Assembly: GCA_021845925.1 (NCBI GenBank)
Contig: JAJZUW010000006.1
Span: 124,001 to 188,000, forward strand
Length of the DNA stretch: 64,000 nucleotides
Reading direction: 5' to 3'
Origin: Pseudomonadota bacterium
Lineage (GTDB): Bacteria > Pseudomonadota > Gammaproteobacteria > Burkholderiales > Sulfuriferulaceae
Shown: piece by piece, positions 1 to 64,000 of the stretch
Numbering within the stretch: the stretch's first letter is position 1
Layout of the letters: each line of letters opens with the position of its first letter
Notes under the pieces: model-generated
Seen by the model: only the letters and a program-made list of their open reading frames with translations
Told to the model about the DNA's origin: nothing
The model's database searches: none
Translations under genes and position numbers: made by a program

Positions 1-60
1 GGCGCTGGCAACACCAGCACCCACAACAGCAGCAAACAGCATCAGGACAACAGTTTTCAT
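1..60 (-). CDS. N-terminus of an exported protein (partial)
   Basis: An ATG at 60 on the minus strand is preceded by AAGGA six bases upstream, and the 20 visible codons stay open to the window edge. They encode a short basic start followed by a long run of V, L, A and G ending in Ala-Ser-Ala, which is the shape of a Sec signal peptide with a signal peptidase I site. The mature protein lies outside the window, so no function can be given; a small secreted or periplasmic protein is likely. It is the last gene of the leftward group visible here but has its own candidate promoter at 146-154, so it is probably transcribed separately from the TMEM175-like gene. Confidence 0.65.
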   Translation of the reverse strand, partial: MKTVVLMLFAAVVGAGVASA

Positions 61-145
61 CGACAATCCTTTCTCGCTCGGTTGGACATATCCTGACCGA
101 TTGCAGGCGAATCTGTCTTTTCGCTTGCAACCATCAGCGTGAGCA

Positions 146-154
146 ATCATATCA
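146..154 (-). promoter_or_regulatory. Extended -10 promoter for the exported protein
   Basis: The minus strand reads TGATATGAT, a TG-n-TATGAT extended -10 element, about 85 bases before the ATG at 60. No good -35 hexamer sits 17 bases upstream, which fits an extended -10 promoter. Other genes in this window have similar TG-n-TA(T/G)AAT elements. Confidence 0.35.
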
Positions 155-192
155 AAAGGGGTTCGATTTCATATTTCAGAGTGTAACAAGGT

Positions 193-208
193 GTCCGGAA
201 TGCCGGAC
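193..208 (-). terminator. Hairpin after the TMEM175-like gene
   Basis: GTCCGG and CCGGAC form a six-pair stem with a four-base loop immediately downstream (minus strand) of the stop codon at 210. Only a weak T-containing tail follows, so it could terminate or merely protect the 3' end. Confidence 0.35.
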
Positions 209-209
209 G

Positions 210-794
210 TCAGTGCAGCTCATGCCCCAGCATGCGTTCGATCCGGCGATCCGGCACCAGCCACAGCAAGGCCACCAGCACGTACAGGGCATCTGCGAGG
301 CCATGGCGGATAAAGGAAGCCGGGATGGCCAACAGGTAAAGCAGCGGTGACAGCTTGCCTTTCCAGTCATTGCCAATGGCCGCTTTCAATCGCGATTCAG
401 CGCCCTGCGAGACAATGATGGCCTGTTGCAGCAGCCAGTAAGCCAGCGCCGCCATGAACAGTACCACTCCGTACAATGCCGTGGGCAGGCTGGCAAAATG
501 GTTTTCACCCATCCAGCCTGTGGCAAACGGAAACAGCGACAGCCAGAACAGCAGATGCAGATTGGCCCAAAGAATGCCACCCGTTACCCGATTGCAGGTA
601 TGCAGCATGTGGTGATGGTTGTTCCAGTAAATGGCGATGTAAACAAAACTCAGCACATAGGCCATGAACACCGGCAGCAGAGGCAGCAGGACCGCAGCAT
701 CGGTCCCGGATGGCACTTTCAGTTCCAGCACCATGATGGTAATGATGATGGCCAGCACACCATCACTGAATGCTTCAAGCCTTGATTTGCCCAC
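210..794 (-). CDS. TMEM175-like (DUF1211) potassium channel protein
   Basis: This 194-residue membrane protein belongs to the TMEM175/DUF1211 family, whose bacterial members form tetrameric potassium-permeable channels. The signature R-x3-FSD motif is present at the start (RLEAFSD, residues 5-11), followed by the expected hydrophobic helix (VLAIIITIMVLEL). A His-rich stretch in the next loop and about five further hydrophobic segments complete the six-helix single-repeat layout. Translation starts at a GTG, with GGAGG four bases upstream; no nearby ATG keeps the FSD motif. It lies 58 bp downstream of the unknown 638-residue gene and may be the last gene of that operon, though the gap leaves this uncertain. 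Family assignment is firm; ion selectivity is inferred from the family. Confidence 0.85.
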   Translation of the reverse strand: MGKSRLEAFSDGVLAIIITIMVLELKVPSGTDAAVLLPLLPVFMAYVLSFVYIAIYWNNHHHMLHTCNRVTGGILWANLHLLFWLSLFPFATGWMGENHFASLPTALYGVVLFMAALAYWLLQQAIIVSQGAESRLKAAIGNDWKGKLSPLLYLLAIPASFIRHGLADALYVLVALLWLVPDRRIERMLGHELH

Positions 795-852
795 CAGGCC
801 TCCGGAAAATCTGTCACATCATCATCGGTGCCATCCGCATTCCGCCACCGCA

Positions 853-2769
853 TCAGAAACCAAACATGTGGTCCATGCAGAAAGAGGTTTCGCCATGCAC
901 TGTGCCATGATACCCGAACAGACGGCAGGTCAGATCACGGATCATGATGTAGGCTGCCTCACCAGCGCGCTGGCGGGTGGCCGCATCAAACAGCTCGCTG
1001 TAGTACCAGTGACGTGAACCGCCACAGGGAATGCGGAGCGAGGTTCTGGCCACTTCGTTCCCCATCCGGTCAAACAGGATCAGCATGGTATCGGATTCGG
1101 CATGCCATGGCGTCGAAGCCGGATAGATGAGATGACAGAACGTATCCAGATGCGCATCTCCCAGTCGCAGGAACAGCCGGGTGCTCAATCCTGGCGCCAC
1201 ATTGATGTAGGATTGAGGCTCATTGCGATACGTCAGCACGGTATTGTAGACATGGGCACCAAAGCTGGTTTCGGCCTTGTGACCGCTGGCCAGCTGGGTG
1301 TAACGGAACAGGCCGTGAATCCAGCCATCACCAACGCCACCCGAGCTGAAGTCGTACACCAGTTCGACGTGACCACTGCCGCTGGGCAACCGGACTGCCT
1401 GTTCGTCGAGGATCGCATTGATGTCAACTGCCACGCTGGCATCACGCGGCAGGCAACCAAAGTGATGCTGCCCCACTTCAACGCCAGTGGCATCGTAGAA
1501 GATGGCCTTGTATGGCAGATTGATCTGGGCGGTGGACATCGGATTGGGCTGCATGACGCTGTTCCAGCGGTCGACTGGCAGAATCGGCGCCGGCAGGATG
1601 TAGCTCTTGCCCAGCAGTTGGGTCAGCTCGGGAATCTTCGGGTCGGCCACCAGATCATTGCGCTCGACATTCACGTGCGCCATCCGGTCACGTCCGCCCT
1701 TGACAAACACTTCGTAACGCGGACGAACGAAATGTCGGCCGGCCTGCACTTCAAACTGTTGCGGCCAGCGGGCTTCGGGGAAAAACTGGCCGACATCCAT
1801 ACCGTAAATACCGTATGGCGGAATTTCCACCGGCACCTTGCGCACTTCGGAATGCCCCATCAGGTTGATACCGATGGTATCGGGCGGAATCGGCACCGGA
1901 TGGCTGTTCTGAATCCACATGATGACGGTTTCATCGTTATCGGGCGCCGGCAATCCGGCAAACAGGTCGGAAGGCCAGGCATTGGCATCATGGCTGCAGG
2001 ACAGCACACTTGGTTCATCGCCATACACATCCAGCGCATATTTCACCACGTCATGGCGCGCGACGCCGATGACATGAATGAACAGCGATCCGACAAATTC
2101 GCCCAGACCGAACCGCTGACGGATTTCCCGGCTGTCAAACACGATACTGGCTCCCGCAGCGGCGACCTGTTCTTCCCACTGCGCCAGCACTTCACCCTGC
2201 ATGCCGAACAGGCAGCACCAGATGCGCGGCAAGCCAGCGGCGCCCAGGCCGGACCAGTAATCGCAGGTTGCCATGCGCATGTGAATGTTGTCGCCTTCGC
2301 GCATGAAACCAAAGTTGGTCGCAAAATTGAGCGGGTCCAGATAAAACGAACGATTGGTCAGCATGCTGTCCGGCAGGCGCAGTTCATCCAGGCTCATCAC
2401 CTGCATGCCTTGCGGCACCAGATGGCGGATATGGTCAATCAGCCGGCCAGCATCAAACGAAGTCACCAGCAGGATGCGGGCCGTGCTCTGCGGCAGTTCA
2501 GTGACCGGACGCAGCACATGACCGAGCCGGGTCTGGCCGATATCTTCCAGCTTCTGGACATAAACTGCGTCGATGTTGAGCCCTGACAGATTGTAGAACT
2601 CATTCAACCCGGCCACGAACCCCTGCGGATCGTAAATCACCACATGACCGGCCGCCCGCAGGCGAGCGATCAGGTCGTTTGCCCGCGAGACCACCATCGG
2701 GTGGCCAATCGCCTTGAAAAACCCACTCTTGCCCTTGACGTTGCTGAACATCTCGACGTTGATCGCCAT
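853..2769 (-). CDS. Conserved-looking protein of unknown function (638 aa)
   Basis: I do not recognise this family. It has no signal peptide and no membrane helix, so it is probably cytoplasmic. Residues 1-110 alternate hydrophobic strands and helices in a way that suggests a Rossmann-like or GT-B half-domain (GHVVIYDPQG near residue 41). The middle is mixed alpha/beta. The last 200 residues are strand-rich and contain many aromatics, His and Cys, ending in HGETSFCMDHMFGF. The start ATG is one base after the stop of the ELM1-like glycosyltransferase gene, so the two are almost certainly cotranscribed and may be translationally coupled. Codon use matches the neighbours, giving no sign of recent transfer. 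A role with the glycosyltransferase and oxygenase in making or decorating a polymer is only an inference. Confidence 0.8.
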   Translation of the reverse strand: MAINVEMFSNVKGKSGFFKAIGHPMVVSRANDLIARLRAAGHVVIYDPQGFVAGLNEFYNLSGLNIDAVYVQKLEDIGQTRLGHVLRPVTELPQSTARILLVTSFDAGRLIDHIRHLVPQGMQVMSLDELRLPDSMLTNRSFYLDPLNFATNFGFMREGDNIHMRMATCDYWSGLGAAGLPRIWCCLFGMQGEVLAQWEEQVAAAGASIVFDSREIRQRFGLGEFVGSLFIHVIGVARHDVVKYALDVYGDEPSVLSCSHDANAWPSDLFAGLPAPDNDETVIMWIQNSHPVPIPPDTIGINLMGHSEVRKVPVEIPPYGIYGMDVGQFFPEARWPQQFEVQAGRHFVRPRYEVFVKGGRDRMAHVNVERNDLVADPKIPELTQLLGKSYILPAPILPVDRWNSVMQPNPMSTAQINLPYKAIFYDATGVEVGQHHFGCLPRDASVAVDINAILDEQAVRLPSGSGHVELVYDFSSGGVGDGWIHGLFRYTQLASGHKAETSFGAHVYNTVLTYRNEPQSYINVAPGLSTRLFLRLGDAHLDTFCHLIYPASTPWHAESDTMLILFDRMGNEVARTSLRIPCGGSRHWYYSELFDAATRQRAGEAAYIMIRDLTCRLFGYHGTVHGETSFCMDHMFGF

Positions 2770-2770
2770 T

Positions 2771-3724
2771 TCACCATCCTGTCTGTTGCCTGATCAGAGA
2801 AGCTGCCCGACGTGTTTCGTCGAGCGGTGCATATTGCCAGTTGACCAGTTCCCCCGTGAAGGGACGGGTGCAGCCACGTTCTTGCAGGCTGCGGTGGAAC
2901 TGCTCGAATTTGTTCGATCGTCCGGTGAGTCCGGCCACCAGCACTGGCTTGCCGGTAAACGCCGCTTCGGATGCCATATTGACCGAATCCGCCGTCACCA
3001 CGATGTAATCGGCCAACGCCAGCCAGCCGAAATAGGGATTGTCATGCTGCCCGTCCCACAGGCGGCCGGGAACCTTGTTCAACAGTTCGGCAAACGGCGC
3101 CACCACCTCGGCACCGGTGCGCCGGGAAGGCGTGACCAGCAGGCTGCCGCCATTGCTGCGCAAGGATTCACCCAACTGGCCCGCCAGCCGGCGGGCAAAG
3201 GCTGCGTCCAGAATGTATCTGGAATTGCTGCCGCCCAGCAGTACAGTCACGAACGGGCGCGGCAGACCGGCCAGCAAGGGGGCAAACCGGGCCGCTCCCT
3301 CGTCCAGGCGGGCATGTGACATGCGACCGACCGCGCCCACCGTCTCAATCACATTGCTGCCACGGCAGTGGTCGTGTTGCGGCGCAACCACGAAATCGAA
3401 TTTTGCCAATGAAATGCGCGGATGCTGGATCCGGATGTTCAGCGTCCGGCCACGGCTCTGTTCGCGAATGGCAACCGACGCTGCCACATTCAGCCGGCCG
3501 GTGCCGATCACCACATCCGGCCAGGGCGGCTCCAGCCGGTCGCTGTCCGGGGTCAGGAAACGCAAGGGTGCCAGCCACAGCGATGGTGGCAGGCTGCTCC
3601 ATGGCGCCATGGGCTGGATGCGACGGATGTGGACGTCAAGACCCAGTGCTTCGGCAAGCCCGATTGACTGGTTGTCCATGCCGATCAATCCATTGGACAA
3701 CACCCAGGCCGTGCGTTGCGACAT
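2771..3724 (-). CDS. ELM1/DUF1022-family putative glycosyltransferase
   Basis: The 317-residue product resembles the ELM1 (mitochondrial fission protein ELM1, COG3660) family, which is thought to have a GT-B glycosyltransferase-like fold. Visible family marks are VLSNGLIGMDNQ at the N-terminus, LLGGSNSRY near residue 160, the TADSVNMASEA segment that in GT-B enzymes lines the nucleotide site, and GRSNKFEQF near the C-terminus. The open frame extends to 3997, but the upstream part is antisense to the oxygenase gene and is low-complexity; ATG 3724, seven bases after the oxygenase stop, begins exactly where the family homology should begin. The substrate is unknown. It is the middle gene of a tightly packed three-gene operon with the oxygenase and the unknown protein. 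Confidence 0.75.
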   Translation of the reverse strand: MSQRTAWVLSNGLIGMDNQSIGLAEALGLDVHIRRIQPMAPWSSLPPSLWLAPLRFLTPDSDRLEPPWPDVVIGTGRLNVAASVAIREQSRGRTLNIRIQHPRISLAKFDFVVAPQHDHCRGSNVIETVGAVGRMSHARLDEGAARFAPLLAGLPRPFVTVLLGGSNSRYILDAAFARRLAGQLGESLRSNGGSLLVTPSRRTGAEVVAPFAELLNKVPGRLWDGQHDNPYFGWLALADYIVVTADSVNMASEAAFTGKPVLVAGLTGRSNKFEQFHRSLQERGCTRPFTGELVNWQYAPLDETRRAASLIRQQTGW

Positions 3725-3731
3725 GTTCAGT

Positions 3732-4427
3732 TCAGCCTGTGTATTCCTGCTTGCCAAACAGTTTCTTGAAGAATGCCGACACGCCATGGCGACGCTGTTC
3801 ATGCTGCTTGACCTGCTCGCTGACCACCCAGTTGAGCTGCAGGGCGCGTCGTTGTCCGACGAAGGGTTTGTGACCATGCCAGGAGTTGTCGCTGCGCCGG
3901 AATGCCAGCAAGGTGCCCATGCCGGGTTCGACCTCTTCGGCATAATCTTCCAGGTCGGTGCCCGAACGCAACACGCGCAGACGGCCACCAGACTCACCCC
4001 GCCAGTCGTCGTTGAAATACACCAGCATGGTGATCAGTTTGGTTTTGCTGTCGGTGTGAATGCGGCCATCGGTTTCATCCGTGTGGCCGCGCACGGTAAT
4101 CATGGTTGGCCGGCCGGTAAGGTCGATGCCAAACTTGCGTTCGACAGCGGCCCGGAACACGGGCCCTTCCAGTTCGGCCATCAACTCGAAAAATGCCGGA
4201 CCCGGCTTCAACGTGCCGGCCGGGAAACTGCCCGCCTTGTCGATACGCGGAAAATCCGCCAGCACGCGCTGCAATGCCTGCGGGCGGATAAATCCCGGCA
4301 GGACCAGATAATCGTAGGGGTCATGCTTCAGACTGGCCGCCTCGAACTTGTCCAGATCCAGCATGACGGGCGCAGAAGCCTTGACATCTTGTGACCGGTT
4401 AACGGAAGCCTGGGCGACGGAGGTCAT
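3732..4427 (-). CDS. 2OG-Fe(II) oxygenase family protein
   Basis: This 231-residue protein has the 2-oxoglutarate/Fe(II) dioxygenase double-stranded beta-helix signature: the His-Thr-Asp iron ligands at residues 124-126, the distal His at about 184 (SWHGH), and the 2OG-binding Arg at about 194 (GQRRALQ). These enzymes hydroxylate proteins or small molecules with O2 and 2-oxoglutarate. The spacing and the C-terminal RRALQLNW segment resemble prolyl-hydroxylase-like members, but the substrate cannot be read from sequence. AAGG lies eight bases before the ATG. It is the first gene of the operon with the ELM1-like glycosyltransferase, and its start is divergent from grpE with about 150 bp between them. 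Confidence 0.8.
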   Translation of the reverse strand: MTSVAQASVNRSQDVKASAPVMLDLDKFEAASLKHDPYDYLVLPGFIRPQALQRVLADFPRIDKAGSFPAGTLKPGPAFFELMAELEGPVFRAAVERKFGIDLTGRPTMITVRGHTDETDGRIHTDSKTKLITMLVYFNDDWRGESGGRLRVLRSGTDLEDYAEEVEPGMGTLLAFRRSDNSWHGHKPFVGQRRALQLNWVVSEQVKQHEQRRHGVSAFFKKLFGKQEYTG

Positions 4428-4516
4428 TCAGGATAACCTTATCTTGAATAAACAAACTTCAAGTCTAGCGTTTTTCACTGCAGAAATAAAGGCATAAAAA
4501 ATAATTTTTTCGGGGG

Positions 4517-4544
4517 CTTGAATTTCCCGCGTACGCCCCCACTT
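4517..4544 (+). promoter_or_regulatory. Sigma-32 (RpoH) heat-shock promoter of grpE-dnaK-dnaJ
   Basis: CTTGAAT at 4517-4523 and CCCCCACTT at 4536-4544 match the RpoH consensus (CTTGAAA and CCCCATNT) with 12 bases between them. The grpE ATG follows about 30 bases after the -10 element. The htpG promoter at 45506-45533 has the same layout and spacer. Confidence 0.85.
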
Positions 4545-4574
4545 GGCCCGACAGTCATCCACATGGAGTTGCAA

Positions 4575-5102
4575 ATGACGCACGAACAGACGGAAAACCA
4601 GTCCAGCCAGCCCGAACAGGACAACACCGGCAAGGACACCATGCCAAGCCTGGAAGAATCACTGCGCCAGGCCGAACTGGCCGCCCAGGAACACCATGAT
4701 GCCTGGATGCGCGCCCGTGCCGAAGCGGACAACATCCGCAAGCGCGCCCAGATCGACATTGCCAACGCCCACAAGTATGCCGTGGAAAACTTTGCCAGCG
4801 AACTGCTCGCCGTGCGCGACAGCCTGGAAGCCGCGCTGCAGGACACGTCCTCCGATGTGGACAACCTGCGCAACGGCGTCACGCTGACCCTGCGCCAGCT
4901 GACCTCCGCATTTGAAAAATCCGGCCTGCACGAAATCAATCCGGCCGGCGAACGCTTCGATCCGCACAAGCATCAGGCCATCAGCATGCTGGACAGCGAT
5001 GCCGAGCCGAACACCGTGGTTGCCGTGCTGCAGAAAGGCTACCAGCTGCAGGACCGCATCATCCGGCCGGCACTGGTCAGCGTTGCCAAACCGAAAGGCT
5101 GA
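4575..5102 (+). CDS. grpE: Nucleotide exchange factor GrpE
   Basis: GrpE releases ADP from DnaK and acts as a heat sensor in the DnaK-DnaJ-GrpE folding cycle in the cytoplasm. The 175-residue product has an acidic, disordered start, a long coiled coil (about residues 25-75, with [14 protein letters not shown]), and the C-terminal beta-wing ending with the family pattern [16 protein letters not shown]. The frame is open from 4518, but that region overlaps the heat-shock promoter; ATG 4575, with GGAG six bases upstream, is the only start compatible with transcription from it. It is followed by dnaK after 76 bp. Confidence 0.97.
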
Positions 5103-5111
5103 CCGGCCACT

Positions 5112-5139
5112 ATTGAATTCGACAGAAGCATCCCTATAT
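5112..5139 (+). promoter_or_regulatory. Possible second heat-shock promoter before dnaK
   Basis: ATTGAAT at 5112-5118 and TCCCTATAT at 5131-5139 resemble the RpoH -35 and -10 elements and, like the grpE and htpG promoters, are 12 bases apart. The match is weaker than at grpE. It would give extra dnaK transcript inside the operon. Confidence 0.4.
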
Positions 5140-5178
5140 TGAGCACATCCTCCATTCTGACATTGCAAGGAACACAAC

Positions 5179-7098
5179 ATGGCAAAGATCATTGGTATTG
5201 ACCTCGGAACCACCAATTCCTGCGTCGCCATCATGGAAAACGGCAGCGCCAAGGTCATCGAAAACGCCGAAGGTGCGCGTACCACCCCTTCCATCATCGC
5301 GTATGCCGACAACGATGAAGTGCTGGTCGGTGCCGCCGCCAAGCGCCAGGCTGTCACCAACCCCAAAAACACCCTGTTTGCGGTGAAGCGTCTGATCGGC
5401 CGCCGTTTTGAAGAAAAGGAAGTGCAAAAAGACATCAACCTGATGCCTTACGCAATCGTCAAGGCTGACAACGGCGATGCCTGGGTCGAAGTGCGCGGCC
5501 GCAAGATTTCGCCTCCTGAAGTTTCTGCCCAGGTGCTGATGAAAATGAAGAAAACCGCCGAAGACTACCTCGGCGAGCCAGTCACCGAAGCAGTCATCAC
5601 CGTTCCGGCCTACTTCAACGACAGCCAGCGCCAGGCCACAAAGGATGCCGGTCGCATCGCTGGCCTGGAAGTCAAGCGCATCATCAACGAACCCACCGCA
5701 GCTGCGCTGGCGTTCGGCATGGACAAGAAAGAAGGCGACCGCAAGATTGCGGTATATGACCTTGGCGGCGGCACGTTCGACATCTCGGTGATCGATATCG
5801 CCGAAATCGAAGGCGAACACCAGTTTGAAGTCATGTCGACCAACGGCGATACATTCCTGGGTGGTGAAGACTTCGACCAGCGCGTGATCGACTATCTGGC
5901 CGACGAATTCAAGAAAGAACAGGGCATCGACCTGCGCAACGACATGCTGGCCCTGCAACGTCTGAAAGAAGCTGCCGAAAAGGCCAAGATCGAACTGTCG
6001 TCATCGCAACAGACCGAAGTCAACCTGCCTTACATCACGGCAGATGCCAGCGGTCCGAAGCACCTGGCGGTAAAAATCACCCGCGCCAAGTTCGAAAGCC
6101 TGGTGGAAGACCTGATCGAACGGACGATTGCGCCTTGCAAGCTGGCCATCAAGGATGCTGGCGTCAGCATCAACGACATCAGCGACGTGATCCTGGTCGG
6201 CGGCATGACCCGCATGCCAAAGGTGCAGGAAAAAGTGAAGGAGTTCTTTGGCAAGGAACCCCGTCGTGACGTGAATCCGGATGAAGCCGTGGCCGTGGGC
6301 GCTGCCATCCAGGGTGGCGTTCTGCAGGGTGAAGTGAAAGACGTTCTGCTGCTGGACGTGACTCCCCTGTCGCTCGGTATCGAAACCATGGGCGGCGTGA
6401 TGACCAAGCTGATCCAGAAGAACACCACCATTCCGACCAAGGCCAGCCAGGTGTTTTCGACTGCCGACGACAACCAGAATGCGGTGACCATCCACGTTCT
6501 GCAAGGTGAGCGCGAAATGGCGTCCGGCAACAAGAGTCTCGGCCAGTTCAACCTGACCGATATTCCGCCGGCACCACGAGGCATGCCGCAGATCGAAGTG
6601 ACCTTCGACATCGACGCCAATGGCATTCTGCATGTGTCCGCACGCGACAAGGCCACCGGCAAGGAAAACAAGATCCGTATCCAGGCCAGTTCCGGTCTGT
6701 CGGAAGCCGAAATCCAGCAGATGGTCAAGGATGCCGAAGCCCATGCCGAAGAAGACCGTCGTGCCCGTGAGCTGGTCGACGCACGCAATCAGTGCGACAA
6801 TCTGATCCACACGGCCAAAAAGTCGCTCAAGGAATACGGCGACAAGGTGCCGGCAGAAGACAAATCGCGTCTGGAAGCGGCCATCACTGCCGCCGAAGAA
6901 GCGCTCAAGGGCAACGACCGCAGCGCTATCGAGGCCAAAACCCAGGCACTGTCCGAAGCTGCCATGAAGCTCGGCGAGCACATGCAGGCAGCTGCCGGCG
7001 CAGCAGCTGGTGCGCAACCCGGCGGTCAGGGCGCTTCGCATGCCGGCGATGACGATGTTGTCGATGCCGAGTTCGAAGAAGTGAAAGACAAGAAGTAA
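5179..7098 (+). CDS. dnaK: Molecular chaperone DnaK (Hsp70)
   Basis: DnaK binds exposed hydrophobic peptides and cycles between ATP and ADP states under control of DnaJ and GrpE. The 639-residue protein is full length. The actin-like ATPase domain shows [11 protein letters not shown] near residue 6, [10 protein letters not shown] near 195 and VGGMTRMP near 340. The [14 protein letters not shown] linker/substrate-domain junction lies near 390-405. The C-terminus ends with the conserved acidic tail [16 protein letters not shown] precedes the ATG. It lies between grpE and dnaJ, and the 126-bp gap to dnaJ holds a hairpin and a palindromic repeat. Confidence 0.99.
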
Positions 7099-7118
7099 AC
7101 CCTGCCAGTAACGGCAAG

Positions 7119-7136
7119 TGGCCGTCCCGGCGGCCA
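7119..7136 (+). other. Hairpin between dnaK and dnaJ
   Basis: TGGCCG and CGGCCA form a perfect six-pair stem around a six-base loop just after the dnaK stop. There is no T-run, so it is more likely an mRNA-stabilising or partial-attenuating structure that sets the DnaK:DnaJ ratio than a full terminator. Confidence 0.4.
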
Positions 7137-7145
7137 TCTGTTCTC

Positions 7146-7199
7146 GGGAGCCGCTGATCTGTTCCCCCGCGCTTGCGGATAAACGGGTCGGCGGTTCTC
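7146..7199 (+). repeat. Short form (54 bp) of a palindromic dispersed element
   Basis: The arms GGGAGCCGCTGATCTGTTCC (7146-7165) and, on the other strand from 7199, GAGAACCGCCGACCCGTTT are imperfect inverted repeats whose mismatches are mostly transitions, so the RNA can pair over about 25 positions using G-U pairs. The two ends match those of the 99-bp sequence at 51371-51469 in the opposite orientation. It lies within the dnaK-dnaJ leader. Confidence 0.6.
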
Positions 7200-7224
7200 T
7201 TATTCATGAAGCAGACAAGCAATC

Positions 7225-8337
7225 ATGGCCAAACGCGACTATTACGAAGTGCTGGGCGTCAATCGCGATGCCAGCGAAGACGATCTGAAAAAAGCTTATC
7301 GCCGTCTGGCGATGAAGCATCACCCGGACCGCAACCCGGATAATCCGAAGGCGGAAGAACTGTTCAAGGAAGCCAAGGAAGCCTACGAAACCTTGACCGA
7401 CCGTCAAAAACGGGCAGCCTATGACCAGTACGGACACGCAGGCGTGGACCAGTCTGCCGGCATGGGTGGCGGCAATCCGTTCGGCGATGCCTTTGGCGAT
7501 ATCTTCAGCGACATTTTCGGCGGTGGCGGCGGGCGCGGACGCAACGGGTCCTACCGCGGTGCCGACTTGCAATACAATCTGGAAATCACCCTTGAAGAAG
7601 CCGCTCGCGGCACCGAAACCCGCATCCGCATTCCGGCACAGGAAGAATGCGGCACCTGCCACGGCAGCGGCGCCAAACCCGGCACAGACCCGATCACCTG
7701 TCCCACCTGTCACGGACACGGCCAGGTGCGCATGCAGCAGGGATTTTTCTCGTTGCAGCAAACCTGCCCCAAGTGCCATGGCAGCGGCAAGGTCATCCCG
7801 AACCCATGTCCGGAATGCCACGGCGCAGGACGCGTCAAACGCAACAAGACACTGTCGGTGCGCATCCCTGCCGGCGTGGACAACGGCGACCGCATCCGCC
7901 TGTCCGGCGAAGGCGAACCCGGCCTCAACCACGGCCCGAGTGGCGACCTGTATGTCGTCATCCATCTGAAACCACATGCCGTGTTCCAGCGCGACCACAA
8001 CGACCTGCATTGTGAAATGCCAGTCAGCTTCACCGTGGCTGCCCTTGGCGGTGAAATCGAAATCCCGACCCTCGACGGACACGCCAAGATCAAGATCCCG
8101 GCAGAAACCCAGACCGGCAAGGTATTCCGCCTGCGCGGCAAAGGCATCCAGGGCGTGCGCAGCCAAGGCCCCGGCGACCTGCTCTGCCACGTCATGATCG
8201 AGACCCCGGTCAACCTGACCGAACGACAGAAAGAACTACTGCGCGAACTGGAAGCCATCAACCAGGCCGACGGCGAACGGCATAACCCGAAAGCCAAATC
8301 CTTCATGGAAAAGGTCAAGGCATTTTTTGCCGGCTGA
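7225..8337 (+). CDS. dnaJ: Chaperone DnaJ (Hsp40, type I)
   Basis: DnaJ delivers unfolded clients to DnaK and stimulates its ATPase. The 370-residue product has all type I domains in order. The J domain (1-70) has the HPD tripeptide at about 33-35. It is followed by a Gly/Phe-rich linker (76-115). Four CxxCxGxG zinc-binding repeats ([32 protein letters not shown]) lie at about 140-205, and two C-terminal substrate-binding domains end the protein. It is the last gene of the grpE-dnaK-dnaJ heat-shock operon and is followed by the 8381-9110 repeat region. Confidence 0.99.
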
Positions 8338-8380
8338 TCCGCCTGACAGCCCAAGCGACAGAAACGCAGTGGTTCCGGCC

Positions 8381-9110
8381 GGATCTGTGGATTCCGCGAC
8401 TACGCGCGGAATGACGCGATGTTCGTGGAATGACGGGGTGTTCGTGGAATGACGGGGTGTTCGTGGAATGACGGGGTGTTCGTGGAATGACGGGGTGTTC
8501 GTGGAATGACGGGATGTTCGCGGGATAACGCCGCAGCACCGTCATTCTGCGCGAAGCAAAGCGAAGTCGCAGAATCCATGCCTCACCAGCCAAGCCACTC
8601 CCGGATCTGTGGATTCCGCGACTACGCGCGGAATGACGCGATGTTCGCAGAATGACGCGATGTTCGTGGAATGACGGGGTGTTCGTGGAATGACGGGGTG
8701 TTCGTGGAATGACGGGGTGTTCGTGGAATGACGGGGTGTTCGTGGAATGACGGGATGTTCGCGGGATAACGCCGCAGCACCGTCATTCTGCGCGAAGCAA
8801 AGCGAAGTCGCAGAATCCATGCCTCACCAGCCAAGCCACTCCCGGATCTGTGGATTCCGCGACTACGCGCGGAATGACGGGATATTCGCGGAATGACGGG
8901 ATGTTCGCGGGATAACGCCGCAGCACCGTCATTCTGCGCGAAGCAAAGCGAAGTCGCAGAATCCATGCCTCACCAGCCAAGCCACTCCCGGATCTGTGGA
9001 TTCCGCGACTACGCGCGGAATGACGGGATATTCGCGGAATGACGGGATATTCGCGGAATGGCGCCGCAGCGAAGTCGCAGAATCCATGCCTCACCAGCCA
9101 AGCCACTCCC
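8381..9110 (+). repeat. Nested higher-order tandem repeat of dRS3-like palindromes and a 19-bp minisatellite
   Basis: The 806-bp interval between dnaJ and the DUF1439 gene (8338-9143) holds no credible gene and is almost entirely repetitive. Four long units begin with GGATCTGTGGATTCCGCG (GGATCTGTGGA in each) at 8381, 8603, 8844 and 8990 (lengths 222, 241, 146 and 121 bp); a remnant starts at 9111. Each unit opens with palindrome A (ATTCCGCG / CGCGGAAT arms, six-base loop, facing right). It continues with a variable number of GTTCGTGGAATGACGGGGT 19-mers: five in unit 1, five plus one variant in unit 2, and one or two variants in units 3 and 4. It closes with palindrome B (ATTCTGCG / CGCAGAAT arms, facing left), which is partly deleted in unit 4. 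The length differences of units 1-3 are whole numbers of 19-mers (19 and 95 bp), as expected from slippage. It sits between convergent genes. Confidence 0.9.
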
Positions 9111-9143
9111 GGATTTGTAGCCTTGGCAACCCTATCCGTCTGG

Positions 9144-9704
9144 TCAATTGTGTTTGACATGCACCACCACCCCGTCGCGAGTGATTTCGATGCGTTCGGG
9201 CACCACCTGAGTGCCGAAGATGCGCTGGTCGTCCTGGCTCAGACGGTACAGCACGGCGCCGTCGAGCTTTTCGGTCACGGCAAAGCCGGCAGCCTGACGC
9301 AGCAGGCGGGCGCCTGATGGCGACAGGCCGACGATGTCCGCCTGTTGCAATTCGGGTTGTTGCAGCACGATGGTCTTGTGGTCGCTGTCATACTGCAACT
9401 GTCCGCTGACGGTGAAATGACCGGTAATGGGATGATCGACACCAACCATGTTGATCAGCGCATCCAGTTGCAGGGCAAGGCGCTGGTTGACCGGATCCGA
9501 ACTGACCTGCGGGTGGGTGAGTGTCATGTCCACCAGCCCGAGATAAGATTTTTCGACCGGGAATTTGCGTTGCAGGGCTTGCTGCATGTCATCATCTGAA
9601 AACGAGATCGTACCCGGAACCAGCAAGCCCGCACAACCAGCCAGAAAGCCGAGTAACGCCAGCCAAACAACGTGACGGCGCAGGTATTGGGTGATGGCAT
9701 TCAT
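9144..9704 (-). CDS. DUF1439 (YceB-like) lipoprotein
   Basis: The 186-residue product starts with a basic/hydrophobic signal ending in a lipobox, LAGC, with Cys24 as the lipidated residue, so it is an outer-membrane or inner-membrane lipoprotein. The rest, with the FSDDDMQQALQRKFP start of the mature domain and alternating strands, fits the DUF1439 family (E. coli YceB), which resembles tubular lipid-binding domains. Function is not established. AAGGAG lies 11 bases before the ATG. It follows tatD by 72 bp in the same direction and ends close to the repeat region. Confidence 0.75.
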   Translation of the reverse strand: MNAITQYLRRHVVWLALLGFLAGCAGLLVPGTISFSDDDMQQALQRKFPVEKSYLGLVDMTLTHPQVSSDPVNQRLALQLDALINMVGVDHPITGHFTVSGQLQYDSDHKTIVLQQPELQQADIVGLSPSGARLLRQAAGFAVTEKLDGAVLYRLSQDDQRIFGTQVVPERIEITRDGVVVHVKHN

Positions 9705-9776
9705 GGTAATCCAGACTCCTTGCGGTTTCGAATTGCGTCCGGCCGGACATGCCCGGACCGATGGCGCCAGCCGGTG

Positions 9777-10568
9777 TCAGGCAGCTTTTTCCCGGTCTGC
9801 TGGTATGGCGCCTGAAAACAGGCGGAAAAAACTGGCGCTGCTTGCCTCGCCAACTGCCTGCTGGCTGATGCCGCGCACGTCGGCAATCATGCTGGCCACG
9901 TACGGAACATAGGCAGGCTGGTTGCTCTTGCCGCGAAACGGTACCGGCGCCAGATAGGGCGAATCGGTTTCGATCAGGATACGGTCAAGCGGAATCTGGC
10001 GTGCCACCTGGCGCAAGGCTTCGGCATTCCGGAAAGTGACGATGCCAGAGAACGAAATATAAAATCCCATGGCAATGGCAGCGTCGGCCACCGCCTGACT
10101 TTCGGTGAAACAGTGCATGACGCCACCAATGCGCTCAGCACCCTCTTCCTGCATGATGCGCAGGGTGTCTTCGGCAGCGGAACGGGTATGGATGATGAGC
10201 GGCTTGCCGCTGGCAATGGCCGCGCGAATATGCACGCGGAAGCGTTCGCGCTGCCATTCCAGATCGCCGGTGAGCCGGAAGTAATCCAGCCCGGTTTCGC
10301 CGATGGCAACCACGCGCGGATGAGCGGCCAGCTGTACCAGCTGTTCAACGGATGGTTCTTCGACGTCTTCGTAGTCTGGATGCACGCCCACCGAAGCAAA
10401 AATGTTGGCGTGGCGCTCCGCCACAGCCAGCACGCGTGGGAAATCGGCCAGATTCACGCTCACGCACAGGGCGTGCGTCACACGGGCTTCTGCCATGGCT
10501 GCCAGCAATTCTGCTTCATGGCTGGCGAGATCGGGAAAATCGATGTGGCAGTGCGAATCAATGAACAT
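9777..10568 (-). CDS. tatD: TatD-family metal-dependent DNase
   Basis: TatD/YcfH-type TIM-barrel hydrolases are metal-dependent deoxyribonucleases. The 263-residue protein has the HxH metal site (SHCHID, His6 and His8), the bridging Glu in AIGETGLDYF near residue 93, later His ligands in IIHTRSA and MHCFTE, and the terminal Asp in ETDSPYLAP. It is the usual neighbour of holB and pilZ in beta- and gammaproteobacteria, and lies 34 bp downstream of the PilZ gene. The exact member (TatD versus YcfH) cannot be decided; position next to holB favours YcfH. Confidence 0.9.
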   Translation of the reverse strand: MFIDSHCHIDFPDLASHEAELLAAMAEARVTHALCVSVNLADFPRVLAVAERHANIFASVGVHPDYEDVEEPSVEQLVQLAAHPRVVAIGETGLDYFRLTGDLEWQRERFRVHIRAAIASGKPLIIHTRSAAEDTLRIMQEEGAERIGGVMHCFTESQAVADAAIAMGFYISFSGIVTFRNAEALRQVARQIPLDRILIETDSPYLAPVPFRGKSNQPAYVPYVASMIADVRGISQQAVGEASSASFFRLFSGAIPADREKAA

Positions 10569-10602
10569 GGGATTCTCTGATACAAAAGAACTCAGCTGGT
10601 TA

Positions 10603-10962
10603 TCAGATGGTATGCGTGGGACGCACCGCTTTCAGAGCGCCGCCCAGCATGCCTTCGATGCGGTTGCGCGCCGAGATGCCGTTTTCGTTGTCATCGAACT
10701 GCACGCCAATGCCTGGCGTCTTGCCACCATGACAACCTACCGGGGTAATCCAGACCACCTTGCCGGCCACCGGAATCTTGTTCACGTCATCCAGCAGGGT
10801 CAGCAACATGAAGACCTCATCGCCCAGCTGATACGATTTGGTGGATGGAATGAACAGGCCACCACCCTTGACAAAGGGCATGTAGGCGGCAAACAGCGCC
10901 GATTTTTCCTTGATCGCCAGCGACAAGACACCAGGTCTTGCCATATTCGGAATCGTGCTCAT
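10603..10962 (-). CDS. pilZ: PilZ-domain protein
   Basis: This 119-residue single-domain protein matches the PilZ protein encoded beside holB in type IV pilus-bearing proteobacteria. It has the family frame MARPGVLSLAIKEKSALFAAYMPF-type start, GGLFIPSTKSYQLGDEV, and the GIGVQFDD end. The RxxxR c-di-GMP motif is not obvious, as in the founding PilZ, which acts in pilus assembly through protein contacts rather than by binding c-di-GMP. It lies 21 bp after holB in the tmk-holB-pilZ-tatD order. No pilus structural genes are in the window. Confidence 0.9.
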   Translation of the reverse strand: MSTIPNMARPGVLSLAIKEKSALFAAYMPFVKGGGLFIPSTKSYQLGDEVFMLLTLLDDVNKIPVAGKVVWITPVGCHGGKTPGIGVQFDDNENGISARNRIEGMLGGALKAVRPTHTI

Positions 10963-10983
10963 TGCAAGAAGCCTTCCTGCCCG

Positions 10984-11973
10984 TCAAAACAGGGCCACAT
11001 AATCCAGCAGCACATCTTCCAGCACCATCTGCTGGTTCAACGTATGCAGCAGTGATTTTCGCATGTCCAGCAACCGCTGATGAAATGCAAACGCGCCCAC
11101 CGGTTCCAATCTGTCGGCCAGCGCCCGCAATCCGGCGGCACAGTCGATATGATAACGGATTCCGCCGCCCATGCGCAGACTGATCAGATCATGCATCCAT
11201 TGCTGGAAACCCGTCAACCAGCGCTGCAAGGCCCCCACATCCAGCTTTGCCAGTGCGACAGCCTGACTGACCGGATGCTCGGCGTGCGGGTTCTGCCAGG
11301 CGGCGATCCAAACGGTGCGCGCTTCCAGCCATGCCGGATCGGCCTGCTCCAGCGCCTGCAGCGGCGAGCCGTTGGCCAGGGCCAGACACAACTCCGTGTC
11401 CACAATCCCCTGTGTCTGCAGCCAGGCAGCTGCCTGCGCGACATCGGGCACTGGCACCCGCACCTGATGGCAACGGCTGATCACTGTCGGTAGCAGACGC
11501 GCCGGATGATGGCTGACCAGAATCAGCACGCTGCCGGCCGGCGGTTCTTCCAGTGTCTTGAGCAATGCATTGGCCGCCGCGACATTCATGGCTTCGGCCG
11601 GTTGCACCAGCAGGATGCGCATGCCGCCCTGATGGCTGCTCAAGTGCAGGAATTCGTTGGCAACACGCACCTGCTCGACCTGGATGGGCTTCTGGCGCTG
11701 GCGGCTGACGGAGTCTTCCTCGTTGTCTGGCAGTTGCGGTTCCACCCGCAGAAAATCCGGATGATTGCCAGCGGCCAGCCAGCGGCAGGAGGAGCATTCG
11801 CCACAGGCATGACCGTCAACAGGCTGTCTGCACAGCAAGGCCGTGACCAGTGCCTGTGCCAGAGCCTGCTTGCCGGTTCCGGCCGGACCGGCTACCAGCA
11901 AGGCATGCGGCATGCGTTCCCGCATGGCCAGAAGACGTGCCAGTTGTGTTTCAAGCCAGGGATACACCGGCAT
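10984..11973 (-). CDS. holB: DNA polymerase III subunit delta prime
   Basis: Delta prime is the stator of the clamp loader that opens the sliding clamp. The 329-residue product has a Walker-A-like GPAGTGK near residue 31, a four-Cys zinc module (CRQPVDGHACGECSSC) near 48-64, and the SRC motif (VISRCHQ) that supplies the arginine finger. The ATG at 11973 shares its A with the tmk stop (TGATG); a GTG one codon earlier is possible. It belongs to the overlapping pabB-pabC-mltG-tmk-holB run. Confidence 0.95.
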   Translation of the reverse strand: MPVYPWLETQLARLLAMRERMPHALLVAGPAGTGKQALAQALVTALLCRQPVDGHACGECSSCRWLAAGNHPDFLRVEPQLPDNEEDSVSRQRQKPIQVEQVRVANEFLHLSSHQGGMRILLVQPAEAMNVAAANALLKTLEEPPAGSVLILVSHHPARLLPTVISRCHQVRVPVPDVAQAAAWLQTQGIVDTELCLALANGSPLQALEQADPAWLEARTVWIAAWQNPHAEHPVSQAVALAKLDVGALQRWLTGFQQWMHDLISLRMGGGIRYHIDCAAGLRALADRLEPVGAFAFHQRLLDMRKSLLHTLNQQMVLEDVLLDYVALF

Positions 11974-12578
11974 CACGCACCGATCTCCAGCAACATGCCG
12001 ACCAGATCGGCGCGAATCTGATCCAGCGTTCTGTCGGTATTCACCAGCCGCACGCGAGCAGGTTCGGCAGCAGCACGCTGGCGATACACATGCTGGACCC
12101 GACTGAAAAACGCTCCGTCCTCCTGCTCGAACCGGTCGGCCGCGCCATGAGCGGCCAGGCGCTGGCGGGCAATGGCCAGATCGACGTCAAACACAAACGT
12201 GATGTCCGGCTGCAGGCCATGCTGGACCCATTGCTCCAGCACATGCAGCCGTTCGGCCGGAATGCCCCGCCCACCGCACTGGTAGGCATAGCTGGCATCG
12301 GTAAAGCGGTCGGACAGCAACCATTCGCCACGTGCAAGCGCAGGCCGGATCACCTGATGGATATGTTCTGCACGGGCGGCAAACATCAGCAGCAGCTCGG
12401 TATCCGGACACATGGCTTGGCCCAGCAGCAGGTCACGCAGGCTTTCACCAAGTGGCGTGCCGCCTGGTTCACGCGTTTCCACCACGGCATGTCCACGCGC
12501 GCGCAACCAGTCTGCCATCCAGCCCACATGGGTGGATTTTCCGGCTCCATCCACTCCTTCCAAACTGACAAACGGCAT
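11973..12578 (-). CDS. tmk: Thymidylate kinase
   Basis: Tmk phosphorylates dTMP to dTDP for DNA synthesis. The 201-residue protein has the P-loop EGVDGAGKST at residues 7-16, the DR-containing REPGGTPLGE loop, the SDRFTDASYAYQ substrate segment, and the Arg-rich LID. It overlaps holB by one base and lies 21 bp after mltG, an arrangement widespread in proteobacteria. Confidence 0.97.
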   Translation of the reverse strand: MPFVSLEGVDGAGKSTHVGWMADWLRARGHAVVETREPGGTPLGESLRDLLLGQAMCPDTELLLMFAARAEHIHQVIRPALARGEWLLSDRFTDASYAYQCGGRGIPAERLHVLEQWVQHGLQPDITFVFDVDLAIARQRLAAHGAADRFEQEDGAFFSRVQHVYRQRAAAEPARVRLVNTDRTLDQIRADLVGMLLEIGA

Positions 12579-12599
12579 GTCTGACCTTTCTGCAATGGC

Positions 12600-13604
12600 T
12601 TACTTGTGTAACGGGATGCTTTTCTGGAACTGACCGACTGCCCGGTTATGATCGGCCAGATTGTTCGAGAAAACGTGGGTGCCGTTCCCGCGCGACACGA
12701 AATACAGTTCGTTGCCGCTGGCCGGATGCAAGGCCGCCTCGATCGATGGCATGCCAGGCATGGCAATTGGCGTTGGCGGCAAGCCATAACGCGTATAGGT
12801 ATTCCACGGCGTGTCGTGCAGAAGATCCTGTTTGCGCAAATCCCCATCAAACTGGTTGCCCAGACCATAGATGACTGTCGGATCGGTCTGCAGGCGCATT
12901 CCCTGATGCAGCCGGTTGATGAAAACCTCAGCCACTTGCGGACGTTCACTGGCTTGCGCGGTTTCCTTTTCGATGATCGAAGCCATGATCAGCGCATCGG
13001 CAGGCGAACGGTACGGCAGACCGGCAGCCCTGCCTTGCCATGCCGCGGCCAGATGGGTCTGCATCAGCAGCCTGGCCCGTTTGAGCAACGCCAGGTCGGA
13101 ACTGCCGACGCGCACATCATAGGTATCCGGATAAATCCAGCCTTCGGGACTGCTGCCCTGCAAACCGATCGCCTTTGCAATTGCCGCGGTATCCATGTCG
13201 CGGCTATCGTGGTTGAGCCATGGCGAATCATTCATCGCCTGTCGGATTTCGGCGAATGTCCAGCCTTCGATGAAGCGAACCTGGCGCAAGGTCACCTGTC
13301 CGTGCGAAATTCTGTTCAGCACGGACAGCGGCGTATCACCGGGATGGAATGTGTAATAGCCAGCCTGCAGGCTGCCGCCTCGGCCCAGCACCCTGGCCAG
13401 CAGACGAAAGCGCCAGCTGTCTGCCCGGCCATGCAATACATGGGCGCGCACCAGCGCATTGGCGATACCGGACACGCCGCTGCCAGGCGAAAACTCAACT
13501 GCCGTTTCATCAGCCTGCATGCGGAGTGGATTGACCGCCCAGCTATAAAAACCCACCGTCAGCAGTGCTGCCAGTACAAGCGGCAGCATCCATTTAAGCC
13601 TCAT
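12600..13604 (-). CDS. mltG: Endolytic murein transglycosylase MltG
   Basis: MltG (YceG family) cleaves nascent glycan strands and so sets their length. The 334-residue protein has an N-terminal membrane anchor (residues 4-24), then the YceG domain with the catalytic Glu in SIIEKETAQ and the downstream NRLHQGMRLQTDPT signature. The open frame begins at 13685, but ATG 13604 overlaps the pabC stop by four bases (ATGA) and has GGAG upstream, placing the membrane helix at the very N-terminus as usual. It sits between pabC and tmk, its usual place. Confidence 0.95.
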   Translation of the reverse strand: MRLKWMLPLVLAALLTVGFYSWAVNPLRMQADETAVEFSPGSGVSGIANALVRAHVLHGRADSWRFRLLARVLGRGGSLQAGYYTFHPGDTPLSVLNRISHGQVTLRQVRFIEGWTFAEIRQAMNDSPWLNHDSRDMDTAAIAKAIGLQGSSPEGWIYPDTYDVRVGSSDLALLKRARLLMQTHLAAAWQGRAAGLPYRSPADALIMASIIEKETAQASERPQVAEVFINRLHQGMRLQTDPTVIYGLGNQFDGDLRKQDLLHDTPWNTYTRYGLPPTPIAMPGMPSIEAALHPASGNELYFVSRGNGTHVFSNNLADHNRAVGQFQKSIPLHK

Positions 13605-14407
13605 GCTTTCTCCAGCCAGTCGCGCAACTGTTTCGTCATCTGTCCTGGCTGCCATGACCTGTCGGCCAGACGACGAACCTGCCATACGCCAAACACACTG
13701 TTACACAACATCACCTCTTCTGCCTGCAGGAGGTCTTGCGGACGCAGCCGCAGTTCCTGCCACGTCACACCATGCTGTCCGGCCAGCCGTTGCAAACGGC
13801 TGCGCGTCAGACCGGCCACGCCGCAACGGTCCAGCACCGGTGTCTGCAACGCGCCTGCCCGCCACAACACCACATTGCTCATCGTGCCGCCAACCAGCCA
13901 GCCTTCCTGGTCCAGCAGAATGCCTTCGGCAATATCGCTGTCCTGCCATTCGGCACGCGCCAGAACCTGCTCGAGCCGGTTGAGATGCTTGATGCCGGCC
14001 AGCCTGGGCTGATGGGCCAGTCGAAGTTCGCACAGACGGACGTTCACACCATTGATCCGCCACTGTTCCGGCCATGCTGGCAGTTTGCCAGACGAGACAA
14101 TCCGGGTCGGCACACATGCTGCTGGCGGGGCATAACCACGCGGACCTTCTCCACGGCTCAGCACGATCTTGCCGACGCCATCGACTACCCCCTGGCAGAC
14201 CTGATCCAGCTCGCCAGCCAGCAAGCTGGCTTCCGGCATCGGGATGCCAAGGCTGGCGGCATCGGCCGCCAGCCGGTCGTACTGCTCGGGCCAGGCCACC
14301 ACCTGACCATTGTTGATCAGCAGGGTGCGAAAAACGCCATCACCATAGGCCAGGCCACGGTCGGCAGGCGATACGCACGCATCGGGAGAACCGTTGACCA
14401 GTATCAT
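13601..14407 (-). CDS. pabC: Aminodeoxychorismate lyase
   Basis: PabC is a PLP enzyme that removes pyruvate from aminodeoxychorismate to give p-aminobenzoate for folate. The 268-residue protein belongs to fold-type IV (branched-chain aminotransferase-like): DRGLAYGDGVFRT at the N-terminus, the PLP lysine in GIKHLNRLEQV near residue 140, and the EGILLDQEGWLVGGTMSNV segment. It overlaps pabB and mltG by four bases on each side, so it is translationally coupled to both. Confidence 0.95.
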   Translation of the reverse strand: MILVNGSPDACVSPADRGLAYGDGVFRTLLINNGQVVAWPEQYDRLAADAASLGIPMPEASLLAGELDQVCQGVVDGVGKIVLSRGEGPRGYAPPAACVPTRIVSSGKLPAWPEQWRINGVNVRLCELRLAHQPRLAGIKHLNRLEQVLARAEWQDSDIAEGILLDQEGWLVGGTMSNVVLWRAGALQTPVLDRCGVAGLTRSRLQRLAGQHGVTWQELRLRPQDLLQAEEVMLCNSVFGVWQVRRLADRSWQPGQMTKQLRDWLEKA

Positions 14408-15711
14408 GAGACATCTTCCAGCGCCCGCAGCAGCCCTCGCGCCTTGGCCCGCGTTTCCTGCAGTTCGCGTTGCGGATCGGAATCGGCTACGATGCCCGCT
14501 CCGGCAGAAAAAGTCAATGCGCCTCCCGCCAGCATCATGCTGCGGATCAGGATGTTCAGATCCATGTCCCCGTTGCGGTTGATATACCCCATGCTACCGG
14601 TATAAGCATGGCGCGGCGTGGTTTCCAGTTCGCGGATGATCTGCATGGTGCGCACTTTGGGACAACCGGTGATGGTTCCCCCGGGAAACAGCGCGCGAAC
14701 CACATCTGCCGGATGCAGCTGTGCCTGCAGTCGGCCACTGACCACCGATTCGATATGATGCACCCAGGCATAACTGCTGATACCCATCAGCTCTTCCACA
14801 TGCACGCTGCCCGGCACGCAAACACGCCCCAGATCATTGCGTTCCAGATCAACCAGCATGATGTGCTCCGCACGTTCCTTGGGATGCATGCGCAGGGCTT
14901 CACGCTGCTGGCGATCCGCCTCTGTATCGACAAGACGGGGATGTGTACCAGCAATCGGGCGGGTGGACACCTTGTCATCGCGAATGGAAAACAACCGTTC
15001 CGGCGAAGAACTGACAATCGCATGCTGCGCATCGAGACGGACGAGACCGGCAAATGGAGCCGGATTGGCCCGACGCAGACGTCTGCGCAGACTGGCAGGA
15101 TCGATTGCCTGCTCTGCCACGCCCCGCCAGCGCCGCGACAGATTGACCTGAAACACATCGCCGGCGCGAATATAATCCCGGATGCTGGCGACACCAGACA
15201 GAAACGCCTCCGGCGCTTCTTCCACCAGCTGGAACGCCGGCAGGACAGCCGGTGCAGACATGGTCAGTCGTTGACTGTCCTGTTGCAGCCGCTGCATCTG
15301 ATGCGTTTCCTGTGCCAGTAGCCAGGTATTTCCATTGCCAGCGTGCTGTACGATGGCAGCCGGCACCTGCATCAGGGCGGCCAGCGGAAAGTCATCCACC
15401 GACGCACGCGCCTGGACAGATGGTTCGATGACATGCAGGTATTCGTAGCCGAGATAGAGGAACCAGCCACTGCGAAATGGCAGCCCGGCAGCGGCAGGTG
15501 CAATGGCTACGTTATCCAGGGGCAGTTCACGCAGATCTCGATCCAGCAGGTGAACACTGGCGACAGAATACAGCCGGGTCCATTCGGGCAGCGCCATCAG
15601 GATATGCCAGCCATCGCCGGTAGAAGATTCCAGAAGAACGGGGTAGGCGGCCGGATCCAGACGATGCCAGTCCAGCAGGTCCGGCGTGCCTGACAGCAAC
15701 TGGATGTTCAC
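14404..15711 (-). CDS. pabB: Aminodeoxychorismate synthase component I (PabB-type chorismate enzyme)
   Basis: The 435-residue protein is a chorismate-binding enzyme; with a PabA/TrpG glutaminase it would make aminodeoxychorismate. Family marks are DVFQVNLSRRW near 185, PAPFAGLVR, SSSPERLF, the DLERNDLGRVC magnesium segment, PGGTITGCPK and GSMGYIN. Being the first gene coupled to pabC supports PabB. One oddity: E. coli PabB has PIKGT, with a lysine that attacks chorismate, whereas this protein reads RPIAGT, with Ala254, as in anthranilate synthase TrpE. The assignment therefore rests on context as much as on sequence. No pabA or trpG is in the window. Confidence 0.85.
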   Translation of the reverse strand: MNIQLLSGTPDLLDWHRLDPAAYPVLLESSTGDGWHILMALPEWTRLYSVASVHLLDRDLRELPLDNVAIAPAAAGLPFRSGWFLYLGYEYLHVIEPSVQARASVDDFPLAALMQVPAAIVQHAGNGNTWLLAQETHQMQRLQQDSQRLTMSAPAVLPAFQLVEEAPEAFLSGVASIRDYIRAGDVFQVNLSRRWRGVAEQAIDPASLRRRLRRANPAPFAGLVRLDAQHAIVSSSPERLFSIRDDKVSTRPIAGTHPRLVDTEADRQQREALRMHPKERAEHIMLVDLERNDLGRVCVPGSVHVEELMGISSYAWVHHIESVVSGRLQAQLHPADVVRALFPGGTITGCPKVRTMQIIRELETTPRHAYTGSMGYINRNGDMDLNILIRSMMLAGGALTFSAGAGIVADSDPQRELQETRAKARGLLRALEDVS

Positions 15712-15762
15712 CGGCCCGGCCTGGCGATGTGCAGACTCGGACAGCCAGCCGGGCCTGCCAGG

Positions 15763-17004
15763 TCAGCCAATGCGGCGAAACACCAGCGTGCCATTGGTGC
15801 CGCCAAACCCGAACGAGTTGGACAACGCCACATCGATCTTCATGTTGCGTGCCGTATTGGGCACGTAGTCCAGATCACAGGCTTCGTCCTGATTGAACAG
15901 GTTGATGGTGGGCGGTGCAATCTGATGATGCACGCTCAGGGCGGCATACACGGCTTCCACGCCTCCCGCGGCTCCCAACAGGTGGCCGGTCATCGATTTG
16001 GTCGAACTGACGGCAGTGTGGTAGGCGTGATCGCCCAGAGCCAGCTTCAGTGCTGCGGTTTCCGCCATGTCGCCCAGCGGAGTCGAGGTACCATGGGCAT
16101 TGACGTAATCAACCTGATCCGCGTTAAGACCGGCATTGCGCAGGGCATTGCGCATGCAGCGCGCCGCGCCCTCCCCGCTTTCAACCGGAGCGGTCATGTG
16201 ATAGGCATCGCCACTCATGCCGAAACCGGCCAGTTCGGCGTAAATGCGCGCGCCGCGTGCGCGTGCATGTTCGTATTCTTCCAGCACCAGCACACCGGCG
16301 CCTTCACCCATGACAAAGCCGTCACGGTCACGGTCCCATGGCCGGCTGGCCGTGGCCGGGTCGTCATTGCGGATGGACAATGCGCGTGCAGCGGCAAAAC
16401 CGCCGATACCCAGCGGACTGACCGCCGATTCGGCGCCGCCGGCAATCATGACATCGACATCGCCGTATTCAATCAGGCGGGCTGAATCACCTATGGCATG
16501 CGTGGCAGTGGCGCAGGCAGTGACCATGGCCAGATTGGGCCCCTTCAGTCCGTACATGATCGACAGGTTGCCGGAAATCATGTTGATGATGGACGCCGGG
16601 ATGAAAAACGGCGAAATCTTGCGCGGACCGCTTTCCAGATAGGTGCTGTGGGTTTCTTCGATCAACGGCAGACCGCCGATGCCCGAACCGATGTTCACCC
16701 CGATGCGTTCCGCATTGCTTTCGGTGACTTCGAGTCCGCTATCGCGGAATGCCTCGATACCGGCTGCCATGCCATACTGGATGAAGGTGTCCATCCGGCG
16801 GGCTTCTTTCGGATTCAGAAACTGGCTGACATCGAAATCCTTCACTTCGCCGGCAAACTGCGCGGCAAACGGGGTCGGATCAAAACGGGTGATACGGGCG
16901 ATACCGGACACCCCAGCCACGATATTGGCCCAACTGGTGGCAATCCCCGTACCAACCGGGGACACGATACCGAGACCGGTAATGACTACTCTGCGCTTGG
17001 ACAA
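15763..17004 (-). CDS. fabF: Beta-ketoacyl-ACP synthase II
   Basis: FabF condenses malonyl-ACP with acyl-ACP during fatty acid elongation. The Cys-His-His triad is visible: Cys in [11 protein letters not shown], His in [11 protein letters not shown] and His in [12 protein letters not shown]. The frame is open to 17076, but the best start is a TTG at 17004 with GGAG five bases upstream; it gives [11 protein letters not shown] at the N-terminus and 413 residues, the usual FabF length. It follows acpP by 150 bp containing two hairpins, and the pabB gene follows its stop by 51 bp. Confidence 0.95.
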
Positions 17005-17085
17005 GACAGCTCCATCAGGTAAACGGACAGTTTGCACAGGAAAAACCATACGCTCCGGCCACGGGGCATGCAACACCGGTCACTC

Positions 17086-17141
17086 AGCCGCGCAAGCGGC
17101 TTCCGGCCACAACTCGCATGTCCGGCAGCCAGAACTGCCGG
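17086..17141 (-). other. Two hairpins between acpP and fabF
   Basis: CCGGCAG / CTGCCGG (17122-17141, six-base loop) lies directly after the acpP stop, and AGCCGC / GCGGCT (17086-17101, four-base loop) follows. Neither has a clear T-run. They probably reduce read-through or protect the abundant acpP message, giving more acpP than fabF transcript. Confidence 0.5.
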
Positions 17142-17154
17142 TTATCCTGCCAAA

Positions 17155-17394
17155 TTACTTGCCCAGGTGGCTATTGACGTAATCAATGGCCTGCTGGACG
17201 GTGGTGATTTTTTCGGCTTCTTCGTCAGGAATTTCGCATTCGAATTCTTCTTCCAGCGCCATCACCAGCTCAACGGTGTCGAGGGAATCAGCGCCGAGAT
17301 CGCCAGCAAAAGAGGATTCATTTTTGATCTCGTCCTCTTTGACGCCCAGCTGCTCTGCGACGATTTTCTTGACACGTTGCTCGATGTTTTCCAT
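17155..17394 (-). CDS. acpP: Acyl carrier protein
   Basis: ACP carries growing acyl chains on a 4'-phosphopantetheine arm. The 79-residue acidic protein has the modification site Ser37 in [11 protein letters not shown] and the four-helix pattern of AcpP; length and composition are normal. GGAG lies close before the ATG. It has its own promoter (17431-17459), as expected for one of the most abundant cell proteins, and is flanked by fabG and fabF. Confidence 0.99.
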
Positions 17395-17430
17395 GTGGGT
17401 ACTCCAGGGTTAAGGGAAAAAAGCCGGCAT

Positions 17431-17459
17431 ATTCTATCAAATCCGGCGCATATCACCAA
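17431..17459 (-). promoter_or_regulatory. acpP promoter
   Basis: On the minus strand TTGGTG (17459-17454) and TAGAAT (17436-17431) are 17 bases apart, and the -10 is extended by TGA (TGATAGAAT). The acpP start is 37 bases downstream. Confidence 0.7.
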
Positions 17460-17536
17460 CTTCCGGCAAACCATTCATGCCCCTGCATGGCGGAACCGGC
17501 CATGCCCGGGCTTGTCAGGCCAGTGTTTGCCGCTCA

Positions 17537-18277
17537 TCAATCCATGTACATGCCGCCATTCACGTGCAATGTCGTTCCGGTGATGTAACCGGCATTCGAC
17601 GAAGCCAGAAACGAAACTGCATGGGCAATTTCTTCCGTTTCGCCAAGCCGGCCCAGCGGAATCTGGCCCAGCAGGGACTGCTTGACGTTGTCCGGCAGCT
17701 CACGTGTCATGTCGGTGTCGATAAAGCCGGGCGCCACGCAATTGACCGTGATATTCCGGCTGCCCACTTCACGGGCCAGCGATTTGGAAAACCCGATCAT
17801 GCCGGCCTTGGCTGCCGCATAGTTGGTCTGGCCGGCATTGCCCGACACACCGACCACCGAGGCAATGTTGATGATCCGCCCATAACGGGCTTTCATCATT
17901 TCACGCAGCACGGATCGCGTCATGCGAAACACCGAGGTCAGGTTGGCGGCAATCACCTGATCCCACTCGTCGTCTTTCATGCGCATCAGGAGATTGTCGC
18001 GCGTAATGCCGGCATTGTTCACCAGAATGGTGATGTCGCCGAGGGTTTCATGTACCTGGGCCAGTGCGGCATCCACGCTGGCCGGATCGGTGACATCCAG
18101 CACCAGGCCGCTGCCTTCCACCCCTTCATTGCGAAAATAATCGGTAATGGCGCTGGCACCGGCTTCGCTGGTGGCGGTGCCGATGACCCTGGCTCCCTGC
18201 CTGGCCAGCGCCAGTGCCGTAGCACGTCCGATTCCGCGACTGGCGCCGGTAACCAGCGCAACTTTTCCGTATGGCAT
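17537..18277 (-). CDS. fabG: 3-oxoacyl-ACP reductase
   Basis: FabG reduces beta-ketoacyl-ACP with NADPH. The 246-residue short-chain dehydrogenase has the TGASRGIG nucleotide site at residues 10-17, NNAGITRD, the catalytic Ser in IASVVG, and YAAAKAG with Tyr and Lys. ATG 18277, with GGGAG seven bases upstream, gives the normal start; longer in-frame starts would overlap the fabD region. It lies between fabD and acpP. Confidence 0.97.
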   Translation of the reverse strand: MPYGKVALVTGASRGIGRATALALARQGARVIGTATSEAGASAITDYFRNEGVEGSGLVLDVTDPASVDAALAQVHETLGDITILVNNAGITRDNLLMRMKDDEWDQVIAANLTSVFRMTRSVLREMMKARYGRIINIASVVGVSGNAGQTNYAAAKAGMIGFSKSLAREVGSRNITVNCVAPGFIDTDMTRELPDNVKQSLLGQIPLGRLGETEEIAHAVSFLASSNAGYITGTTLHVNGGMYMD

Positions 18278-18318
18278 TGTTATTCTCCCGAGTTGGTTCA
18301 GGCCGGACTGCTGTCCGG

Positions 18319-19278
18319 TCAAGCCGTGACATTCTGATGCAGATGCGCGCGGAATCCATCCAGTGAAGCGAGGTCCACCAGAGCAGACGTGGCAATGCGG
18401 TCATCGATACGCTTGGCCAGACCTGCCAGCACCTTGCCTGGCCCGCACTCCGCTGCATGACTGACGCCAAGATCGGCCATCGCGCGTACCGTTTCCACCC
18501 AGCGCACCGGTTTGTGCAACTGGCTGGCCAACGCCTGGCGGATGTCATCTGCGGAATCATGCGACAGCACATCGCAATTGTGCAGCACCCGGATGACAGG
18601 AGTGCGGATGTCTACCGATGCCAGGGCAACGGCAAGTTCTTCGGCGGCAGGCTGCATCAGACTGCAGTGCGACGGTACCGAAACCGGCAACAGCACAGCC
18701 CGCTTGGCCCCCCGTTCCTTTGCCAGCAGCATGCCCCGCTCCACTGCCAGCCGGTTGCCAGCAATCACCACCTGACCGGTGGCATTGAAATTGACGGCTT
18801 CCAGCACCAGACCTTCTGCCGCATCGCGGCAAACCGCAACCACATCCTCATCGTCCATGCCCAGAATGGCAGCCATGGCGCCAACCCCTTCCGGCACCGC
18901 GGATTGCATCAGTCCGGCACGCAGGCGGACCAGCCGCACGGCATCGGTAAAGCTGATGGCCCCTGCAGCCACCAGCGCTGTGTATTCGCCCAGGCTGTGC
19001 CCGGCAACCACTTCGGGTTGCGGCGACCCGGCTTCCTGCCAGATACGCCAGATCGCCACGCCGGCGGCCAGCATGGCCGGCTGGGTATTGATGGTCTGGT
19101 TGAGTTCTTCTGCCGGCCCGCTGGTCACCAGCGCCCACAGATCGGTTGAAATGGCGTCCGATGCCTCAGCAAACGTCGTCTGGATTGCCGCATGATCGGC
19201 AAAACCGTTCATCATGCCGACCGACTGGGAACCTTGTCCCGGAAAAACCATGGCGTATTTCATGGCAGACATTGTCAT
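18319..19278 (-). CDS. fabD: Malonyl-CoA:ACP transacylase
   Basis: FabD loads malonyl onto ACP. The 319-residue protein shows FPGQGSQ at the start, the nucleophile elbow GHSLGEY with the catalytic Ser near residue 99, and the His in PSHCSLM. Three close starts exist (19278, 19272, 19263); GGGAGG upstream suits the first two, and 19278 overlaps the fabH stop as ATGA, so it is chosen. It is cotranscribed with fabH and fabG. Confidence 0.95.
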
Positions 19279-20255
19279 GCGCCTCCCTGCTGTGTCCAAC
19301 GAATCAGGGCAGAGCCCCAGGTAAAGCCACCGCCAAACGCTTCCATGAGCAACACATCGCCGGGACGGATGCGTCCGTCGCGCACGGCGGTATCCAGAGC
19401 CAGCGGAATGGATGCGGCCGACGTATTGGCATGCTGGTCCACGGTCAGCACCACGCGGTCCATGCTCATGCCCAGTTTTTTTGCGGTGGCCTGAATGATC
19501 CGGATATTGGCCTGGTGCGGCACGAGCCAGGAGACATCCGATTTCTGCAAGCCGAACCTGGTCAGGGTTTCATCCACGATCTGGTCCAGCGTATTGACGG
19601 CAAAACGGAACACGGCATTTCCCTGCATGCGGACAGCGCGTGACTTATCAAGACCACTGGAAACCCCGGCCTCGACGTGCAACAGATCCCGATAGCGGCC
19701 ATCAGCGTGCAGTACTGTCCCCAGAATGCCCGGTTCTTCGGCAGCACGCAGCACCACGGCACCCGCGCCATCTCCCCACAGGATGCAATTGCTGCGATCG
19801 GTCCAGTCAGTAATGCGCGACATGGTTTCGGCACCCACAACCAGCGCCGTGCGCGCCTGCCCGGCACGGATGAAATTGTCAGCGGTGGCCAGGGCGTAGA
19901 CAAAACCGCTGCATACCGCCTGCACATCAAATGCCGGACAGTGGTTTTCAATACCCAGCTTTGCCTGCAGCAGACAGGCGGTAGACGGAAACACCAGATC
20001 CGGCGTGGTGGTGGCCACCACGATCAGATCGAGATCACTGGCCTGCATGCCCGCCGCTTCCAGCGCACGCACACTGGCCTGCCAGGCCAGTGAAGCGGTA
20101 CTTTCATCTTCACCGGCAATGTGTCTCTGGCGAATCCCGGTGCGTTCGACGATCCATTCGTCACTGGTATCGACCATGCGGGAGAGTTCGGCATTGGTCA
20201 TGATCCGTTCCGGCAACGCGCTACCGGTACCGGCTACCTGTACATGCTTGTTCAC
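19275..20255 (-). CDS. fabH: Beta-ketoacyl-ACP synthase III
   Basis: FabH starts fatty acid synthesis by condensing acetyl-CoA with malonyl-ACP. The 326-residue product has the Cys in [11 protein letters not shown], the His in VPHQANIRI and the Asn in QHANTSAAS that form its triad, plus [18 protein letters not shown]. The open frame runs to 20372, inside plsX; the proposed GTG at 20255 starts two bases after the plsX stop and leaves the expected short lead to GTGSALPER. ATGs at 20267 and 20273 are alternatives. Confidence 0.93.
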
Positions 20256-20256
20256 T

Positions 20257-21282
20257 TCAGGCGGCATCCTCATGTGCGACGACCATTTTTTCGCTGATGC
20301 GCTGCAATACGCCATTGCGCACTTCACGGATGGCCTTGTCGATTGAATGTTCAAATGAAAAACGGTCTGCACCGCCGTGACTCTTGATCACCACGCCACG
20401 CAGTCCGAGCAGAGTGGCGCCATTATAGCGCCTCGGATCCACTCTGCGCTTGAAGGCATTCAGCACCGGCAGGGCAACCAGCCCGGCGATCCGTGTGAAA
20501 ACAGAACGGCTGAATTCTTCGCGCAGCATGGTGGAGATCATTTTGGCCAGACCTTCGGAGGTCTTCAGGGCCACATTGCCGACGAAACCATCACAGACCA
20601 CCACATCGGTGGTACCACGATAGATGTCATCGCCTTCGATGTTCCCATAGAAATTGAGGCCGCTCGCACGCAGAAGATCGGCAGCCTGCTTGACGGTTTC
20701 ATTGCCCTTGATTTCTTCCTCGCCGATGTTGAGCAGACCAACGCTGGGTTGCTCGCGACCTTCCAGGGCCGACACCAGCACGGCCCCCATGATGCCGAAC
20801 TGCAGCAGATGTTCCGGTGTGCAGTCCACATTGGCGCCGAGATCCAGCATGATGATGCGTCCGCGCATGGTGGGCAGCGCACTGGCAATCGCCGGACGTT
20901 CGATGCCCGGCATCATCTTGAGCACGAATCGCGCAGTGGCCATGAGAGCACCGGTATTGCCGGCCGACACGCAGGCATTTGCCTCGCCGGCCTTGACCAG
21001 GTCGATGGCCACGCGCATGGAAGAATCTTTCTTGTTGCGCATCGCCAGCGCCGGCGATTCATCCATGCCGACCACTTCACTGGCGTGCCGGATGCGCAGA
21101 CGGTCACCGACCGCTGTGCGATGCCGGCGCAACTCACTGGCAATCTGCTCTTCAATACCGACCAGGACGACTGCAAGCTCGGGATCACGCGCCAGGCAAC
21201 GCAAGGCGGCCGGCACTGTCACCGAAGGTCCGTGGTCACCCCCCATCGCATCGATGGCTACCGTTACTTTCTGGTCAGGCAT
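20257..21282 (-). CDS. plsX: Phosphate acyltransferase PlsX
   Basis: PlsX converts acyl-ACP to acyl-phosphate, the donor for PlsY in phospholipid synthesis. The 341-residue protein opens with the family signature [12 protein letters not shown] and contains [19 protein letters not shown] and [11 protein letters not shown]. It lies between rpmF and fabH in the standard order; ATG 21282 is chosen because the start motif follows directly. Confidence 0.97.
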
Positions 21283-21383
21283 GGCGATCCGGCACACAAA
21301 CCATCAGAAAAGGAAAAGCCGCAAGACACGGTGCAGAAACTGCATGGCTTGCGGCCTGGCATGGTTCTGGGCGAACGAACCGA

Positions 21384-21563
21384 TCAATCGCCCTTGGTGG
21401 CAACAATCTTGCGGCCACGGTAAAAGCCGTTCGGGCTGATGTGGTGACGCAGGTGAACTTCACCCGTGGTTGGCTCGACGGCCAGCGGAGGGTTGGTCAG
21501 AAAATCGTGGGCACGGTGCATGCCGCGCTTGGAAGGGGATTTTTTGTTCTGTTGGACAGCCAT
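21384..21563 (-). CDS. rpmF: 50S ribosomal protein L32
   Basis: L32 is a small protein of the large ribosomal subunit. The 59-residue basic product begins [20 protein letters not shown], a near-invariant L32 start, and has no Cys pairs, so it is the zinc-free form. AGGAG lies seven bases before the ATG. It heads the rpmF-plsX-fab run. The yceD (DUF177) gene that often precedes rpmF is not recognisable in the 280 bp upstream. Confidence 0.97.
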
Positions 21564-21830
21564 CTGGAAACTCCTGATCAATTCATATCGGCTTGTGCAG
21601 CCTGCAATAACCATTCCGGCAAATCGGGGCTGCAACTGCAACACGGGCAACCAGCCAGCTGGCCTGCCCCGGCGTCACCGACCGGTCTGCATGACCAGCC
21701 TGCGCTGCAATCGGGAGCCATCGGAGGCAAACGTCTGGTATCATGGCACCCGGGCCACGTTCGACGCCCGCCGGCTGGCGCCCGGTCATCGCTGAAGCTG
21801 GATGACCCTTGTTCCGGCACAAGTCGAGCA

Positions 21831-21839
21831 TGATATAAT
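21831..21839 (+). promoter_or_regulatory. Promoter of the pyruvate carboxylase genes
   Basis: TGATATAAT is a perfect extended -10 (TG-n-TATAAT); a weak TTGTTC lies 19 bases upstream. The predicted transcription start, near 21846, excludes the in-frame TTG at 21843 and supports the GTG at 21879 as translation start. Confidence 0.7.
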
Positions 21840-21878
21840 TTATTGAGCTCATTGTCAAAAAGAAGGCTGGTTCTGCGC

Positions 21879-23297
<1,419 letters not shown>

Positions 23298-23308
23298 CAA
23301 CAATATGT

Positions 23309-23340
23309 CCCGTACCGCCAGACATGGCGGTACGGGTTGT
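23309..23340 (+). terminator. Strong hairpin between the two carboxylase genes
   Basis: CCCGTACCGCC and GGCGGTACGGG form a perfect 11-pair stem with the six-base loop AGACAT, followed by TTGT. It could terminate or attenuate transcription after pycA, or protect its 3' end, so the two subunits may be made in unequal amounts. Confidence 0.6.
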
Positions 23341-23399
23341 TCCGCGCCCGCCAGTTGCGGGTCCGGTTGCCCCAGGATTTTATTTGGTGTCTGCTGATT

Positions 23400-25250
23400 A
23401 TGTCCAAAGTCTACATTTCCGATCTCGTACTCCGTGACGGCCACCAGTCGCTGATTGCCACCCGCATGCGTACGGAACACATGCTGCCAATCTGCGCCCG
23501 ACTGGACAACATCGGTTTCTGGTCCCTCGAAGCCTGGGGCGGTGCAACATTTGATGCCTGCGTGCGTTTCCTCAAGGAAGACCCGTGGGAACGTCTGGCA
23601 AAACTGCGCAAGTCGCTGCCCAACACTCCGTTGCAGATGCTATTGCGCGGTCAGAACCTGCTCGGCTATCGCCACTATGCCGATGACGTCGTGCGTGCAT
23701 TCGTCGGCAAGGCTGCCGACAATGGCGTCGATGTTTTCCGCATCTTCGACGCCATGAACGATCTGCGCAACATGCGGGTGTCGGTCGAGGCGGTCCTGAA
23801 AGCCGGCAAACATGCCCAGGGCGCCATTTCCTACACCACCAGCCCGGTACACGACATTCCGCACTTTGTCGAACTGGCCAAGGGACTGGCAGACTTCGGC
23901 TGCCAGAGCATCGCAATCAAGGACATGGCCGGCCTGCTCACCCCGAGCGTTGCCGGAGAACTGGTTGCTGCCATTCGTCAGGCCACCGGACTGCCGGTGC
24001 ATAACCACAGCCACGCCACCTCGGGCCTGGCCAGCATGGTCCACCTGAAGGCCGTAGAAGCAGGCGCCAGCATCATCGACACCTGCATTTCGGCATTTTC
24101 GGAAGGTGCCAGCCATCCCACCACCGAAAGCATGGTCGCCGCACTGGCCGGCACTCCGTATGACACCGGTATCAAACTGACCGATCTGGAAGAAATTGCC
24201 GCCTATTTCCGCGAAATCCGCAAACTGTACTGGCAGTTCGAAAGCAATTTCACCGGCGTTGACCCACGCGTTCTGGTCAGCCAGGTGCCGGGCGGGATGA
24301 TCTCCAACCTGTCCAACCAGCTGAAGGAACAACGCGCGCTTGACCGCATGGATGAAGTGCTGGCAGAAATCCCGCGTGTGCGTGCCGATCTGGGCTATCC
24401 ACCCCTGGTGACCCCGACATCACAGATCGTGGGCACGCAAGCCGTTCTCAACGTTCTGTCCGGTGGTCGCTACAAAACCATCACCAATGAAGTGAAACTG
24501 TACCTGCAGGGCCGTTATGGCAAGGCACCGGCAGCGGTAGACCACGGAGTCCGCAATCTGGCAATTGGCGACCAGGAAGTCATCACCTGCCGGCCGGCGG
24601 ACCTGATTCCGGATGAAATGGACAAGCTGAAGGCCGAAATCGAAGGCATTGCCAAGTGCGAAGAAGACGTACTGACCTATGCCATGTTCCCGGATCTTGG
24701 ACGCACTTTCCTGCAGGAACGCAACGCAGACACGCTGTCGCCCGAAGTCCTGCTGCCGGTCAGCGCAAAAGACACCGGCAACCAGGCTCCGCGTTTTGCA
24801 GCGGATGAATTCCGCATCACCCTGCACGGCGAAACCTATCACATCCGCCTGACCGGTACCGGGCGCATCTCGCAGTCCGAACGCCCCTACTACGTTAATG
24901 TGGATGGCGTCTCCGAAGAAGTATTCGTCGAGGCGCTCAACGAGGTCGAAGTCAGCGATACCGGCAACAATACCGGCAGTCCGCGCACCAGCACCCAGGC
25001 CAGCGGCGGCAGCCGGCCGCGTCCGACACATGCAGGCCATGTCACAACGGCCATGCCTGGCAACATCGTCGATGTGCTGGTCAGTGCCGGACAGAAGGTC
25101 AAGGCCGGCGATCCGGTACTGGTGATCGAAGCGATGAAGATGGAAAACGAAATCCAGGCCACCATTGCCGGTACGGTGATCAACCTGTTTGTTGTCAAAG
25201 GCGATGCCGTGACACCCGACCAGGCATTGCTGGAAATCCAGCCGGAATAA
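23400..25250 (+). CDS. pycB: Pyruvate carboxylase subunit B / oxaloacetate decarboxylase alpha-type protein
   Basis: The 616-residue protein has a DRE-TIM carboxyltransferase barrel (LVLRDGHQSLIATRMRT at about 10-26, the metal His pair in PVHNHSHATSG) with its PYC_OADA extension, a linker rich in Ser, Gly and Thr near 530-550, and a C-terminal biotinyl domain with the biotinylated Lys in EAMKMENE. With PycA it would carboxylate pyruvate to oxaloacetate. The same chain works as OadA in sodium-pumping oxaloacetate decarboxylase, but no oadB or oadG lies in the window while a biotin carboxylase is adjacent, favouring pyruvate carboxylase. ATG 23400 is chosen because the barrel starts there. Confidence 0.88.
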   Translation: MSKVYISDLVLRDGHQSLIATRMRTEHMLPICARLDNIGFWSLEAWGGATFDACVRFLKEDPWERLAKLRKSLPNTPLQMLLRGQNLLGYRHYADDVVRAFVGKAADNGVDVFRIFDAMNDLRNMRVSVEAVLKAGKHAQGAISYTTSPVHDIPHFVELAKGLADFGCQSIAIKDMAGLLTPSVAGELVAAIRQATGLPVHNHSHATSGLASMVHLKAVEAGASIIDTCISAFSEGASHPTTESMVAALAGTPYDTGIKLTDLEEIAAYFREIRKLYWQFESNFTGVDPRVLVSQVPGGMISNLSNQLKEQRALDRMDEVLAEIPRVRADLGYPPLVTPTSQIVGTQAVLNVLSGGRYKTITNEVKLYLQGRYGKAPAAVDHGVRNLAIGDQEVITCRPADLIPDEMDKLKAEIEGIAKCEEDVLTYAMFPDLGRTFLQERNADTLSPEVLLPVSAKDTGNQAPRFAADEFRITLHGETYHIRLTGTGRISQSERPYYVNVDGVSEEVFVEALNEVEVSDTGNNTGSPRTSTQASGGSRPRPTHAGHVTTAMPGNIVDVLVSAGQKVKAGDPVLVIEAMKMENEIQATIAGTVINLFVVKGDAVTPDQALLEIQPE

Positions 25251-25253
25251 ATC

Positions 25254-25838
25254 TTGATCCGGCTGGTTCTGGCATCCACATCCCGTTACCGGCAGGAACT
25301 GCTCGGCAGGCTCGGCGTGGCATTTGCCACTGCCCGCCCCGATGTCGACGAAACGCGCCTGCCCGGAGAATTGCCACATGAAACGGCCGTGCGGCTGTCC
25401 CGCCGCAAAGCGGAAGCAGTGGCTGGACAGTTTCCGGACGCACTGATCATTGGTTCTGACCAGGTTGCCAGTCTGGACGGGCAACCGCTAGGCAAACCTG
25501 GTTCTCATGAAGCGGCTGTTGCGCAGCTGCGCGCCATGCGCGGCCGCACGTTGATATTTCACACCGGCATCTGTCTCTACAACAGTGCCACCGGCGAAGC
25601 CGAAACCAGCGAAGTCCCCACCACCGTCCGCATTCGCCCGCTGACCGACGCCCAGATCGAAACCTACCTGCGCAAGGACCAGCCCTATGACTGTGCCGGC
25701 AGCGCCAAATCGGAATCACTGGGGATCGCCATCATGGACAGCCTGAGCGGCGACGACCCAACCGCACTGATCGGCCTGCCGTTGATCACGCTCACTGGCA
25801 TGCTGTACCGTCAGGGACTGGATGTCCTGGCCGTCTGA
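25254..25838 (+). CDS. Maf/YceF-family nucleotide pyrophosphatase
   Basis: Maf proteins hydrolyse non-canonical nucleoside triphosphates; the YceF branch prefers 7-methyl-GTP. The 194-residue protein has the conserved opening LASTSRYR, DVDET, SDQV in place of the more common TVV metal/substrate loop, and the AGSAKSESLG segment, which together point to the YceF branch. It starts at a TTG because the conserved LASTS motif begins five residues later and no ATG is available. It follows pycB by three bases and converges with lolD. Confidence 0.88.
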   Translation: MIRLVLASTSRYRQELLGRLGVAFATARPDVDETRLPGELPHETAVRLSRRKAEAVAGQFPDALIIGSDQVASLDGQPLGKPGSHEAAVAQLRAMRGRTLIFHTGICLYNSATGEAETSEVPTTVRIRPLTDAQIETYLRKDQPYDCAGSAKSESLGIAIMDSLSGDDPTALIGLPLITLTGMLYRQGLDVLAV

Positions 25839-25864
25839 AGCGGCCATCGATGTCCTGCATCCGG

Positions 25865-26554
25865 TTATGCCGGCACCGCTTCCGACAGCACGCCATCTTC
25901 CAGCCGGAGCAGGCGCTGCATTGAACTGCCCAGCTGGGGATCGTGCGTCACCACCAGAAAACTGGTACCCAGCTCACGGTTGAGCGCGTGCATGAGCGCA
26001 TGCACGTCCTGCGCGGTGTGCCGATCCAGGTTACCGGTCGGTTCATCGGCCAGAACGCAGGCGGGACGTGTCACCAGCGCACGGGCAATTGCCGCCCGCT
26101 GGCGTTCACCACCAGACAGTTCGCCCGGTACATGCTCCAGCCGGTGGGCCAGGCCAACCCTGGTCAGCATGTCTGCCGCCTGCGCACGGGCATCATCCGG
26201 CTTCACACCACGAATGAACAGCGGCATGGCCACGTTGTCCAGCGCGCTGAATTCGGCCAGCAGATGATGGAACTGGTAGACGAACCCCAGGGAACGGTTG
26301 CGCAGTTCGCCACGCCGTTTCTCGTTCAGCCCGGCGATGTTCTGACCCATGATTTCCACGCTGCCCGAACTGACGGAATCGAGCCCGCCCAGAACATGCA
26401 GCAAGGTTGATTTTCCTGAACCGGAAGCCCCCATCACGGCCAGCATTTCACCTTGGCGGATCTGCAGCTGGATACCGCGCAGCACGTTGACTTCCAGCTT
26501 TCCTTGCCTGTAAGTCTTGCAGACATCCTGACAAGACATCACCACGTCATTCAT
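25865..26554 (-). CDS. lolD: Lipoprotein-releasing ABC transporter ATPase LolD
   Basis: LolD powers extraction of outer-membrane lipoproteins from the inner membrane for transfer to LolA. The 229-residue ATPase has Walker [10 protein letters not shown], the Q-loop in [12 protein letters not shown] (a LolD-type sequence), the LSGGERQR signature, Walker [12 protein letters not shown] and the switch VTHD. Its ATG lies eight bases inside the lolC stop region, so translation is coupled to lolC. Confidence 0.95.
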
Positions 26555-27791
26555 AGCGCAATGCCTCCGCCGGCTGGGTTGCAGCTGCCCGCCAGCTTGG
26601 GTAAATGGTTGCCAGCCAGGACAGTACCAGCGAAATTGCAGCAATCACCCACACATCATGCGGATCGAGCTTGGAGGGCAACTCGCTGATCTGATACACA
26701 TCCGAAGACAGGAAATGCACACCAAATGCATGTTCGATGGCCGGCACCAGTGTGCTGACATTGAGCGCCAGCAAAACACCGCCCACCACGCCAAGTCCGG
26801 TGCCCACCACGCCGATGACCACTCCCTGCAGCATGAAAATCCGCATGATGCTGCCTGGCGATGCGCCAAGCGTGCGCAGAATTGCGATATCGGCCTGTTT
26901 GTCAGTCACCACCATCACCAGGGTCGACACAATGTTGAATGCTGCCACTGCCACAATCAAGGACAGAATGACAAACATCACGTGCTTTTCCATTTCGACT
27001 GCCTTGAAAAAATTGCTGTGCGACTGGGTCCAGTCGCGCAGATAGTAGCGACCGCCCAGACGCAAGGTCAGTGCATGGGCAATCTGCGGTGCCCGATAGA
27101 AATCATCCACCTTCAACCGCAACCCGGAGACAGTATCACCGGTACGGAACAGGCGCTGCGCATCCCCCAGCGACATAAACACCATGCCGGCATCGTACTC
27201 ATACATGCCGATGTGATAAATACCCACCACGCGCAACTGTTTGAGACGCGGAATCATGCCGGCTGGCGTGATCTGGCCTTCCGGAGTGATCAGCGTCAAT
27301 TTGTCGCCCAGCTGCGCGCCCAGACTTTGGGCCAGGGCATCGCCGATCACCACCCCCCACTGACCGTCGCGCAGATCGGTAAACCGGCCAGCCTTCATGT
27401 GGCGGCCAATGTCGGCCACCTGGTCTTCCAGTTCCGGCCGGACGCCGCGCACGCTGACACCAGATACCGACTGATCGAACGCCATCAACCCCTGTCCGCT
27501 GACATAAGGGGCACTGGCCAGCACATGCCGGTCACCTGCCACCTGAGCGGCAACACCTTGCCAGTCAGACAACGTCAGGTCAAAGCCACTGATTTCGATA
27601 TGCGCAGCCACGCCAAGAATGCGGTTGCGCAATTCATCCTGAAACCCGTTCATGACCGACAGCACCACAATCAGCGCCATCACGCCCAGCGTGATGCCGA
27701 GCATGGAAATCAGCGAAATGAATGAAATGAAGTGATTGCGCCGCTTGGCACGGGTATAGCGCAGCCCGACAAAAATTTCAAACCAGTTCAT
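26547..27791 (-). CDS. lolC: Lipoprotein-releasing ABC transporter permease LolC/E
   Basis: The 414-residue permease has the LolC/E/MacB layout: helix 1 at about 23-50 ([23 protein letters not shown]), a large periplasmic domain to about 265, then three helices near 275-300, 320-350 and 380-400. The N-terminal [20 protein letters not shown] is typical of LolC/LolE. Only one permease gene is present, so the complex is probably the single-permease (LolF-like homodimer) form found outside the enterobacteria, unless a second copy exists elsewhere. The UbiB-family gene ends four bases upstream of its start. Confidence 0.93.
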
Positions 27792-27795
27792 GTCT

Positions 27796-29460
27796 TCAGT
27801 TACCCGAGCGCCAGATGGACAGAATCACCCACAGGCTGTTGATAAAGGCCAGCATGAACCCGATAAACCCCATGAAGCGCCAGCCAGGAACTGTCATGAC
27901 GATGGAAGAACCGATCACCAGAGATGCAGTGATGATTCCCATGGTGATCCGGTTGCTGGCGCGATCGAGCTGCTGGCCAAAAGAATCCAGTCGCTTGAGA
28001 TCCAGATCGATGCGCAAACGACCACGACGCACTTCACGCATCAGACGGGCCATATCGCGCGGCAGTCCGGCCACCACCCCCAGCGCTTCGCGCAAACTCT
28101 TGCGGGTACGCTCCATGAGGGCTTCCGGCGTGAAGCGGTCTGCCACCACCTGGGCGACAAACGGGCTCAGCTGGTCGGACAGCCGAAACTCCGGATCCAG
28201 TTGCTGGCCCAGTCCTTCGAGCGTAATCAGCGCCTTGAACAGCAGTGTCAGGTCTGCCGGCAGCACCAGTCCATTGTCGCGGATCAGGCTAGCGATATCG
28301 TTCAGCAATGCCCCTACGCGCACGTCCTTCAGCTGCAGGTTGTCGTAGGTTGCCAGCAGATCAGCAACATCATGGGCCAGCCGCGATTCGTTGACATCAA
28401 CATCACCCGTCCAGTCGAGCAACACCTGCATCAGGTCTTCTTCATGGTTATGCACCAGGGCATCCAGCATGCTGACCAGCTGCTGGCGGCGGAATTCGGT
28501 CAGATGGCCGACCATGCCGAAATCGATCAGACCAATACGGTTTTCCGGCAGGTAGATCACATTGCCCGGATGCGGATCGGCATGGAAATACCCATTCAGC
28601 AAAATCATGCGCAGCATGATGTCTGCGCCACGACGGGCCAGCAGTGCGGTATCAAAACCGGCCGCACGCACTGCTGCGATTTCGGTTGCCGGCACTCCGG
28701 CGAGCTCTTCCTGCACGTTCATCGCCGGACTGCAGAACTCCCAGTACACCTGGGGAATGTGCAGGAATTCCATGTCCGCCAGCTGAGTACGGAATCGCTC
28801 AATATGGTGGGCTTCCACCATCAGGTCCAGCTCACGTCGCAAGGCACGCCGGAAATATCCCACCATCACCAGTGGCTGGTAACGGCGCGCATCCGGAAAT
28901 TCGTGTTCCAGCAGTTTCGCCATGTGCTGCAGGATGCGCAAATCGGCATCGATCTTGCGGTCCAGGCCAGGCCGACGCAGCTTGACCACCACCCGTGTGC
29001 CGTCATGCAGGACAGCCCTGTGCACCTGTGCGATGGATGCAGCAGCAAACGGCTCGCGCTCGAAGCTGGCAAACATGTCTTCCACCGGACGACCAAGTTG
29101 CTGGATGACATCCGCTTCCACGGCTTCGAACGGCACAGGCGGCACGTGCGACTGCAATTTTTCAAGCTCGATTATCCAGGCCGGTGGCATCAGGTCAACG
29201 CGGGTTGCCAGCAACTGTCCCAGCTTGATGAATGTCGGCCCCAGATCCTGCAAGGCCATGCGAAAACGCACCGGCGCATCCAGCGCATCAATTTCACTGG
29301 TGTCGACAGTGTTCCAGCGCAGTACCCGACCAGCCCGCTCGAGCAGCGAACCCATGCCGAGCACGCGCACAAAATCGCCCCAGCCGTAACGGATCATCAC
29401 GCTGGCAATTTCGTGCAGACGTGGCAGATCGCGCACGACACTGAAGGTTTCCCACAACAT
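27796..29460 (-). CDS. UbiB/AarF (ADCK) family atypical kinase
   Basis: These atypical protein-kinase-like ATPases support ubiquinone synthesis. The 554-residue protein has the KxGQ motif (FIKLGQLLATR) near 78-88, an Ala-rich nucleotide loop (FAAASIAQVH), the catalytic HADPHPGN, the metal DFG in GLIDFGMVG, and two C-terminal helices near residues 497-550. This matches UbiB in domain order, but paralogues look alike and the usual ubiE-ubiJ neighbours are absent, so no symbol is given. An ATG at 29472 is possible; 29460, with GGAG six bases upstream, is better supported. Confidence 0.9.
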   Translation of the reverse strand: MLWETFSVVRDLPRLHEIASVMIRYGWGDFVRVLGMGSLLERAGRVLRWNTVDTSEIDALDAPVRFRMALQDLGPTFIKLGQLLATRVDLMPPAWIIELEKLQSHVPPVPFEAVEADVIQQLGRPVEDMFASFEREPFAAASIAQVHRAVLHDGTRVVVKLRRPGLDRKIDADLRILQHMAKLLEHEFPDARRYQPLVMVGYFRRALRRELDLMVEAHHIERFRTQLADMEFLHIPQVYWEFCSPAMNVQEELAGVPATEIAAVRAAGFDTALLARRGADIMLRMILLNGYFHADPHPGNVIYLPENRIGLIDFGMVGHLTEFRRQQLVSMLDALVHNHEEDLMQVLLDWTGDVDVNESRLAHDVADLLATYDNLQLKDVRVGALLNDIASLIRDNGLVLPADLTLLFKALITLEGLGQQLDPEFRLSDQLSPFVAQVVADRFTPEALMERTRKSLREALGVVAGLPRDMARLMREVRRGRLRIDLDLKRLDSFGQQLDRASNRITMGIITASLVIGSSIVMTVPGWRFMGFIGFMLAFINSLWVILSIWRSGN

Positions 29461-29646
29461 GGACTGCTCCATCACCCGGACACGGCGATTCTACCGGAAA
29501 CACTGGTCAGGCCACACCTGCCTGACAATATTTTCCATGCTGACGCGCCGGAAAGGCCGGTTACGCGGAACCACGGCACAACAGGATCATCCAGTCCTGA
29601 CTGGAAGAAAGCGCACTTTTCCGGCACGCAGAAATCACCCAAGCCT

Positions 29647-29675
29647 TTGACGAAAATGGAAAGTCAGGTTAAAGT
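29647..29675 (+). promoter_or_regulatory. Sigma-70 type promoter of the NlpC/P60 gene
   Basis: TTGACG (29647-29652) and TAAAGT (29670-29675) are 17 bases apart, and the ATG at 29704 follows 28 bases later. The rest of the 240-bp divergent interval shows only short palindromes such as CCAGTCCTGACTGG near 29591. Confidence 0.6.
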
Positions 29676-29703
29676 GACCCCGTTTGTGATTTGAACCCCG
29701 TGC

Positions 29704-30342
29704 ATGAAATCATCAAAATCGATCTGTCTGGCTATCGTTCTGGCCCTGGCATGCCGACTGTGCGCCGCAGCAGATGTGGTGCCGGCAGCCAGTGCTGCGT
29801 CCCTGCCCGCCAGTGCCAGCGGCAACACCACGTCAGCAGTGCCCGCAGCCGATGCGCAACCCAGCCGCGCAGAACTGGCGCTGTTTGCGCTCGGTCTGGT
29901 CGGTTCGGTTTACCGGGTAGGTGGCGACAATCCGCAGCACGGCATGGACTGCAGTGGATTCGTGCGTTATGTCTACCGCAAGGTTGCCGGCCTCAGCCTG
30001 CCCCACAATGCGGCAGCCATCAGCCACATCAGCGAAGTCATCAGCAAGACCGACCTCAAGCCGGGCGATCTGGTGTTTTTCAAAACCATGAAAAAAGCCT
30101 TTTCGCATGTTGGCATTTATCTGGGCAACAACCAGTTTGTCCATGCTTCCAGTTCCACCACCGGCTCGGTCATGGTGTCGAATCTGGATGACAGCTACTG
30201 GCGGACACGTTTCGATGGCGCGCGTCGCCTGCTTGCAGGGCAGCACGACGACAATGGCAGCAGTTCCCCAACAGACGGCGCAACAGGCATGCCGGTGTCA
30301 TTCAGCGCAAACAGCGACCCTCTGACCGCACTGACGCGCTGA
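29704..30342 (+). CDS. NlpC/P60 family peptidoglycan endopeptidase
   Basis: C40 peptidases of this family cut gamma-D-glutamyl bonds in peptidoglycan stem peptides. The 212-residue protein has a Sec signal peptide (about residues 1-23, ending near LCAAA), an Ala/Ser-rich linker to about 52, and the catalytic domain with Cys83 in MDCSGFVRYVY, His135 in SHVGIYLG and the third residue His147 in FVHASS. The tail beyond 200 is Ser-rich. It resembles Spr/MepS-like hydrolases without a lipobox. It has its own promoter and precedes prfC by 106 bp. Confidence 0.93.
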   Translation: MKSSKSICLAIVLALACRLCAAADVVPAASAASLPASASGNTTSAVPAADAQPSRAELALFALGLVGSVYRVGGDNPQHGMDCSGFVRYVYRKVAGLSLPHNAAAISHISEVISKTDLKPGDLVFFKTMKKAFSHVGIYLGNNQFVHASSSTTGSVMVSNLDDSYWRTRFDGARRLLAGQHDDNGSSSPTDGATGMPVSFSANSDPLTALTR

Positions 30343-30410
30343 AACGGGCCAGACGCCCCGGCATCTGTCATGCTTTGTCATCTGTGGACACCCGTCAGAC
30401 AAGATACGCC

Positions 30411-30419
30411 TGCTATAAT
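30411..30419 (+). promoter_or_regulatory. Extended -10 promoter of prfC
   Basis: TGCTATAAT is a perfect TG-n-TATAAT element 30 bases before the prfC ATG; no clear -35 is present. The surrounding CTGCTATAATGCCGGG is close to the sequence at the mtaD promoter. Confidence 0.65.
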
Positions 30420-30448
30420 GCCGGGTTTGGAATCTCCTGTCCGCCATC

Positions 30449-32020
30449 ATGTCGTTGCCTGAAGAAATCCGCCGCCGGCGCACTTTCGCCATTATCTCCC
30501 ACCCTGACGCCGGCAAGACCACGCTGACCGAAAAACTGCTCTGGTACGGCGGCGCCATCCAGGTGGCCGGCGAGGTTCGCGCGCGCAAGGCAAGCCGGCA
30601 TGCCACCTCTGACTGGATGGAACTGGAAAAGCAGCGTGGCATCTCGGTCACCTCATCGGTGATGCAGTTCCCGTACCGGGATCACATCATCAACCTGCTG
30701 GACACGCCTGGCCACGAAGATTTTTCGGAAGACACTTATCGTACACTGACTGCCGTGGACTCCGCAGTCATGGTGATCGACTCGGTCAACGGTGTTGAAT
30801 CGCAAACCATCAAATTGCTGCATGTCTGTCGCATGCGCGATACGCCCATCATCACGTTCATCAACAAGCTGGACCGTGAAGGTCGTCCACCGGTCGATCT
30901 GCTGGACGAGATCGAATCCGTGCTCGGCATGCAATGCGCGCCGATGACCTGGCCGATTGGCATGGGAAAACGGTTTCGCGGCATCTATCATCTGTATGAT
31001 GACAATGTGCTGGTGTTTGATCCGCAGGCGGACAGGGGAACCAGCGAAATCATTCAGGGGCTGGACAATCCGGCGCTGGACACCCTGCTTGGAGAACAGG
31101 CCGACGAACTGCGCATGGAAGTGGAACTGATCCGCGGCGCCTCGCATGCCTTTTCGGCCACGGATTACCTGTCCGGACGGCAGACGCCTGTGCTGTTTGG
31201 CTCGGCAGTCAACAATTTCGGCGTCCAGATGATGCTTGATGCCCTGGTTGACCTGTCCCCTCCTCCCGGCCCGCGCCAGACCGAAACCCGCACCGTACTG
31301 CCGGAAGAAGACAGATTTACCGGATTCGTGTTCAAGATCCAGGCCAACATGGACCCGAAACACCGTGACCGTATTGCCTTCCTGCGCGTCTGTTCGGGTC
31401 GTTTCGACCGTGGCATGAAAATCCGCCAGGTGGCCACCGGCAAGACACTGGCGGTGAACAATGCCATCACCTTCATGGCCCAGGACCGCAACACCACTGA
31501 TGAGGCGTATGCAGGCGACATCATCGGCATCCCGAACCATGGCACCATCCGGCTGGGCGACACGTTCACCGAAAACGAGAATCTCAAGTTCACCGGCATT
31601 CCATCCTTTGCACCGGAATATTTCCGCAAGGCCAGGATCCGCAACCCGCTCAAGATCAAACAACTGCAAAAAGGCCTGCAGCAACTGGCCGAAGAAGGCG
31701 CCACGCAACTTTTCCGGCCGATCATGTCCAATGACCTGATACTCGGTGCGGTTGGCACACTGCAGTTTGAAGTGGTTGCCCACCGCCTCGAACACGAATA
31801 CGGGGTGGAAGTCATGTTTGACAGCTGTGAATTTGCCACGGCACGGTGGCTGAAAGGCCCGGACACTGCCTTGAAGCAGATTGCAGACAAGCATGGTTTC
31901 AATGTTGCCATCGATGGCAGTGGTCTCCAGGTTTACCTGGCGCCAAACCGGGTCAACCTGGACATGACGCGCGAGCGCTTCCCGGACATCGAATTTCTTG
32001 AGACGCGCGAAATTCTCTGA
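30449..32020 (+). CDS. prfC: Peptide chain release factor 3
   Basis: RF3 is a GTPase that removes RF1/RF2 after termination. The 523-residue protein starts with the RF3 hallmark [24 protein letters not shown] (G1 loop HPDAGKTT), followed by the switch region [26 protein letters not shown] and NKLDREGR. The size is normal for RF3 and smaller than EF-G, and the RF3-specific C-terminal domain is present. Its stop is three bases before the TonB-like gene start. Confidence 0.97.
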
Positions 32021-32023
32021 CCC

Positions 32024-32950
32024 ATGCGTTGGCCACGACTGCATCATCACCCTTCACCGTTTCCGGAAAACTTTCCGGAACTGAGGGCAGTGTTGCCCAA
32101 ACCAGATGGCGAAATCGAATTCCGCATCAGCAATACGCTGTTCATTGCTGTACTGCTGTCACTGTTGCTGCATCTGGCCGTGCTGCTCTGGGCGCATCTG
32201 GACATCAAGCCTGTCAAACCACAAGCCAGTGCAGGCGAATCCGCTCCGATCGATGTCAGCATCAATCCCGGCGTGCCATTGACCACCCCGGCAAAGACCA
32301 GAACAGCGCCGGCGGCCGTGGTTCCACCGCCTGAGCCCACCCCGCCTGTTCCGCATCCGCACGTCAACCACCCGGTCTCGCACCCGGTGCTCACCACACC
32401 GCATCCGGCGCCGACAGCCATGCCGGCCAGCCCACCCCTGCCGCCACAAGCCACGGACATGGCCAGCTATGTCAAAATGATGCGCGAACGCAACAACACC
32501 CAGCAACTGGATGCGCCATCCGGTGGTGAAAAACAGGGCCAGGAAGATGCCCGTGCTGCGGCTATCCAGCGCAACCTGCAATCATTGGGCGGTGGTGGTA
32601 TCTTTGAAATCACCCGGATGGATGCGGACAGTGCAAGTTTCATTTTCCGCGGCTGGGACAGCGCCACCTGGAGCAGCCCGCTCAACCAGACCTTCTACGT
32701 ACAGTCCACGGATAGCACCGACATCCGGCACGCCATCGTGCGCAAGATGATTGCCATCATCCGTTCCAAACACAATGGTGACTTTCAGTGGGATTCACAA
32801 CGACTGGGCCGCGTGGTGACGCTGTCGGCACGCCCACAGGACAACGCGAAGCTGGAAGCATTCATGATCAAGGAATTTTTCTATGATATTCCGCAGGGTG
32901 CGCAGTTTCCACCATCGCAGAACACTCCGCCCATGATGGACGGCGACTGA
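32024..32950 (+). CDS. TonB/TolA-like bitopic membrane protein of unknown function
   Basis: The 308-residue protein has a short basic cytoplasmic lead, one membrane helix at about 38-57 (LFIAVLLSLLLHLAVLLWA), a long Pro/Ala/His-rich periplasmic stretch (about 65-150), and a globular C-terminal domain with strands and aromatics (SFIFRGWDSATW). This is the architecture of TonB and TolA, but the C-terminal domain does not show the TonB YP motif, and no exbB/exbD or tolQR genes are near. It lies three bases after prfC and probably shares its transcript; its stop is nine bases from the convergent tyrA stop. I do not know its function; an energy-coupling or envelope-spanning role is a guess from shape. 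Confidence 0.75.
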   Translation: MRWPRLHHHPSPFPENFPELRAVLPKPDGEIEFRISNTLFIAVLLSLLLHLAVLLWAHLDIKPVKPQASAGESAPIDVSINPGVPLTTPAKTRTAPAAVVPPPEPTPPVPHPHVNHPVSHPVLTTPHPAPTAMPASPPLPPQATDMASYVKMMRERNNTQQLDAPSGGEKQGQEDARAAAIQRNLQSLGGGGIFEITRMDADSASFIFRGWDSATWSSPLNQTFYVQSTDSTDIRHAIVRKMIAIIRSKHNGDFQWDSQRLGRVVTLSARPQDNAKLEAFMIKEFFYDIPQGAQFPPSQNTPPMMDGD

Positions 32951-32959
32951 TGTGAGGCA

Positions 32960-33847
32960 TCAAGGTATCGGATGGCCGGCTTGCCAGGCTTCGCGCGCGG
33001 CGCGTGCGCGCACAAATGCCTGCATGAGCGCATCGCCATCCCCAGCCGCCAGCTGCGCACGCAGATCGGTCAGTCGGGCCTGATAGGCATCCATTTCCGC
33101 CAGCAGAGCGTCCCGGTTGGCCAGCGCAATATCCCGCCACATTTCCGGTGAACTGCCCGCGATGCGGGTAAAATCCCGAAAACCGCTGGCTGCAAAACCG
33201 AACAGTTCCTGGCGGTTGGCCCGACTGGCAATCATATCCACCAGGGCATAAGCCAGCACGTGCGGCAGATGGCTGACTGCAGCAAAAGTAGCGTCATGGC
33301 TGGCGGCATCCATGCAACAGACCAGCCCGCCACACAGCTGCCAGAATCGGGTGATGCGTGCAACCGCATCGGCAGAGGTCTCTGCCAGCGGGGTCAGCAC
33401 AACATTCTTGCCCTGGTACAGGTCGGCTCGGGCAGCCAGCGGACCGCTCAGTTCGGCTCCGGCAATCGGATGTGCCGGAACACAGTTGACCAGATGTCCG
33501 GATAGATGGCCCCGCATCAGGGCTACCACATCCTGCTTGGTACTGCCGGCATCGGTCACCAGTGTCTGCGGTTCCAGCTGCGACGACATGGCCTGCATGA
33601 TCCCGCCCATCTGGCCCACCGGCGTCGCCAGAAGCACAAGATCACAGTCCACCAGCGCGCCAGCCAGATCGCTTGCCCGGTCGATCAGCCCGTGCTTCAG
33701 CGCCAGTGCGAGGCTGGCCGGATCGCGACCAACGCCAACCACTTCCCGGACAGCGCCGGCCGCCTTCAATGCCAGCGCCAGCGATCCACCAATGAGGCCG
33801 ACGCCGACTATGGCAATCCGGCCAAAGCCGGCACCGTTGTCTTCCAT
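32960..33847 (-). CDS. tyrA: Prephenate/arogenate dehydrogenase
   Basis: TyrA oxidatively decarboxylates prephenate (or arogenate) on the way to tyrosine. The 295-residue protein has the Rossmann motif VGVGLIGGSLA near residue 12, DAGSTKQDV, the catalytic His in PAHPIAGAE and the second His segment HDATFAAVSHLPHVLAYALV. There is no fused chorismate mutase or ACT domain. It is the last gene of the serC-pheA-hisC-aroF-tyrA operon, seven bases after aroF. Confidence 0.95.
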   Translation of the reverse strand: MEDNGAGFGRIAIVGVGLIGGSLALALKAAGAVREVVGVGRDPASLALALKHGLIDRASDLAGALVDCDLVLLATPVGQMGGIMQAMSSQLEPQTLVTDAGSTKQDVVALMRGHLSGHLVNCVPAHPIAGAELSGPLAARADLYQGKNVVLTPLAETSADAVARITRFWQLCGGLVCCMDAASHDATFAAVSHLPHVLAYALVDMIASRANRQELFGFAASGFRDFTRIAGSSPEMWRDIALANRDALLAEMDAYQARLTDLRAQLAAGDGDALMQAFVRARAAREAWQAGHPIP

Positions 33848-33854
33848 GGCTGGA

Positions 33855-34871
33855 TCAGATGTCGCGGCCGATCACGCGGGCAATGCCACCCAGTTCGGTC
33901 ATCAGCTGATTGAGTTCGTCCGGCGACAGCGCCTGATCCGCATCACACCAGGCTTCACATGGTGTCGGGTGCATTTCAACCAGCAGGCCGTCAGCACCGG
34001 CAGCCACGGCGGCACGCGCCAGTGCCGGCACCATCCAAGCCTTGCCACCGGCATGCGACGGATCGATAATCACCGGCAGGTGGGTTTCCTTTTTCAGAAC
34101 CGGAATCGCGGTGACATCCAGCACATTGCGGTAGGCGGTCTCAAAGGTGCGGATACCGCGTTCGCAGAAAATGATGTTGTGGTTGCCACCAGCCGCGATG
34201 TATTCCGCGGCCATCAACCATTCCGAAATGGTAGCCGACATGCCGCGCTTGAGGATGACCGGCTTGTTGACCTTGCCAACTTCCTTCAGCAGATCGAAAT
34301 TCTGCATGTTGCGGGTACCGATCTGGATCACATCCACATTCCATTCCAGAAAAGTATCCAGCATGCGAACATCCATCAACTCGGTGACAATAGGCAACCC
34401 CTGCGCATCAGCCGCGCGACGGAACATTTCCAGCCCTTCCACCCCTTTGCCCTGGAAGCTGTACGGACTGGTGCGGGGCTTGAATGCGCCGCCACGCATC
34501 AGGCGACAACCGGATTCCTTGACGAATCTGGCAGCAGTATCCATCTGGACCTGGGTTTCCACCGAACAGGGCCCGCTGATGATCTGGACCGTCTTGCCGC
34601 CCAGCGGTACGCCACTGATATCAATGACGGTATTTTCCTTGTGCCACTCGCGGGCCACGATCTTGTAAGGTTTCACAATGTGCATGGATTGTTCGACACC
34701 AGCCATGGCATCGATCAGTTCCTGGTTGATGGCCCTTTCGTCGCCAATGGCACCGATGATGGTGCGTTCGACGCCGCGGGATACATTGGCCTCGCAACCG
34801 TATTCGGCAATCTTGCGCACCACGGCGTCGATCTGTTGCTCGGTGGCCCCCGGGCTCATGACGATAATCAT
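33855..34871 (-). CDS. aroF: DAHP synthase (type I-beta, with N-terminal regulatory domain)
   Basis: This enzyme condenses phosphoenolpyruvate and erythrose-4-phosphate, the first step to aromatic amino acids. The 338-residue protein has a ferredoxin-like N-terminal domain (residues 1-70, MIIVMSPGATEQQID), which in the Thermotoga-type enzymes mediates feedback control, then the barrel with GPCSVET, RGGAFKPRTSPYSF, LKRGMSAT and DPSHAGG. It overlaps hisC by four bases and precedes tyrA. Confidence 0.96.
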   Translation of the reverse strand: MIIVMSPGATEQQIDAVVRKIAEYGCEANVSRGVERTIIGAIGDERAINQELIDAMAGVEQSMHIVKPYKIVAREWHKENTVIDISGVPLGGKTVQIISGPCSVETQVQMDTAARFVKESGCRLMRGGAFKPRTSPYSFQGKGVEGLEMFRRAADAQGLPIVTELMDVRMLDTFLEWNVDVIQIGTRNMQNFDLLKEVGKVNKPVILKRGMSATISEWLMAAEYIAAGGNHNIIFCERGIRTFETAYRNVLDVTAIPVLKKETHLPVIIDPSHAGGKAWMVPALARAAVAAGADGLLVEMHPTPCEAWCDADQALSPDELNQLMTELGGIARVIGRDI

Positions 34872-35974
34872 TGCATTTCCTCCATGGCAGACTCCAGCGC
34901 CTGCAAAAATTGATGGTTTTCGCTGGCCAGCCCCACGCTGACCCGTAAATGTTCCGGTAAACCGTAGGCGCCTATCGGCCTGACGATAACACCCTTTTCC
35001 AGCAAACGTCGATACATGGCTGTCGCATTTCCGACACGGAAAGTCACGAAATTGCCATACGACGGAATGAACTGCAGATCAAGCAGATGCAATCCCTGCG
35101 TGATCTGCTGCATGCCAAGCCGGTTGGCTGCGTAGCTGCGTGCAATGAATCCGGTATCGCTCAGGGCCGCTGCCGCAGCCACCTGCCCCAGACTGTTGAC
35201 ATTGAACGGCTGGCGCACCCGGTTCATCAGGCCGGCCACGTCGGGATGCGCCATCGCATAACCAACGCGCAGGCCGGCCAGACCATAGGCCTTGGAGAAC
35301 GTGCGCGTCACTACCAGATTGGCAAACTGCGCCATCCATGCCTGCGTATCCGGCTGCAGCTCGGCCGGCAGGTATTCGCTGTAGGCTTCATCCAGGACGA
35401 CAATGACCTGGGGCGGCACCTGTTGCAGGAACGCCAGCAGGCTGTCATTGGACAGCAGGGTTCCGGTCGGGTTGTTCGGGTTGGCAATGAATACCATGCG
35501 CGTGTCGGGCCGGATTGCCGCCAGCATGGCATCCAGGTCGTGGCCATAATCACGCGATGGCACACAGACACCTTCCGCGCCAGCAGCCTGAATGGCCAGC
35601 GGATAAACCGCAAAAGCATATTCGGCATACACTGCCGAACAGCCCGGCTGCAGGAATGCACGCGCCACGATATCCAGCACATCGTTGGAACCATTGCCAA
35701 GCACGAAACGCTCGGCTTCGAGCGACCAGTGCTGCATCAGCGCGGCTTTCAGCACATGTCCATTGCCATCCGGATAACGCGCCAGATCGCGCATGGCGTC
35801 TTCAATGGCGCTTTGTGCCTGCGGACTGATACCGAGCGGATTTTCATTCGAGGCCAGTTTGACGATGCCAGCCGGGTCGAGCCCCAGTTCGCGCGAGAGT
35901 TCTTCTATCGGTTTGCCGGGCTGATACGGGGCAATGGCGCGAATATGCGCCGGAGCGAGATCACATGCAATCAC
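34868..35974 (-). CDS. hisC: Histidinol-phosphate aminotransferase
   Basis: HisC transaminates histidinol phosphate and, in this genomic setting, often also aromatic keto acids. The 368-residue fold-type I PLP enzyme shows LASNENPLG, the GNGSNDVLD cofactor loop, NPNNPTG, the DEAYSEY segment and the PLP lysine in TRTFSKAYGLAGLRVGY. It starts with GTG, overlapping the pheA stop by four bases. Its place between pheA and aroF suggests use in phenylalanine and tyrosine synthesis. Confidence 0.93.
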   Translation of the reverse strand: MIACDLAPAHIRAIAPYQPGKPIEELSRELGLDPAGIVKLASNENPLGISPQAQSAIEDAMRDLARYPDGNGHVLKAALMQHWSLEAERFVLGNGSNDVLDIVARAFLQPGCSAVYAEYAFAVYPLAIQAAGAEGVCVPSRDYGHDLDAMLAAIRPDTRMVFIANPNNPTGTLLSNDSLLAFLQQVPPQVIVVLDEAYSEYLPAELQPDTQAWMAQFANLVVTRTFSKAYGLAGLRVGYAMAHPDVAGLMNRVRQPFNVNSLGQVAAAAALSDTGFIARSYAANRLGMQQITQGLHLLDLQFIPSYGNFVTFRVGNATAMYRRLLEKGVIVRPIGAYGLPEHLRVSVGLASENHQFLQALESAMEEMQ

Positions 35975-37071
35975 AGTTGATTCCTGGGGTAAGATCCGAG
36001 CAGTTTCACCAGAGTGGCCTCGGCCTGGACCGCCTGCAAGGCGGCCTCCACGGCCGGTTCGGTGCGATGGCCTTCAATATCCACATAAAAGACATATTCC
36101 CAGATGGCGCCTGGGCGTCCTTCCTGCCGGACCAGTAGCCGCGCCGGCCGCGATTCGAGTTTGGTCAGCGAAATGCCATGCTCGCTGAACGGTTTGAGCA
36201 GACTGACGATGGCTCCCGGTTCGTTCGGCCGCGACAGGATCAGCGAGGTTTTGTCACGGCCGCTTGGCCGGTCGACATCCTGGGCCGCAATCACCACAAA
36301 ACGGGTGGTATTGTCTGCTTCATCCTCAATCCGGTCATGCAGTCGCAGCAACCCGTATTGCTCTGCCGCCAGTTCACCAGCCACTGCGAGCACGCTGTCA
36401 TCTTCGGCGGCCAGACGGGCCGCCTCGGCATTGCTGGCCACCGCCACACGCGGCACGCCAGGCAGCTGTTTGTTGAGCCACTGGTAACACTGCGCCAGCG
36501 ATTGCGCATGTGAATACAGCACCCGCACCCCATCCAGGCCGGGCACCTTGCGCAGCAGGGACTGGTGTATCGGCAGTTCGATCTCGCCGGACAGATGCAG
36601 TGGCGTCACCTGCAACAGATCCAGCGTGCGGTTGACTGCACCTTCGGTCGAATTCTCGATCGGCACCACGCCATAATCCACCAGTCCGGTTTCAACTGCA
36701 CGAAACACATCATCGATCGACAGGCAGGCCTGCAATCTGGCAGCGTGACCAAACTGACGCAAGGCGGCAGCCTGACTGAATGTGCCTTCCGGCCCAAGAT
36801 AGGCAATCGTCAGCGGCCGCTCCATCGCCAGACAGGCCGACATGATTTCCCGGTACAGATACCGGATGCTCTGGTCGTCCAGTGGCCCGGGATTGGCATC
36901 GGCCATCCGCTGCATCACCTGTGCTTCCCGGTCGGCACGATAGACAACACCATTTTTGATGGCGCCAATCTGGTGGGCCAATCGGGCACGCTGATTCAGC
37001 AATGCCAGCATCTGGTCGTCGATATGGTCAATTTCGCTGCGCAAGGCAGTCAGTTTGGCCTGGTCTTCCAT
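35971..37071 (-). CDS. pheA: Bifunctional chorismate mutase/prephenate dehydratase
   Basis: PheA turns chorismate into prephenate and then phenylpyruvate. The 366-residue P-protein has an AroQ chorismate mutase domain (about 1-90, LRSEIDHIDDQMLALLNQRA), the dehydratase domain opening with AYLGPEGTFSQAA and carrying the catalytic TRF triad in NTTRFVVI, and a C-terminal ACT domain with GAIVSLL and ESRP, the phenylalanine-binding motifs, so feedback inhibition is expected. It sits between serC and hisC. Confidence 0.97.
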   Translation of the reverse strand: MEDQAKLTALRSEIDHIDDQMLALLNQRARLAHQIGAIKNGVVYRADREAQVMQRMADANPGPLDDQSIRYLYREIMSACLAMERPLTIAYLGPEGTFSQAAALRQFGHAARLQACLSIDDVFRAVETGLVDYGVVPIENSTEGAVNRTLDLLQVTPLHLSGEIELPIHQSLLRKVPGLDGVRVLYSHAQSLAQCYQWLNKQLPGVPRVAVASNAEAARLAAEDDSVLAVAGELAAEQYGLLRLHDRIEDEADNTTRFVVIAAQDVDRPSGRDKTSLILSRPNEPGAIVSLLKPFSEHGISLTKLESRPARLLVRQEGRPGAIWEYVFYVDIEGHRTEPAVEAALQAVQAEATLVKLLGSYPRNQL

Positions 37072-37098
37072 CAAAATCCGCTTTTCAGTTGAGCGCAG

Positions 37099-38178
37099 TC
37101 AGCCATGCTGACGTTCGAATTCGCGCATGTAATCCACCAGTGCAACGACGCCAGCAAGCGGCATTGCGTTGTAGATCGATGCCCGCATGCCTCCGGCCAG
37201 CCGGTGGCCCTTGAGCTGGATCAGTCCGCGTTCGGCGGCGCCGGCCAGAAAGGCCTCATCCAGCGCCGGATCGGCCAGCGTAAAGGGCACATTCATCATG
37301 GAACGGGAGGTCAATGCAACCGGGTTGCGATAAAACCGGCTGCTGTCGATCGCGCCATACAGCAGGTCGGCCTTGGCGCGATTGTGACGTTCCACGGCCT
37401 CCAGTCCGCCATCCCGGCGCAGCCTGGCAAACACCAGACCGGCCATGTAGATCGCCCAGGTTGGTGGCGTATTGAACATGGAATCGTTGTCGGCATGGGT
37501 CCGGTAATCCAGCATGGTTGGCGTGCCGGGCAAAGGTGCGCCAAGCAGGTCTTCCCGCACGATCACCAGGGTCAGACCGGCCGGGCCGATGTTCTTTTGC
37601 GCACCGGCGTAAATCAGCCCGAACCGGCTGACATCCACCGGACGCGAGAGGATATTGGACGACATGTCGCACACCAGTGGCAGCACGCCTGCATCCGGTA
37701 CAAAGTGAAACTCGACGCCGCCTATGGTTTCGTTCGAGGTATAGTGCAGATAAGCGGATTCTGGATCGATCTGCCAGGTTTCCGGTTCCGGAACGGCATG
37801 AAAACCACAGGATTCGCCACTGGCGGCCAACCGGACCGTGGCATAGCGGGAAGCTTCGCCGATGGCCTTGTCCGACCAGATGCCAGTATGCACATAACTG
37901 GCCTGCCTGCGTTCACGCAGCAGATTCATCGGCACCATGGCGAACTGGGTCCATGCACCGCCCTGCAGAAACAGGACGCGATAGTTGTCCGGAATGCCCA
38001 TGAGGGCCCGCAGGTCGGCTTCGGCCTGATGCTGGATGGCCATGTATTCATCGCCCCGGTGACTCATTTCCATCACCGACAGCCCGCTGCCATGCCAGTC
38101 GGTCAGTTCCTGCTGTGCCTGGGCCAGAACCTCGGCTGGCAACACGGCAGGACCAGCACTGAAATTGTAGATATGCAT
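37099..38178 (-). CDS. serC: Phosphoserine aminotransferase
   Basis: SerC makes phosphoserine for serine synthesis and also serves pyridoxal phosphate synthesis. The 359-residue PLP enzyme starts with [15 protein letters not shown], has the FLQGGA loop near residue 72 and the PLP lysine in [12 protein letters not shown] near 197. It heads the amino acid run, 27 bases before pheA; a hairpin lies between it and the bactofilin gene upstream. Confidence 0.98.
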
Positions 38179-38192
38179 CTTGTTATTCCCCG

Positions 38193-38212
38193 TTCCGCTG
38201 CGAGGAGCGGAA
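38193..38212 (-). other. Hairpin between the bactofilin and serC genes
   Basis: TTCCGCT and AGCGGAA pair around a six-base loop, 14 bases before the serC ATG. On the minus strand it lacks a T-run, so it may attenuate or occlude serC translation rather than terminate. Confidence 0.35.
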
Positions 38213-38233
38213 TTGCTTTTCCGTCAGCCCGGT

Positions 38234-38650
38234 TCAGGCCACCGCCTGCCCGATCTGAACCACGTCGGCCTCGACCGACTCTCCTGTGCTGCTGTAACCC
38301 ACAAAGCGGGCACCACTTTCGATGTCCAGTGCCGCAGCCTTGACATCGCCCTCGACGCTGGCCTGCTTGTGGATGCGCAGGGTACCACGTGCCGTGATGC
38401 AGCTTTTCACATGTCCATGCACAGTGACATTGTTGGCATGCAGGGTGCTGCCGCTATGCCGTCCGTCCAGGGCCACCTCGACATCACCCTGGGCCTGGAT
38501 ATTGCCGTTGACCTCGCCTTCCAGTCGCAGATCGCCGGTGCAATGGATATCACCGTCAATCCGGCATCCTTTGCCGACAAAGGTAATGTCAGGATTCAGT
38601 TGCACGCCGCCCGACCTGGTTTCGGATTTCCTGTCTGAAGACTTGAACAT
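38234..38650 (-). CDS. Bactofilin family cytoskeletal protein
   Basis: Bactofilins polymerise into filaments and scaffold peptidoglycan enzymes. The 138-residue protein consists mainly of a repetitive right-handed beta-helix (residues 20-120) with the recurring G-D/E/N-h pattern, for example GKGCRIDGDIHCTGDLRLEG, flanked by disordered ends. ATG 38650 has AAGGAG seven bases upstream and is preferred to the ATG at 38680 that overlaps the M23 gene. Pairing with an upstream M23 peptidase is a conserved bactofilin context. Confidence 0.9.
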   Translation of the reverse strand: MFKSSDRKSETRSGGVQLNPDITFVGKGCRIDGDIHCTGDLRLEGEVNGNIQAQGDVEVALDGRHSGSTLHANNVTVHGHVKSCITARGTLRIHKQASVEGDVKAAALDIESGARFVGYSSTGESVEADVVQIGQAVA

Positions 38651-38676
38651 GTGCATTCTCCTTCGGGACCGGCGGG

Positions 38677-39645
38677 TCATCCCTGACCGTTTGTCCCTTG
38701 ATCGATAACGTAAGGATATGGATCCACCAGAACGCCATTCCGGAGAACGGCGTAATGCAGGTGTGGGCCGGTCGAACGCCCGGTATTGCCCAGCAGCCCG
38801 ACAACCTGGCCTGCCTTGACCTGTTCGCCCGCATGCACCAGCACGCGGGAGAGATGCGCATACGCCGTCTGATAACCGAAACCATGGTCCACCACCACCA
38901 GATTGCCATTCGGACCCGCCAGTTCCGCCTTGACGACCGTACCATCTGCCGTCACCCAGACCGGCGACGCAAACGGAGCTGCAAAATCGAGCCCCTTGTG
39001 AAATTCGTAATTGTCTTCGCCGAACGGGTTTGCCCGCACGCCGAAGCGCGATGTGATTTCAGCCGCCCGGGTAATGGGCCAGCCGTTTGGCAGCGCCCGC
39101 AGACGAACAATCGTACCGGAAAGATCGTTCAGCCGGTTCTGGCCTTCCTGTTGCATCAGACGCAGCGCCTGCGAAAGACTGACTGGCTCGGCATAACCAC
39201 CCTCACCATGGCCATTGCTGGCGGCAGGCTGCAGAGCTCCCGTCTGAAGGGGACCGAACCGATGAGACAGGTTTCGGACCTGGTTTTCCAGATGGCCCAA
39301 CTGGCTCATCATCTGCTGATAACGCATGGCCAGCACCGTCCGGCTGCGGTCCAGCTCGCCGTCGCGCGCGCGCAGCTGGCGCATCTGGACTTCGACCATG
39401 CTGGCATGCTCGATCGCCGCATTGTGGCTGACCTGGTACCAGGCTGCCCAGACCACGGTGCTCAGCCACAGACACAGCATCAGCACAATGCCGGCAATGA
39501 CCCGGTGCACGTGGTACAGATCCAGGCGCAGGGAAACCGAATTCTTACCTGTACTGGACACGATCAGCTCGACATGACGCGGATGGCGCTGCCTCGCGCC
39601 ATCCAGCCCCAACCAGTCACGAATCGCGACCAGCCGCGCAATCAT
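38677..39645 (-). CDS. M23-family (LytM) peptidoglycan peptidase
   Basis: LytM enzymes are zinc endopeptidases that cut peptidoglycan cross-links. The 322-residue protein has one membrane helix (about 48-68), a periplasmic coiled coil (about 75-130), and an M23 domain with all zinc/catalytic residues: His216 and Asp220 (HKGLD), His264 (YAHLS) and His297 (HLHY). It should therefore be active, anchored in the inner membrane. It overlaps gyrA by four bases and is followed by bactofilin, which may localise it. Confidence 0.93.
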
Positions 39646-42194
39646 GTTTCCTCGTCCCTTTCGAGAACCCGCTCGACACTGATCAGTTTCTGGCCATCAT
39701 CCAGGTTGATCAGCGTGACCCCCTGGGTGGCTCGGCCCATCTCGCGCACTTCTCTGACCCGGGTGCGGATCAACACACCACCATCGGTGATCAACATGAT
39801 TTCGTCATCCGGATCGACCAGCGTGGCGGCAACGACCGCACCATTGCGGCGCGTAGTCTGAATTGCGATCATGCCTTGGCTGCCACGACCATGACGGGTA
39901 TATTCGGCCACGCTGGTCCGTTTGCCAAACCCGTTTTCGGTTGCCGTCAGCACCGACTGCTGTTCGTTCTCGGCCACCAGCAGGGAAATCAGGAACTGAC
40001 CTTCGCCCAGCTTCATGCCGCGCACGCCACGGGCACCACGCCCCATCGACCGGACATCGTTCTCATCGAAACGCACAGCCTTGCCACCATTGGAAAACAG
40101 CATGATGTCATGGTTGCCGTCGGTAATGGCCACACCGATCAGATAATCGCCCTCATCCAGTCCGACAGCGATAATGCCGGCACGGCGCGGATTGGCAAAA
40201 TCCGACAGCGGCGTTTTCTTGACGACACCGGCTGCTGTCGCCATGAAAATGTACCGGTTGTCGACAAATTCCTTGACCGGCAGAATGGCGCTGATCTTTT
40301 CGCCATCGGCCAGCGGCAACAGGTTGACGATCGGTTTGCCACGCGAAATGCGACTGCCCTGCGGCACTTCATACACCTTGAGCCAGTAGACGCGGCCCAT
40401 GTTGGAAAAACACAGGATGTAGTCGTGACTGTTGGCAATGAACAGACGTTCGATGAAATCGTCATCCTTGGTCGCGGTTGCCTGCTTGCCACGGCCACCA
40501 CGCTTCTGGGCGCGATAATCGTCCAGCGGTTGCGATTTCATGTATCCACCGTGCGACAACGTCACCACCATGTCCTGCGGGGTGATCAGGTCTTCCACGC
40601 TCAAATCCTGCGCATAGACCACAATCTCGGACCGACGGGCATCACCGAACTGGTTAACGATCTGGCCGATTTCTTCGCGAATGATCTGCGTCACCCGCGC
40701 AGGATTGGCCAGAATATCCAGCAGGTCGGCAATCTTGCCGACAATTTCACGATATTCCGCAACGATCTTGTCCTGCTCCAGCCCGGTGAGTCGCTGCAGG
40801 CGCAAATCAAGAATCGCCTGTGCCTGGGCTTCCGACAGGCGATAGCCGCCTGCCAGCAAACCAAATTCGCTGCCAAGGCCTTCCGGCCGGAACAGGCTGG
40901 CATCTGCCATGGCGCGGGCAAGCATCTCTTCCACCATGGAAGAACGCCAGCTGCGCTGCATCAGCGCAGTCCTGGCATCGGCCGGAGTGGCCGCCGCCTT
41001 GATCAGCTCGATGATTTCATCGACATTGGACAAGGCCACTGCCAGGCCTTCCAGCACATGACCGCGTTCGCGTGCCTTGCGCAGTTCGAAGACGGTACGC
41101 CGCGTCACCACTTCGCGGCGATGACGCAGGAACGCCTCCAGCATCTGTTTCAGATTGAGGAGTTTCGGCTGACCATCGACCAACGCCACCATGTTCATGC
41201 CGAAGCTATCCTGCATCTGCGTGTGCTTGTACAGGTTGTTCAGCACCACTTCCGGCACTTCGCCGCGTTTGAGCTCGATCACCATACGCATGCCGGATTT
41301 ATCCGATTCGTCGCGCAGGTCGGAGATGCCTTCCAGCTTTTTGTCACGCACCAGTTCGCCGATGCGGATCAGCAGGTTGGCCTTGTTGACCTGATACGGC
41401 AGTTCGTCGACGATGATCGCCTGCCGGTTGCCGGCCTTGTCGATGTCCTCGAAATGGGTTCTGGCGCGGATGACCACCCGGCCGCGACCGGTCAGGTAAC
41501 CCTCACGCACGCCCACCAGGCCATAAATGATGCCGGCAGTCGGAAAATCGGGCGCGCGCACGACGTCAATGAGCGCATCGATACTGGTTTCGGCATCGTC
41601 CAGCAGCATCAGGCAGGCCTGACAGACATCAGCCAGATTGTGGGGTGGAATATTGGTGGCCATGCCAACCGCAATGCCGGAAGAACCGTTGATCAGCAGG
41701 TTTGGAATGCGCGCCGGCAGGATCAGTGGTTCTTTTTCCGAGCCATCGTAGTTGGGCCCGAAATCAACGGTTTCCTTGTCGAGATCGGCCAGCAGTTCAT
41801 GGGCAATCCGCGCCATGCGAATTTCGGTATAACGCATGGCGGCCGGGTTGTCGCCATCGACCGAGCCGAAATTGCCTTGCCCATCCACCAGTGGATAACG
41901 CAACGAAAAATCCTGCGCCATGCGCACAATGGTGTCATACACAGCCGTGTCGCCATGCGGATGGTACTTACCGATCACATCACCGACGATACGGGCAGAT
42001 TTCTTGTAGGCACGGTTCCAGTCGTTCGACATCTCGTGCATGGCAAACAGAACACGCCGGTGAACTGGTTTCAGGCCGTCCCGGACATCCGGCAGTGCCC
42101 GCCCGACGATCACGCTCATGGCATAATCGAGATAGGAACGGCGCATTTCTTCTTCGAGACTGACCGGCAGTGTTTCCTTGGCAAACAGATCCAT
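39642..42194 (-). CDS. gyrA: DNA gyrase subunit A
   Basis: GyrA breaks and rejoins DNA during negative supercoiling. The 850-residue protein has catalytic Tyr122 in [10 protein letters not shown] and the GyrA-box QKRGGRGK near residue 565, which marks gyrase rather than topoisomerase IV, plus the C-terminal beta-pinwheel. The quinolone region reads [10 protein letters not shown]: Thr83 and Asp87 in E. coli numbering. Thr83 is normal in many betaproteobacteria and is not evidence of resistance. ATG 42194 is the standard start (MDLFAKE). Confidence 0.98.
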
Positions 42195-42227
42195 GACGCA
42201 ATGACCAATGGTTGGAACGAACAAGGG

Positions 42228-42236
42228 ATTCTAGCA
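42228..42236 (-). promoter_or_regulatory. Extended -10 promoter of gyrA
   Basis: The minus strand reads TGCTAGAAT within TATGCTAGAATCCC, a TG-n-TAGAAT element 33 bases upstream of the gyrA ATG. No strong -35 is visible. Confidence 0.55.
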
Positions 42237-42283
42237 TACCCCGGCGCGGCGGTGCATGCTGGCAATGAAGCCCGGCCACAGCA

Positions 42284-42312
42284 TTGACACCCGCATGGGT
42301 GGGCAACATACT
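42284..42312 (+). promoter_or_regulatory. Sigma-70 promoter of ldhA
   Basis: A perfect TTGACA at 42284-42289 and CATACT at 42307-42312 are separated by 17 bases; the ldhA ATG is at 42346. Confidence 0.65.
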
Positions 42313-42345
42313 GCTTTCATCCATCCAGCCCGCGGGGATCTGATC

Positions 42346-43338
42346 ATGCGTATCCTGATTTACAGCGCAAGGCCTCACGACGACCATTTTCTCACTGCCC
42401 GTTTCCGTCAGTCCGGCCATGAGGTCACCAGCCGTGCGGAGAGCCTGTGTCCGGATACCGCCGACATGGCCAGCGGTGCCGAGGTTGTCTGCTCGTTCGT
42501 CAACGACCAGCTGGATGCAACAGTTCTGGGCAAACTGCGCCAGCTGGGCGTCCGCCTGATCCTGCAACGTGCTGCCGGCATTGACAACATCGATCTTGCC
42601 ACCGCCCACCAGCTGGGATTCACGGTTGCACATGCTCCGGCCTATTCGCCCTGGGCAGTCGCCGAACATGCCACTGCGCTGCTGCTGGCGCTGAACCGGC
42701 ACATCCCTACAGCCTGGCAACAGGTGCAGCGTGGGAATTACCTGCTGGACGGACTTCTGGGTTTTGATCTGCACGACAAAACGGCACTGATCGTCGGTCT
42801 GGGTCGAATCGGACACTGTTTTGCGCGCATCATGCAGGGTTTCGGCTGCCATGTGCTGGCATATGATCCGATGTTGCCGGTGGATCAGCGCCTGCCGGGC
42901 ATCGAATTTGGCGAACTGGCCGATCTGTGGCCGCGAGCGGATGTGGTATCGCTGCACGCCCCGCTGCTGCCCGCCACCCGACACATGGTTGATGCGCGAC
43001 TGCTGGCCACCAGTCGCCCCGGCATGTTGCTGATCAATACGGGTCGTGGCGCGCTGGTCGATACGCGCGCCCTGATTGATTCGCTGTCCGCTGGTCGGCC
43101 CGGAGGCTACGCAGCCGACGTATATGAAAATGAAAAACCCCTGTTTTTTCATGACTGCAGCGATCATCCGCACCAGGACCCCCTTCTGGATGAGCTGCTC
43201 CGGCTGCCGAATGTGCTCATGACACCACACCAGGCTTTTTTTACGCGTGAGGCACTCGAAGGCATAGCCTCGGCCATGGAACAAGCACTGACAGCCTGGC
43301 AGGCGGGCAAACCGGCCCCGGGCATTCTGCACGCCTGA
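42346..43338 (+). CDS. ldhA: D-lactate dehydrogenase (fermentative, LdhA type)
   Basis: LdhA reduces pyruvate to D-lactate with NADH during fermentation. The 330-residue protein has the D-2-hydroxyacid dehydrogenase pattern: the GLGRIGHCFARI nucleotide loop near residue 147, catalytic Arg in NTGRGALVDT, Glu in YENEKPLFF, and His in TPHQAFFTREAL. YENEKPLFF and length match the LdhA branch. The frame is open from 42256, but ATG 42346 follows the promoter and has GGGGAT eight bases upstream. Confidence 0.93.
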   Translation: MRILIYSARPHDDHFLTARFRQSGHEVTSRAESLCPDTADMASGAEVVCSFVNDQLDATVLGKLRQLGVRLILQRAAGIDNIDLATAHQLGFTVAHAPAYSPWAVAEHATALLLALNRHIPTAWQQVQRGNYLLDGLLGFDLHDKTALIVGLGRIGHCFARIMQGFGCHVLAYDPMLPVDQRLPGIEFGELADLWPRADVVSLHAPLLPATRHMVDARLLATSRPGMLLINTGRGALVDTRALIDSLSAGRPGGYAADVYENEKPLFFHDCSDHPHQDPLLDELLRLPNVLMTPHQAFFTREALEGIASAMEQALTAWQAGKPAPGILHA

Positions 43339-43356
43339 CGTGCATGCAGGACCGGC

Positions 43357-43659
43357 TCAGGGACGCAGGATCAGGCCGCGAAGTTTGTCCGGAATACAGG
43401 CCGGCGCATGAATGCGCAGCCGCTTGACCGGACTGGTAGCGCCGGAAAGCACGCTGACCTGCGCTGGTGAAACACCAAACTGACGGGCGAGGAACACCAC
43501 CATGGCAACAGTGGCCTTGCCATGTTCGGGCGCAGCCGCAACCGACACCTTGAGCTGGTTGCCGCGCGGCTTGAGAATGGCATCGCGCGAAGCTGCCGGC
43601 GTGCCGAGAATGTTCAGGATCAGGTCCTCGCCGTCCCAGGAATAAAAACCGTCAGCCAA
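43357..43659 (-). CDS. DUF167 (YggU-like) protein
   Basis: A 100-residue small cytoplasmic protein with the DUF167 hallmarks ASRDAI near residue 23, KVSVAAAPEHGKAT and the SGATSPVKRLRI strand near the C-terminus. The function of the family is not known. A TTG is the only usable start codon before the conserved part; an in-frame stop lies a little further upstream. It converges with ldhA (18 bp apart) and diverges from psd. Confidence 0.8.
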   Translation of the reverse strand: MADGFYSWDGEDLILNILGTPAASRDAILKPRGNQLKVSVAAAPEHGKATVAMVVFLARQFGVSPAQVSVLSGATSPVKRLRIHAPACIPDKLRGLILRP

Positions 43660-43731
43660 TCGGATACCCGCATCAGACCAAAAACCGTATTATCGCAGCA
43701 GGAAGGCAGCCCGCCCAGCCACCGACTGATA

Positions 43732-43737
43732 TATAAT
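43732..43737 (+). promoter_or_regulatory. Possible -10 of psd
   Basis: A perfect TATAAT lies 30 bases before the GTG start, in the context CTGATATATAATGCCGGCCTG. No good -35 is seen. Confidence 0.45.
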
Positions 43738-43767
43738 GCCGGCCTGCCTCGATAAAACGAATCTGCC

Positions 43768-44610
43768 GTGCCCGCTCCCTTTCCGATCCTGCTGCAGCAT
43801 GCCCTGCCCAGACACGCCCTGACCCGCTTTGCCGGCTGGCTTGCCAGCAGCGAATATCGCCTGCTTGCCCAGTATCTGATCCGTGACTTCATCCGTCGCT
43901 ATGACGTCAACATGCATGAAGCGCTCGAATCCAGTCCATCATCCTACGCCAGTTTCAATGCGTTCTTTACCCGTTCGCTGAAGCCAGGTGTGCGGCCACT
44001 GGCCAATAGCCGCTGGCTCTGTCCGGTGGATGGCGCCATCAGCCAGGCCGGCAGACTGAGCGATGAGCGCATCATCCAGGCCAAGGGGCATGACTACTCT
44101 GCCAGCGCGCTGCTTGCAGACCACGACAGCGCAAACACATACCGCAATGGCAGTTTTTGCACTTTGTATCTCAGTCCGCGGGATTATCACCGCATCCACA
44201 TGCCGCACGACGCGGTTTTGCGTGCGATGACCTGGGTGCCCGGCGATCTGTATTCGGTCAATCCACTGACTGCAGAACACATTCCCGGACTGTTTTCCCG
44301 CAATGAACGGCTGGTCTGCCATTTCGACTCTGCCAACGGGCCATTTGTCATGGTGCTGGTTGGCGCTACGATAGTCGGCAGCATCGCGACTGTCTGGCAT
44401 GGGCCCGTGGCTCCGCCGCGTACGCGCGAACCCCGGCATTGGCAGTACAATACCGGCATTGCGCTCAACCGGGGTGATGAAATGGGACGCTTCCTGCTCG
44501 GCTCGACGGTCATTCTGCTCTGGCCGGACGACATCGGCTTTCCGGATGACTGGCTACCCGGCCGTTCGGTACGGCTTGGCGAAGCCATGTCAACCATCCA
44601 GGGAGCCTGA
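43768..44610 (+). CDS. psd: Phosphatidylserine decarboxylase proenzyme
   Basis: Psd makes phosphatidylethanolamine in the inner membrane. The 280-residue proenzyme contains the self-cleavage motif LGST (Ser246), where the new N-terminal serine becomes the pyruvoyl group, and the conserved YLSPRDYHRIHMP segment with the catalytic His. It is the long (type I, E. coli-like) form and starts at a GTG. The next gene follows after five bases. Confidence 0.97.
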   Translation: MPAPFPILLQHALPRHALTRFAGWLASSEYRLLAQYLIRDFIRRYDVNMHEALESSPSSYASFNAFFTRSLKPGVRPLANSRWLCPVDGAISQAGRLSDERIIQAKGHDYSASALLADHDSANTYRNGSFCTLYLSPRDYHRIHMPHDAVLRAMTWVPGDLYSVNPLTAEHIPGLFSRNERLVCHFDSANGPFVMVLVGATIVGSIATVWHGPVAPPRTREPRHWQYNTGIALNRGDEMGRFLLGSTVILLWPDDIGFPDDWLPGRSVRLGEAMSTIQGA

Positions 44611-44615
44611 CCAGC

Positions 44616-45437
44616 ATGGAATGGTGGAACACGGTCAACCCCGGCGTGCCGGCAGCACTGGTTACCGCCGTGCTGCTGGGCATCATCCATGGCCTGGTGC
44701 CGGACGAACACACTTGGCCCATCACCTTCAGTTATGCTGTCGGCAGTTATTCTACGCGTGGCGGTCTGCGCGCGGGACTGCTGTTTTCCCTCACCTTCAC
44801 CCTGCAACGTGCGATAGCCTGTGAACTGGCCTGGCTTGGCCTGTCGCACTGGATGCAGTCAGAACAGCTGAACCAGATCCTGCTGATACCGATCGGCCTG
44901 CTGATGGCCGTCGGTGGCTGGCTGATGCAGCGCCGCCGCCATGCCCACGGCAAACTGGCCTCGGCGATGGCCAGATTGACCAGTCGCATGCCTGCGCTAC
45001 ACGGGTTTATTGCCGGGTGGGGTGTTGGTGCCTTCGCCATGATCCTGTACTCGACCCTGGCGCCTGCCATGCCATCCATCTGGTGGGGCTGGTTGCCGGG
45101 CGCATTGTTCGGTCTTGGCACGGCGCTGATCCAGGGCGCCGCCGGCGCGATATTCGGCAATCTCGCCGCCAGTCAGCAACTGTCGCCAGCCGACATGGAA
45201 GAACTGGGTCTGGTGACCGCATCGCGCACCCTGTCCTGGGGCGGTGTTGCATACGCTCTTGCTGGCATCGCCGGCCTGACCAATCCCGCGCTGGCACACT
45301 GGGAAGTCTCTACCGGCCTGCGCATCACCGGCATGACCCACCTCGATCTGCCCATCATCATCGCCATCCTGACTGTTGCCGGCATTGGCCTGTTCACGTT
45401 TGTCAGCAAACTGCAACAACTGCGCAGGCGACCCTGA
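44616..45437 (+). CDS. Polytopic membrane protein, possibly a nickel/cobalt-type transporter
   Basis: The 273-residue protein has about six to seven hydrophobic helices. Helix 1 carries GIIHGLVPDEH (His25, Asp30, His32), which resembles the metal-binding H-x4-D-H signature of NiCoT/UreH-type transporters, so a metal-export or import role is possible. The match is only partial and no urease, hydrogenase or cobalamin genes are nearby, so this is an inference. It lies five bases after psd and is probably cotranscribed. The 139 bp to htpG hold that gene's heat-shock promoter. Confidence 0.7.
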   Translation: MEWWNTVNPGVPAALVTAVLLGIIHGLVPDEHTWPITFSYAVGSYSTRGGLRAGLLFSLTFTLQRAIACELAWLGLSHWMQSEQLNQILLIPIGLLMAVGGWLMQRRRHAHGKLASAMARLTSRMPALHGFIAGWGVGAFAMILYSTLAPAMPSIWWGWLPGALFGLGTALIQGAAGAIFGNLAASQQLSPADMEELGLVTASRTLSWGGVAYALAGIAGLTNPALAHWEVSTGLRITGMTHLDLPIIIAILTVAGIGLFTFVSKLQQLRRRP

Positions 45438-45505
45438 ATTTTTCCGGCCAGCCGGACAAATTGACCGTTGCGACAAAAAAACCAGCCTGTTGCACCCAAC
45501 CCACT

Positions 45506-45533
45506 CTTGAAATCGACCGATCCGCCCCCAGTT
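45506..45533 (+). promoter_or_regulatory. Sigma-32 (RpoH) promoter of htpG
   Basis: CTTGAAA at 45506-45512 is a perfect RpoH -35, and CCCCCAGTT at 45525-45533 fits the -10, with a 12-base spacer identical to that of the grpE promoter. Confidence 0.85.
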
Positions 45534-45576
45534 GACGGATCGATTGTCTATTTCTGATCCAATGGAGAGTGAAGCC

Positions 45577-47478
45577 ATGACCGTGACCGCCCAAAAGGAA
45601 ACCCTCGGATTCCAGACCGAAGTCAAGCAGCTGCTGCAGTTGATGATCCACTCGCTGTACAGCAACAAGGAAATCTTTCTGCGCGAACTGATTTCCAATG
45701 CCTCCGATGCCGCAGACAAACTGCGCTTTGAAGCGCTGTCCGACAATGCGCTCTGGGAAGATGACAGCGATCTGAAAATCCGTGTCGATTGGGACAAGGA
45801 TGCCGGCACCGTCACCATCACTGACAACGGCATCGGCATGACCCGTCAGGAAGTGATCGACAACATCGGCACCATCGCGCGTTCAGGCACTCGCCAGTTC
45901 TTTGAAAACCTGTCCGGCGACCAGGCCCGCGACAGCAACCTGATTGGTCAGTTCGGCGTGGGTTTCTATTCTGCCTTTCTGGTTGCGGATCGCGTCACGC
46001 TGATCACCCGGCGAGCCGGACTGACCGCCGAGCATGGTGTTCGCTGGGAATCCGATGGCAACGGTGAATACTCGCTGGAAAACATCGACCGTCCACAACG
46101 TGGCACACAAATCACCCTGCACCTGCGGGCCGACAATGATGGTCTGCTGGACAGCTACCGCCTGAAGAACATCATCCGCAGATATTCGGACCACATCACC
46201 CTGCCCATCGTGATGCAGAAAGAAGAATGGGATGCAGAGGCCCAGACATCCGTCCGTCGTGACGAAGATGAGGTGGTCAACCAGGCATCGGCTCTCTGGA
46301 GTCGTCCCCGCAATGAAATCACCCAGGAACAGTACGAAGAGTTTTACAAACACATTTCGCACGATTTTGAAGCACCGCTGGCCTATGTGCATGCCAAGGT
46401 CGAAGGCAAGCAGGAATACACCCAGCTGCTGTATATCCCAGCACGCGCGCCGTTTGATCTCTGGGACCGCGAACAGCGGCACGGGATCAAGCTGTATGTC
46501 CGCCGCGTCTTCATCATGGATGATGCCAAACAGCTGATGCCGGTCTACCTGCGCTTCGTGCGCGGTGTCATCGACAGCAATGACCTGCCACTCAATGTGT
46601 CGCGCGAAATTCTCCAGGAAAGCCGCGATATCGACGCCATTCGCGCCGGCTCGGTCAAGAAGGTGTTGGGCATGCTGGAAGACATGGCACAAAATGACAG
46701 CGAAAAATACGCCCGTTTCTGGAAAGAATTCGGCCAGGCACTCAAGGAAGGCGTCGGCGAAGACTACAGCAACCGTGAACGGATCAGCAAACTGCTGCGT
46801 TTTTCCAGCACCCACGCCGAAACCGAAGAACAGACTGTCAGCCTCGCGGATTACGTCGGCCGCATGAAGGAAGGCCAGGACAAGATCTACTATGTGACTG
46901 CAGAAAGCTTTGCCGCCGCCCGTCACAGCCCCCATCTGGAATTTTTCCGGGTCAAGGGCGTTGAGGTTCTGTTGCTGTCTGATCGCGTCGATGAATGGTT
47001 GCTGAGCCACCTGACCGAATTTGACGGAAAAACCCTGCAATCGGTGGCCAAGGGCGATCTTGATCTGGACAAGCTGGCCAGCGAGGAAGAAAAGCAGGAA
47101 CAGGCGCGCGAGGCAGACGAATACAAGACCCTGGTCGAAAAAATCGGCAACACACTTGGCGAACGGATCAAGGAAGCCCGCATCACCCACCGCCTGACTG
47201 AATCGCCCGCCTGCCTGGTCACCGGGGTGCACGAACTGAGCGGCAATCTGGAACGCATGCTGAAAGCCGCTGGCCAGAATGTACCGGTGTCCAAACCAGT
47301 ACTGGAAATCAATCCTCGCCACGGGCTGATCAACCGGCTCAACCAGGAAACCGATGAACAGCGCTTCAACGACTGGTGCAACATCCTGTTCGACCAGGCC
47401 CTGCTTGCCGAAGGGGGACAACTGGAAGATCCGGCTTCGTTCGTCAAGCGGCTGAATGCGATCTGGGTCACGCTCTGA
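45577..47478 (+). CDS. htpG: Chaperone HtpG (Hsp90)
   Basis: HtpG is the bacterial Hsp90, an ATP-driven dimer that remodels clients with DnaK. The 633-residue protein has the GHKL ATP site ([28 protein letters not shown]) in its first 130 residues, then the middle domain and C-terminal dimerisation domain at normal length. An in-frame start at 45532 lies on the promoter itself; ATG 45577 with GGAGAG upstream is therefore chosen. Confidence 0.98.
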
Positions 47479-47557
47479 TCCGGAAGACAGCCACCATGGT
47501 GGCGTGACTGGGCGGCGCAGAATACACGTGTCGGGCAAAGTGCCGCCCCAGAAGGCT

Positions 47558-47810
47558 GGATTCTGCGACTCCGCTTCGCTTCGCGCAGAATGACGGGAGG
47601 TTGGATTGCCGAATGCGCAGAATGACGCCGAGATGGCGCAATCGCATCTGTCCGTCATTCCGCGCGTAGTCGCGGAATCCACAGATCCAACACCCCCTGC
47701 AATCGCCTTTGTCCGTCATTCCGCGCGTAGTCGCAGAATCCACAGATCCAACACCCCCTGCAGTCGCCTTTGTCCGTCATTCCGCGCATAGTCGCGGAAT
47801 CCACAGATCC
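47558..47810 (+). repeat. Palindrome pair with a 61-bp tandem repeat
   Basis: The 421-bp gap between htpG and mtaD (47479-47899) has no gene. Palindrome B (47558-47596, right-facing GGATTCTGCG ... AATGACGG) is followed by a degenerate spacer containing GCAGAATGACG. Three left-facing copies of palindrome A then start at 47654, 47715 and 47776, exactly 61 bp apart, each followed by CCACAGATCC. The first two share the AACACCCCCTGCA filler. A GCCACCATGGTGGC palindrome lies at 47490-47503, just after htpG. Confidence 0.85.
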
Positions 47811-47861
47811 GGCACATCCCTCCTGCCGTCACGCAATCCATGCAGCGGGACGCTATCAGCC

Positions 47862-47870
47862 TGCTATAAT
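47862..47870 (+). promoter_or_regulatory. Extended -10 promoter of mtaD
   Basis: TGCTATAAT matches TG-n-TATAAT perfectly, 30 bases before the ATG, the same distance as at prfC. It lies just outside the repeat array. Confidence 0.65.
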
Positions 47871-47899
47871 CCCGCCGAACCGTTCCCGTCCTTTGTGCC

Positions 47900-49234
47900 A
47901 TGAACCAGACCATTGATACGCTGATCGAAGCCAGCTGGATCGTGCCGATTGAACCAGCGCAGCAGATATTCACCAGTCACGCACTGGCGATCCACAATGG
48001 TCGCATTATTGACCTGCTTCCAGCAGCCGAAGCCCGGGAACGTTACCAGGCACGCACGCGCCACGTTCTCGACAACCACGTGCTGATACCCGGATTCACC
48101 AATCTGCACAGCCATGCGCCAATGTCTCTCCTGCGCGGGTTTGCGGATGACCTTCCGTTGATGACCTGGCTGAAAGGCCACATCTGGCCAGCGGAACAAA
48201 AGCACGTCAACTACCAGTTTGCCTACGACGGTGCACGGCTGGCCTGCGCTGAAATGCTGCGTGGCGGAATCACCTGTTTCAACGAAATGTACTTCTTTCC
48301 GGATGCGGTGGCGGACGCTGCAATCCATTGCGGACTTCGCGCCACCATCGGCATGGTGATCATCGACATCCCCACTGCCTGGGCAAGCGATGCAGACGAA
48401 TACATCCACAAGGGGCTTGCCCTGCGCGACCGGTTTCTCGATGAAACGCGCATCCGTTTTGCGCTGGCCCCCCATGCGCCCTACACGGTAGGCAACCGGA
48501 CTTTCGAAAAAATTGTCTCGCTGGCCGACCAGCTTGACCTGTCCATCCACATCCATCTGCATGAAACCACGGACGAAATCAACCACGGTCTGGCCACCTA
48601 CGGTCAGCGGCCTCTCGCCCGCCTGCACGACATTGGCCTGACCGGCCCGCAACTCATCGCCGTGCATGGCGTTCATTTCGACGAACATGAACAGCAACTG
48701 CTGGCCGACTACGGTTGTCATCTGGCCCACTGCCCGGCATCCAATCTCAAGCTCGCCAGCGGCATCGCTCCTGTGGCCGACATGCTCGACAAAGGGCTCA
48801 ACATCGGCATCGGAACCGATGGCGCTGCCAGCAACAACAGCCTTGACCTGTTTGCCGATATGCGGCTCGCAGCATTGCTGTCCAAGGGAACCAGCGGCAA
48901 TGCGGCATCGCTGCCTGCCTGGCAGGCCTTGCAGATGGCCACTCTCAATGGGGCACGTGCGCTCGGTCTTGCCGATGTGACCGGATCCCTGCTGCCAGGC
49001 AAACTGGCAGACATCACAGCGGTTGATCTGTCGGATCTCGGCAGCCAGCCCTGTTATGATCCGGTTGCCCAGCTGGTGTATGCCACCAGCCGCCATCAGG
49101 TCAGCCATGTCTGGGTGAATGGAGAACTCCTGCTCGAACATGGCGACTTCACCCGGCTGGACAGCCACGAAATCCGCCGGACCACACGTATCTGGCATGA
49201 CCGGCTCCTTGCCACCCACATCACGAACGGATAA
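47900..49234 (+). CDS. mtaD: 5-methylthioadenosine/S-adenosylhomocysteine deaminase-type amidohydrolase
   Basis: The TRZ/ATZ branch of the amidohydrolase superfamily includes MTA/SAH deaminases, which handle by-products of methylation and polyamine synthesis. The 444-residue protein has the metal HxH in FTNLHSHAPMSLLRG near residue 68, HLHETTDE, the AVHGVHFD His, and the metal Asp in GTDGAASNNSLD. These residues match MtaD-like enzymes, but substrate cannot be fixed from sequence alone. The DedA gene follows three bases after its stop. Confidence 0.87.
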   Translation: MNQTIDTLIEASWIVPIEPAQQIFTSHALAIHNGRIIDLLPAAEARERYQARTRHVLDNHVLIPGFTNLHSHAPMSLLRGFADDLPLMTWLKGHIWPAEQKHVNYQFAYDGARLACAEMLRGGITCFNEMYFFPDAVADAAIHCGLRATIGMVIIDIPTAWASDADEYIHKGLALRDRFLDETRIRFALAPHAPYTVGNRTFEKIVSLADQLDLSIHIHLHETTDEINHGLATYGQRPLARLHDIGLTGPQLIAVHGVHFDEHEQQLLADYGCHLAHCPASNLKLASGIAPVADMLDKGLNIGIGTDGAASNNSLDLFADMRLAALLSKGTSGNAASLPAWQALQMATLNGARALGLADVTGSLLPGKLADITAVDLSDLGSQPCYDPVAQLVYATSRHQVSHVWVNGELLLEHGDFTRLDSHEIRRTTRIWHDRLLATHITNG

Positions 49235-49237
49235 TCC

Positions 49238-49873
49238 ATGTTGCACAATGCTATTCTCGCCATCGTCCAGACTGTGCAAGACTGGGGTTACCTGGGCATT
49301 TTCATTCTGACCCTGCTGGAATCGACAGCGTTTCCGGTACCCTCCGAACTGATCCTGATTCCGGCCGGCTATCTGGCCTGGCAAGGACAGATGAACGTCG
49401 TGCTGGTCCTGCTGGTCGCCATGCTGGGCGGCCTGTCAGGCGCAATGCTGAATTATGCCTTTGCATTATGGGTAGGGCGTCCGTTTCTTGAACGCTGGGG
49501 AAAATACCTGTTTATCGAGCCAGCACTGCTGCACCGGACAGACCATTTCTTTCGCCATTATGGTGCCATCTCGGCATTTACCGGACGCCTGATTCCCGGC
49601 ATCCGTCATCTGATCTCGATTCCGGCTGGCCTGGCCCGCATGCCACTGCTGCCGTTTTGCGTGTTCACCCTGCTCGGTGCCGGCAGCTGGGCTGTCGTGC
49701 TGATCGGGCTCGGCTACACCATTGGCAACAACATGCCGCTGATCAAACATTATCTGCACATCATCACGATCGGTGTCATTGTGCTGGTCGGCGCGATTGT
49801 GGTGATCTATTACCTGTGGCGCAAAAAGGTGGACCGTGAGGATGCCGGAACTGCGTCAGACCAGAACGGGTGA
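49238..49873 (+). CDS. DedA (VTT-domain) family membrane protein
   Basis: DedA proteins are half-transporter-like membrane proteins; several act in undecaprenyl-phosphate or phospholipid translocation. The 211-residue protein has the family motif FPVPSELILIPAGYLA near residue 30, GRPFLERWGKY, and the FTGRLIPGIRHLISIPAGLARMP re-entrant segment with its functional Arg residues. It is cotranscribed with mtaD and ends seven bases before a repeat locus. Confidence 0.92.
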   Translation: MLHNAILAIVQTVQDWGYLGIFILTLLESTAFPVPSELILIPAGYLAWQGQMNVVLVLLVAMLGGLSGAMLNYAFALWVGRPFLERWGKYLFIEPALLHRTDHFFRHYGAISAFTGRLIPGIRHLISIPAGLARMPLLPFCVFTLLGAGSWAVVLIGLGYTIGNNMPLIKHYLHIITIGVIVLVGAIVVIYYLWRKKVDREDAGTASDQNG

Positions 49874-49879
49874 GCAAAT

Positions 49880-50046
49880 GGATTCTGCGACTCCGCTACG
49901 CTTCGCGCAGAATGACGGATGGGGGCCCACGCAGAATGGCGGATGGGGGCCCACGCAGAATGGCGGATGGGGGGCCACGCAGAATGGCGGATGGGGGCAC
50001 GCGCAATCGTATTGTTCGTCATTCCGCGCGTAGTCGCGGAATCCAC
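49880..50046 (+). repeat. Palindrome pair enclosing a 24-bp tandem repeat
   Basis: Right-facing palindrome B (49880-49918) and left-facing palindrome A (starting near 50020) flank four copies of a 24-mer, GGATGGGGGCCCACGCAGAA + TGGC, starting at 49917, 49941, 49965 and 49989; the last is degenerate. The interval separates the convergent DedA and hslO genes and contains no gene. Confidence 0.85.
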
Positions 50047-50078
50047 AACATCTGGCACGCCCGGCCAGCGTGACGGAA

Positions 50079-50960
50079 TCAGTGCCGAGTGGCGTCTCCG
50101 GTAACGATTTGCGGCCCATCCAGCCACAATTGCGCCGAATCCACCGCATCAAAGTGGTAAGTCTTGCCACAAAACTCGCAGGTCACTTCCACGTTATCCC
50201 GTTCGGACAGCACGGAGGCAATTTCTTCCTGCCCAAGCATGCGCAGCATGTTGGCTACCCGTTCGCGCGAACAGTCGCAATGAAACGAAACCGGTTCAGC
50301 GTCAAACAAGCGTATGGTTTCCTGATGGAACAACCGGTCAAGCACCTGGCGGGAAGTCAGCGACAATAGTTCAGCGGCTGTCAGGGTCGAGGCCAGGTGC
50401 ACCGCCCGGTTCCAGGCATCCGGATCGCCCTGGGGCTGATCAGGCAGGCGCTGCAACAGCAGGCCGGCTGCCCGCTGGTTGCTGGATGCCAGCACCAGGT
50501 GGGTGTCGATCTGCTCCGACTGCCGCATGTAATGCATCAGTGCCTGGGCAACGGATTCGCCTTGCAGGGGGACAATACCTTGCCAGGCCTGTTGACCTTG
50601 TTCGCGTGGGTCCAGTGTCAACACCAGCTGGCCGGATTGCATCATCTGGCCCATATCGACACCAGTCACCTCGCCCAACCATTTTGCCGTTGCGCGCAAG
50701 GTATGATCAGATGTCACTTCAACGACCAGCAGCCGGATGGCCGTGTCCGATTGCATCTGCAAAACCAGACTGCCGGCAAACTTGAGCGATGCCATGAGAA
50801 GGGCTGCGGCGGCAGTCAGTTCGCCAAGCAGGTCCTGCACGGCCTGTGGATAGGCAGAACGGCGCAATACCTCTTGCCAGCTGTCATCCAGCGAGACCAT
50901 TTCGCCACGTACAGCGGCATGCTCGAACATGAAACGGGTCAACTGATCCTGATCAGACAT
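50079..50960 (-). CDS. hslO: Redox-regulated chaperone Hsp33
   Basis: Hsp33 is activated by oxidation and unfolding to hold aggregating proteins during oxidative stress. The 293-residue protein has the C-terminal redox switch with the zinc-binding CxC in HCDCSRERV and CxxC in CEFCGKTYHF. ATG 50960 gives the usual MSDQDQLTRFMFEH start; the extra upstream residues in the open frame are not family-like. It converges with the DedA gene and lies downstream of the HiPIP gene. Confidence 0.95.
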   Translation of the reverse strand: MSDQDQLTRFMFEHAAVRGEMVSLDDSWQEVLRRSAYPQAVQDLLGELTAAAALLMASLKFAGSLVLQMQSDTAIRLLVVEVTSDHTLRATAKWLGEVTGVDMGQMMQSGQLVLTLDPREQGQQAWQGIVPLQGESVAQALMHYMRQSEQIDTHLVLASSNQRAAGLLLQRLPDQPQGDPDAWNRAVHLASTLTAAELLSLTSRQVLDRLFHQETIRLFDAEPVSFHCDCSRERVANMLRMLGQEEIASVLSERDNVEVTCEFCGKTYHFDAVDSAQLWLDGPQIVTGDATRH

Positions 50961-51002
50961 GGCACACCCGGTACATGCCGGGAAAAAGGGAATCAACAGA
51001 CA

Positions 51003-51023
51003 GGCCTGGCAGAATGCCAGGCC
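51003..51023 (-). terminator. Terminator-like hairpin after the HiPIP gene
   Basis: GGCCTGGCA and TGCCAGGCC form a perfect nine-pair stem with loop GAA nine bases after the HiPIP stop; a T-rich stretch follows slightly later on the minus strand. It also lies in the leader of hslO. Confidence 0.6.
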
Positions 51024-51032
51024 AGACAACAA

Positions 51033-51305
51033 TCAGCTCTTGGCTGTATAGGCCAGGCACCAGCCTTTGGGGCTGATATCGCCTTCAACAACCTTGCACT
51101 GACCCTTGGCAGAAGCAGATTTGCCAGGGATGAACTGCATGCAGGTGGAGCACTCGGCGCTACCCTTGGGTGAATCCTGATATTGCATGGCAGCCTTGGC
51201 CACCTTGGCGGCGTAGGCTTCGCGGCTCATGAAGCTGACGGGTACGGCAGCAGCACCGGCGATCAGGGATGCGGTCTTCAGAAAAGAACGGCGGGAAGTG
51301 TTCAT
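51033..51305 (-). CDS. High-potential iron-sulfur protein (HiPIP)
   Basis: HiPIPs are small periplasmic electron carriers with a 4Fe-4S cluster. The 90-residue precursor has a twin-arginine signal (SRRSFLK at 4-10, hydrophobic stretch, AYA-A cleavage near 33), consistent with export of a folded cofactor protein. Cys52, Cys55, Cys70 and Cys83 (C-x2-C-x14-C-x12-C) with GWC at the end match the HiPIP cluster site. AGGAG precedes ATG 51305; the longer open frame is not needed. No partner oxidoreductase is next to it. Confidence 0.95.
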   Translation of the reverse strand: MNTSRRSFLKTASLIAGAAAVPVSFMSREAYAAKVAKAAMQYQDSPKGSAECSTCMQFIPGKSASAKGQCKVVEGDISPKGWCLAYTAKS

Positions 51306-51370
51306 GAAAAACTCCTGTTGGGTTTGAAAAACACCTTGGATCGCAGCGACCCCTGTCGCTACGTCCTCAA

Positions 51371-51469
51371 GGAACCGCTGACCTGTTTCCGCACCGACCG
51401 CATCTGCCACACCAGGATCTGCATGTCTGCAGAACGATCATGGCAGGACAGGAACAGATCAGCGGCCCC
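51371..51469 (+). repeat. Long form (99 bp) of a palindromic dispersed element
   Basis: Terminal inverted repeats GGAACCGCTGACCTGTTTCC (51371-51390) and the reverse of GGAACAGATCAGCGGCCCC (51451-51469) enclose about 60 bp. Both ends match the 54-bp element at 7146-7199 read on its minus strand. It occupies the divergent 278-bp interval between the HiPIP and MgtC/DUF4010 genes (51306-51583); the rest of that interval is AT-rich towards 51550 but shows no promoter I can defend. Confidence 0.6.
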
Positions 51470-51583
51470 TTAAATATGATTATATGCTCATGAGCTGACA
51501 GGCTGTCTACAAATTTTACAGTTAGCCGCAACCGGAAGCTCGTAGTATAGTGTTGACAGCTTTTGATCAACACGGATGCGGAC

Positions 51584-52843
51584 ATGAAATGGTTTGCCGA
51601 GCTGCCGCCACAGACCGCTGCTTTTCTGGCCACGGTACTGATCGGTTTTGTCATTGGTCTGGAAGTCCACAGTTACCGTCGCGCCCATCAGCTGGACCTG
51701 GGATTCGGCACCACTCGCACCATTACCCTGCTGGCCGTGGCCGGTTTTGTCCTGACCTTGCTGGACCCGCGCCTGATCCTGTTTGGCATCGGCTATCTCG
51801 GCCTGATCATCCTGCTTGCGCTGTATTACCATCATCTGCTGGACAGAAATGAACAAAGCCTGCTGCCGATTCTGATCGGACTGCTGACCTACCCGGTCGG
51901 CGCACTGGCATTGCTGCAAAACACCTGGATACTGATGCTGTATACGGTCACCCTGTTGCTGGTGCTCGGCGAAAAGCCGGGGATCCGCCGCCTGTCCGAT
52001 CGTGTGCGCGAAACAGAAGCCGTCACGCTGGCCAAGTTCCTGATCATGGTGGGCCTGGTACTGCCCATGCTGCCCAACCAGCCGATTCTTGCCGAACTGG
52101 GCATCACCTGGCACCAGCTCTGGCTCTCGATCGTCGCGGTATCCGGCATTTCGTGGAGCGGTTATCTGGTACAGACCTATTTCCTGCCGCGTTCCGGCAT
52201 GATTGTCACCGGCCTGCTCGGTGGAATCTATTCAAGCACGGCCGCTACCGTTGTCCTGAGCCGGCGTGCTGCCGAAGACGCCCAGGCCGCCAGCCGGCCA
52301 TATTCGAGCGCTCTCGTTCTGGCAAGCGGCATGATGTACGCGCGACTGCTGGCCCTGATTGCCATTCTTGGCCATGACAGCATCGCAAAGGCGCTGGTGG
52401 CGCCCTTTGTTGCCGCCCTGCTTGCCGCTCTGTTTGCCGGCTGGCGGCTCAAGCCGGCCGGCAAACAGGACATTGACGACGAGGGCGCCGGCGATGTGAA
52501 GCATCCGCTGGAGTTTTCCACGGCCATGGTGTTTGCCGCGCTGTTCGTGGCGTTTGCCATGCTGACGCGCTACATGGTGGCAACCTGGGGAACGACCGGA
52601 TTGCACTGGCTGTCATTCCTGAGCGGCTTCAGCGACATCGACCCTTTCATTCTCTCGCTGCTGGATGGCCATTTTGCCATCGCCCAGAAACCCATCAGCG
52701 ATGCCATCATCATTGCCAGTGCCAGCAACAATCTGCTTAAAGGCCTGTACGCGCTGGTCATTCCGCGCAGCAGCCTGTTGCTGCCCGGAGTACTGGCTCT
52801 GCTGTTCATGAGTGCGATTTCTCTCATTTGGGTCATTGTCTGA
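51584..52843 (+). CDS. MgtC/DUF4010 family membrane protein
   Basis: The 419-residue protein has an N-terminal MgtC/SapB-like domain (LIGFVIGLEVHSYRR near 18-32, FGTTRTITLLAVAGF), then a DUF4010 domain (GLLGGIYSSTAATVVLSRRAAED near 210). About eleven hydrophobic helices are visible. The role of this combination is unknown; MgtC proteins act in magnesium stress and intracellular survival by regulating other membrane proteins. ATG 51584 is preferred to the TTG at 51563. cbpA follows after 11 bases, so it heads a five-gene run. Confidence 0.87.
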   Translation: MKWFAELPPQTAAFLATVLIGFVIGLEVHSYRRAHQLDLGFGTTRTITLLAVAGFVLTLLDPRLILFGIGYLGLIILLALYYHHLLDRNEQSLLPILIGLLTYPVGALALLQNTWILMLYTVTLLLVLGEKPGIRRLSDRVRETEAVTLAKFLIMVGLVLPMLPNQPILAELGITWHQLWLSIVAVSGISWSGYLVQTYFLPRSGMIVTGLLGGIYSSTAATVVLSRRAAEDAQAASRPYSSALVLASGMMYARLLALIAILGHDSIAKALVAPFVAALLAALFAGWRLKPAGKQDIDDEGAGDVKHPLEFSTAMVFAALFVAFAMLTRYMVATWGTTGLHWLSFLSGFSDIDPFILSLLDGHFAIAQKPISDAIIIASASNNLLKGLYALVIPRSSLLLPGVLALLFMSAISLIWVIV

Positions 52844-52854
52844 CAGGAGACTGC

Positions 52855-53787
52855 ATGCAATTCAAGGATTACTACGCCATCCTGGGCGTTGATCGCAACG
52901 CCAGCCAGGAAGACATCCGCAAGGCCTATCGTCGCCTGGCGCGCAAATATCACCCGGATGTCAGCAAGGAAGCCAACGCCGAACAGATGATGAAAGAAGT
53001 CAACGAGGCCAATGCAGTTCTTTCCGATCCGGAAAAAAAGGCCGCCTATGACCAGATGGGCCAGGGTTTCCGGGCCGACGAAGATTTTTCTCCGCCACCT
53101 GACTGGGGTAGTGGTTTCGAATTCAGCGGACGAGGCTTTGGCGATGGCAACATGCACGACGCCAGCGAGTTTTTTTCCCGCATGTTCGGCCATGGCGGAC
53201 GTAACCGGCACAGCCACCAGATGCGCGGAGAAGACCGCCATGCACGCATTGTCGTGGATCTGGCCACAGCATGGACCGGTGCCAGCCAGACCGTCAGCCT
53301 GCGCGTCCCGGAAATGGGTGCCGACGGACAGGTCGTCCTGCGCGAGCAGTCGCTGCAGGTCACCATTCCAGCCGGCATTACGGAAGGACAGCATTTGCGC
53401 GTGGCCGGCCAGGGAACACCAGGGTTCAATGGTGGTCCGGCCGGTGATCTGTTTCTGGAAATCAGTTTCCGCCCCGACGGCCGTTTCCGGACCGAAGGAC
53501 GGGACGTGCACGGCCATCTGCCAGTCACGCCCTGGGAAGCGGCGCTTGGCGGCAGCATCCAGGCCATGACGCCTTCTGGTCCTGTGGAGATGCGCATTCC
53601 CGCCGAATCACAGGCAGGCCGCAAACTGCGCCTCAAAGGGCGTGGCATTCCTGGCAATCCGCCCGGCGATCTCTACCTTGAACTGCAGGTTGTCCTGCCG
53701 CCGGCCAAAACCGAAGCTGCCCGCGACTTGTATCGCAAGATGGCCGAAACCATGCCCTTCAACCCGCGCCAGGAAATCCGACCATGA
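52855..53787 (+). CDS. cbpA: Curved-DNA-binding protein CbpA (DnaJ-like co-chaperone)
   Basis: CbpA is a type II Hsp40 that stimulates DnaK and binds the nucleoid in stationary phase. The 310-residue protein has a J domain (KDYYAILGV at 4-12, HPD in KYHPDVS near 35), a Gly/Phe-rich linker, and two C-terminal domains, with none of the zinc-finger repeats of DnaJ. AGGAG precedes the ATG by six bases. It is followed by its inhibitor gene cbpM, overlapping by four bases. Confidence 0.95.
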   Translation: MQFKDYYAILGVDRNASQEDIRKAYRRLARKYHPDVSKEANAEQMMKEVNEANAVLSDPEKKAAYDQMGQGFRADEDFSPPPDWGSGFEFSGRGFGDGNMHDASEFFSRMFGHGGRNRHSHQMRGEDRHARIVVDLATAWTGASQTVSLRVPEMGADGQVVLREQSLQVTIPAGITEGQHLRVAGQGTPGFNGGPAGDLFLEISFRPDGRFRTEGRDVHGHLPVTPWEAALGGSIQAMTPSGPVEMRIPAESQAGRKLRLKGRGIPGNPPGDLYLELQVVLPPAKTEAARDLYRKMAETMPFNPRQEIRP

Positions 53788-54095
53788 CCATCACCTGCAT
53801 TCTCACTGACGATCAACCACTGACACTGCTCGAACTGGCCAATGCCTGCCAGGTCGAACCAGCCTGGATTGCGGAACGCATCATGGCCGGACTGGTGATC
53901 ACCCCGATTCCGGCGCGGCTGGATGGCGCCCTGTTCGGCAGCCGGGCCATCGAACGCACGCGCCAGCTGCTGCGCATCGAGAACGATTTCGACGCGAATC
54001 CCGAGCTGGCGGCCCTGGTCGTGGACATGATGGAACAACTGACCATGCTGCGTCGCCAGATCCGGCAAGATCACCCGGTTATCGACATTCTGTAA
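53784..54095 (+). CDS. cbpM: Chaperone modulator CbpM
   Basis: CbpM binds the J domain of CbpA and blocks its co-chaperone and DNA-binding activities. The 103-residue protein has a MerR-like N-terminal part (LTLLELANACQVEPAWI) and a C-terminal helix with the LRIENDFDANPELAALVVDMMEQL pattern of the family. It overlaps cbpA by four bases, as in E. coli, and precedes the phosphoketolase gene by 47 bp. Confidence 0.93.
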   Translation: MTITCILTDDQPLTLLELANACQVEPAWIAERIMAGLVITPIPARLDGALFGSRAIERTRQLLRIENDFDANPELAALVVDMMEQLTMLRRQIRQDHPVIDIL

Positions 54096-54142
54096 CAATC
54101 AACCACCAGACTCGACAGTAGCCGACAATCCCGGAGTCAACC

Positions 54143-56503
54143 ATGTCCGACCATTCCCTGAACGACGAACAGCTCGACCTGATCAACCGTTACTGGCGGG
54201 CAGCCAACTATCTGTCCGTTGGCCAGATATACCTGCTGGACAATCCGCTACTGAAAACGCCTCTGGTTCTGGAGCACATCAAACCGCGCCTGCTTGGTCA
54301 CTGGGGCACCACGCCCGGCCTGAATTTCATCTATGCGCACATGAATCGCGTCATTCAGCGGGATGATCTCAACATGGTCTTCATCGCCGGCCCAGGTCAC
54401 GGTGGACCTGCCGTGGTCGCCAACACCTGGCTGGAGGGCACTTACAGCGAATTTTATCCGCATGTTTCGACAGATGAAACCGGCATGCGCCTCCTGTTCC
54501 GCCAGTTTTCCTTTCCGGGCGGCATTCCCAGCCATGTGGCTCCCGAAACACCAGGTTCGATACATGAAGGCGGCGAACTCGGTTATGCCCTGTCGCACGC
54601 CTACGGCGCCGTGTTTGATAACCCCGACCTGATTGCCTGCTGCGTGGTGGGTGACGGAGAAGCGGAAACCGGCCCGATGGCGACAGCCTGGCATTCCAAC
54701 AAATTCCTCAATCCGGTCACCGATGGCGCTGTTCTGCCGATCCTGCACCTGAATGGTTACAAGATCGCCAATCCTACCGTCCTGGCACGCATCAGCACCG
54801 AAGAACTGAAGCAGCTGTTCCAGGGCTATGGCTATTCACCTCGTCTGGTGGAAGGTGACGATCCGGCGGTCATGCACCAGCTGATGGCCAGCACGGTCGA
54901 TCAGGCGCTGTCCGACATTCGGGATATCCAGCGGGCTGCCCGTCACCAGCAGCAAACCAGCCGGCCACGCTGGCCGATGATCATCCTGCGCACGCCCAAA
55001 GGCTGGACCTGCCCGCAAACCATCGATGGCCTGCAAACCGAGGGCAGCTGGCGGGCGCACCAGGTTCCGATGGGTGAAATGGCCGAACATCCCTGGCACG
55101 TCGGCATTCTTGAATCCTGGATGAAAAGCTACCGGCCGGAAGAACTGTTCACTGAAGAGGGCCGGCTGAAACCTGAACTGGCCGCACTGGCGCCGGCCGG
55201 CAATCGCCGCATGGGCGCCAATCCGCATGCCAATGGCGGTTTGCTGCTACGGGAACTGGATCTGCCCGATTTCAGCCAGTATGCCATTCATGTGCCACAG
55301 CCTGGCAAAACCACGGCCGAATCGACGCGTGTTCTCGGACAGTTCCTGCGCGACATCATGCAGGAAAACATGCACAATTTTCGCGTCTTCGGACCCGACG
55401 AAACCGCATCCAACCGCCTGGGAGCCCTGTTCGAAGTCACCAACCGCACCTGGATGGCCGAAACACTGCCCGGCGACGACCACCTGGCAGCGAATGGCAG
55501 AGTCATGGAAATCCTGTCCGAACATACCTGCCAGGGCTGGCTGGAAGGCTACCTGCTGACCGGGCGACACGGCTTCTTTTCGTGTTACGAGGCATTCATC
55601 CACATCATCGACTCGATGTTCAACCAGCATGCCAAATGGCTGAAAGTCACCAGCCAGCAGATTCCGTGGCGGCGACCGATCGCATCGCTGAATTATCTGC
55701 TCACCTCGCACGTCTGGCGCCAGGATCACAATGGCTTCTCACATCAGGACCCCGGCTTCATTGACCATGTTGTCAACAAAAAGGCCGATATCATTCGTGT
55801 CTATCTGCCGCCGGACGCCAACACCCTGCTGGCCGTTGCCGACCATTGCCTGAAAAGCCGCAATTACGTCAATGTGATCGTGGCGGGCAAGCAACCCGAA
55901 CTGCAATGGCTCGACATGCCTTCTGCCATCGTCCACTGCGAACGCGGAATCGGCATCTGGGAATGGGCCAGCAACGACCAGAATGGTCAACCCGATGTGG
56001 TCATGGCCTGCTGTGGCGATGTTCCGACGCTGGAAACGCTGGCTGCCGTCCATCTGTTGCGCGAGGCAGCGCCGGAACTGAAAGTACGTGTGGTCAACGT
56101 GGTTGACCTGATGACGCTGCAACCGCGCGAAGAACATCCGCATGGCCTCACCGAACGCGATTTCGACACGCTGTTCACCACCGACCGTCCGATCATCTTT
56201 GCCTATCATGGCTACCCCTGGCTGATCCACCGGCTGACCTACCGTCGTCACAACCATCACAACCTGCATGTGCGCGGTTACAAGGAAGAAGGCACCACGA
56301 CCACGCCATTCGACATGGTGGTGCTCAACCAGCTCGACCGTTTCCATCTGGTAATCGATGTCGTGGACCGGGTACCGTCATTACAGGATCGTGCCGAGCA
56401 TCTGAAACAGGCCATGCGTTACCGCCTGATGGAACACAAGCAGTATATTGTTCACCACGGCGAGGACATGCCTGACATTCGCGACTGGCAGTGGCCGTAT
56501 TGA
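54143..56503 (+). CDS. xfp: Phosphoketolase (xylulose-5-phosphate/fructose-6-phosphate)
   Basis: Phosphoketolase is a thiamine-diphosphate enzyme that splits xylulose-5-phosphate or fructose-6-phosphate with phosphate to acetyl-phosphate. The 786-residue protein has the family opening [55 protein letters not shown], and the ThDP/Mg motif VGDGEAETG. Length is typical. Its TGA overlaps the acetate kinase ATG by one base, so acetyl-phosphate should be passed on to make acetate and ATP. Confidence 0.96.
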
Positions 56504-57591
56504 TGAAAGGCAGCATACTCACCATCAACAGTGGCTCGTCTTCCCTCAAGGCGAGCCTGTTTCTGCCTGACGGCACCCGGCACAACTACCGTTTCGAACA
56601 CATCGGCCATGGCTTTCCGCACGATCACCAGGAAGCGTTTGCCGCGCTCTTGCAACAGATGGATGGTCTGCGTCCGGATGCGGTCGGACATCGCCTGGTG
56701 CATGGCGGATCCGTCACCGAGCCGGCCCGGTTGCTCGACGCAGCCGAACGCCAGCGTCTGCAGGAACTGATCCCGCTCGCGCCCCTCCACCTGCCCGGCA
56801 ATCTGCTCGGGATCGATCTCTGCCTTGCGCATTTTCCGGTTGCCCAGGTTGTCTGTTATGACACCGCGTTTCACAGCACCATGACGGAACTCGCCTGGCG
56901 CCTGCCGGTTCCGCAACGTTTTGGCCTGCGCCGGTATGGTTTTCATGGCATCAGCTATGCCTGGGTGGCAAGCCAGTTGCCAGGCCTGCTGGGTGAGCTT
57001 GCCTCTGGACATGTCATTGTTGCGCACCTTGGCAATGGCGCCAGCCTGTGCCACCTGCACAACCGGATTTCGGTTGACACCACCATGGGCTACACCCCGG
57101 CGGGTGGCATTCCGATGGGCACACGCAGCGGCGATCTTGATCCCGGTGTCATGCTGGCGCTCGGCCAGCAAATGCCCCATGCCGATCTGGAACATCTCGT
57201 CTACCATGAGATGGGGCTGCTGGCACTGTCAAATGGCGAAAGCAATGAAATGAGCGACCTGCTCGCCAGCCAGACGGCTGATGCAGCCTTTGCTGTCGAT
57301 TATTTCTCCCGTCAGGTGCGCGGAGCCATCGGCGCCCTGGCCGCGCGGAATGGCGGACTTGACGCTCTGGTATTCACGGGCGGCATCGGCGAACATGCCA
57401 GCCAGGTGCGGACCAGCATCGTGGATGGACTGGCTGCCTGGGGTTTTTGCCTGCATGAACCAGCAAACCGGCAACATCTGCCCAGAATCGAAGCGACCGG
57501 CAGCAAACCGGTTTGTGTGATTGCTGCGGATGAAGAACAGATGATCTGTCAACTCACCTCCAGCCGGACAGGAACTGATCCATCCGCCTGA
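56503..57591 (+). CDS. ackA: Acetate kinase
   Basis: AckA converts acetyl-phosphate and ADP to acetate and ATP. The 362-residue protein keeps the ASKHA motifs: INSGSSSLK at 8-16, the substrate Arg in GHRLVHGG, DTAFHSTM with the catalytic Asp, RRYGFHGISY, HLGNGASLC, and FTGGIGEH. It is about 35-40 residues shorter than E. coli AckA but lacks no active-site motif. The ATG shares a base with the xfp stop (TGATG), coupling the two. Confidence 0.95.
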   Translation: MKGSILTINSGSSSLKASLFLPDGTRHNYRFEHIGHGFPHDHQEAFAALLQQMDGLRPDAVGHRLVHGGSVTEPARLLDAAERQRLQELIPLAPLHLPGNLLGIDLCLAHFPVAQVVCYDTAFHSTMTELAWRLPVPQRFGLRRYGFHGISYAWVASQLPGLLGELASGHVIVAHLGNGASLCHLHNRISVDTTMGYTPAGGIPMGTRSGDLDPGVMLALGQQMPHADLEHLVYHEMGLLALSNGESNEMSDLLASQTADAAFAVDYFSRQVRGAIGALAARNGGLDALVFTGGIGEHASQVRTSIVDGLAAWGFCLHEPANRQHLPRIEATGSKPVCVIAADEEQMICQLTSSRTGTDPSA

Positions 57592-57611
57592 CGCCATCCG
57601 GTGTGGCGGAT
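57582..57611. terminator. Weak two-way hairpin between ackA and the methyltransferase gene
   Basis: ATCCGCC and GGCGGAT (and, alternatively, CGCCA and TGGCG inside) can pair in the 31-bp gap between two converging genes. No strong T-run follows on either strand. Confidence 0.3.
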
Positions 57612-57622
57612 CTGTCCCGTCC

Positions 57623-58393
57623 TTACATCGGCAGGTTCGGATCATCTGGCAGGATCAGACCGCTTCCCTGTGCGCGATGACAGGTGCGTGATACCGGATT
57701 GAGCACCTTGCCCAGACGGCGACTTTCTTCCTGCCATGCCGGCAGGATCAGATGCATGCCATGCACCCGTTTGATGGCATGGACGAAATAAATGGTCCCG
57801 GTCATGGACCACCAGTGATTTCCGCCCGCTTCCAGTGACTCAAACCAGCGCACCCAGGCCGAATCTGCCAACGGCGGTACATAGCAGCACATTTGCACAC
57901 TGACCATTTCACAACCCAGCAGGGAAAGCCAGTCACGCAGGCGCTGCAAGCCGATGAAATGCCCGTGCCAGTCAAATTCGCCACGCGCATGCTTGTACCA
58001 GTACCACGCCCGCCAGAAACCCCAGGGATTGAATCCTGTCAGGAGCAGACTGCCTTCAGGAATCAGAACGCGTTCGGCTTCGCGCAGAATCTGGTGTGGC
58101 CACGGCGAAAACTCGAGCACGTGCGGCAACAGCAGCAAATCCACCGACTGGGCGGCAAACGGCAGATGGACCGGATCGGCCACCACCCCGCCCGCGCCTG
58201 AACGGTCCACATGCAACAAGTGCTTGATCCGGCTGGTGCGCAGGAAATCCATTTCGGTCAATCCGACCTGCACGCCATGAAAGCCAAACAGATTGCTGAC
58301 CGTCCAGTCAAACAGTGCCTGTTCACGCTCACGCAGATAGCGACCGTCTGCGCCAGAAAACCAAGTCTGAAAAGAACTCATCCGTTCGGTCAT
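57623..58393 (-). CDS. YafS-like class I SAM methyltransferase
   Basis: The 256-residue protein resembles YafS, a methyltransferase encoded divergently from gloB in many proteobacteria. Visible are ADPVHLPFAAQSVDLLLLPHVLEF (the acidic SAM loop and motif with the hydrophobic strand), HQILREAERVLIPEGSLLLTGFNPWG, and a following WHGHF segment. The N-terminal glycine-rich motif is weak. Substrate unknown. ATG 58393 lies only 15 bases from the gloB ATG on the other strand; ATG 58381 is an alternative. Confidence 0.82.
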   Translation of the reverse strand: MTERMSSFQTWFSGADGRYLREREQALFDWTVSNLFGFHGVQVGLTEMDFLRTSRIKHLLHVDRSGAGGVVADPVHLPFAAQSVDLLLLPHVLEFSPWPHQILREAERVLIPEGSLLLTGFNPWGFWRAWYWYKHARGEFDWHGHFIGLQRLRDWLSLLGCEMVSVQMCCYVPPLADSAWVRWFESLEAGGNHWWSMTGTIYFVHAIKRVHGMHLILPAWQEESRRLGKVLNPVSRTCHRAQGSGLILPDDPNLPM

Positions 58394-58408
58394 GCTATCA
58401 TACCGCCA

Positions 58409-59185
58409 ATGAATCACCCTGTTTCCTTCAGCCCTATCCCGGCTTTCCGGGACAACTACATCTGGGCCATACACAATACACGTCATGCCATTGTGGTTGA
58501 TCCTGGCGACGCCGGGCCGGTGTTTGCCTTCCTCCGCCAACACGGACTGGATCTGGCCGCCATTCTGATAACCCACCACCATCACGACCATACCGGCGGC
58601 ATCGCTGACCTGACCGGCCAAGCCGCCATTCCGGTTTACGGGCCAGCCAGTGAAACCATCACGGGCATTCGTTGCCCGGTCGTTGACAACCAGTCGGTCC
58701 ACATTGCCGAACTGGATCTCCGCTTCGATGTCCTGGCAGTGCCAGGTCACACCTCCGATCATGTAGCCTACCACACTCCGGGACATCTGTTCTGCGGAGA
58801 TGTCCTGTTTGGCTGTGGCTGCGGCCGGATCTTCGAAGGCACGCCAGAACAGATGTATGCATCCCTGCAGCGACTGGCGCATTTGCCGGCGACCACCCTG
58901 TTTTACAGTGCCCATGAATACACCCTTGGCAACATTGCCTTTGCCCTGAGCCTGGAACCCGACAATCCGGATCTGGTCAAACGGGCACGCAACGATCGCG
59001 ACAAGGTTTCACGCCATCTGCCCACCCTGCCTGGCACGATTGCTGCCGAGCTGGCAACCAATCCTTTTCTGCGCTGCAATCAGCCCGCGCTCGTCCGGCG
59101 GGCCAGTCAGGCGAGCGGACGGACGGACCTGACCGACACCGAGGTCTTTACCATTCTGCGCGCCATGAAAAACGAGTTTCGCTGA
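58409..59185 (+). CDS. gloB: Hydroxyacylglutathione hydrolase (glyoxalase II)
   Basis: GloB hydrolyses S-lactoylglutathione in methylglyoxal detoxification. The 258-residue metallo-beta-lactamase-fold protein has the binuclear metal motif THHHHDHTGG near residue 53, PGHTSDHVAY, GDVLFGCGCGR and the C-terminal NPFLRC, all typical of glyoxalase II. The frame is open further upstream, but family homology starts at ATG 58409. mltD follows in the same direction, as in E. coli. Confidence 0.95.
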   Translation: MNHPVSFSPIPAFRDNYIWAIHNTRHAIVVDPGDAGPVFAFLRQHGLDLAAILITHHHHDHTGGIADLTGQAAIPVYGPASETITGIRCPVVDNQSVHIAELDLRFDVLAVPGHTSDHVAYHTPGHLFCGDVLFGCGCGRIFEGTPEQMYASLQRLAHLPATTLFYSAHEYTLGNIAFALSLEPDNPDLVKRARNDRDKVSRHLPTLPGTIAAELATNPFLRCNQPALVRRASQASGRTDLTDTEVFTILRAMKNEFR

Positions 59186-59305
59186 TGGGAAACACTGGCC
59201 GGGATTTGCCCGCAGGCACCCGGCGAGGCAGGGTTCGTCCTGCAAGGCAGAATGGAACCGTGTCCAACCCATATTCGCCAACCTGATAGCCGGAGGTAAG
59301 CACCC

Positions 59306-61006
59306 ATGCGATTGATCATCGTATGCATGGCATTGCTGGCAATGCCATGGCTGCAGGCACTGGCTGAAGACGCCATGCCGGCAGCGACAATCTCTGACCT
59401 GGAATCCCCAGGTCTGGCCGCCAGTTGTCCACAGCCATCCTGTCAATCGTGTACCCCGCTGGTACGCGCTGCGTGTACGCCGACACCTGCTGTCAGCAGT
59501 CCTGGCACATTCAGCCTGTCCGATATCACCGCAGCTGACGCAGCCCCACCATCCCAATCGGGCACAGCACCGACGACAGCAGGCGTGACACCAGCACAGC
59601 CCGTCGGTCCGGCAAGCCGCACAGCAGCGGTGCTGGCGACATCAAGCGGACAACCGGTTCTTCCAGCCACCAGCCAGACGCCTGCTGCACCACCAAAAAA
59701 TCTGTGGACACGCATACGCAACGGGTTTGCCCTGAAAGACGACCAGAACGATCCGCGCGTGACCAGCCAGCTGATGTGGTACTCGCAACGTCCGCAATAC
59801 GTCGACCGGATGGTCGAACGCAGCAAACGCTACCTGTACCACATTCTGGGTGAGGTCGAAAAACGGGGCATGCCATCGGAAATCGCCCTGTTGCCCATGG
59901 TGGAAAGCGCCTACAATCCAATGGCATTTTCAACCAGTCACGCATCAGGCATCTGGCAGTTCCTGCCGTCCACCGGCAAGAATTTTGGCCTGCACGAAAA
60001 CAGCTGGTATGACGGACGTCGCGATATCATCGCCGCAACCAACGCTGCCCTGGACTACCTCACCCGGCTGCACCGGCAGTTCGGTAGCTGGGATCTTGCG
60101 CTGGCTGCATACAACTGCGGCGAAGGATGTGTGCAGCGGGCAATCCAGCGCAACCAGAAACGGGGGTTGCCAACCGATTACAACAGTCTGGACCTGCCTC
60201 CGCAAACCCGTGAATATGTGCCCAAGCTGATGGCTGTCAGGGAACTGGTCAGTGATCCGGCAGCCACCGGCATCCACCTGCAGGACATTCCGAACCAGGC
60301 CTATTTCACCACCATCACAGTCGACAAACCGATGGATGTGAGCCTGGCTGCCCATCTGGCTGGCATGCCAGTGCATGACTTCCTGTCACTGAACCCGGCC
60401 TATTCCCGTCCGGTCATCCGTTCGGATTCGCCACTTGAACTGGTGCTGCCGATTGACCATGCCGACACGTTTACCACCAACCTGAGTCATTACCATGCGC
60501 CACTGGTCAGCTGGCAAGGCTGTGCTGCTCATGGTGGCGAAACGCTGGCCACGGTCGCCAGACGCTGCCATGTCAGCGTTCAGACCCTCAAAAATGACAA
60601 CCATGTCAAACTCAACCGCAAAGGTCGGTTTGCCCACAACGAAACGTTGATGGTGCCGGCCAGACATCCCGATTCTGCCAGCCAGATCGCCGACAGTGGC
60701 GGACGTGCCACAGTGCCTGCGCAAGAACCGGACAACCAGCCAGCCAGAAACGAAACCCATCATGTCCGCCACGCCGTCATCCGCCATGGCGACCGGTGGA
60801 ATCTGATTGCCAGACGTTATCATGTCAGCGAACAGGAACTGCGCCACCTGAATCCGCATGTTGCCATGCGGGCAGGAAACACGATCCGGCTGCCGGACCA
60901 TCCGGCCAGAGACCATTCGTCCACCCGGGCTGGCAGGGGCTCCAGGCGTCCCGCTTCCCATCTTCACCATCCGGCGAAACACCACGCTCAGCGGTTGACA
61001 GGATGA
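59306..61006 (+). CDS. mltD: Membrane-bound lytic murein transglycosylase D
   Basis: MltD cleaves glycan strands with 1,6-anhydro product formation. The 566-residue protein has a signal peptide (about 1-21; no lipobox is apparent), a long Ala/Pro/Thr-rich linker to about 130, an SLT domain with the catalytic Glu in MVESAYNPMAFS and GIWQFLPSTGKNFGL, AAYNCGEG near 270, and LysM-type repeats in the C-terminal part (HHVRHAVIRHGDRWNLIARRY near 490). GGAGG lies nine bases before the ATG. Its end overlaps the convergent ABC transporter gene by 19 bases. Confidence 0.93.
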   Translation: MRLIIVCMALLAMPWLQALAEDAMPAATISDLESPGLAASCPQPSCQSCTPLVRAACTPTPAVSSPGTFSLSDITAADAAPPSQSGTAPTTAGVTPAQPVGPASRTAAVLATSSGQPVLPATSQTPAAPPKNLWTRIRNGFALKDDQNDPRVTSQLMWYSQRPQYVDRMVERSKRYLYHILGEVEKRGMPSEIALLPMVESAYNPMAFSTSHASGIWQFLPSTGKNFGLHENSWYDGRRDIIAATNAALDYLTRLHRQFGSWDLALAAYNCGEGCVQRAIQRNQKRGLPTDYNSLDLPPQTREYVPKLMAVRELVSDPAATGIHLQDIPNQAYFTTITVDKPMDVSLAAHLAGMPVHDFLSLNPAYSRPVIRSDSPLELVLPIDHADTFTTNLSHYHAPLVSWQGCAAHGGETLATVARRCHVSVQTLKNDNHVKLNRKGRFAHNETLMVPARHPDSASQIADSGGRATVPAQEPDNQPARNETHHVRHAVIRHGDRWNLIARRYHVSEQELRHLNPHVAMRAGNTIRLPDHPARDHSSTRAGRGSRRPASHLHHPAKHHAQRLTG

Positions 61007-62964
61007 ATGTCCACTGACTGGTCGGCTGGTGTGAATGACAACGGGAAATGACAGCGCACCTGACGACCATCTCCCGGATCCCGCAAAACCGGCGCATCCG
61101 ACCGGCAAACCGGTTTGGCCATGTTGCAACGGGGGTGAAAATGGCAACCGGTCGGCGGATCAACGGCCGAAGCCGCCTCACCGGTCACCGGAGTGCCTGC
61201 CGGTTTGCCGATTTCGGGGACTGCATCCAGTAGTGCCCGGGTGTAAGGGTGGGCAGGCCGCGCCGCAATCAGATCGACGGGGCCGGATTCCACGATCCGG
61301 CCAAGATACATCACCAGCACACGTTGAGCCAAATAAGCGGCCAGCGGCAGGTTGTGGGTGACAAACAGTAGGCCCACGCCAGCGTCACGCTGGATATCGG
61401 CCAGCAGATTCACAATCTGCGCCTGCACCGACACATCCAGCGCGCTGGTTGGTTCATCGCACACCAGCAAGGCAGGTCTGACCGCCAGGGCGCGGGCAAT
61501 CGCAATCCGTTGCCGCTGTCCGCCCGAAAACTGGTGCGGATACCGCGACAGGGATTCCGGCGACAACCCGACCTGCTGCATCAACGCCTGCAGTCTGGGT
61601 TCGCGCACGCCAGTCTGCGCATCCACGTCAAGTGCCTGCATACCTTCACTGATCAGCTGATCGATCCGCATGCGCGGGTCCAGCGACGAAAACGGATCCT
61701 GAAACACCATTTGTGCCCGGCGCAGGTTTTTGTGCGCCCCGGAAAAAGGTTGCGCCCAGACAACCTCTCCGGCAGTCACCGTCTGCAAACCGGCCACGAC
61801 CCTGGCCAGAGTCGTTTTGCCACAACCGGATTCACCCACCAGCGCCACGGCTTCTCCGGCATGCAACGTCAGATCGACGCCATCCACCGCTTTCAGCAAC
61901 CGGTCCGACTGCCAGAAGCGTTGCTTGCGCAACGGGAAATGAACCCGAACATCACGGACCTCCACCAGAACATCGCCCACCACCGCAGGCGTCATGGTCT
62001 GTGCAACCTGCCATTTTTCCGACATCCCGACAGCATGGCAGCGAACGCGATGCCCATCGGCCAGAACGGTCCAGTCGGGCATTTCTGCATGACATCGAGG
62101 CATCACCAGTTCGCAGCGCCCAGCAAACGGACAGCCTGGCTGTCCTGCCGGCAGCACGCTGCCAGGAATGCCGACCAGACGCTGCCGGCCGGGTTGCGGA
62201 AGCGCAGCCAGCAGTTTACGGGTATACGGGTGAGCAGGTCTGACGAACAGATCGTCGCGCGATGCCTCTTCCACCATCCGGCCGGCATAGAGAATTCCCG
62301 CACGGGTCGCCATCGACCATGCCACCCCCAGATCATGGGTGATCAGCAACATGCCCATATCGCGCCGACGCTGTTCTTCGCGCAACAATGCCAGCACTTG
62401 CGCCTGCACCGTCACATCCAGGGCCGTCGTTGGCTCATCTGCGATCAGCAATTGCGGATTCCCGCTCAGGCTGAGGGCAATCATCATTCGCTGTTTGAGC
62501 CCTCCGGAAAGCTGGAACGGAAACTCGTCCAGCCGACGCCAGGCATCCGGGACACCCACCTGCTCCAGCAGTTCAGCGGCCGCCTGCCGGGATTGAACGC
62601 GCCGCATGCCACGATGCAGACGCAAACCTTCCTCGATCTGGCTACCTACCGTCATCACCGGATTGAGGCTGGTCATCGGCTCCTGGAACACCATGCCCAT
62701 GTGCCCGCCGCGCAAACTGCGCCAGACATCGCTGTCCAGATGCATCAGGGATTTTCCCTGCAACCGGATATCACCTGATACCGCATCGACCAAGGCTGGC
62801 AACAAACCCATGATTGCCAGCGCTGTCATGGATTTGCCAGAACCGGATTCACCAAGCAGGGCGAAAGTTTCGCCGGCGCGAATATCAAAACTGATTTCCT
62901 GGACCACTGGTACGCCGGCCAGTTGCACCGTCAGACGATCCAGTTCGAGCAAGGTCGGACTCAT
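60988..62964 (-). CDS. Oligopeptide-type ABC transporter, double ATPase (YejF/DppDF-like)
   Basis: The 658-residue protein fuses two ABC ATPase domains, as in YejF, to energise uptake of peptides or similar solutes. Half 1 has Walker A GESGSGKSM, Q-loop VFQEPMTSLNP, LSGGLKQR and LIADEPTTALD, with the C-terminal oligopeptide-transporter extension (GCPFAGRCELVMPRC). Half 2 has GESGCGKTT, VFQDPFSSLDP, FSGGQRQR and VCDEPTSALD, ending with a second Cys-containing extension. Both halves look catalytically complete. It overlaps the permease gene upstream by four bases. Confidence 0.95.
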   Translation of the reverse strand: MSPTLLELDRLTVQLAGVPVVQEISFDIRAGETFALLGESGSGKSMTALAIMGLLPALVDAVSGDIRLQGKSLMHLDSDVWRSLRGGHMGMVFQEPMTSLNPVMTVGSQIEEGLRLHRGMRRVQSRQAAAELLEQVGVPDAWRRLDEFPFQLSGGLKQRMMIALSLSGNPQLLIADEPTTALDVTVQAQVLALLREEQRRRDMGMLLITHDLGVAWSMATRAGILYAGRMVEEASRDDLFVRPAHPYTRKLLAALPQPGRQRLVGIPGSVLPAGQPGCPFAGRCELVMPRCHAEMPDWTVLADGHRVRCHAVGMSEKWQVAQTMTPAVVGDVLVEVRDVRVHFPLRKQRFWQSDRLLKAVDGVDLTLHAGEAVALVGESGCGKTTLARVVAGLQTVTAGEVVWAQPFSGAHKNLRRAQMVFQDPFSSLDPRMRIDQLISEGMQALDVDAQTGVREPRLQALMQQVGLSPESLSRYPHQFSGGQRQRIAIARALAVRPALLVCDEPTSALDVSVQAQIVNLLADIQRDAGVGLLFVTHNLPLAAYLAQRVLVMYLGRIVESGPVDLIAARPAHPYTRALLDAVPEIGKPAGTPVTGEAASAVDPPTGCHFHPRCNMAKPVCRSDAPVLRDPGDGRQVRCHFPLSFTPADQSVDIHPVNR

Positions 62965-64000
62965 GCGCGCCGCCCCAGTGGATCAAACGCAATCTGCACG
63001 CTGTCGGCAAAAATATTGGCTGACAGGACCAGCGCAAACATCAGGCAGAACGCCCCGGCCAGTGGCCACCAGACAACCGGATCACGCGCCAGTTCGAGCT
63101 CGGCAGCATTGATCATGTTTCCCCAGCTGGCCATGCTGGCATCCACGCCAAGGCCAAGATAGGTCAGTACGGCTTCGGTGAGTACCAGGCCGGAAAAATC
63201 CATCACCAGGGTAATCAGGATCAGATGGCCCAGGTTGGGCAGGATATGACGAATCAGCACCCGTGCATGCGACACACCAAATGCACGCGCTGCATGAACA
63301 TAATCCAGTTCTCGCAGCTTGAGGGTTTCCGCACGCAGGACCCGGCACAGACCGGTCCAGCTGGTGACACCGAGGATCAGGCATAACAGCAGCAGACGGA
63401 TATCGGCGCGTGCGGCCGCCGTATCGAACCGGGCGGCATGGGTTTCGATATACCCCTGCATCAACAGCACGACTGCCGCAATCAGCAGAATGTCGGGTAT
63501 CGAATTCATGACGGTATACACATACTGGATCAGGTCATCCAGCCAGCCGCCAAAATAGCCAGAGGTCATGCCAAACGCCACACCAAGCGGCAAGGTCAGC
63601 AATGTCGCGAGCAGACCGAACAGCAAATCGGTACGTATGCTTTTCAACGCTTCATACAGCACATCCTGGCCAACCTTGTCGGTGCCGAGCACATGCAGGT
63701 GGCCGACCACCTGGACACAGAAAACAACCGCGCTCACCAGTACGGCAGTTGCCGCCAGCATCGCAAACAGCGCCGACACAGGTTGCTTGCCCGTCCGTCC
63801 GAACAGCCACCATCCTGCCAGAAACACCATCATGCCGGTCAATACGCTGCGCAAGGCTGCCCGGACCGGCAGATCCGGCCGCGCCGGATGCAACCTCACA
63901 ATGTTCAGCATGGCAAATTCACGTACCGGCAGTCCATGGGCATCGGTGGTCTGTATCCGGGTAAACAACCGGGAGGCCAACGGTGCCGAATAGGTTTTTT
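62961..64000 (-). CDS. Oligopeptide-type ABC transporter permease (YejE/DppC-like), 5' end cut off
   Basis: The frame stays open to the window edge, so the N-terminus lies outside; an in-frame TTG at 63980 is not a convincing start. The visible 346 codons contain hydrophobic helices at the N-terminal part, the GTDKVGQDVLYEAL segment (the usual GTDxxGRDxxSR permease entry), and the EAA loop RAFGVSHARVLIRHILPNLGHLI that contacts the ATPase. This is a DppC/OppC/YejE-type permease. It is cotranscribed with the double ATPase gene; a second permease and a binding protein should lie to the right of the window. Confidence 0.9.
   Translation of the reverse strand, partial: KTYSAPLASRLFTRIQTTDAHGLPVREFAMLNIVRLHPARPDLPVRAALRSVLTGMMVFLAGWWLFGRTGKQPVSALFAMLAATAVLVSAVVFCVQVVGHLHVLGTDKVGQDVLYEALKSIRTDLLFGLLATLLTLPLGVAFGMTSGYFGGWLDDLIQYVYTVMNSIPDILLIAAVVLLMQGYIETHAARFDTAAARADIRLLLLCLILGVTSWTGLCRVLRAETLKLRELDYVHAARAFGVSHARVLIRHILPNLGHLILITLVMDFSGLVLTEAVLTYLGLGVDASMASWGNMINAAELELARDPVVWWPLAGAFCLMFALVLSANIFADSVQIAFDPLGRRA

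Follow-up and report, generated by a model that had tools for sequence, protein, structure and literature searches.

RAYT-linked REPINs are of the GTAG type, and the phage integrase that uses dRS3 elements is Piv/IS110-like. A further family, Ssn, is said to have been described in about 2025 and reportedly comprises GIY-YIG nucleases, from Neisseria and other bacteria, that act site-specifically on single strands and whose cognate sequences are present in many copies. Among described repeats, the closest to those studied here are the CGTC-tagged REPs of Di Nocera et al. 2013 (PMC3733652), which in the accessible text of that paper have a CGTC tag, a stem of 8 to 9 bp that starts from AT, and a CCA tail; their loops are 4 to 5 nt long in its Table 1, with exceptions listed in the paper, and large REP clusters are reported from Neisseriae and Wolbachia. 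The same account equates dRS3 with CGTC-1. In the passages that deal with their multiplication, CGTC REPs come without a dedicated transposase, and how they multiply is left open (PMC3733652).

The locus reported here is built from two palindromes, A and B. Starting at the tag and ending with the tail, palindrome A reads CGTC-ATTCCGCG-CGTAGT-CGCGGAAT-CCA, and palindrome B reads CGTC-ATTCTGCG-(16 nt)-CGCAGAAT-CCA. Judged by sequence, both have the anatomy of CGTC-tagged REPs, and their stems of 8 to 9 bp (ATTCCGCG and ATTCTGCG) start with A-T pairs, a feature that is largely built into the detector used for the counts below but is also present in the genome-wide matches to the A and B patterns. 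A search of the genome for the palindromes, which the earlier note on this DNA had proposed, found 157 A sites and 90 B sites in 2.34 Mb (up to 3 mismatches), against 0 for the reversed-pattern control of A and 0 for the control of B. A was found in none of 17 other genomes of the genus that were searched for it, and among 397 other genomes of a phylum sample one genome held one copy, at 3 mismatches. The A/B repeat is most likely a non-autonomous mobile element that has expanded in this species.

Forty-five regions taken around clusters, and placed from the listed part of the A sites and from the 90 B sites, held 235 REPs by our detector, grouped into 48 clusters of which 34 had at least three REPs. 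The tag was CGTC in 194 REPs and TGTC in 34, counts that are not a free estimate since the detector accepts a short tag list only, and 188 of the 235 ended in a CCA tail. Loops measured 6 nt in 144 REPs, 16 nt in 89, 15 nt in 1, and 11 nt in 1, and the loop grammar (CGNAG)nT fitted 204 of the 235. Loops of 6 and 16 nt lie outside the 4 to 5 nt of the CGTC REP super-family. We therefore call A/B a variant outside the four CGTC REP families listed in the accessible text of PMC3733652, and a variant rather than an excluded form because that paper itself gives exceptions in loop length. The tail side of A is conserved over ~14 nt and the tag side hardly at all, and B has a C-rich stretch ahead of its tag.

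Within the window, by which we mean the whole 64-kb stretch of DNA analyzed, the main array occupies positions 8381-9110. The earlier note had described it as four long units, in each of which palindrome A is followed by 19-mers in a run and then by palindrome B. The boundaries and lengths that it gave for these units proved exact (Table 1), and the composition held for three of them; in the alignment of units 3 and 4, the latter differs by four substitutions and a 25-bp deletion that takes out palindrome B's tag together with its 5' half, which leaves only three of the four units complete. The differences in copy number were borne out by end-to-end alignment: units 1 and 2 differ by a single 19-bp insertion and are otherwise identical, and a gap of 95 bp (5 x 19) and two substitutions separate unit 2 from unit 3. 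The alignments thereby also uphold the broader claim that both the inner and the outer repeat have been amplified, with copy number shifting inside near-identical units. The earlier note also predicted that the locus would vary between strains; the variation in copy number observed here, in one genome of the species, is between units of a single array. What had gone unnoticed is the loss of half of palindrome B from unit 4, the genome-wide occurrence of the palindromes, the construction of the 19-mer on half a palindrome, and the recurrence of the nesting at many loci. The inner MINISATELLITE, the 19-mer, contains A's head half (CGCGGAATGACG) and 7 nt more, and the run of 19-mers is not independent of A, as its first copy overlaps the 3' arm of A (CGCGGAATGACG).

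Table 1. Repeat features and neighboring genes in the window
Feature	Position	Strand	Description
Outer unit 1	8381-8602		222 bp: REP A, 19-mers, REP B, tail-tail spacer
Outer unit 2	8603-8843		241 bp; one 19-mer longer than unit 1
Outer unit 3	8844-8989		146 bp; 95 bp (five 19-mers) below unit 2
Outer unit 4	8990-9110		121 bp; B cut short
REP A copy 1	8389-8416	-	CGTC tag, stem ATTCCGCG, loop CGTAGT
REP A copy 2	8611-8638	-
REP A copy 3	8852-8879	-
REP A copy 4	8998-9025	-
REP B copy 1	8540-8577	+	CGTC tag, stem ATTCTGCG, 16-nt loop
REP B copy 2	8781-8818	+
REP B copy 3	8927-8964	+
REP B remnant of unit 4, 3' half only	9068-9085	+	From alignment of units 3 and 4
19-bp minisatellite, unit 1	8408-8520		5.9 copies, TRF
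19-bp minisatellite, unit 2	8630-8761		6.9 copies, TRF
19-bp minisatellite, unit 3	8868-8910		2.3 copies, TRF
19-bp minisatellite, unit 4	9014-9060		2.5 copies, TRF
Tail arm, truncated, of an additional REP A at the array end	9109-9120		By comparison with tail-arm consensus
dnaJ, upstream convergent neighbor	7225-8337	+	Pfam DnaJ, DnaJ_C
DUF1439 protein gene, downstream convergent neighbor	9144-9704	-	Pfam PF07273
Second REP cluster of the window	about 47558-47810		B, then three tandem A; TRF
Third REP cluster of the window	about 49880-50044		B, 24-bp half-REP repeats, A; TRF

TRF scores of up to 978 place the tandem structure far above chance, and all 8 TRF rows of the window fall in this locus or in the two further REP clusters. 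The gap between dnaJ and the DUF1439 gene is ~810 bp here versus ~58 to 202 bp in relatives, as measured in the 7 of 13 loci that show both genes. No Rfam family matched at gathering score anywhere in the 64-kb window. DNA like units 3 and 4 was found neither among 72,556 plasmid records nor among 50,697 phage records, and viral contigs yielded one stretch with a single palindrome. We also considered whether the repeat is coding, and rejected this: the open frames there cross the palindromes, and with a period of 19 bp each copy changes the frame, so these frames are spurious.

A pattern scan of genome contigs recovered the same palindromes from MAGs labeled as several phyla, with at least 69 stretches from at least 18 genomes and, in these 18, which were picked by the scan itself, from 1 to 127 matches each (up to 3 mismatches). 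Their labels include Propionibacteriaceae, Helicobacteraceae, Desulfobulbus, and Zoogloeaceae. For the Propionibacteriaceae MAG, the spread of its 127 copies over many contigs argues against a binning error. Loops of the form (CGNAG)nT and CCA tails are common to most of the 18 genomes, the exceptions being Pseudomonadales MAGs with CTC or CCC tails and a lake alphaproteobacterium with other loop ends. Seven of the 18 carry sample codes that we take to be those of termites, and six come from elsewhere. The remaining five bear the codes Nt197 or Cu122, which in the accessible part of PMC7024585 denote the termites Neocapritermes taracua and Cubitermes ugandensis, so at least 5 of the 18 genomes are from termite guts. 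As a separate observation, tail-to-tail REPs at six of these loci have the spacer CCATGCRGCGTCTGG in common, in MAGs labeled Desulfobulbus, Azoarcus, Zoogloeaceae, and Proteobacteria.

In the genome under study, REPs that are neighbors within 600 bp lie head to head in 62 cases, tail to tail in 53, and head to tail in 72. Head-to-head neighbors combine A with B in 62 of 62 cases, in all 37 regions that have any, where the random expectation is 0.475 per region (p about 1e-12), and tail-to-tail neighbors do so in 52 of 53. The pattern is not the one given for CGTC REPs, in which head-to-head dimers predominate and clusters are rare.

TRF arrays, short or long, lie at the cluster in 41 of the 45 regions, and 114 TRF rows fall within 150 bp of clusters versus 11 elsewhere. 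In 30 of the 45 regions, CGTCATTC (6 or more of its 8 letters) is present in the strongest of the short arrays, whose period is 17 to 39 bp, and 22 to 28 bp in 24 of the 30. That all linkers are locus-specific would be too strong a statement, as the linkers of these 30 regions form only 17 families (75% identity), some of them common to several loci; not every array is therefore an independent birth. Two of the 30 regions, L127 and L145, may be one array. Half-REP minisatellites are not described in the accessible text of the literature searched.

These arrays are polar. Short arrays cover 64% of head-to-head spacer sequence versus 0% of tail-to-tail spacers, and among outer flanks they occur on 14 of the 39 that face the head but on 2 of the 57 that face the tail (Fisher p 4e-5); in head-to-tail spacers, where the side is ambiguous, they occur in 7 of 72. 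Orphan head halves follow the same distribution: head-to-head spacers hold 124 of them, outer head sides 44, tail-to-tail spacers none, outer tail sides 2, and head-to-tail spacers, which are again ambiguous, 26. Because a symmetric hairpin alone does not explain one-sided arrays, we infer that something probably reads the tag.

The polarity bears on the reading in which REPs are passive and no dedicated enzyme is at work, so that arrays come about where hairpins provoke ordinary slippage during replication and unequal recombination. A symmetric stem should seed arrays on both sides, yet they lie mostly on the tag side, and within 400 bp of REPs there are 196 orphan head halves versus 34 tail halves. 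Plain slippage can nevertheless give rise to tandem arrays in the absence of a nuclease, and it would be in keeping with several facts. Hairpins stall polymerases, and the units of our array are near-identical and differ by whole repeats. Tandem REPIN clusters with their flanks are also on record in the accessible text of PMC3116915. Furthermore, the half-REP side bias is absent overall in the 18 other REP-bearing genomes, whose 69 loci have 32 halves on the head side and 30 on the tail side, although one of them, Propionibacteriaceae Nt197P3bin23, has 10 and 0. On balance, we regard slippage without a dedicated enzyme as doubtful.

It could also be argued that the array is a bidirectional transcription end or an mRNA-stabilizing structure between convergent genes. 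Seventeen of the 48 clusters lie between convergent genes, 16 between co-directional genes, and 4 between divergent genes (raw counts, taken without a background of gene-pair orientations), the rest being at contig edges (6) or spanned by a probably spurious frame (5), and outer unit 3 folds strongly as RNA into one long hairpin (z -3.68). However, positions 8250-9250 contain no site resembling an intrinsic terminator or a promoter, the array is absent from relatives, and the placement may simply mark where insertion does least harm. Such a role seems unlikely to us as the explanation of the array.

Spread of the REPs by another enzyme, be it a Y1 tyrosine transposase of the RAYT type or a recombinase resembling IS110/Piv, would have precedents in the links of GTAG REPs to RAYTs and of dRS3 to a phage integrase that are given in the accessible texts of PMC3733652 and PMC3898611, and a Y1 transposase is present in 6 of the 18 REP-bearing genomes. 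Yet the genome studied here, which is 99.94% complete, gave no match to PF01797 (Y1 transposase, RAYT) or to PF01548 (IS110), with positive controls for both, and the three richest of the other REP-bearing genomes are likewise without PF01797. We consider this explanation improbable. PF04986 (Y2 transposase) also gave 0 matches, but its control was silent too. With a CGTC tag and 0 matches to PF01797, A and B are not GTAG REPs or REPINs of the kind that goes with a RAYT.

Six contig ends lie inside such arrays, and in 8 of the 45 regions runs of 10 or 100 N (scaffold gaps or masked letters) interrupt the array, so array lengths and copy numbers in the draft are uncertain. That the nesting itself is an assembly artifact, as these interruptions might suggest, is nonetheless highly improbable, given that the units have their own substitutions and their own deletion, that the array at 8381-9110 is free of N, gaps, and contig ends within a 212-kb contig, and that nesting of this kind is seen at many loci, built there from other units. 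The contig ends in REP arrays form three pairs that hint at contig neighbors. Matching array sequence of 40 and 60 identical bases suggests that contig C2 may adjoin C11 and that C6 may adjoin C12, respectively; more weakly, C4 may adjoin C15, where the spacer resembles other loci.

A candidate for a dedicated enzyme comes from the genome itself. It contains two matches to PF01541 (GIY-YIG). One sits in a 613-codon frame, the size of UvrC; the other (contig C10, 27107-27331, E 5.9e-14) is a small stand-alone protein encoded inside a REP cluster. This protein keeps the residues that are invariant among 12 homologues, which include Y8, G16, Y19, G21, R29, H33, E66, K67, and N85. Its gene is flanked by a B at 27019-27058 and an A at 27479-27508, tags outward, and thus fills a tail-to-tail slot, which measures 420 bp there versus 28 bp at three other places in the same cluster. 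The cluster, in the region 26444-27728 of C10, has 12 REPs; a 133-aa frame extends from the gene into REP B. The tail-to-tail A/B dimer of ~94 bp could be the gene-deleted form of an A-gene-B element, to go by this one locus. From this genome alone the association of gene and REPs is weak, because one such gene was placed and REP clusters make up 0.85% of the genome, or 2.1% if flanks of 300 bp are counted in. Taken with the comparisons that follow, the small stand-alone GIY-YIG nuclease is the likely partner of the A/B REPs.

Homologues of the protein were found in 34 plasmid-collection records, mostly of rhizobia and sphingomonads but also of Azospirillum and Neisseria, and a second query returned 42 records that were largely the same; no relative was confirmed in viral contigs or in phages. 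We examined 20 homologue regions, 15 of them picked for genus spread and then 5 as a follow-up, which are not all independent because they include 3 from Shinella, 3 from Sphingobium, and 3 from Sinorhizobium (two on one replicon). A first detector, which demands a stem with an AT start, located a CGTC-type palindrome within 300 bp of the gene in 10 of the 15 regions, against an expectation of 0.68 derived from the remainder of those stretches; it scored the Sphingobium and Novosphingobium regions as negative. A second detector, designed after sight of those sequences, accepts any perfect 8-bp stem and uses all 256 tags as a control. By this detector, 17 of the 20 regions have a CGTC, TGTC, or CCTC palindrome at a distance of up to about 300 bp from the gene, the three without any being those of Planktothrix, Spirosoma, and Sphingomonas paeninsulae. 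The nearest palindromes bracket the gene tags-outward in 9 of the 20. Among the other eight palindrome-bearing regions, five have palindromes on both sides in other orientations, one of which (Shinella HZN7) turns tags-outward if one stem mismatch is permitted, and three have them on one side. When the 256 tags were ranked, CGTC came first (14 of 20 regions), ahead of TGGA (10) and of ATGG, CTGG, and GTCA (6 each), with a median of 0; TGGA and GTCA arise from the same palindromes when the reading begins at the tail or is offset by one position. In four Novosphingobium and Sphingobium loci, GIY-YIG genes are bracketed by CGTC or TGTC palindromes (at ~9935-9965 and 10293-10360) whose stems lack the AT start.

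On one S. meliloti replicon with two of these genes, the subtypes of nuclease and palindrome agree for both. The palindrome of the first gene is of the CCTC-ATTCCTGT type, as in R. tumorigenes and Sinorhizobium C101. The second encodes a protein 81% identical to that of Rhizobium CIAT894 and has the palindrome ATCCTCGG-GCTTGAC, which is also found in the Shinella and Neorhizobium members of the CIAT894 group, CIAT894 itself having ATCCCAGG. The match in the second gene was an expectation that held. A MAG labeled Alphaproteobacteria has a GIY-YIG homologue with a CGTC REP some 20 bp away; apart from the gene described above, this is the sole homologue in the 69 loci of the 18 genomes and 30 loci of our own genome. 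In an all-against-all comparison of the frames in these same loci, none of the 25 groups listed, which are unannotated, was a shared gene beside REPs in more than 4 genomes.

In sum, we think it probable that the locus is a target array of a REP-associated GIY-YIG nuclease, organized as a mosaic of paired A and B REPs and grown by tag-sided tandem duplication. This reading draws on the observed anatomy and dispersal of the palindromes, their A+B pairing, the polarity of the arrays, the position of the gene, and the repeated occurrence of CGTC palindromes near its homologues in other bacteria; the nuclease would cut the A/B palindromes, and the cutting would drive both their spread and the growth of arrays. 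The A/B repeat, having expanded in the species, would have landed between dnaJ and the DUF1439 gene. The nuclease would recognize the single-stranded hairpin and cut near the CGTC tag, and from the cut end, repair or re-priming could copy the tag-side half of the hairpin together with adjoining DNA over and over, yielding an inner minisatellite phased on the tag. Whole A-spacer-B units might then duplicate by unequal recombination or slippage.

More tentatively, the proposal can be widened to CGTC REPs as a class: a stand-alone GIY-YIG nuclease, with its own palindromes on either side of the gene and their tags outward, might be their dedicated enzyme, its cutting at the tag might both disperse REPs and pump up minisatellites, and one version may have moved between phyla, notably among termite-gut bacteria. 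The association of gene and palindromes names a concrete candidate enzyme for the multiplication of CGTC REPs, and the one-sided minisatellites would offer a possible genomic readout of nuclease action. If this is true, a single nuclease could have left its footprints at dozens of VNTR-like loci in genomes of this kind.

Set beside the systems described so far, A and B resemble the CGTC REPs of PMC3733652, as far as its accessible text describes them, in their unpaired CGTC or TGTC tag, 8-bp stem with an AT start, CCA tail, mostly intergenic placement, and inverted pairs, as well as in having no RAYT association (0 matches to PF01797 and PF01548 in the genome). They differ from these REPs in their loops (6 and 16 nt versus 4 to 5 nt), in the fixed partnership of A with B, in the frequency of clusters, in the half-REP minisatellites on the tag side, and in having a GIY-YIG gene as candidate partner, of which that text makes no mention. 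Like dRS3 and the neisserial intergenic mosaic elements, insofar as PMC3898611 sets them out, they are CGTC-type palindromes in long intergenic mosaic arrays; however, dRS3 is ATTCCC(N8)GGGAAT whereas A is ATTCCGCG-N6-CGCGGAAT, which sets A apart from both dRS3 and those elements, and dRS3 is tied in these accounts to a phage integrase of a Neisseria filamentous phage whereas our genome has no PF01548 match. With REPINs (Bertels and Rainey 2011, PMC3116915) they share inverted REP pairs that fold as one hairpin and are sometimes repeated in tandem with their flanks, but REPINs are RAYT-linked and A and B are not, and half-REP minisatellites do not figure in the accessible text of that study. 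The likeness to Ssn is that of a small GIY-YIG protein with a multi-copy candidate cognate sequence, and the nuclease gene on contig C10 sits between palindromes of its own genome; the apparent link of such a nuclease to CGTC REPs, to A/B pairs, and to tag-sided minisatellites is the one drawn here.
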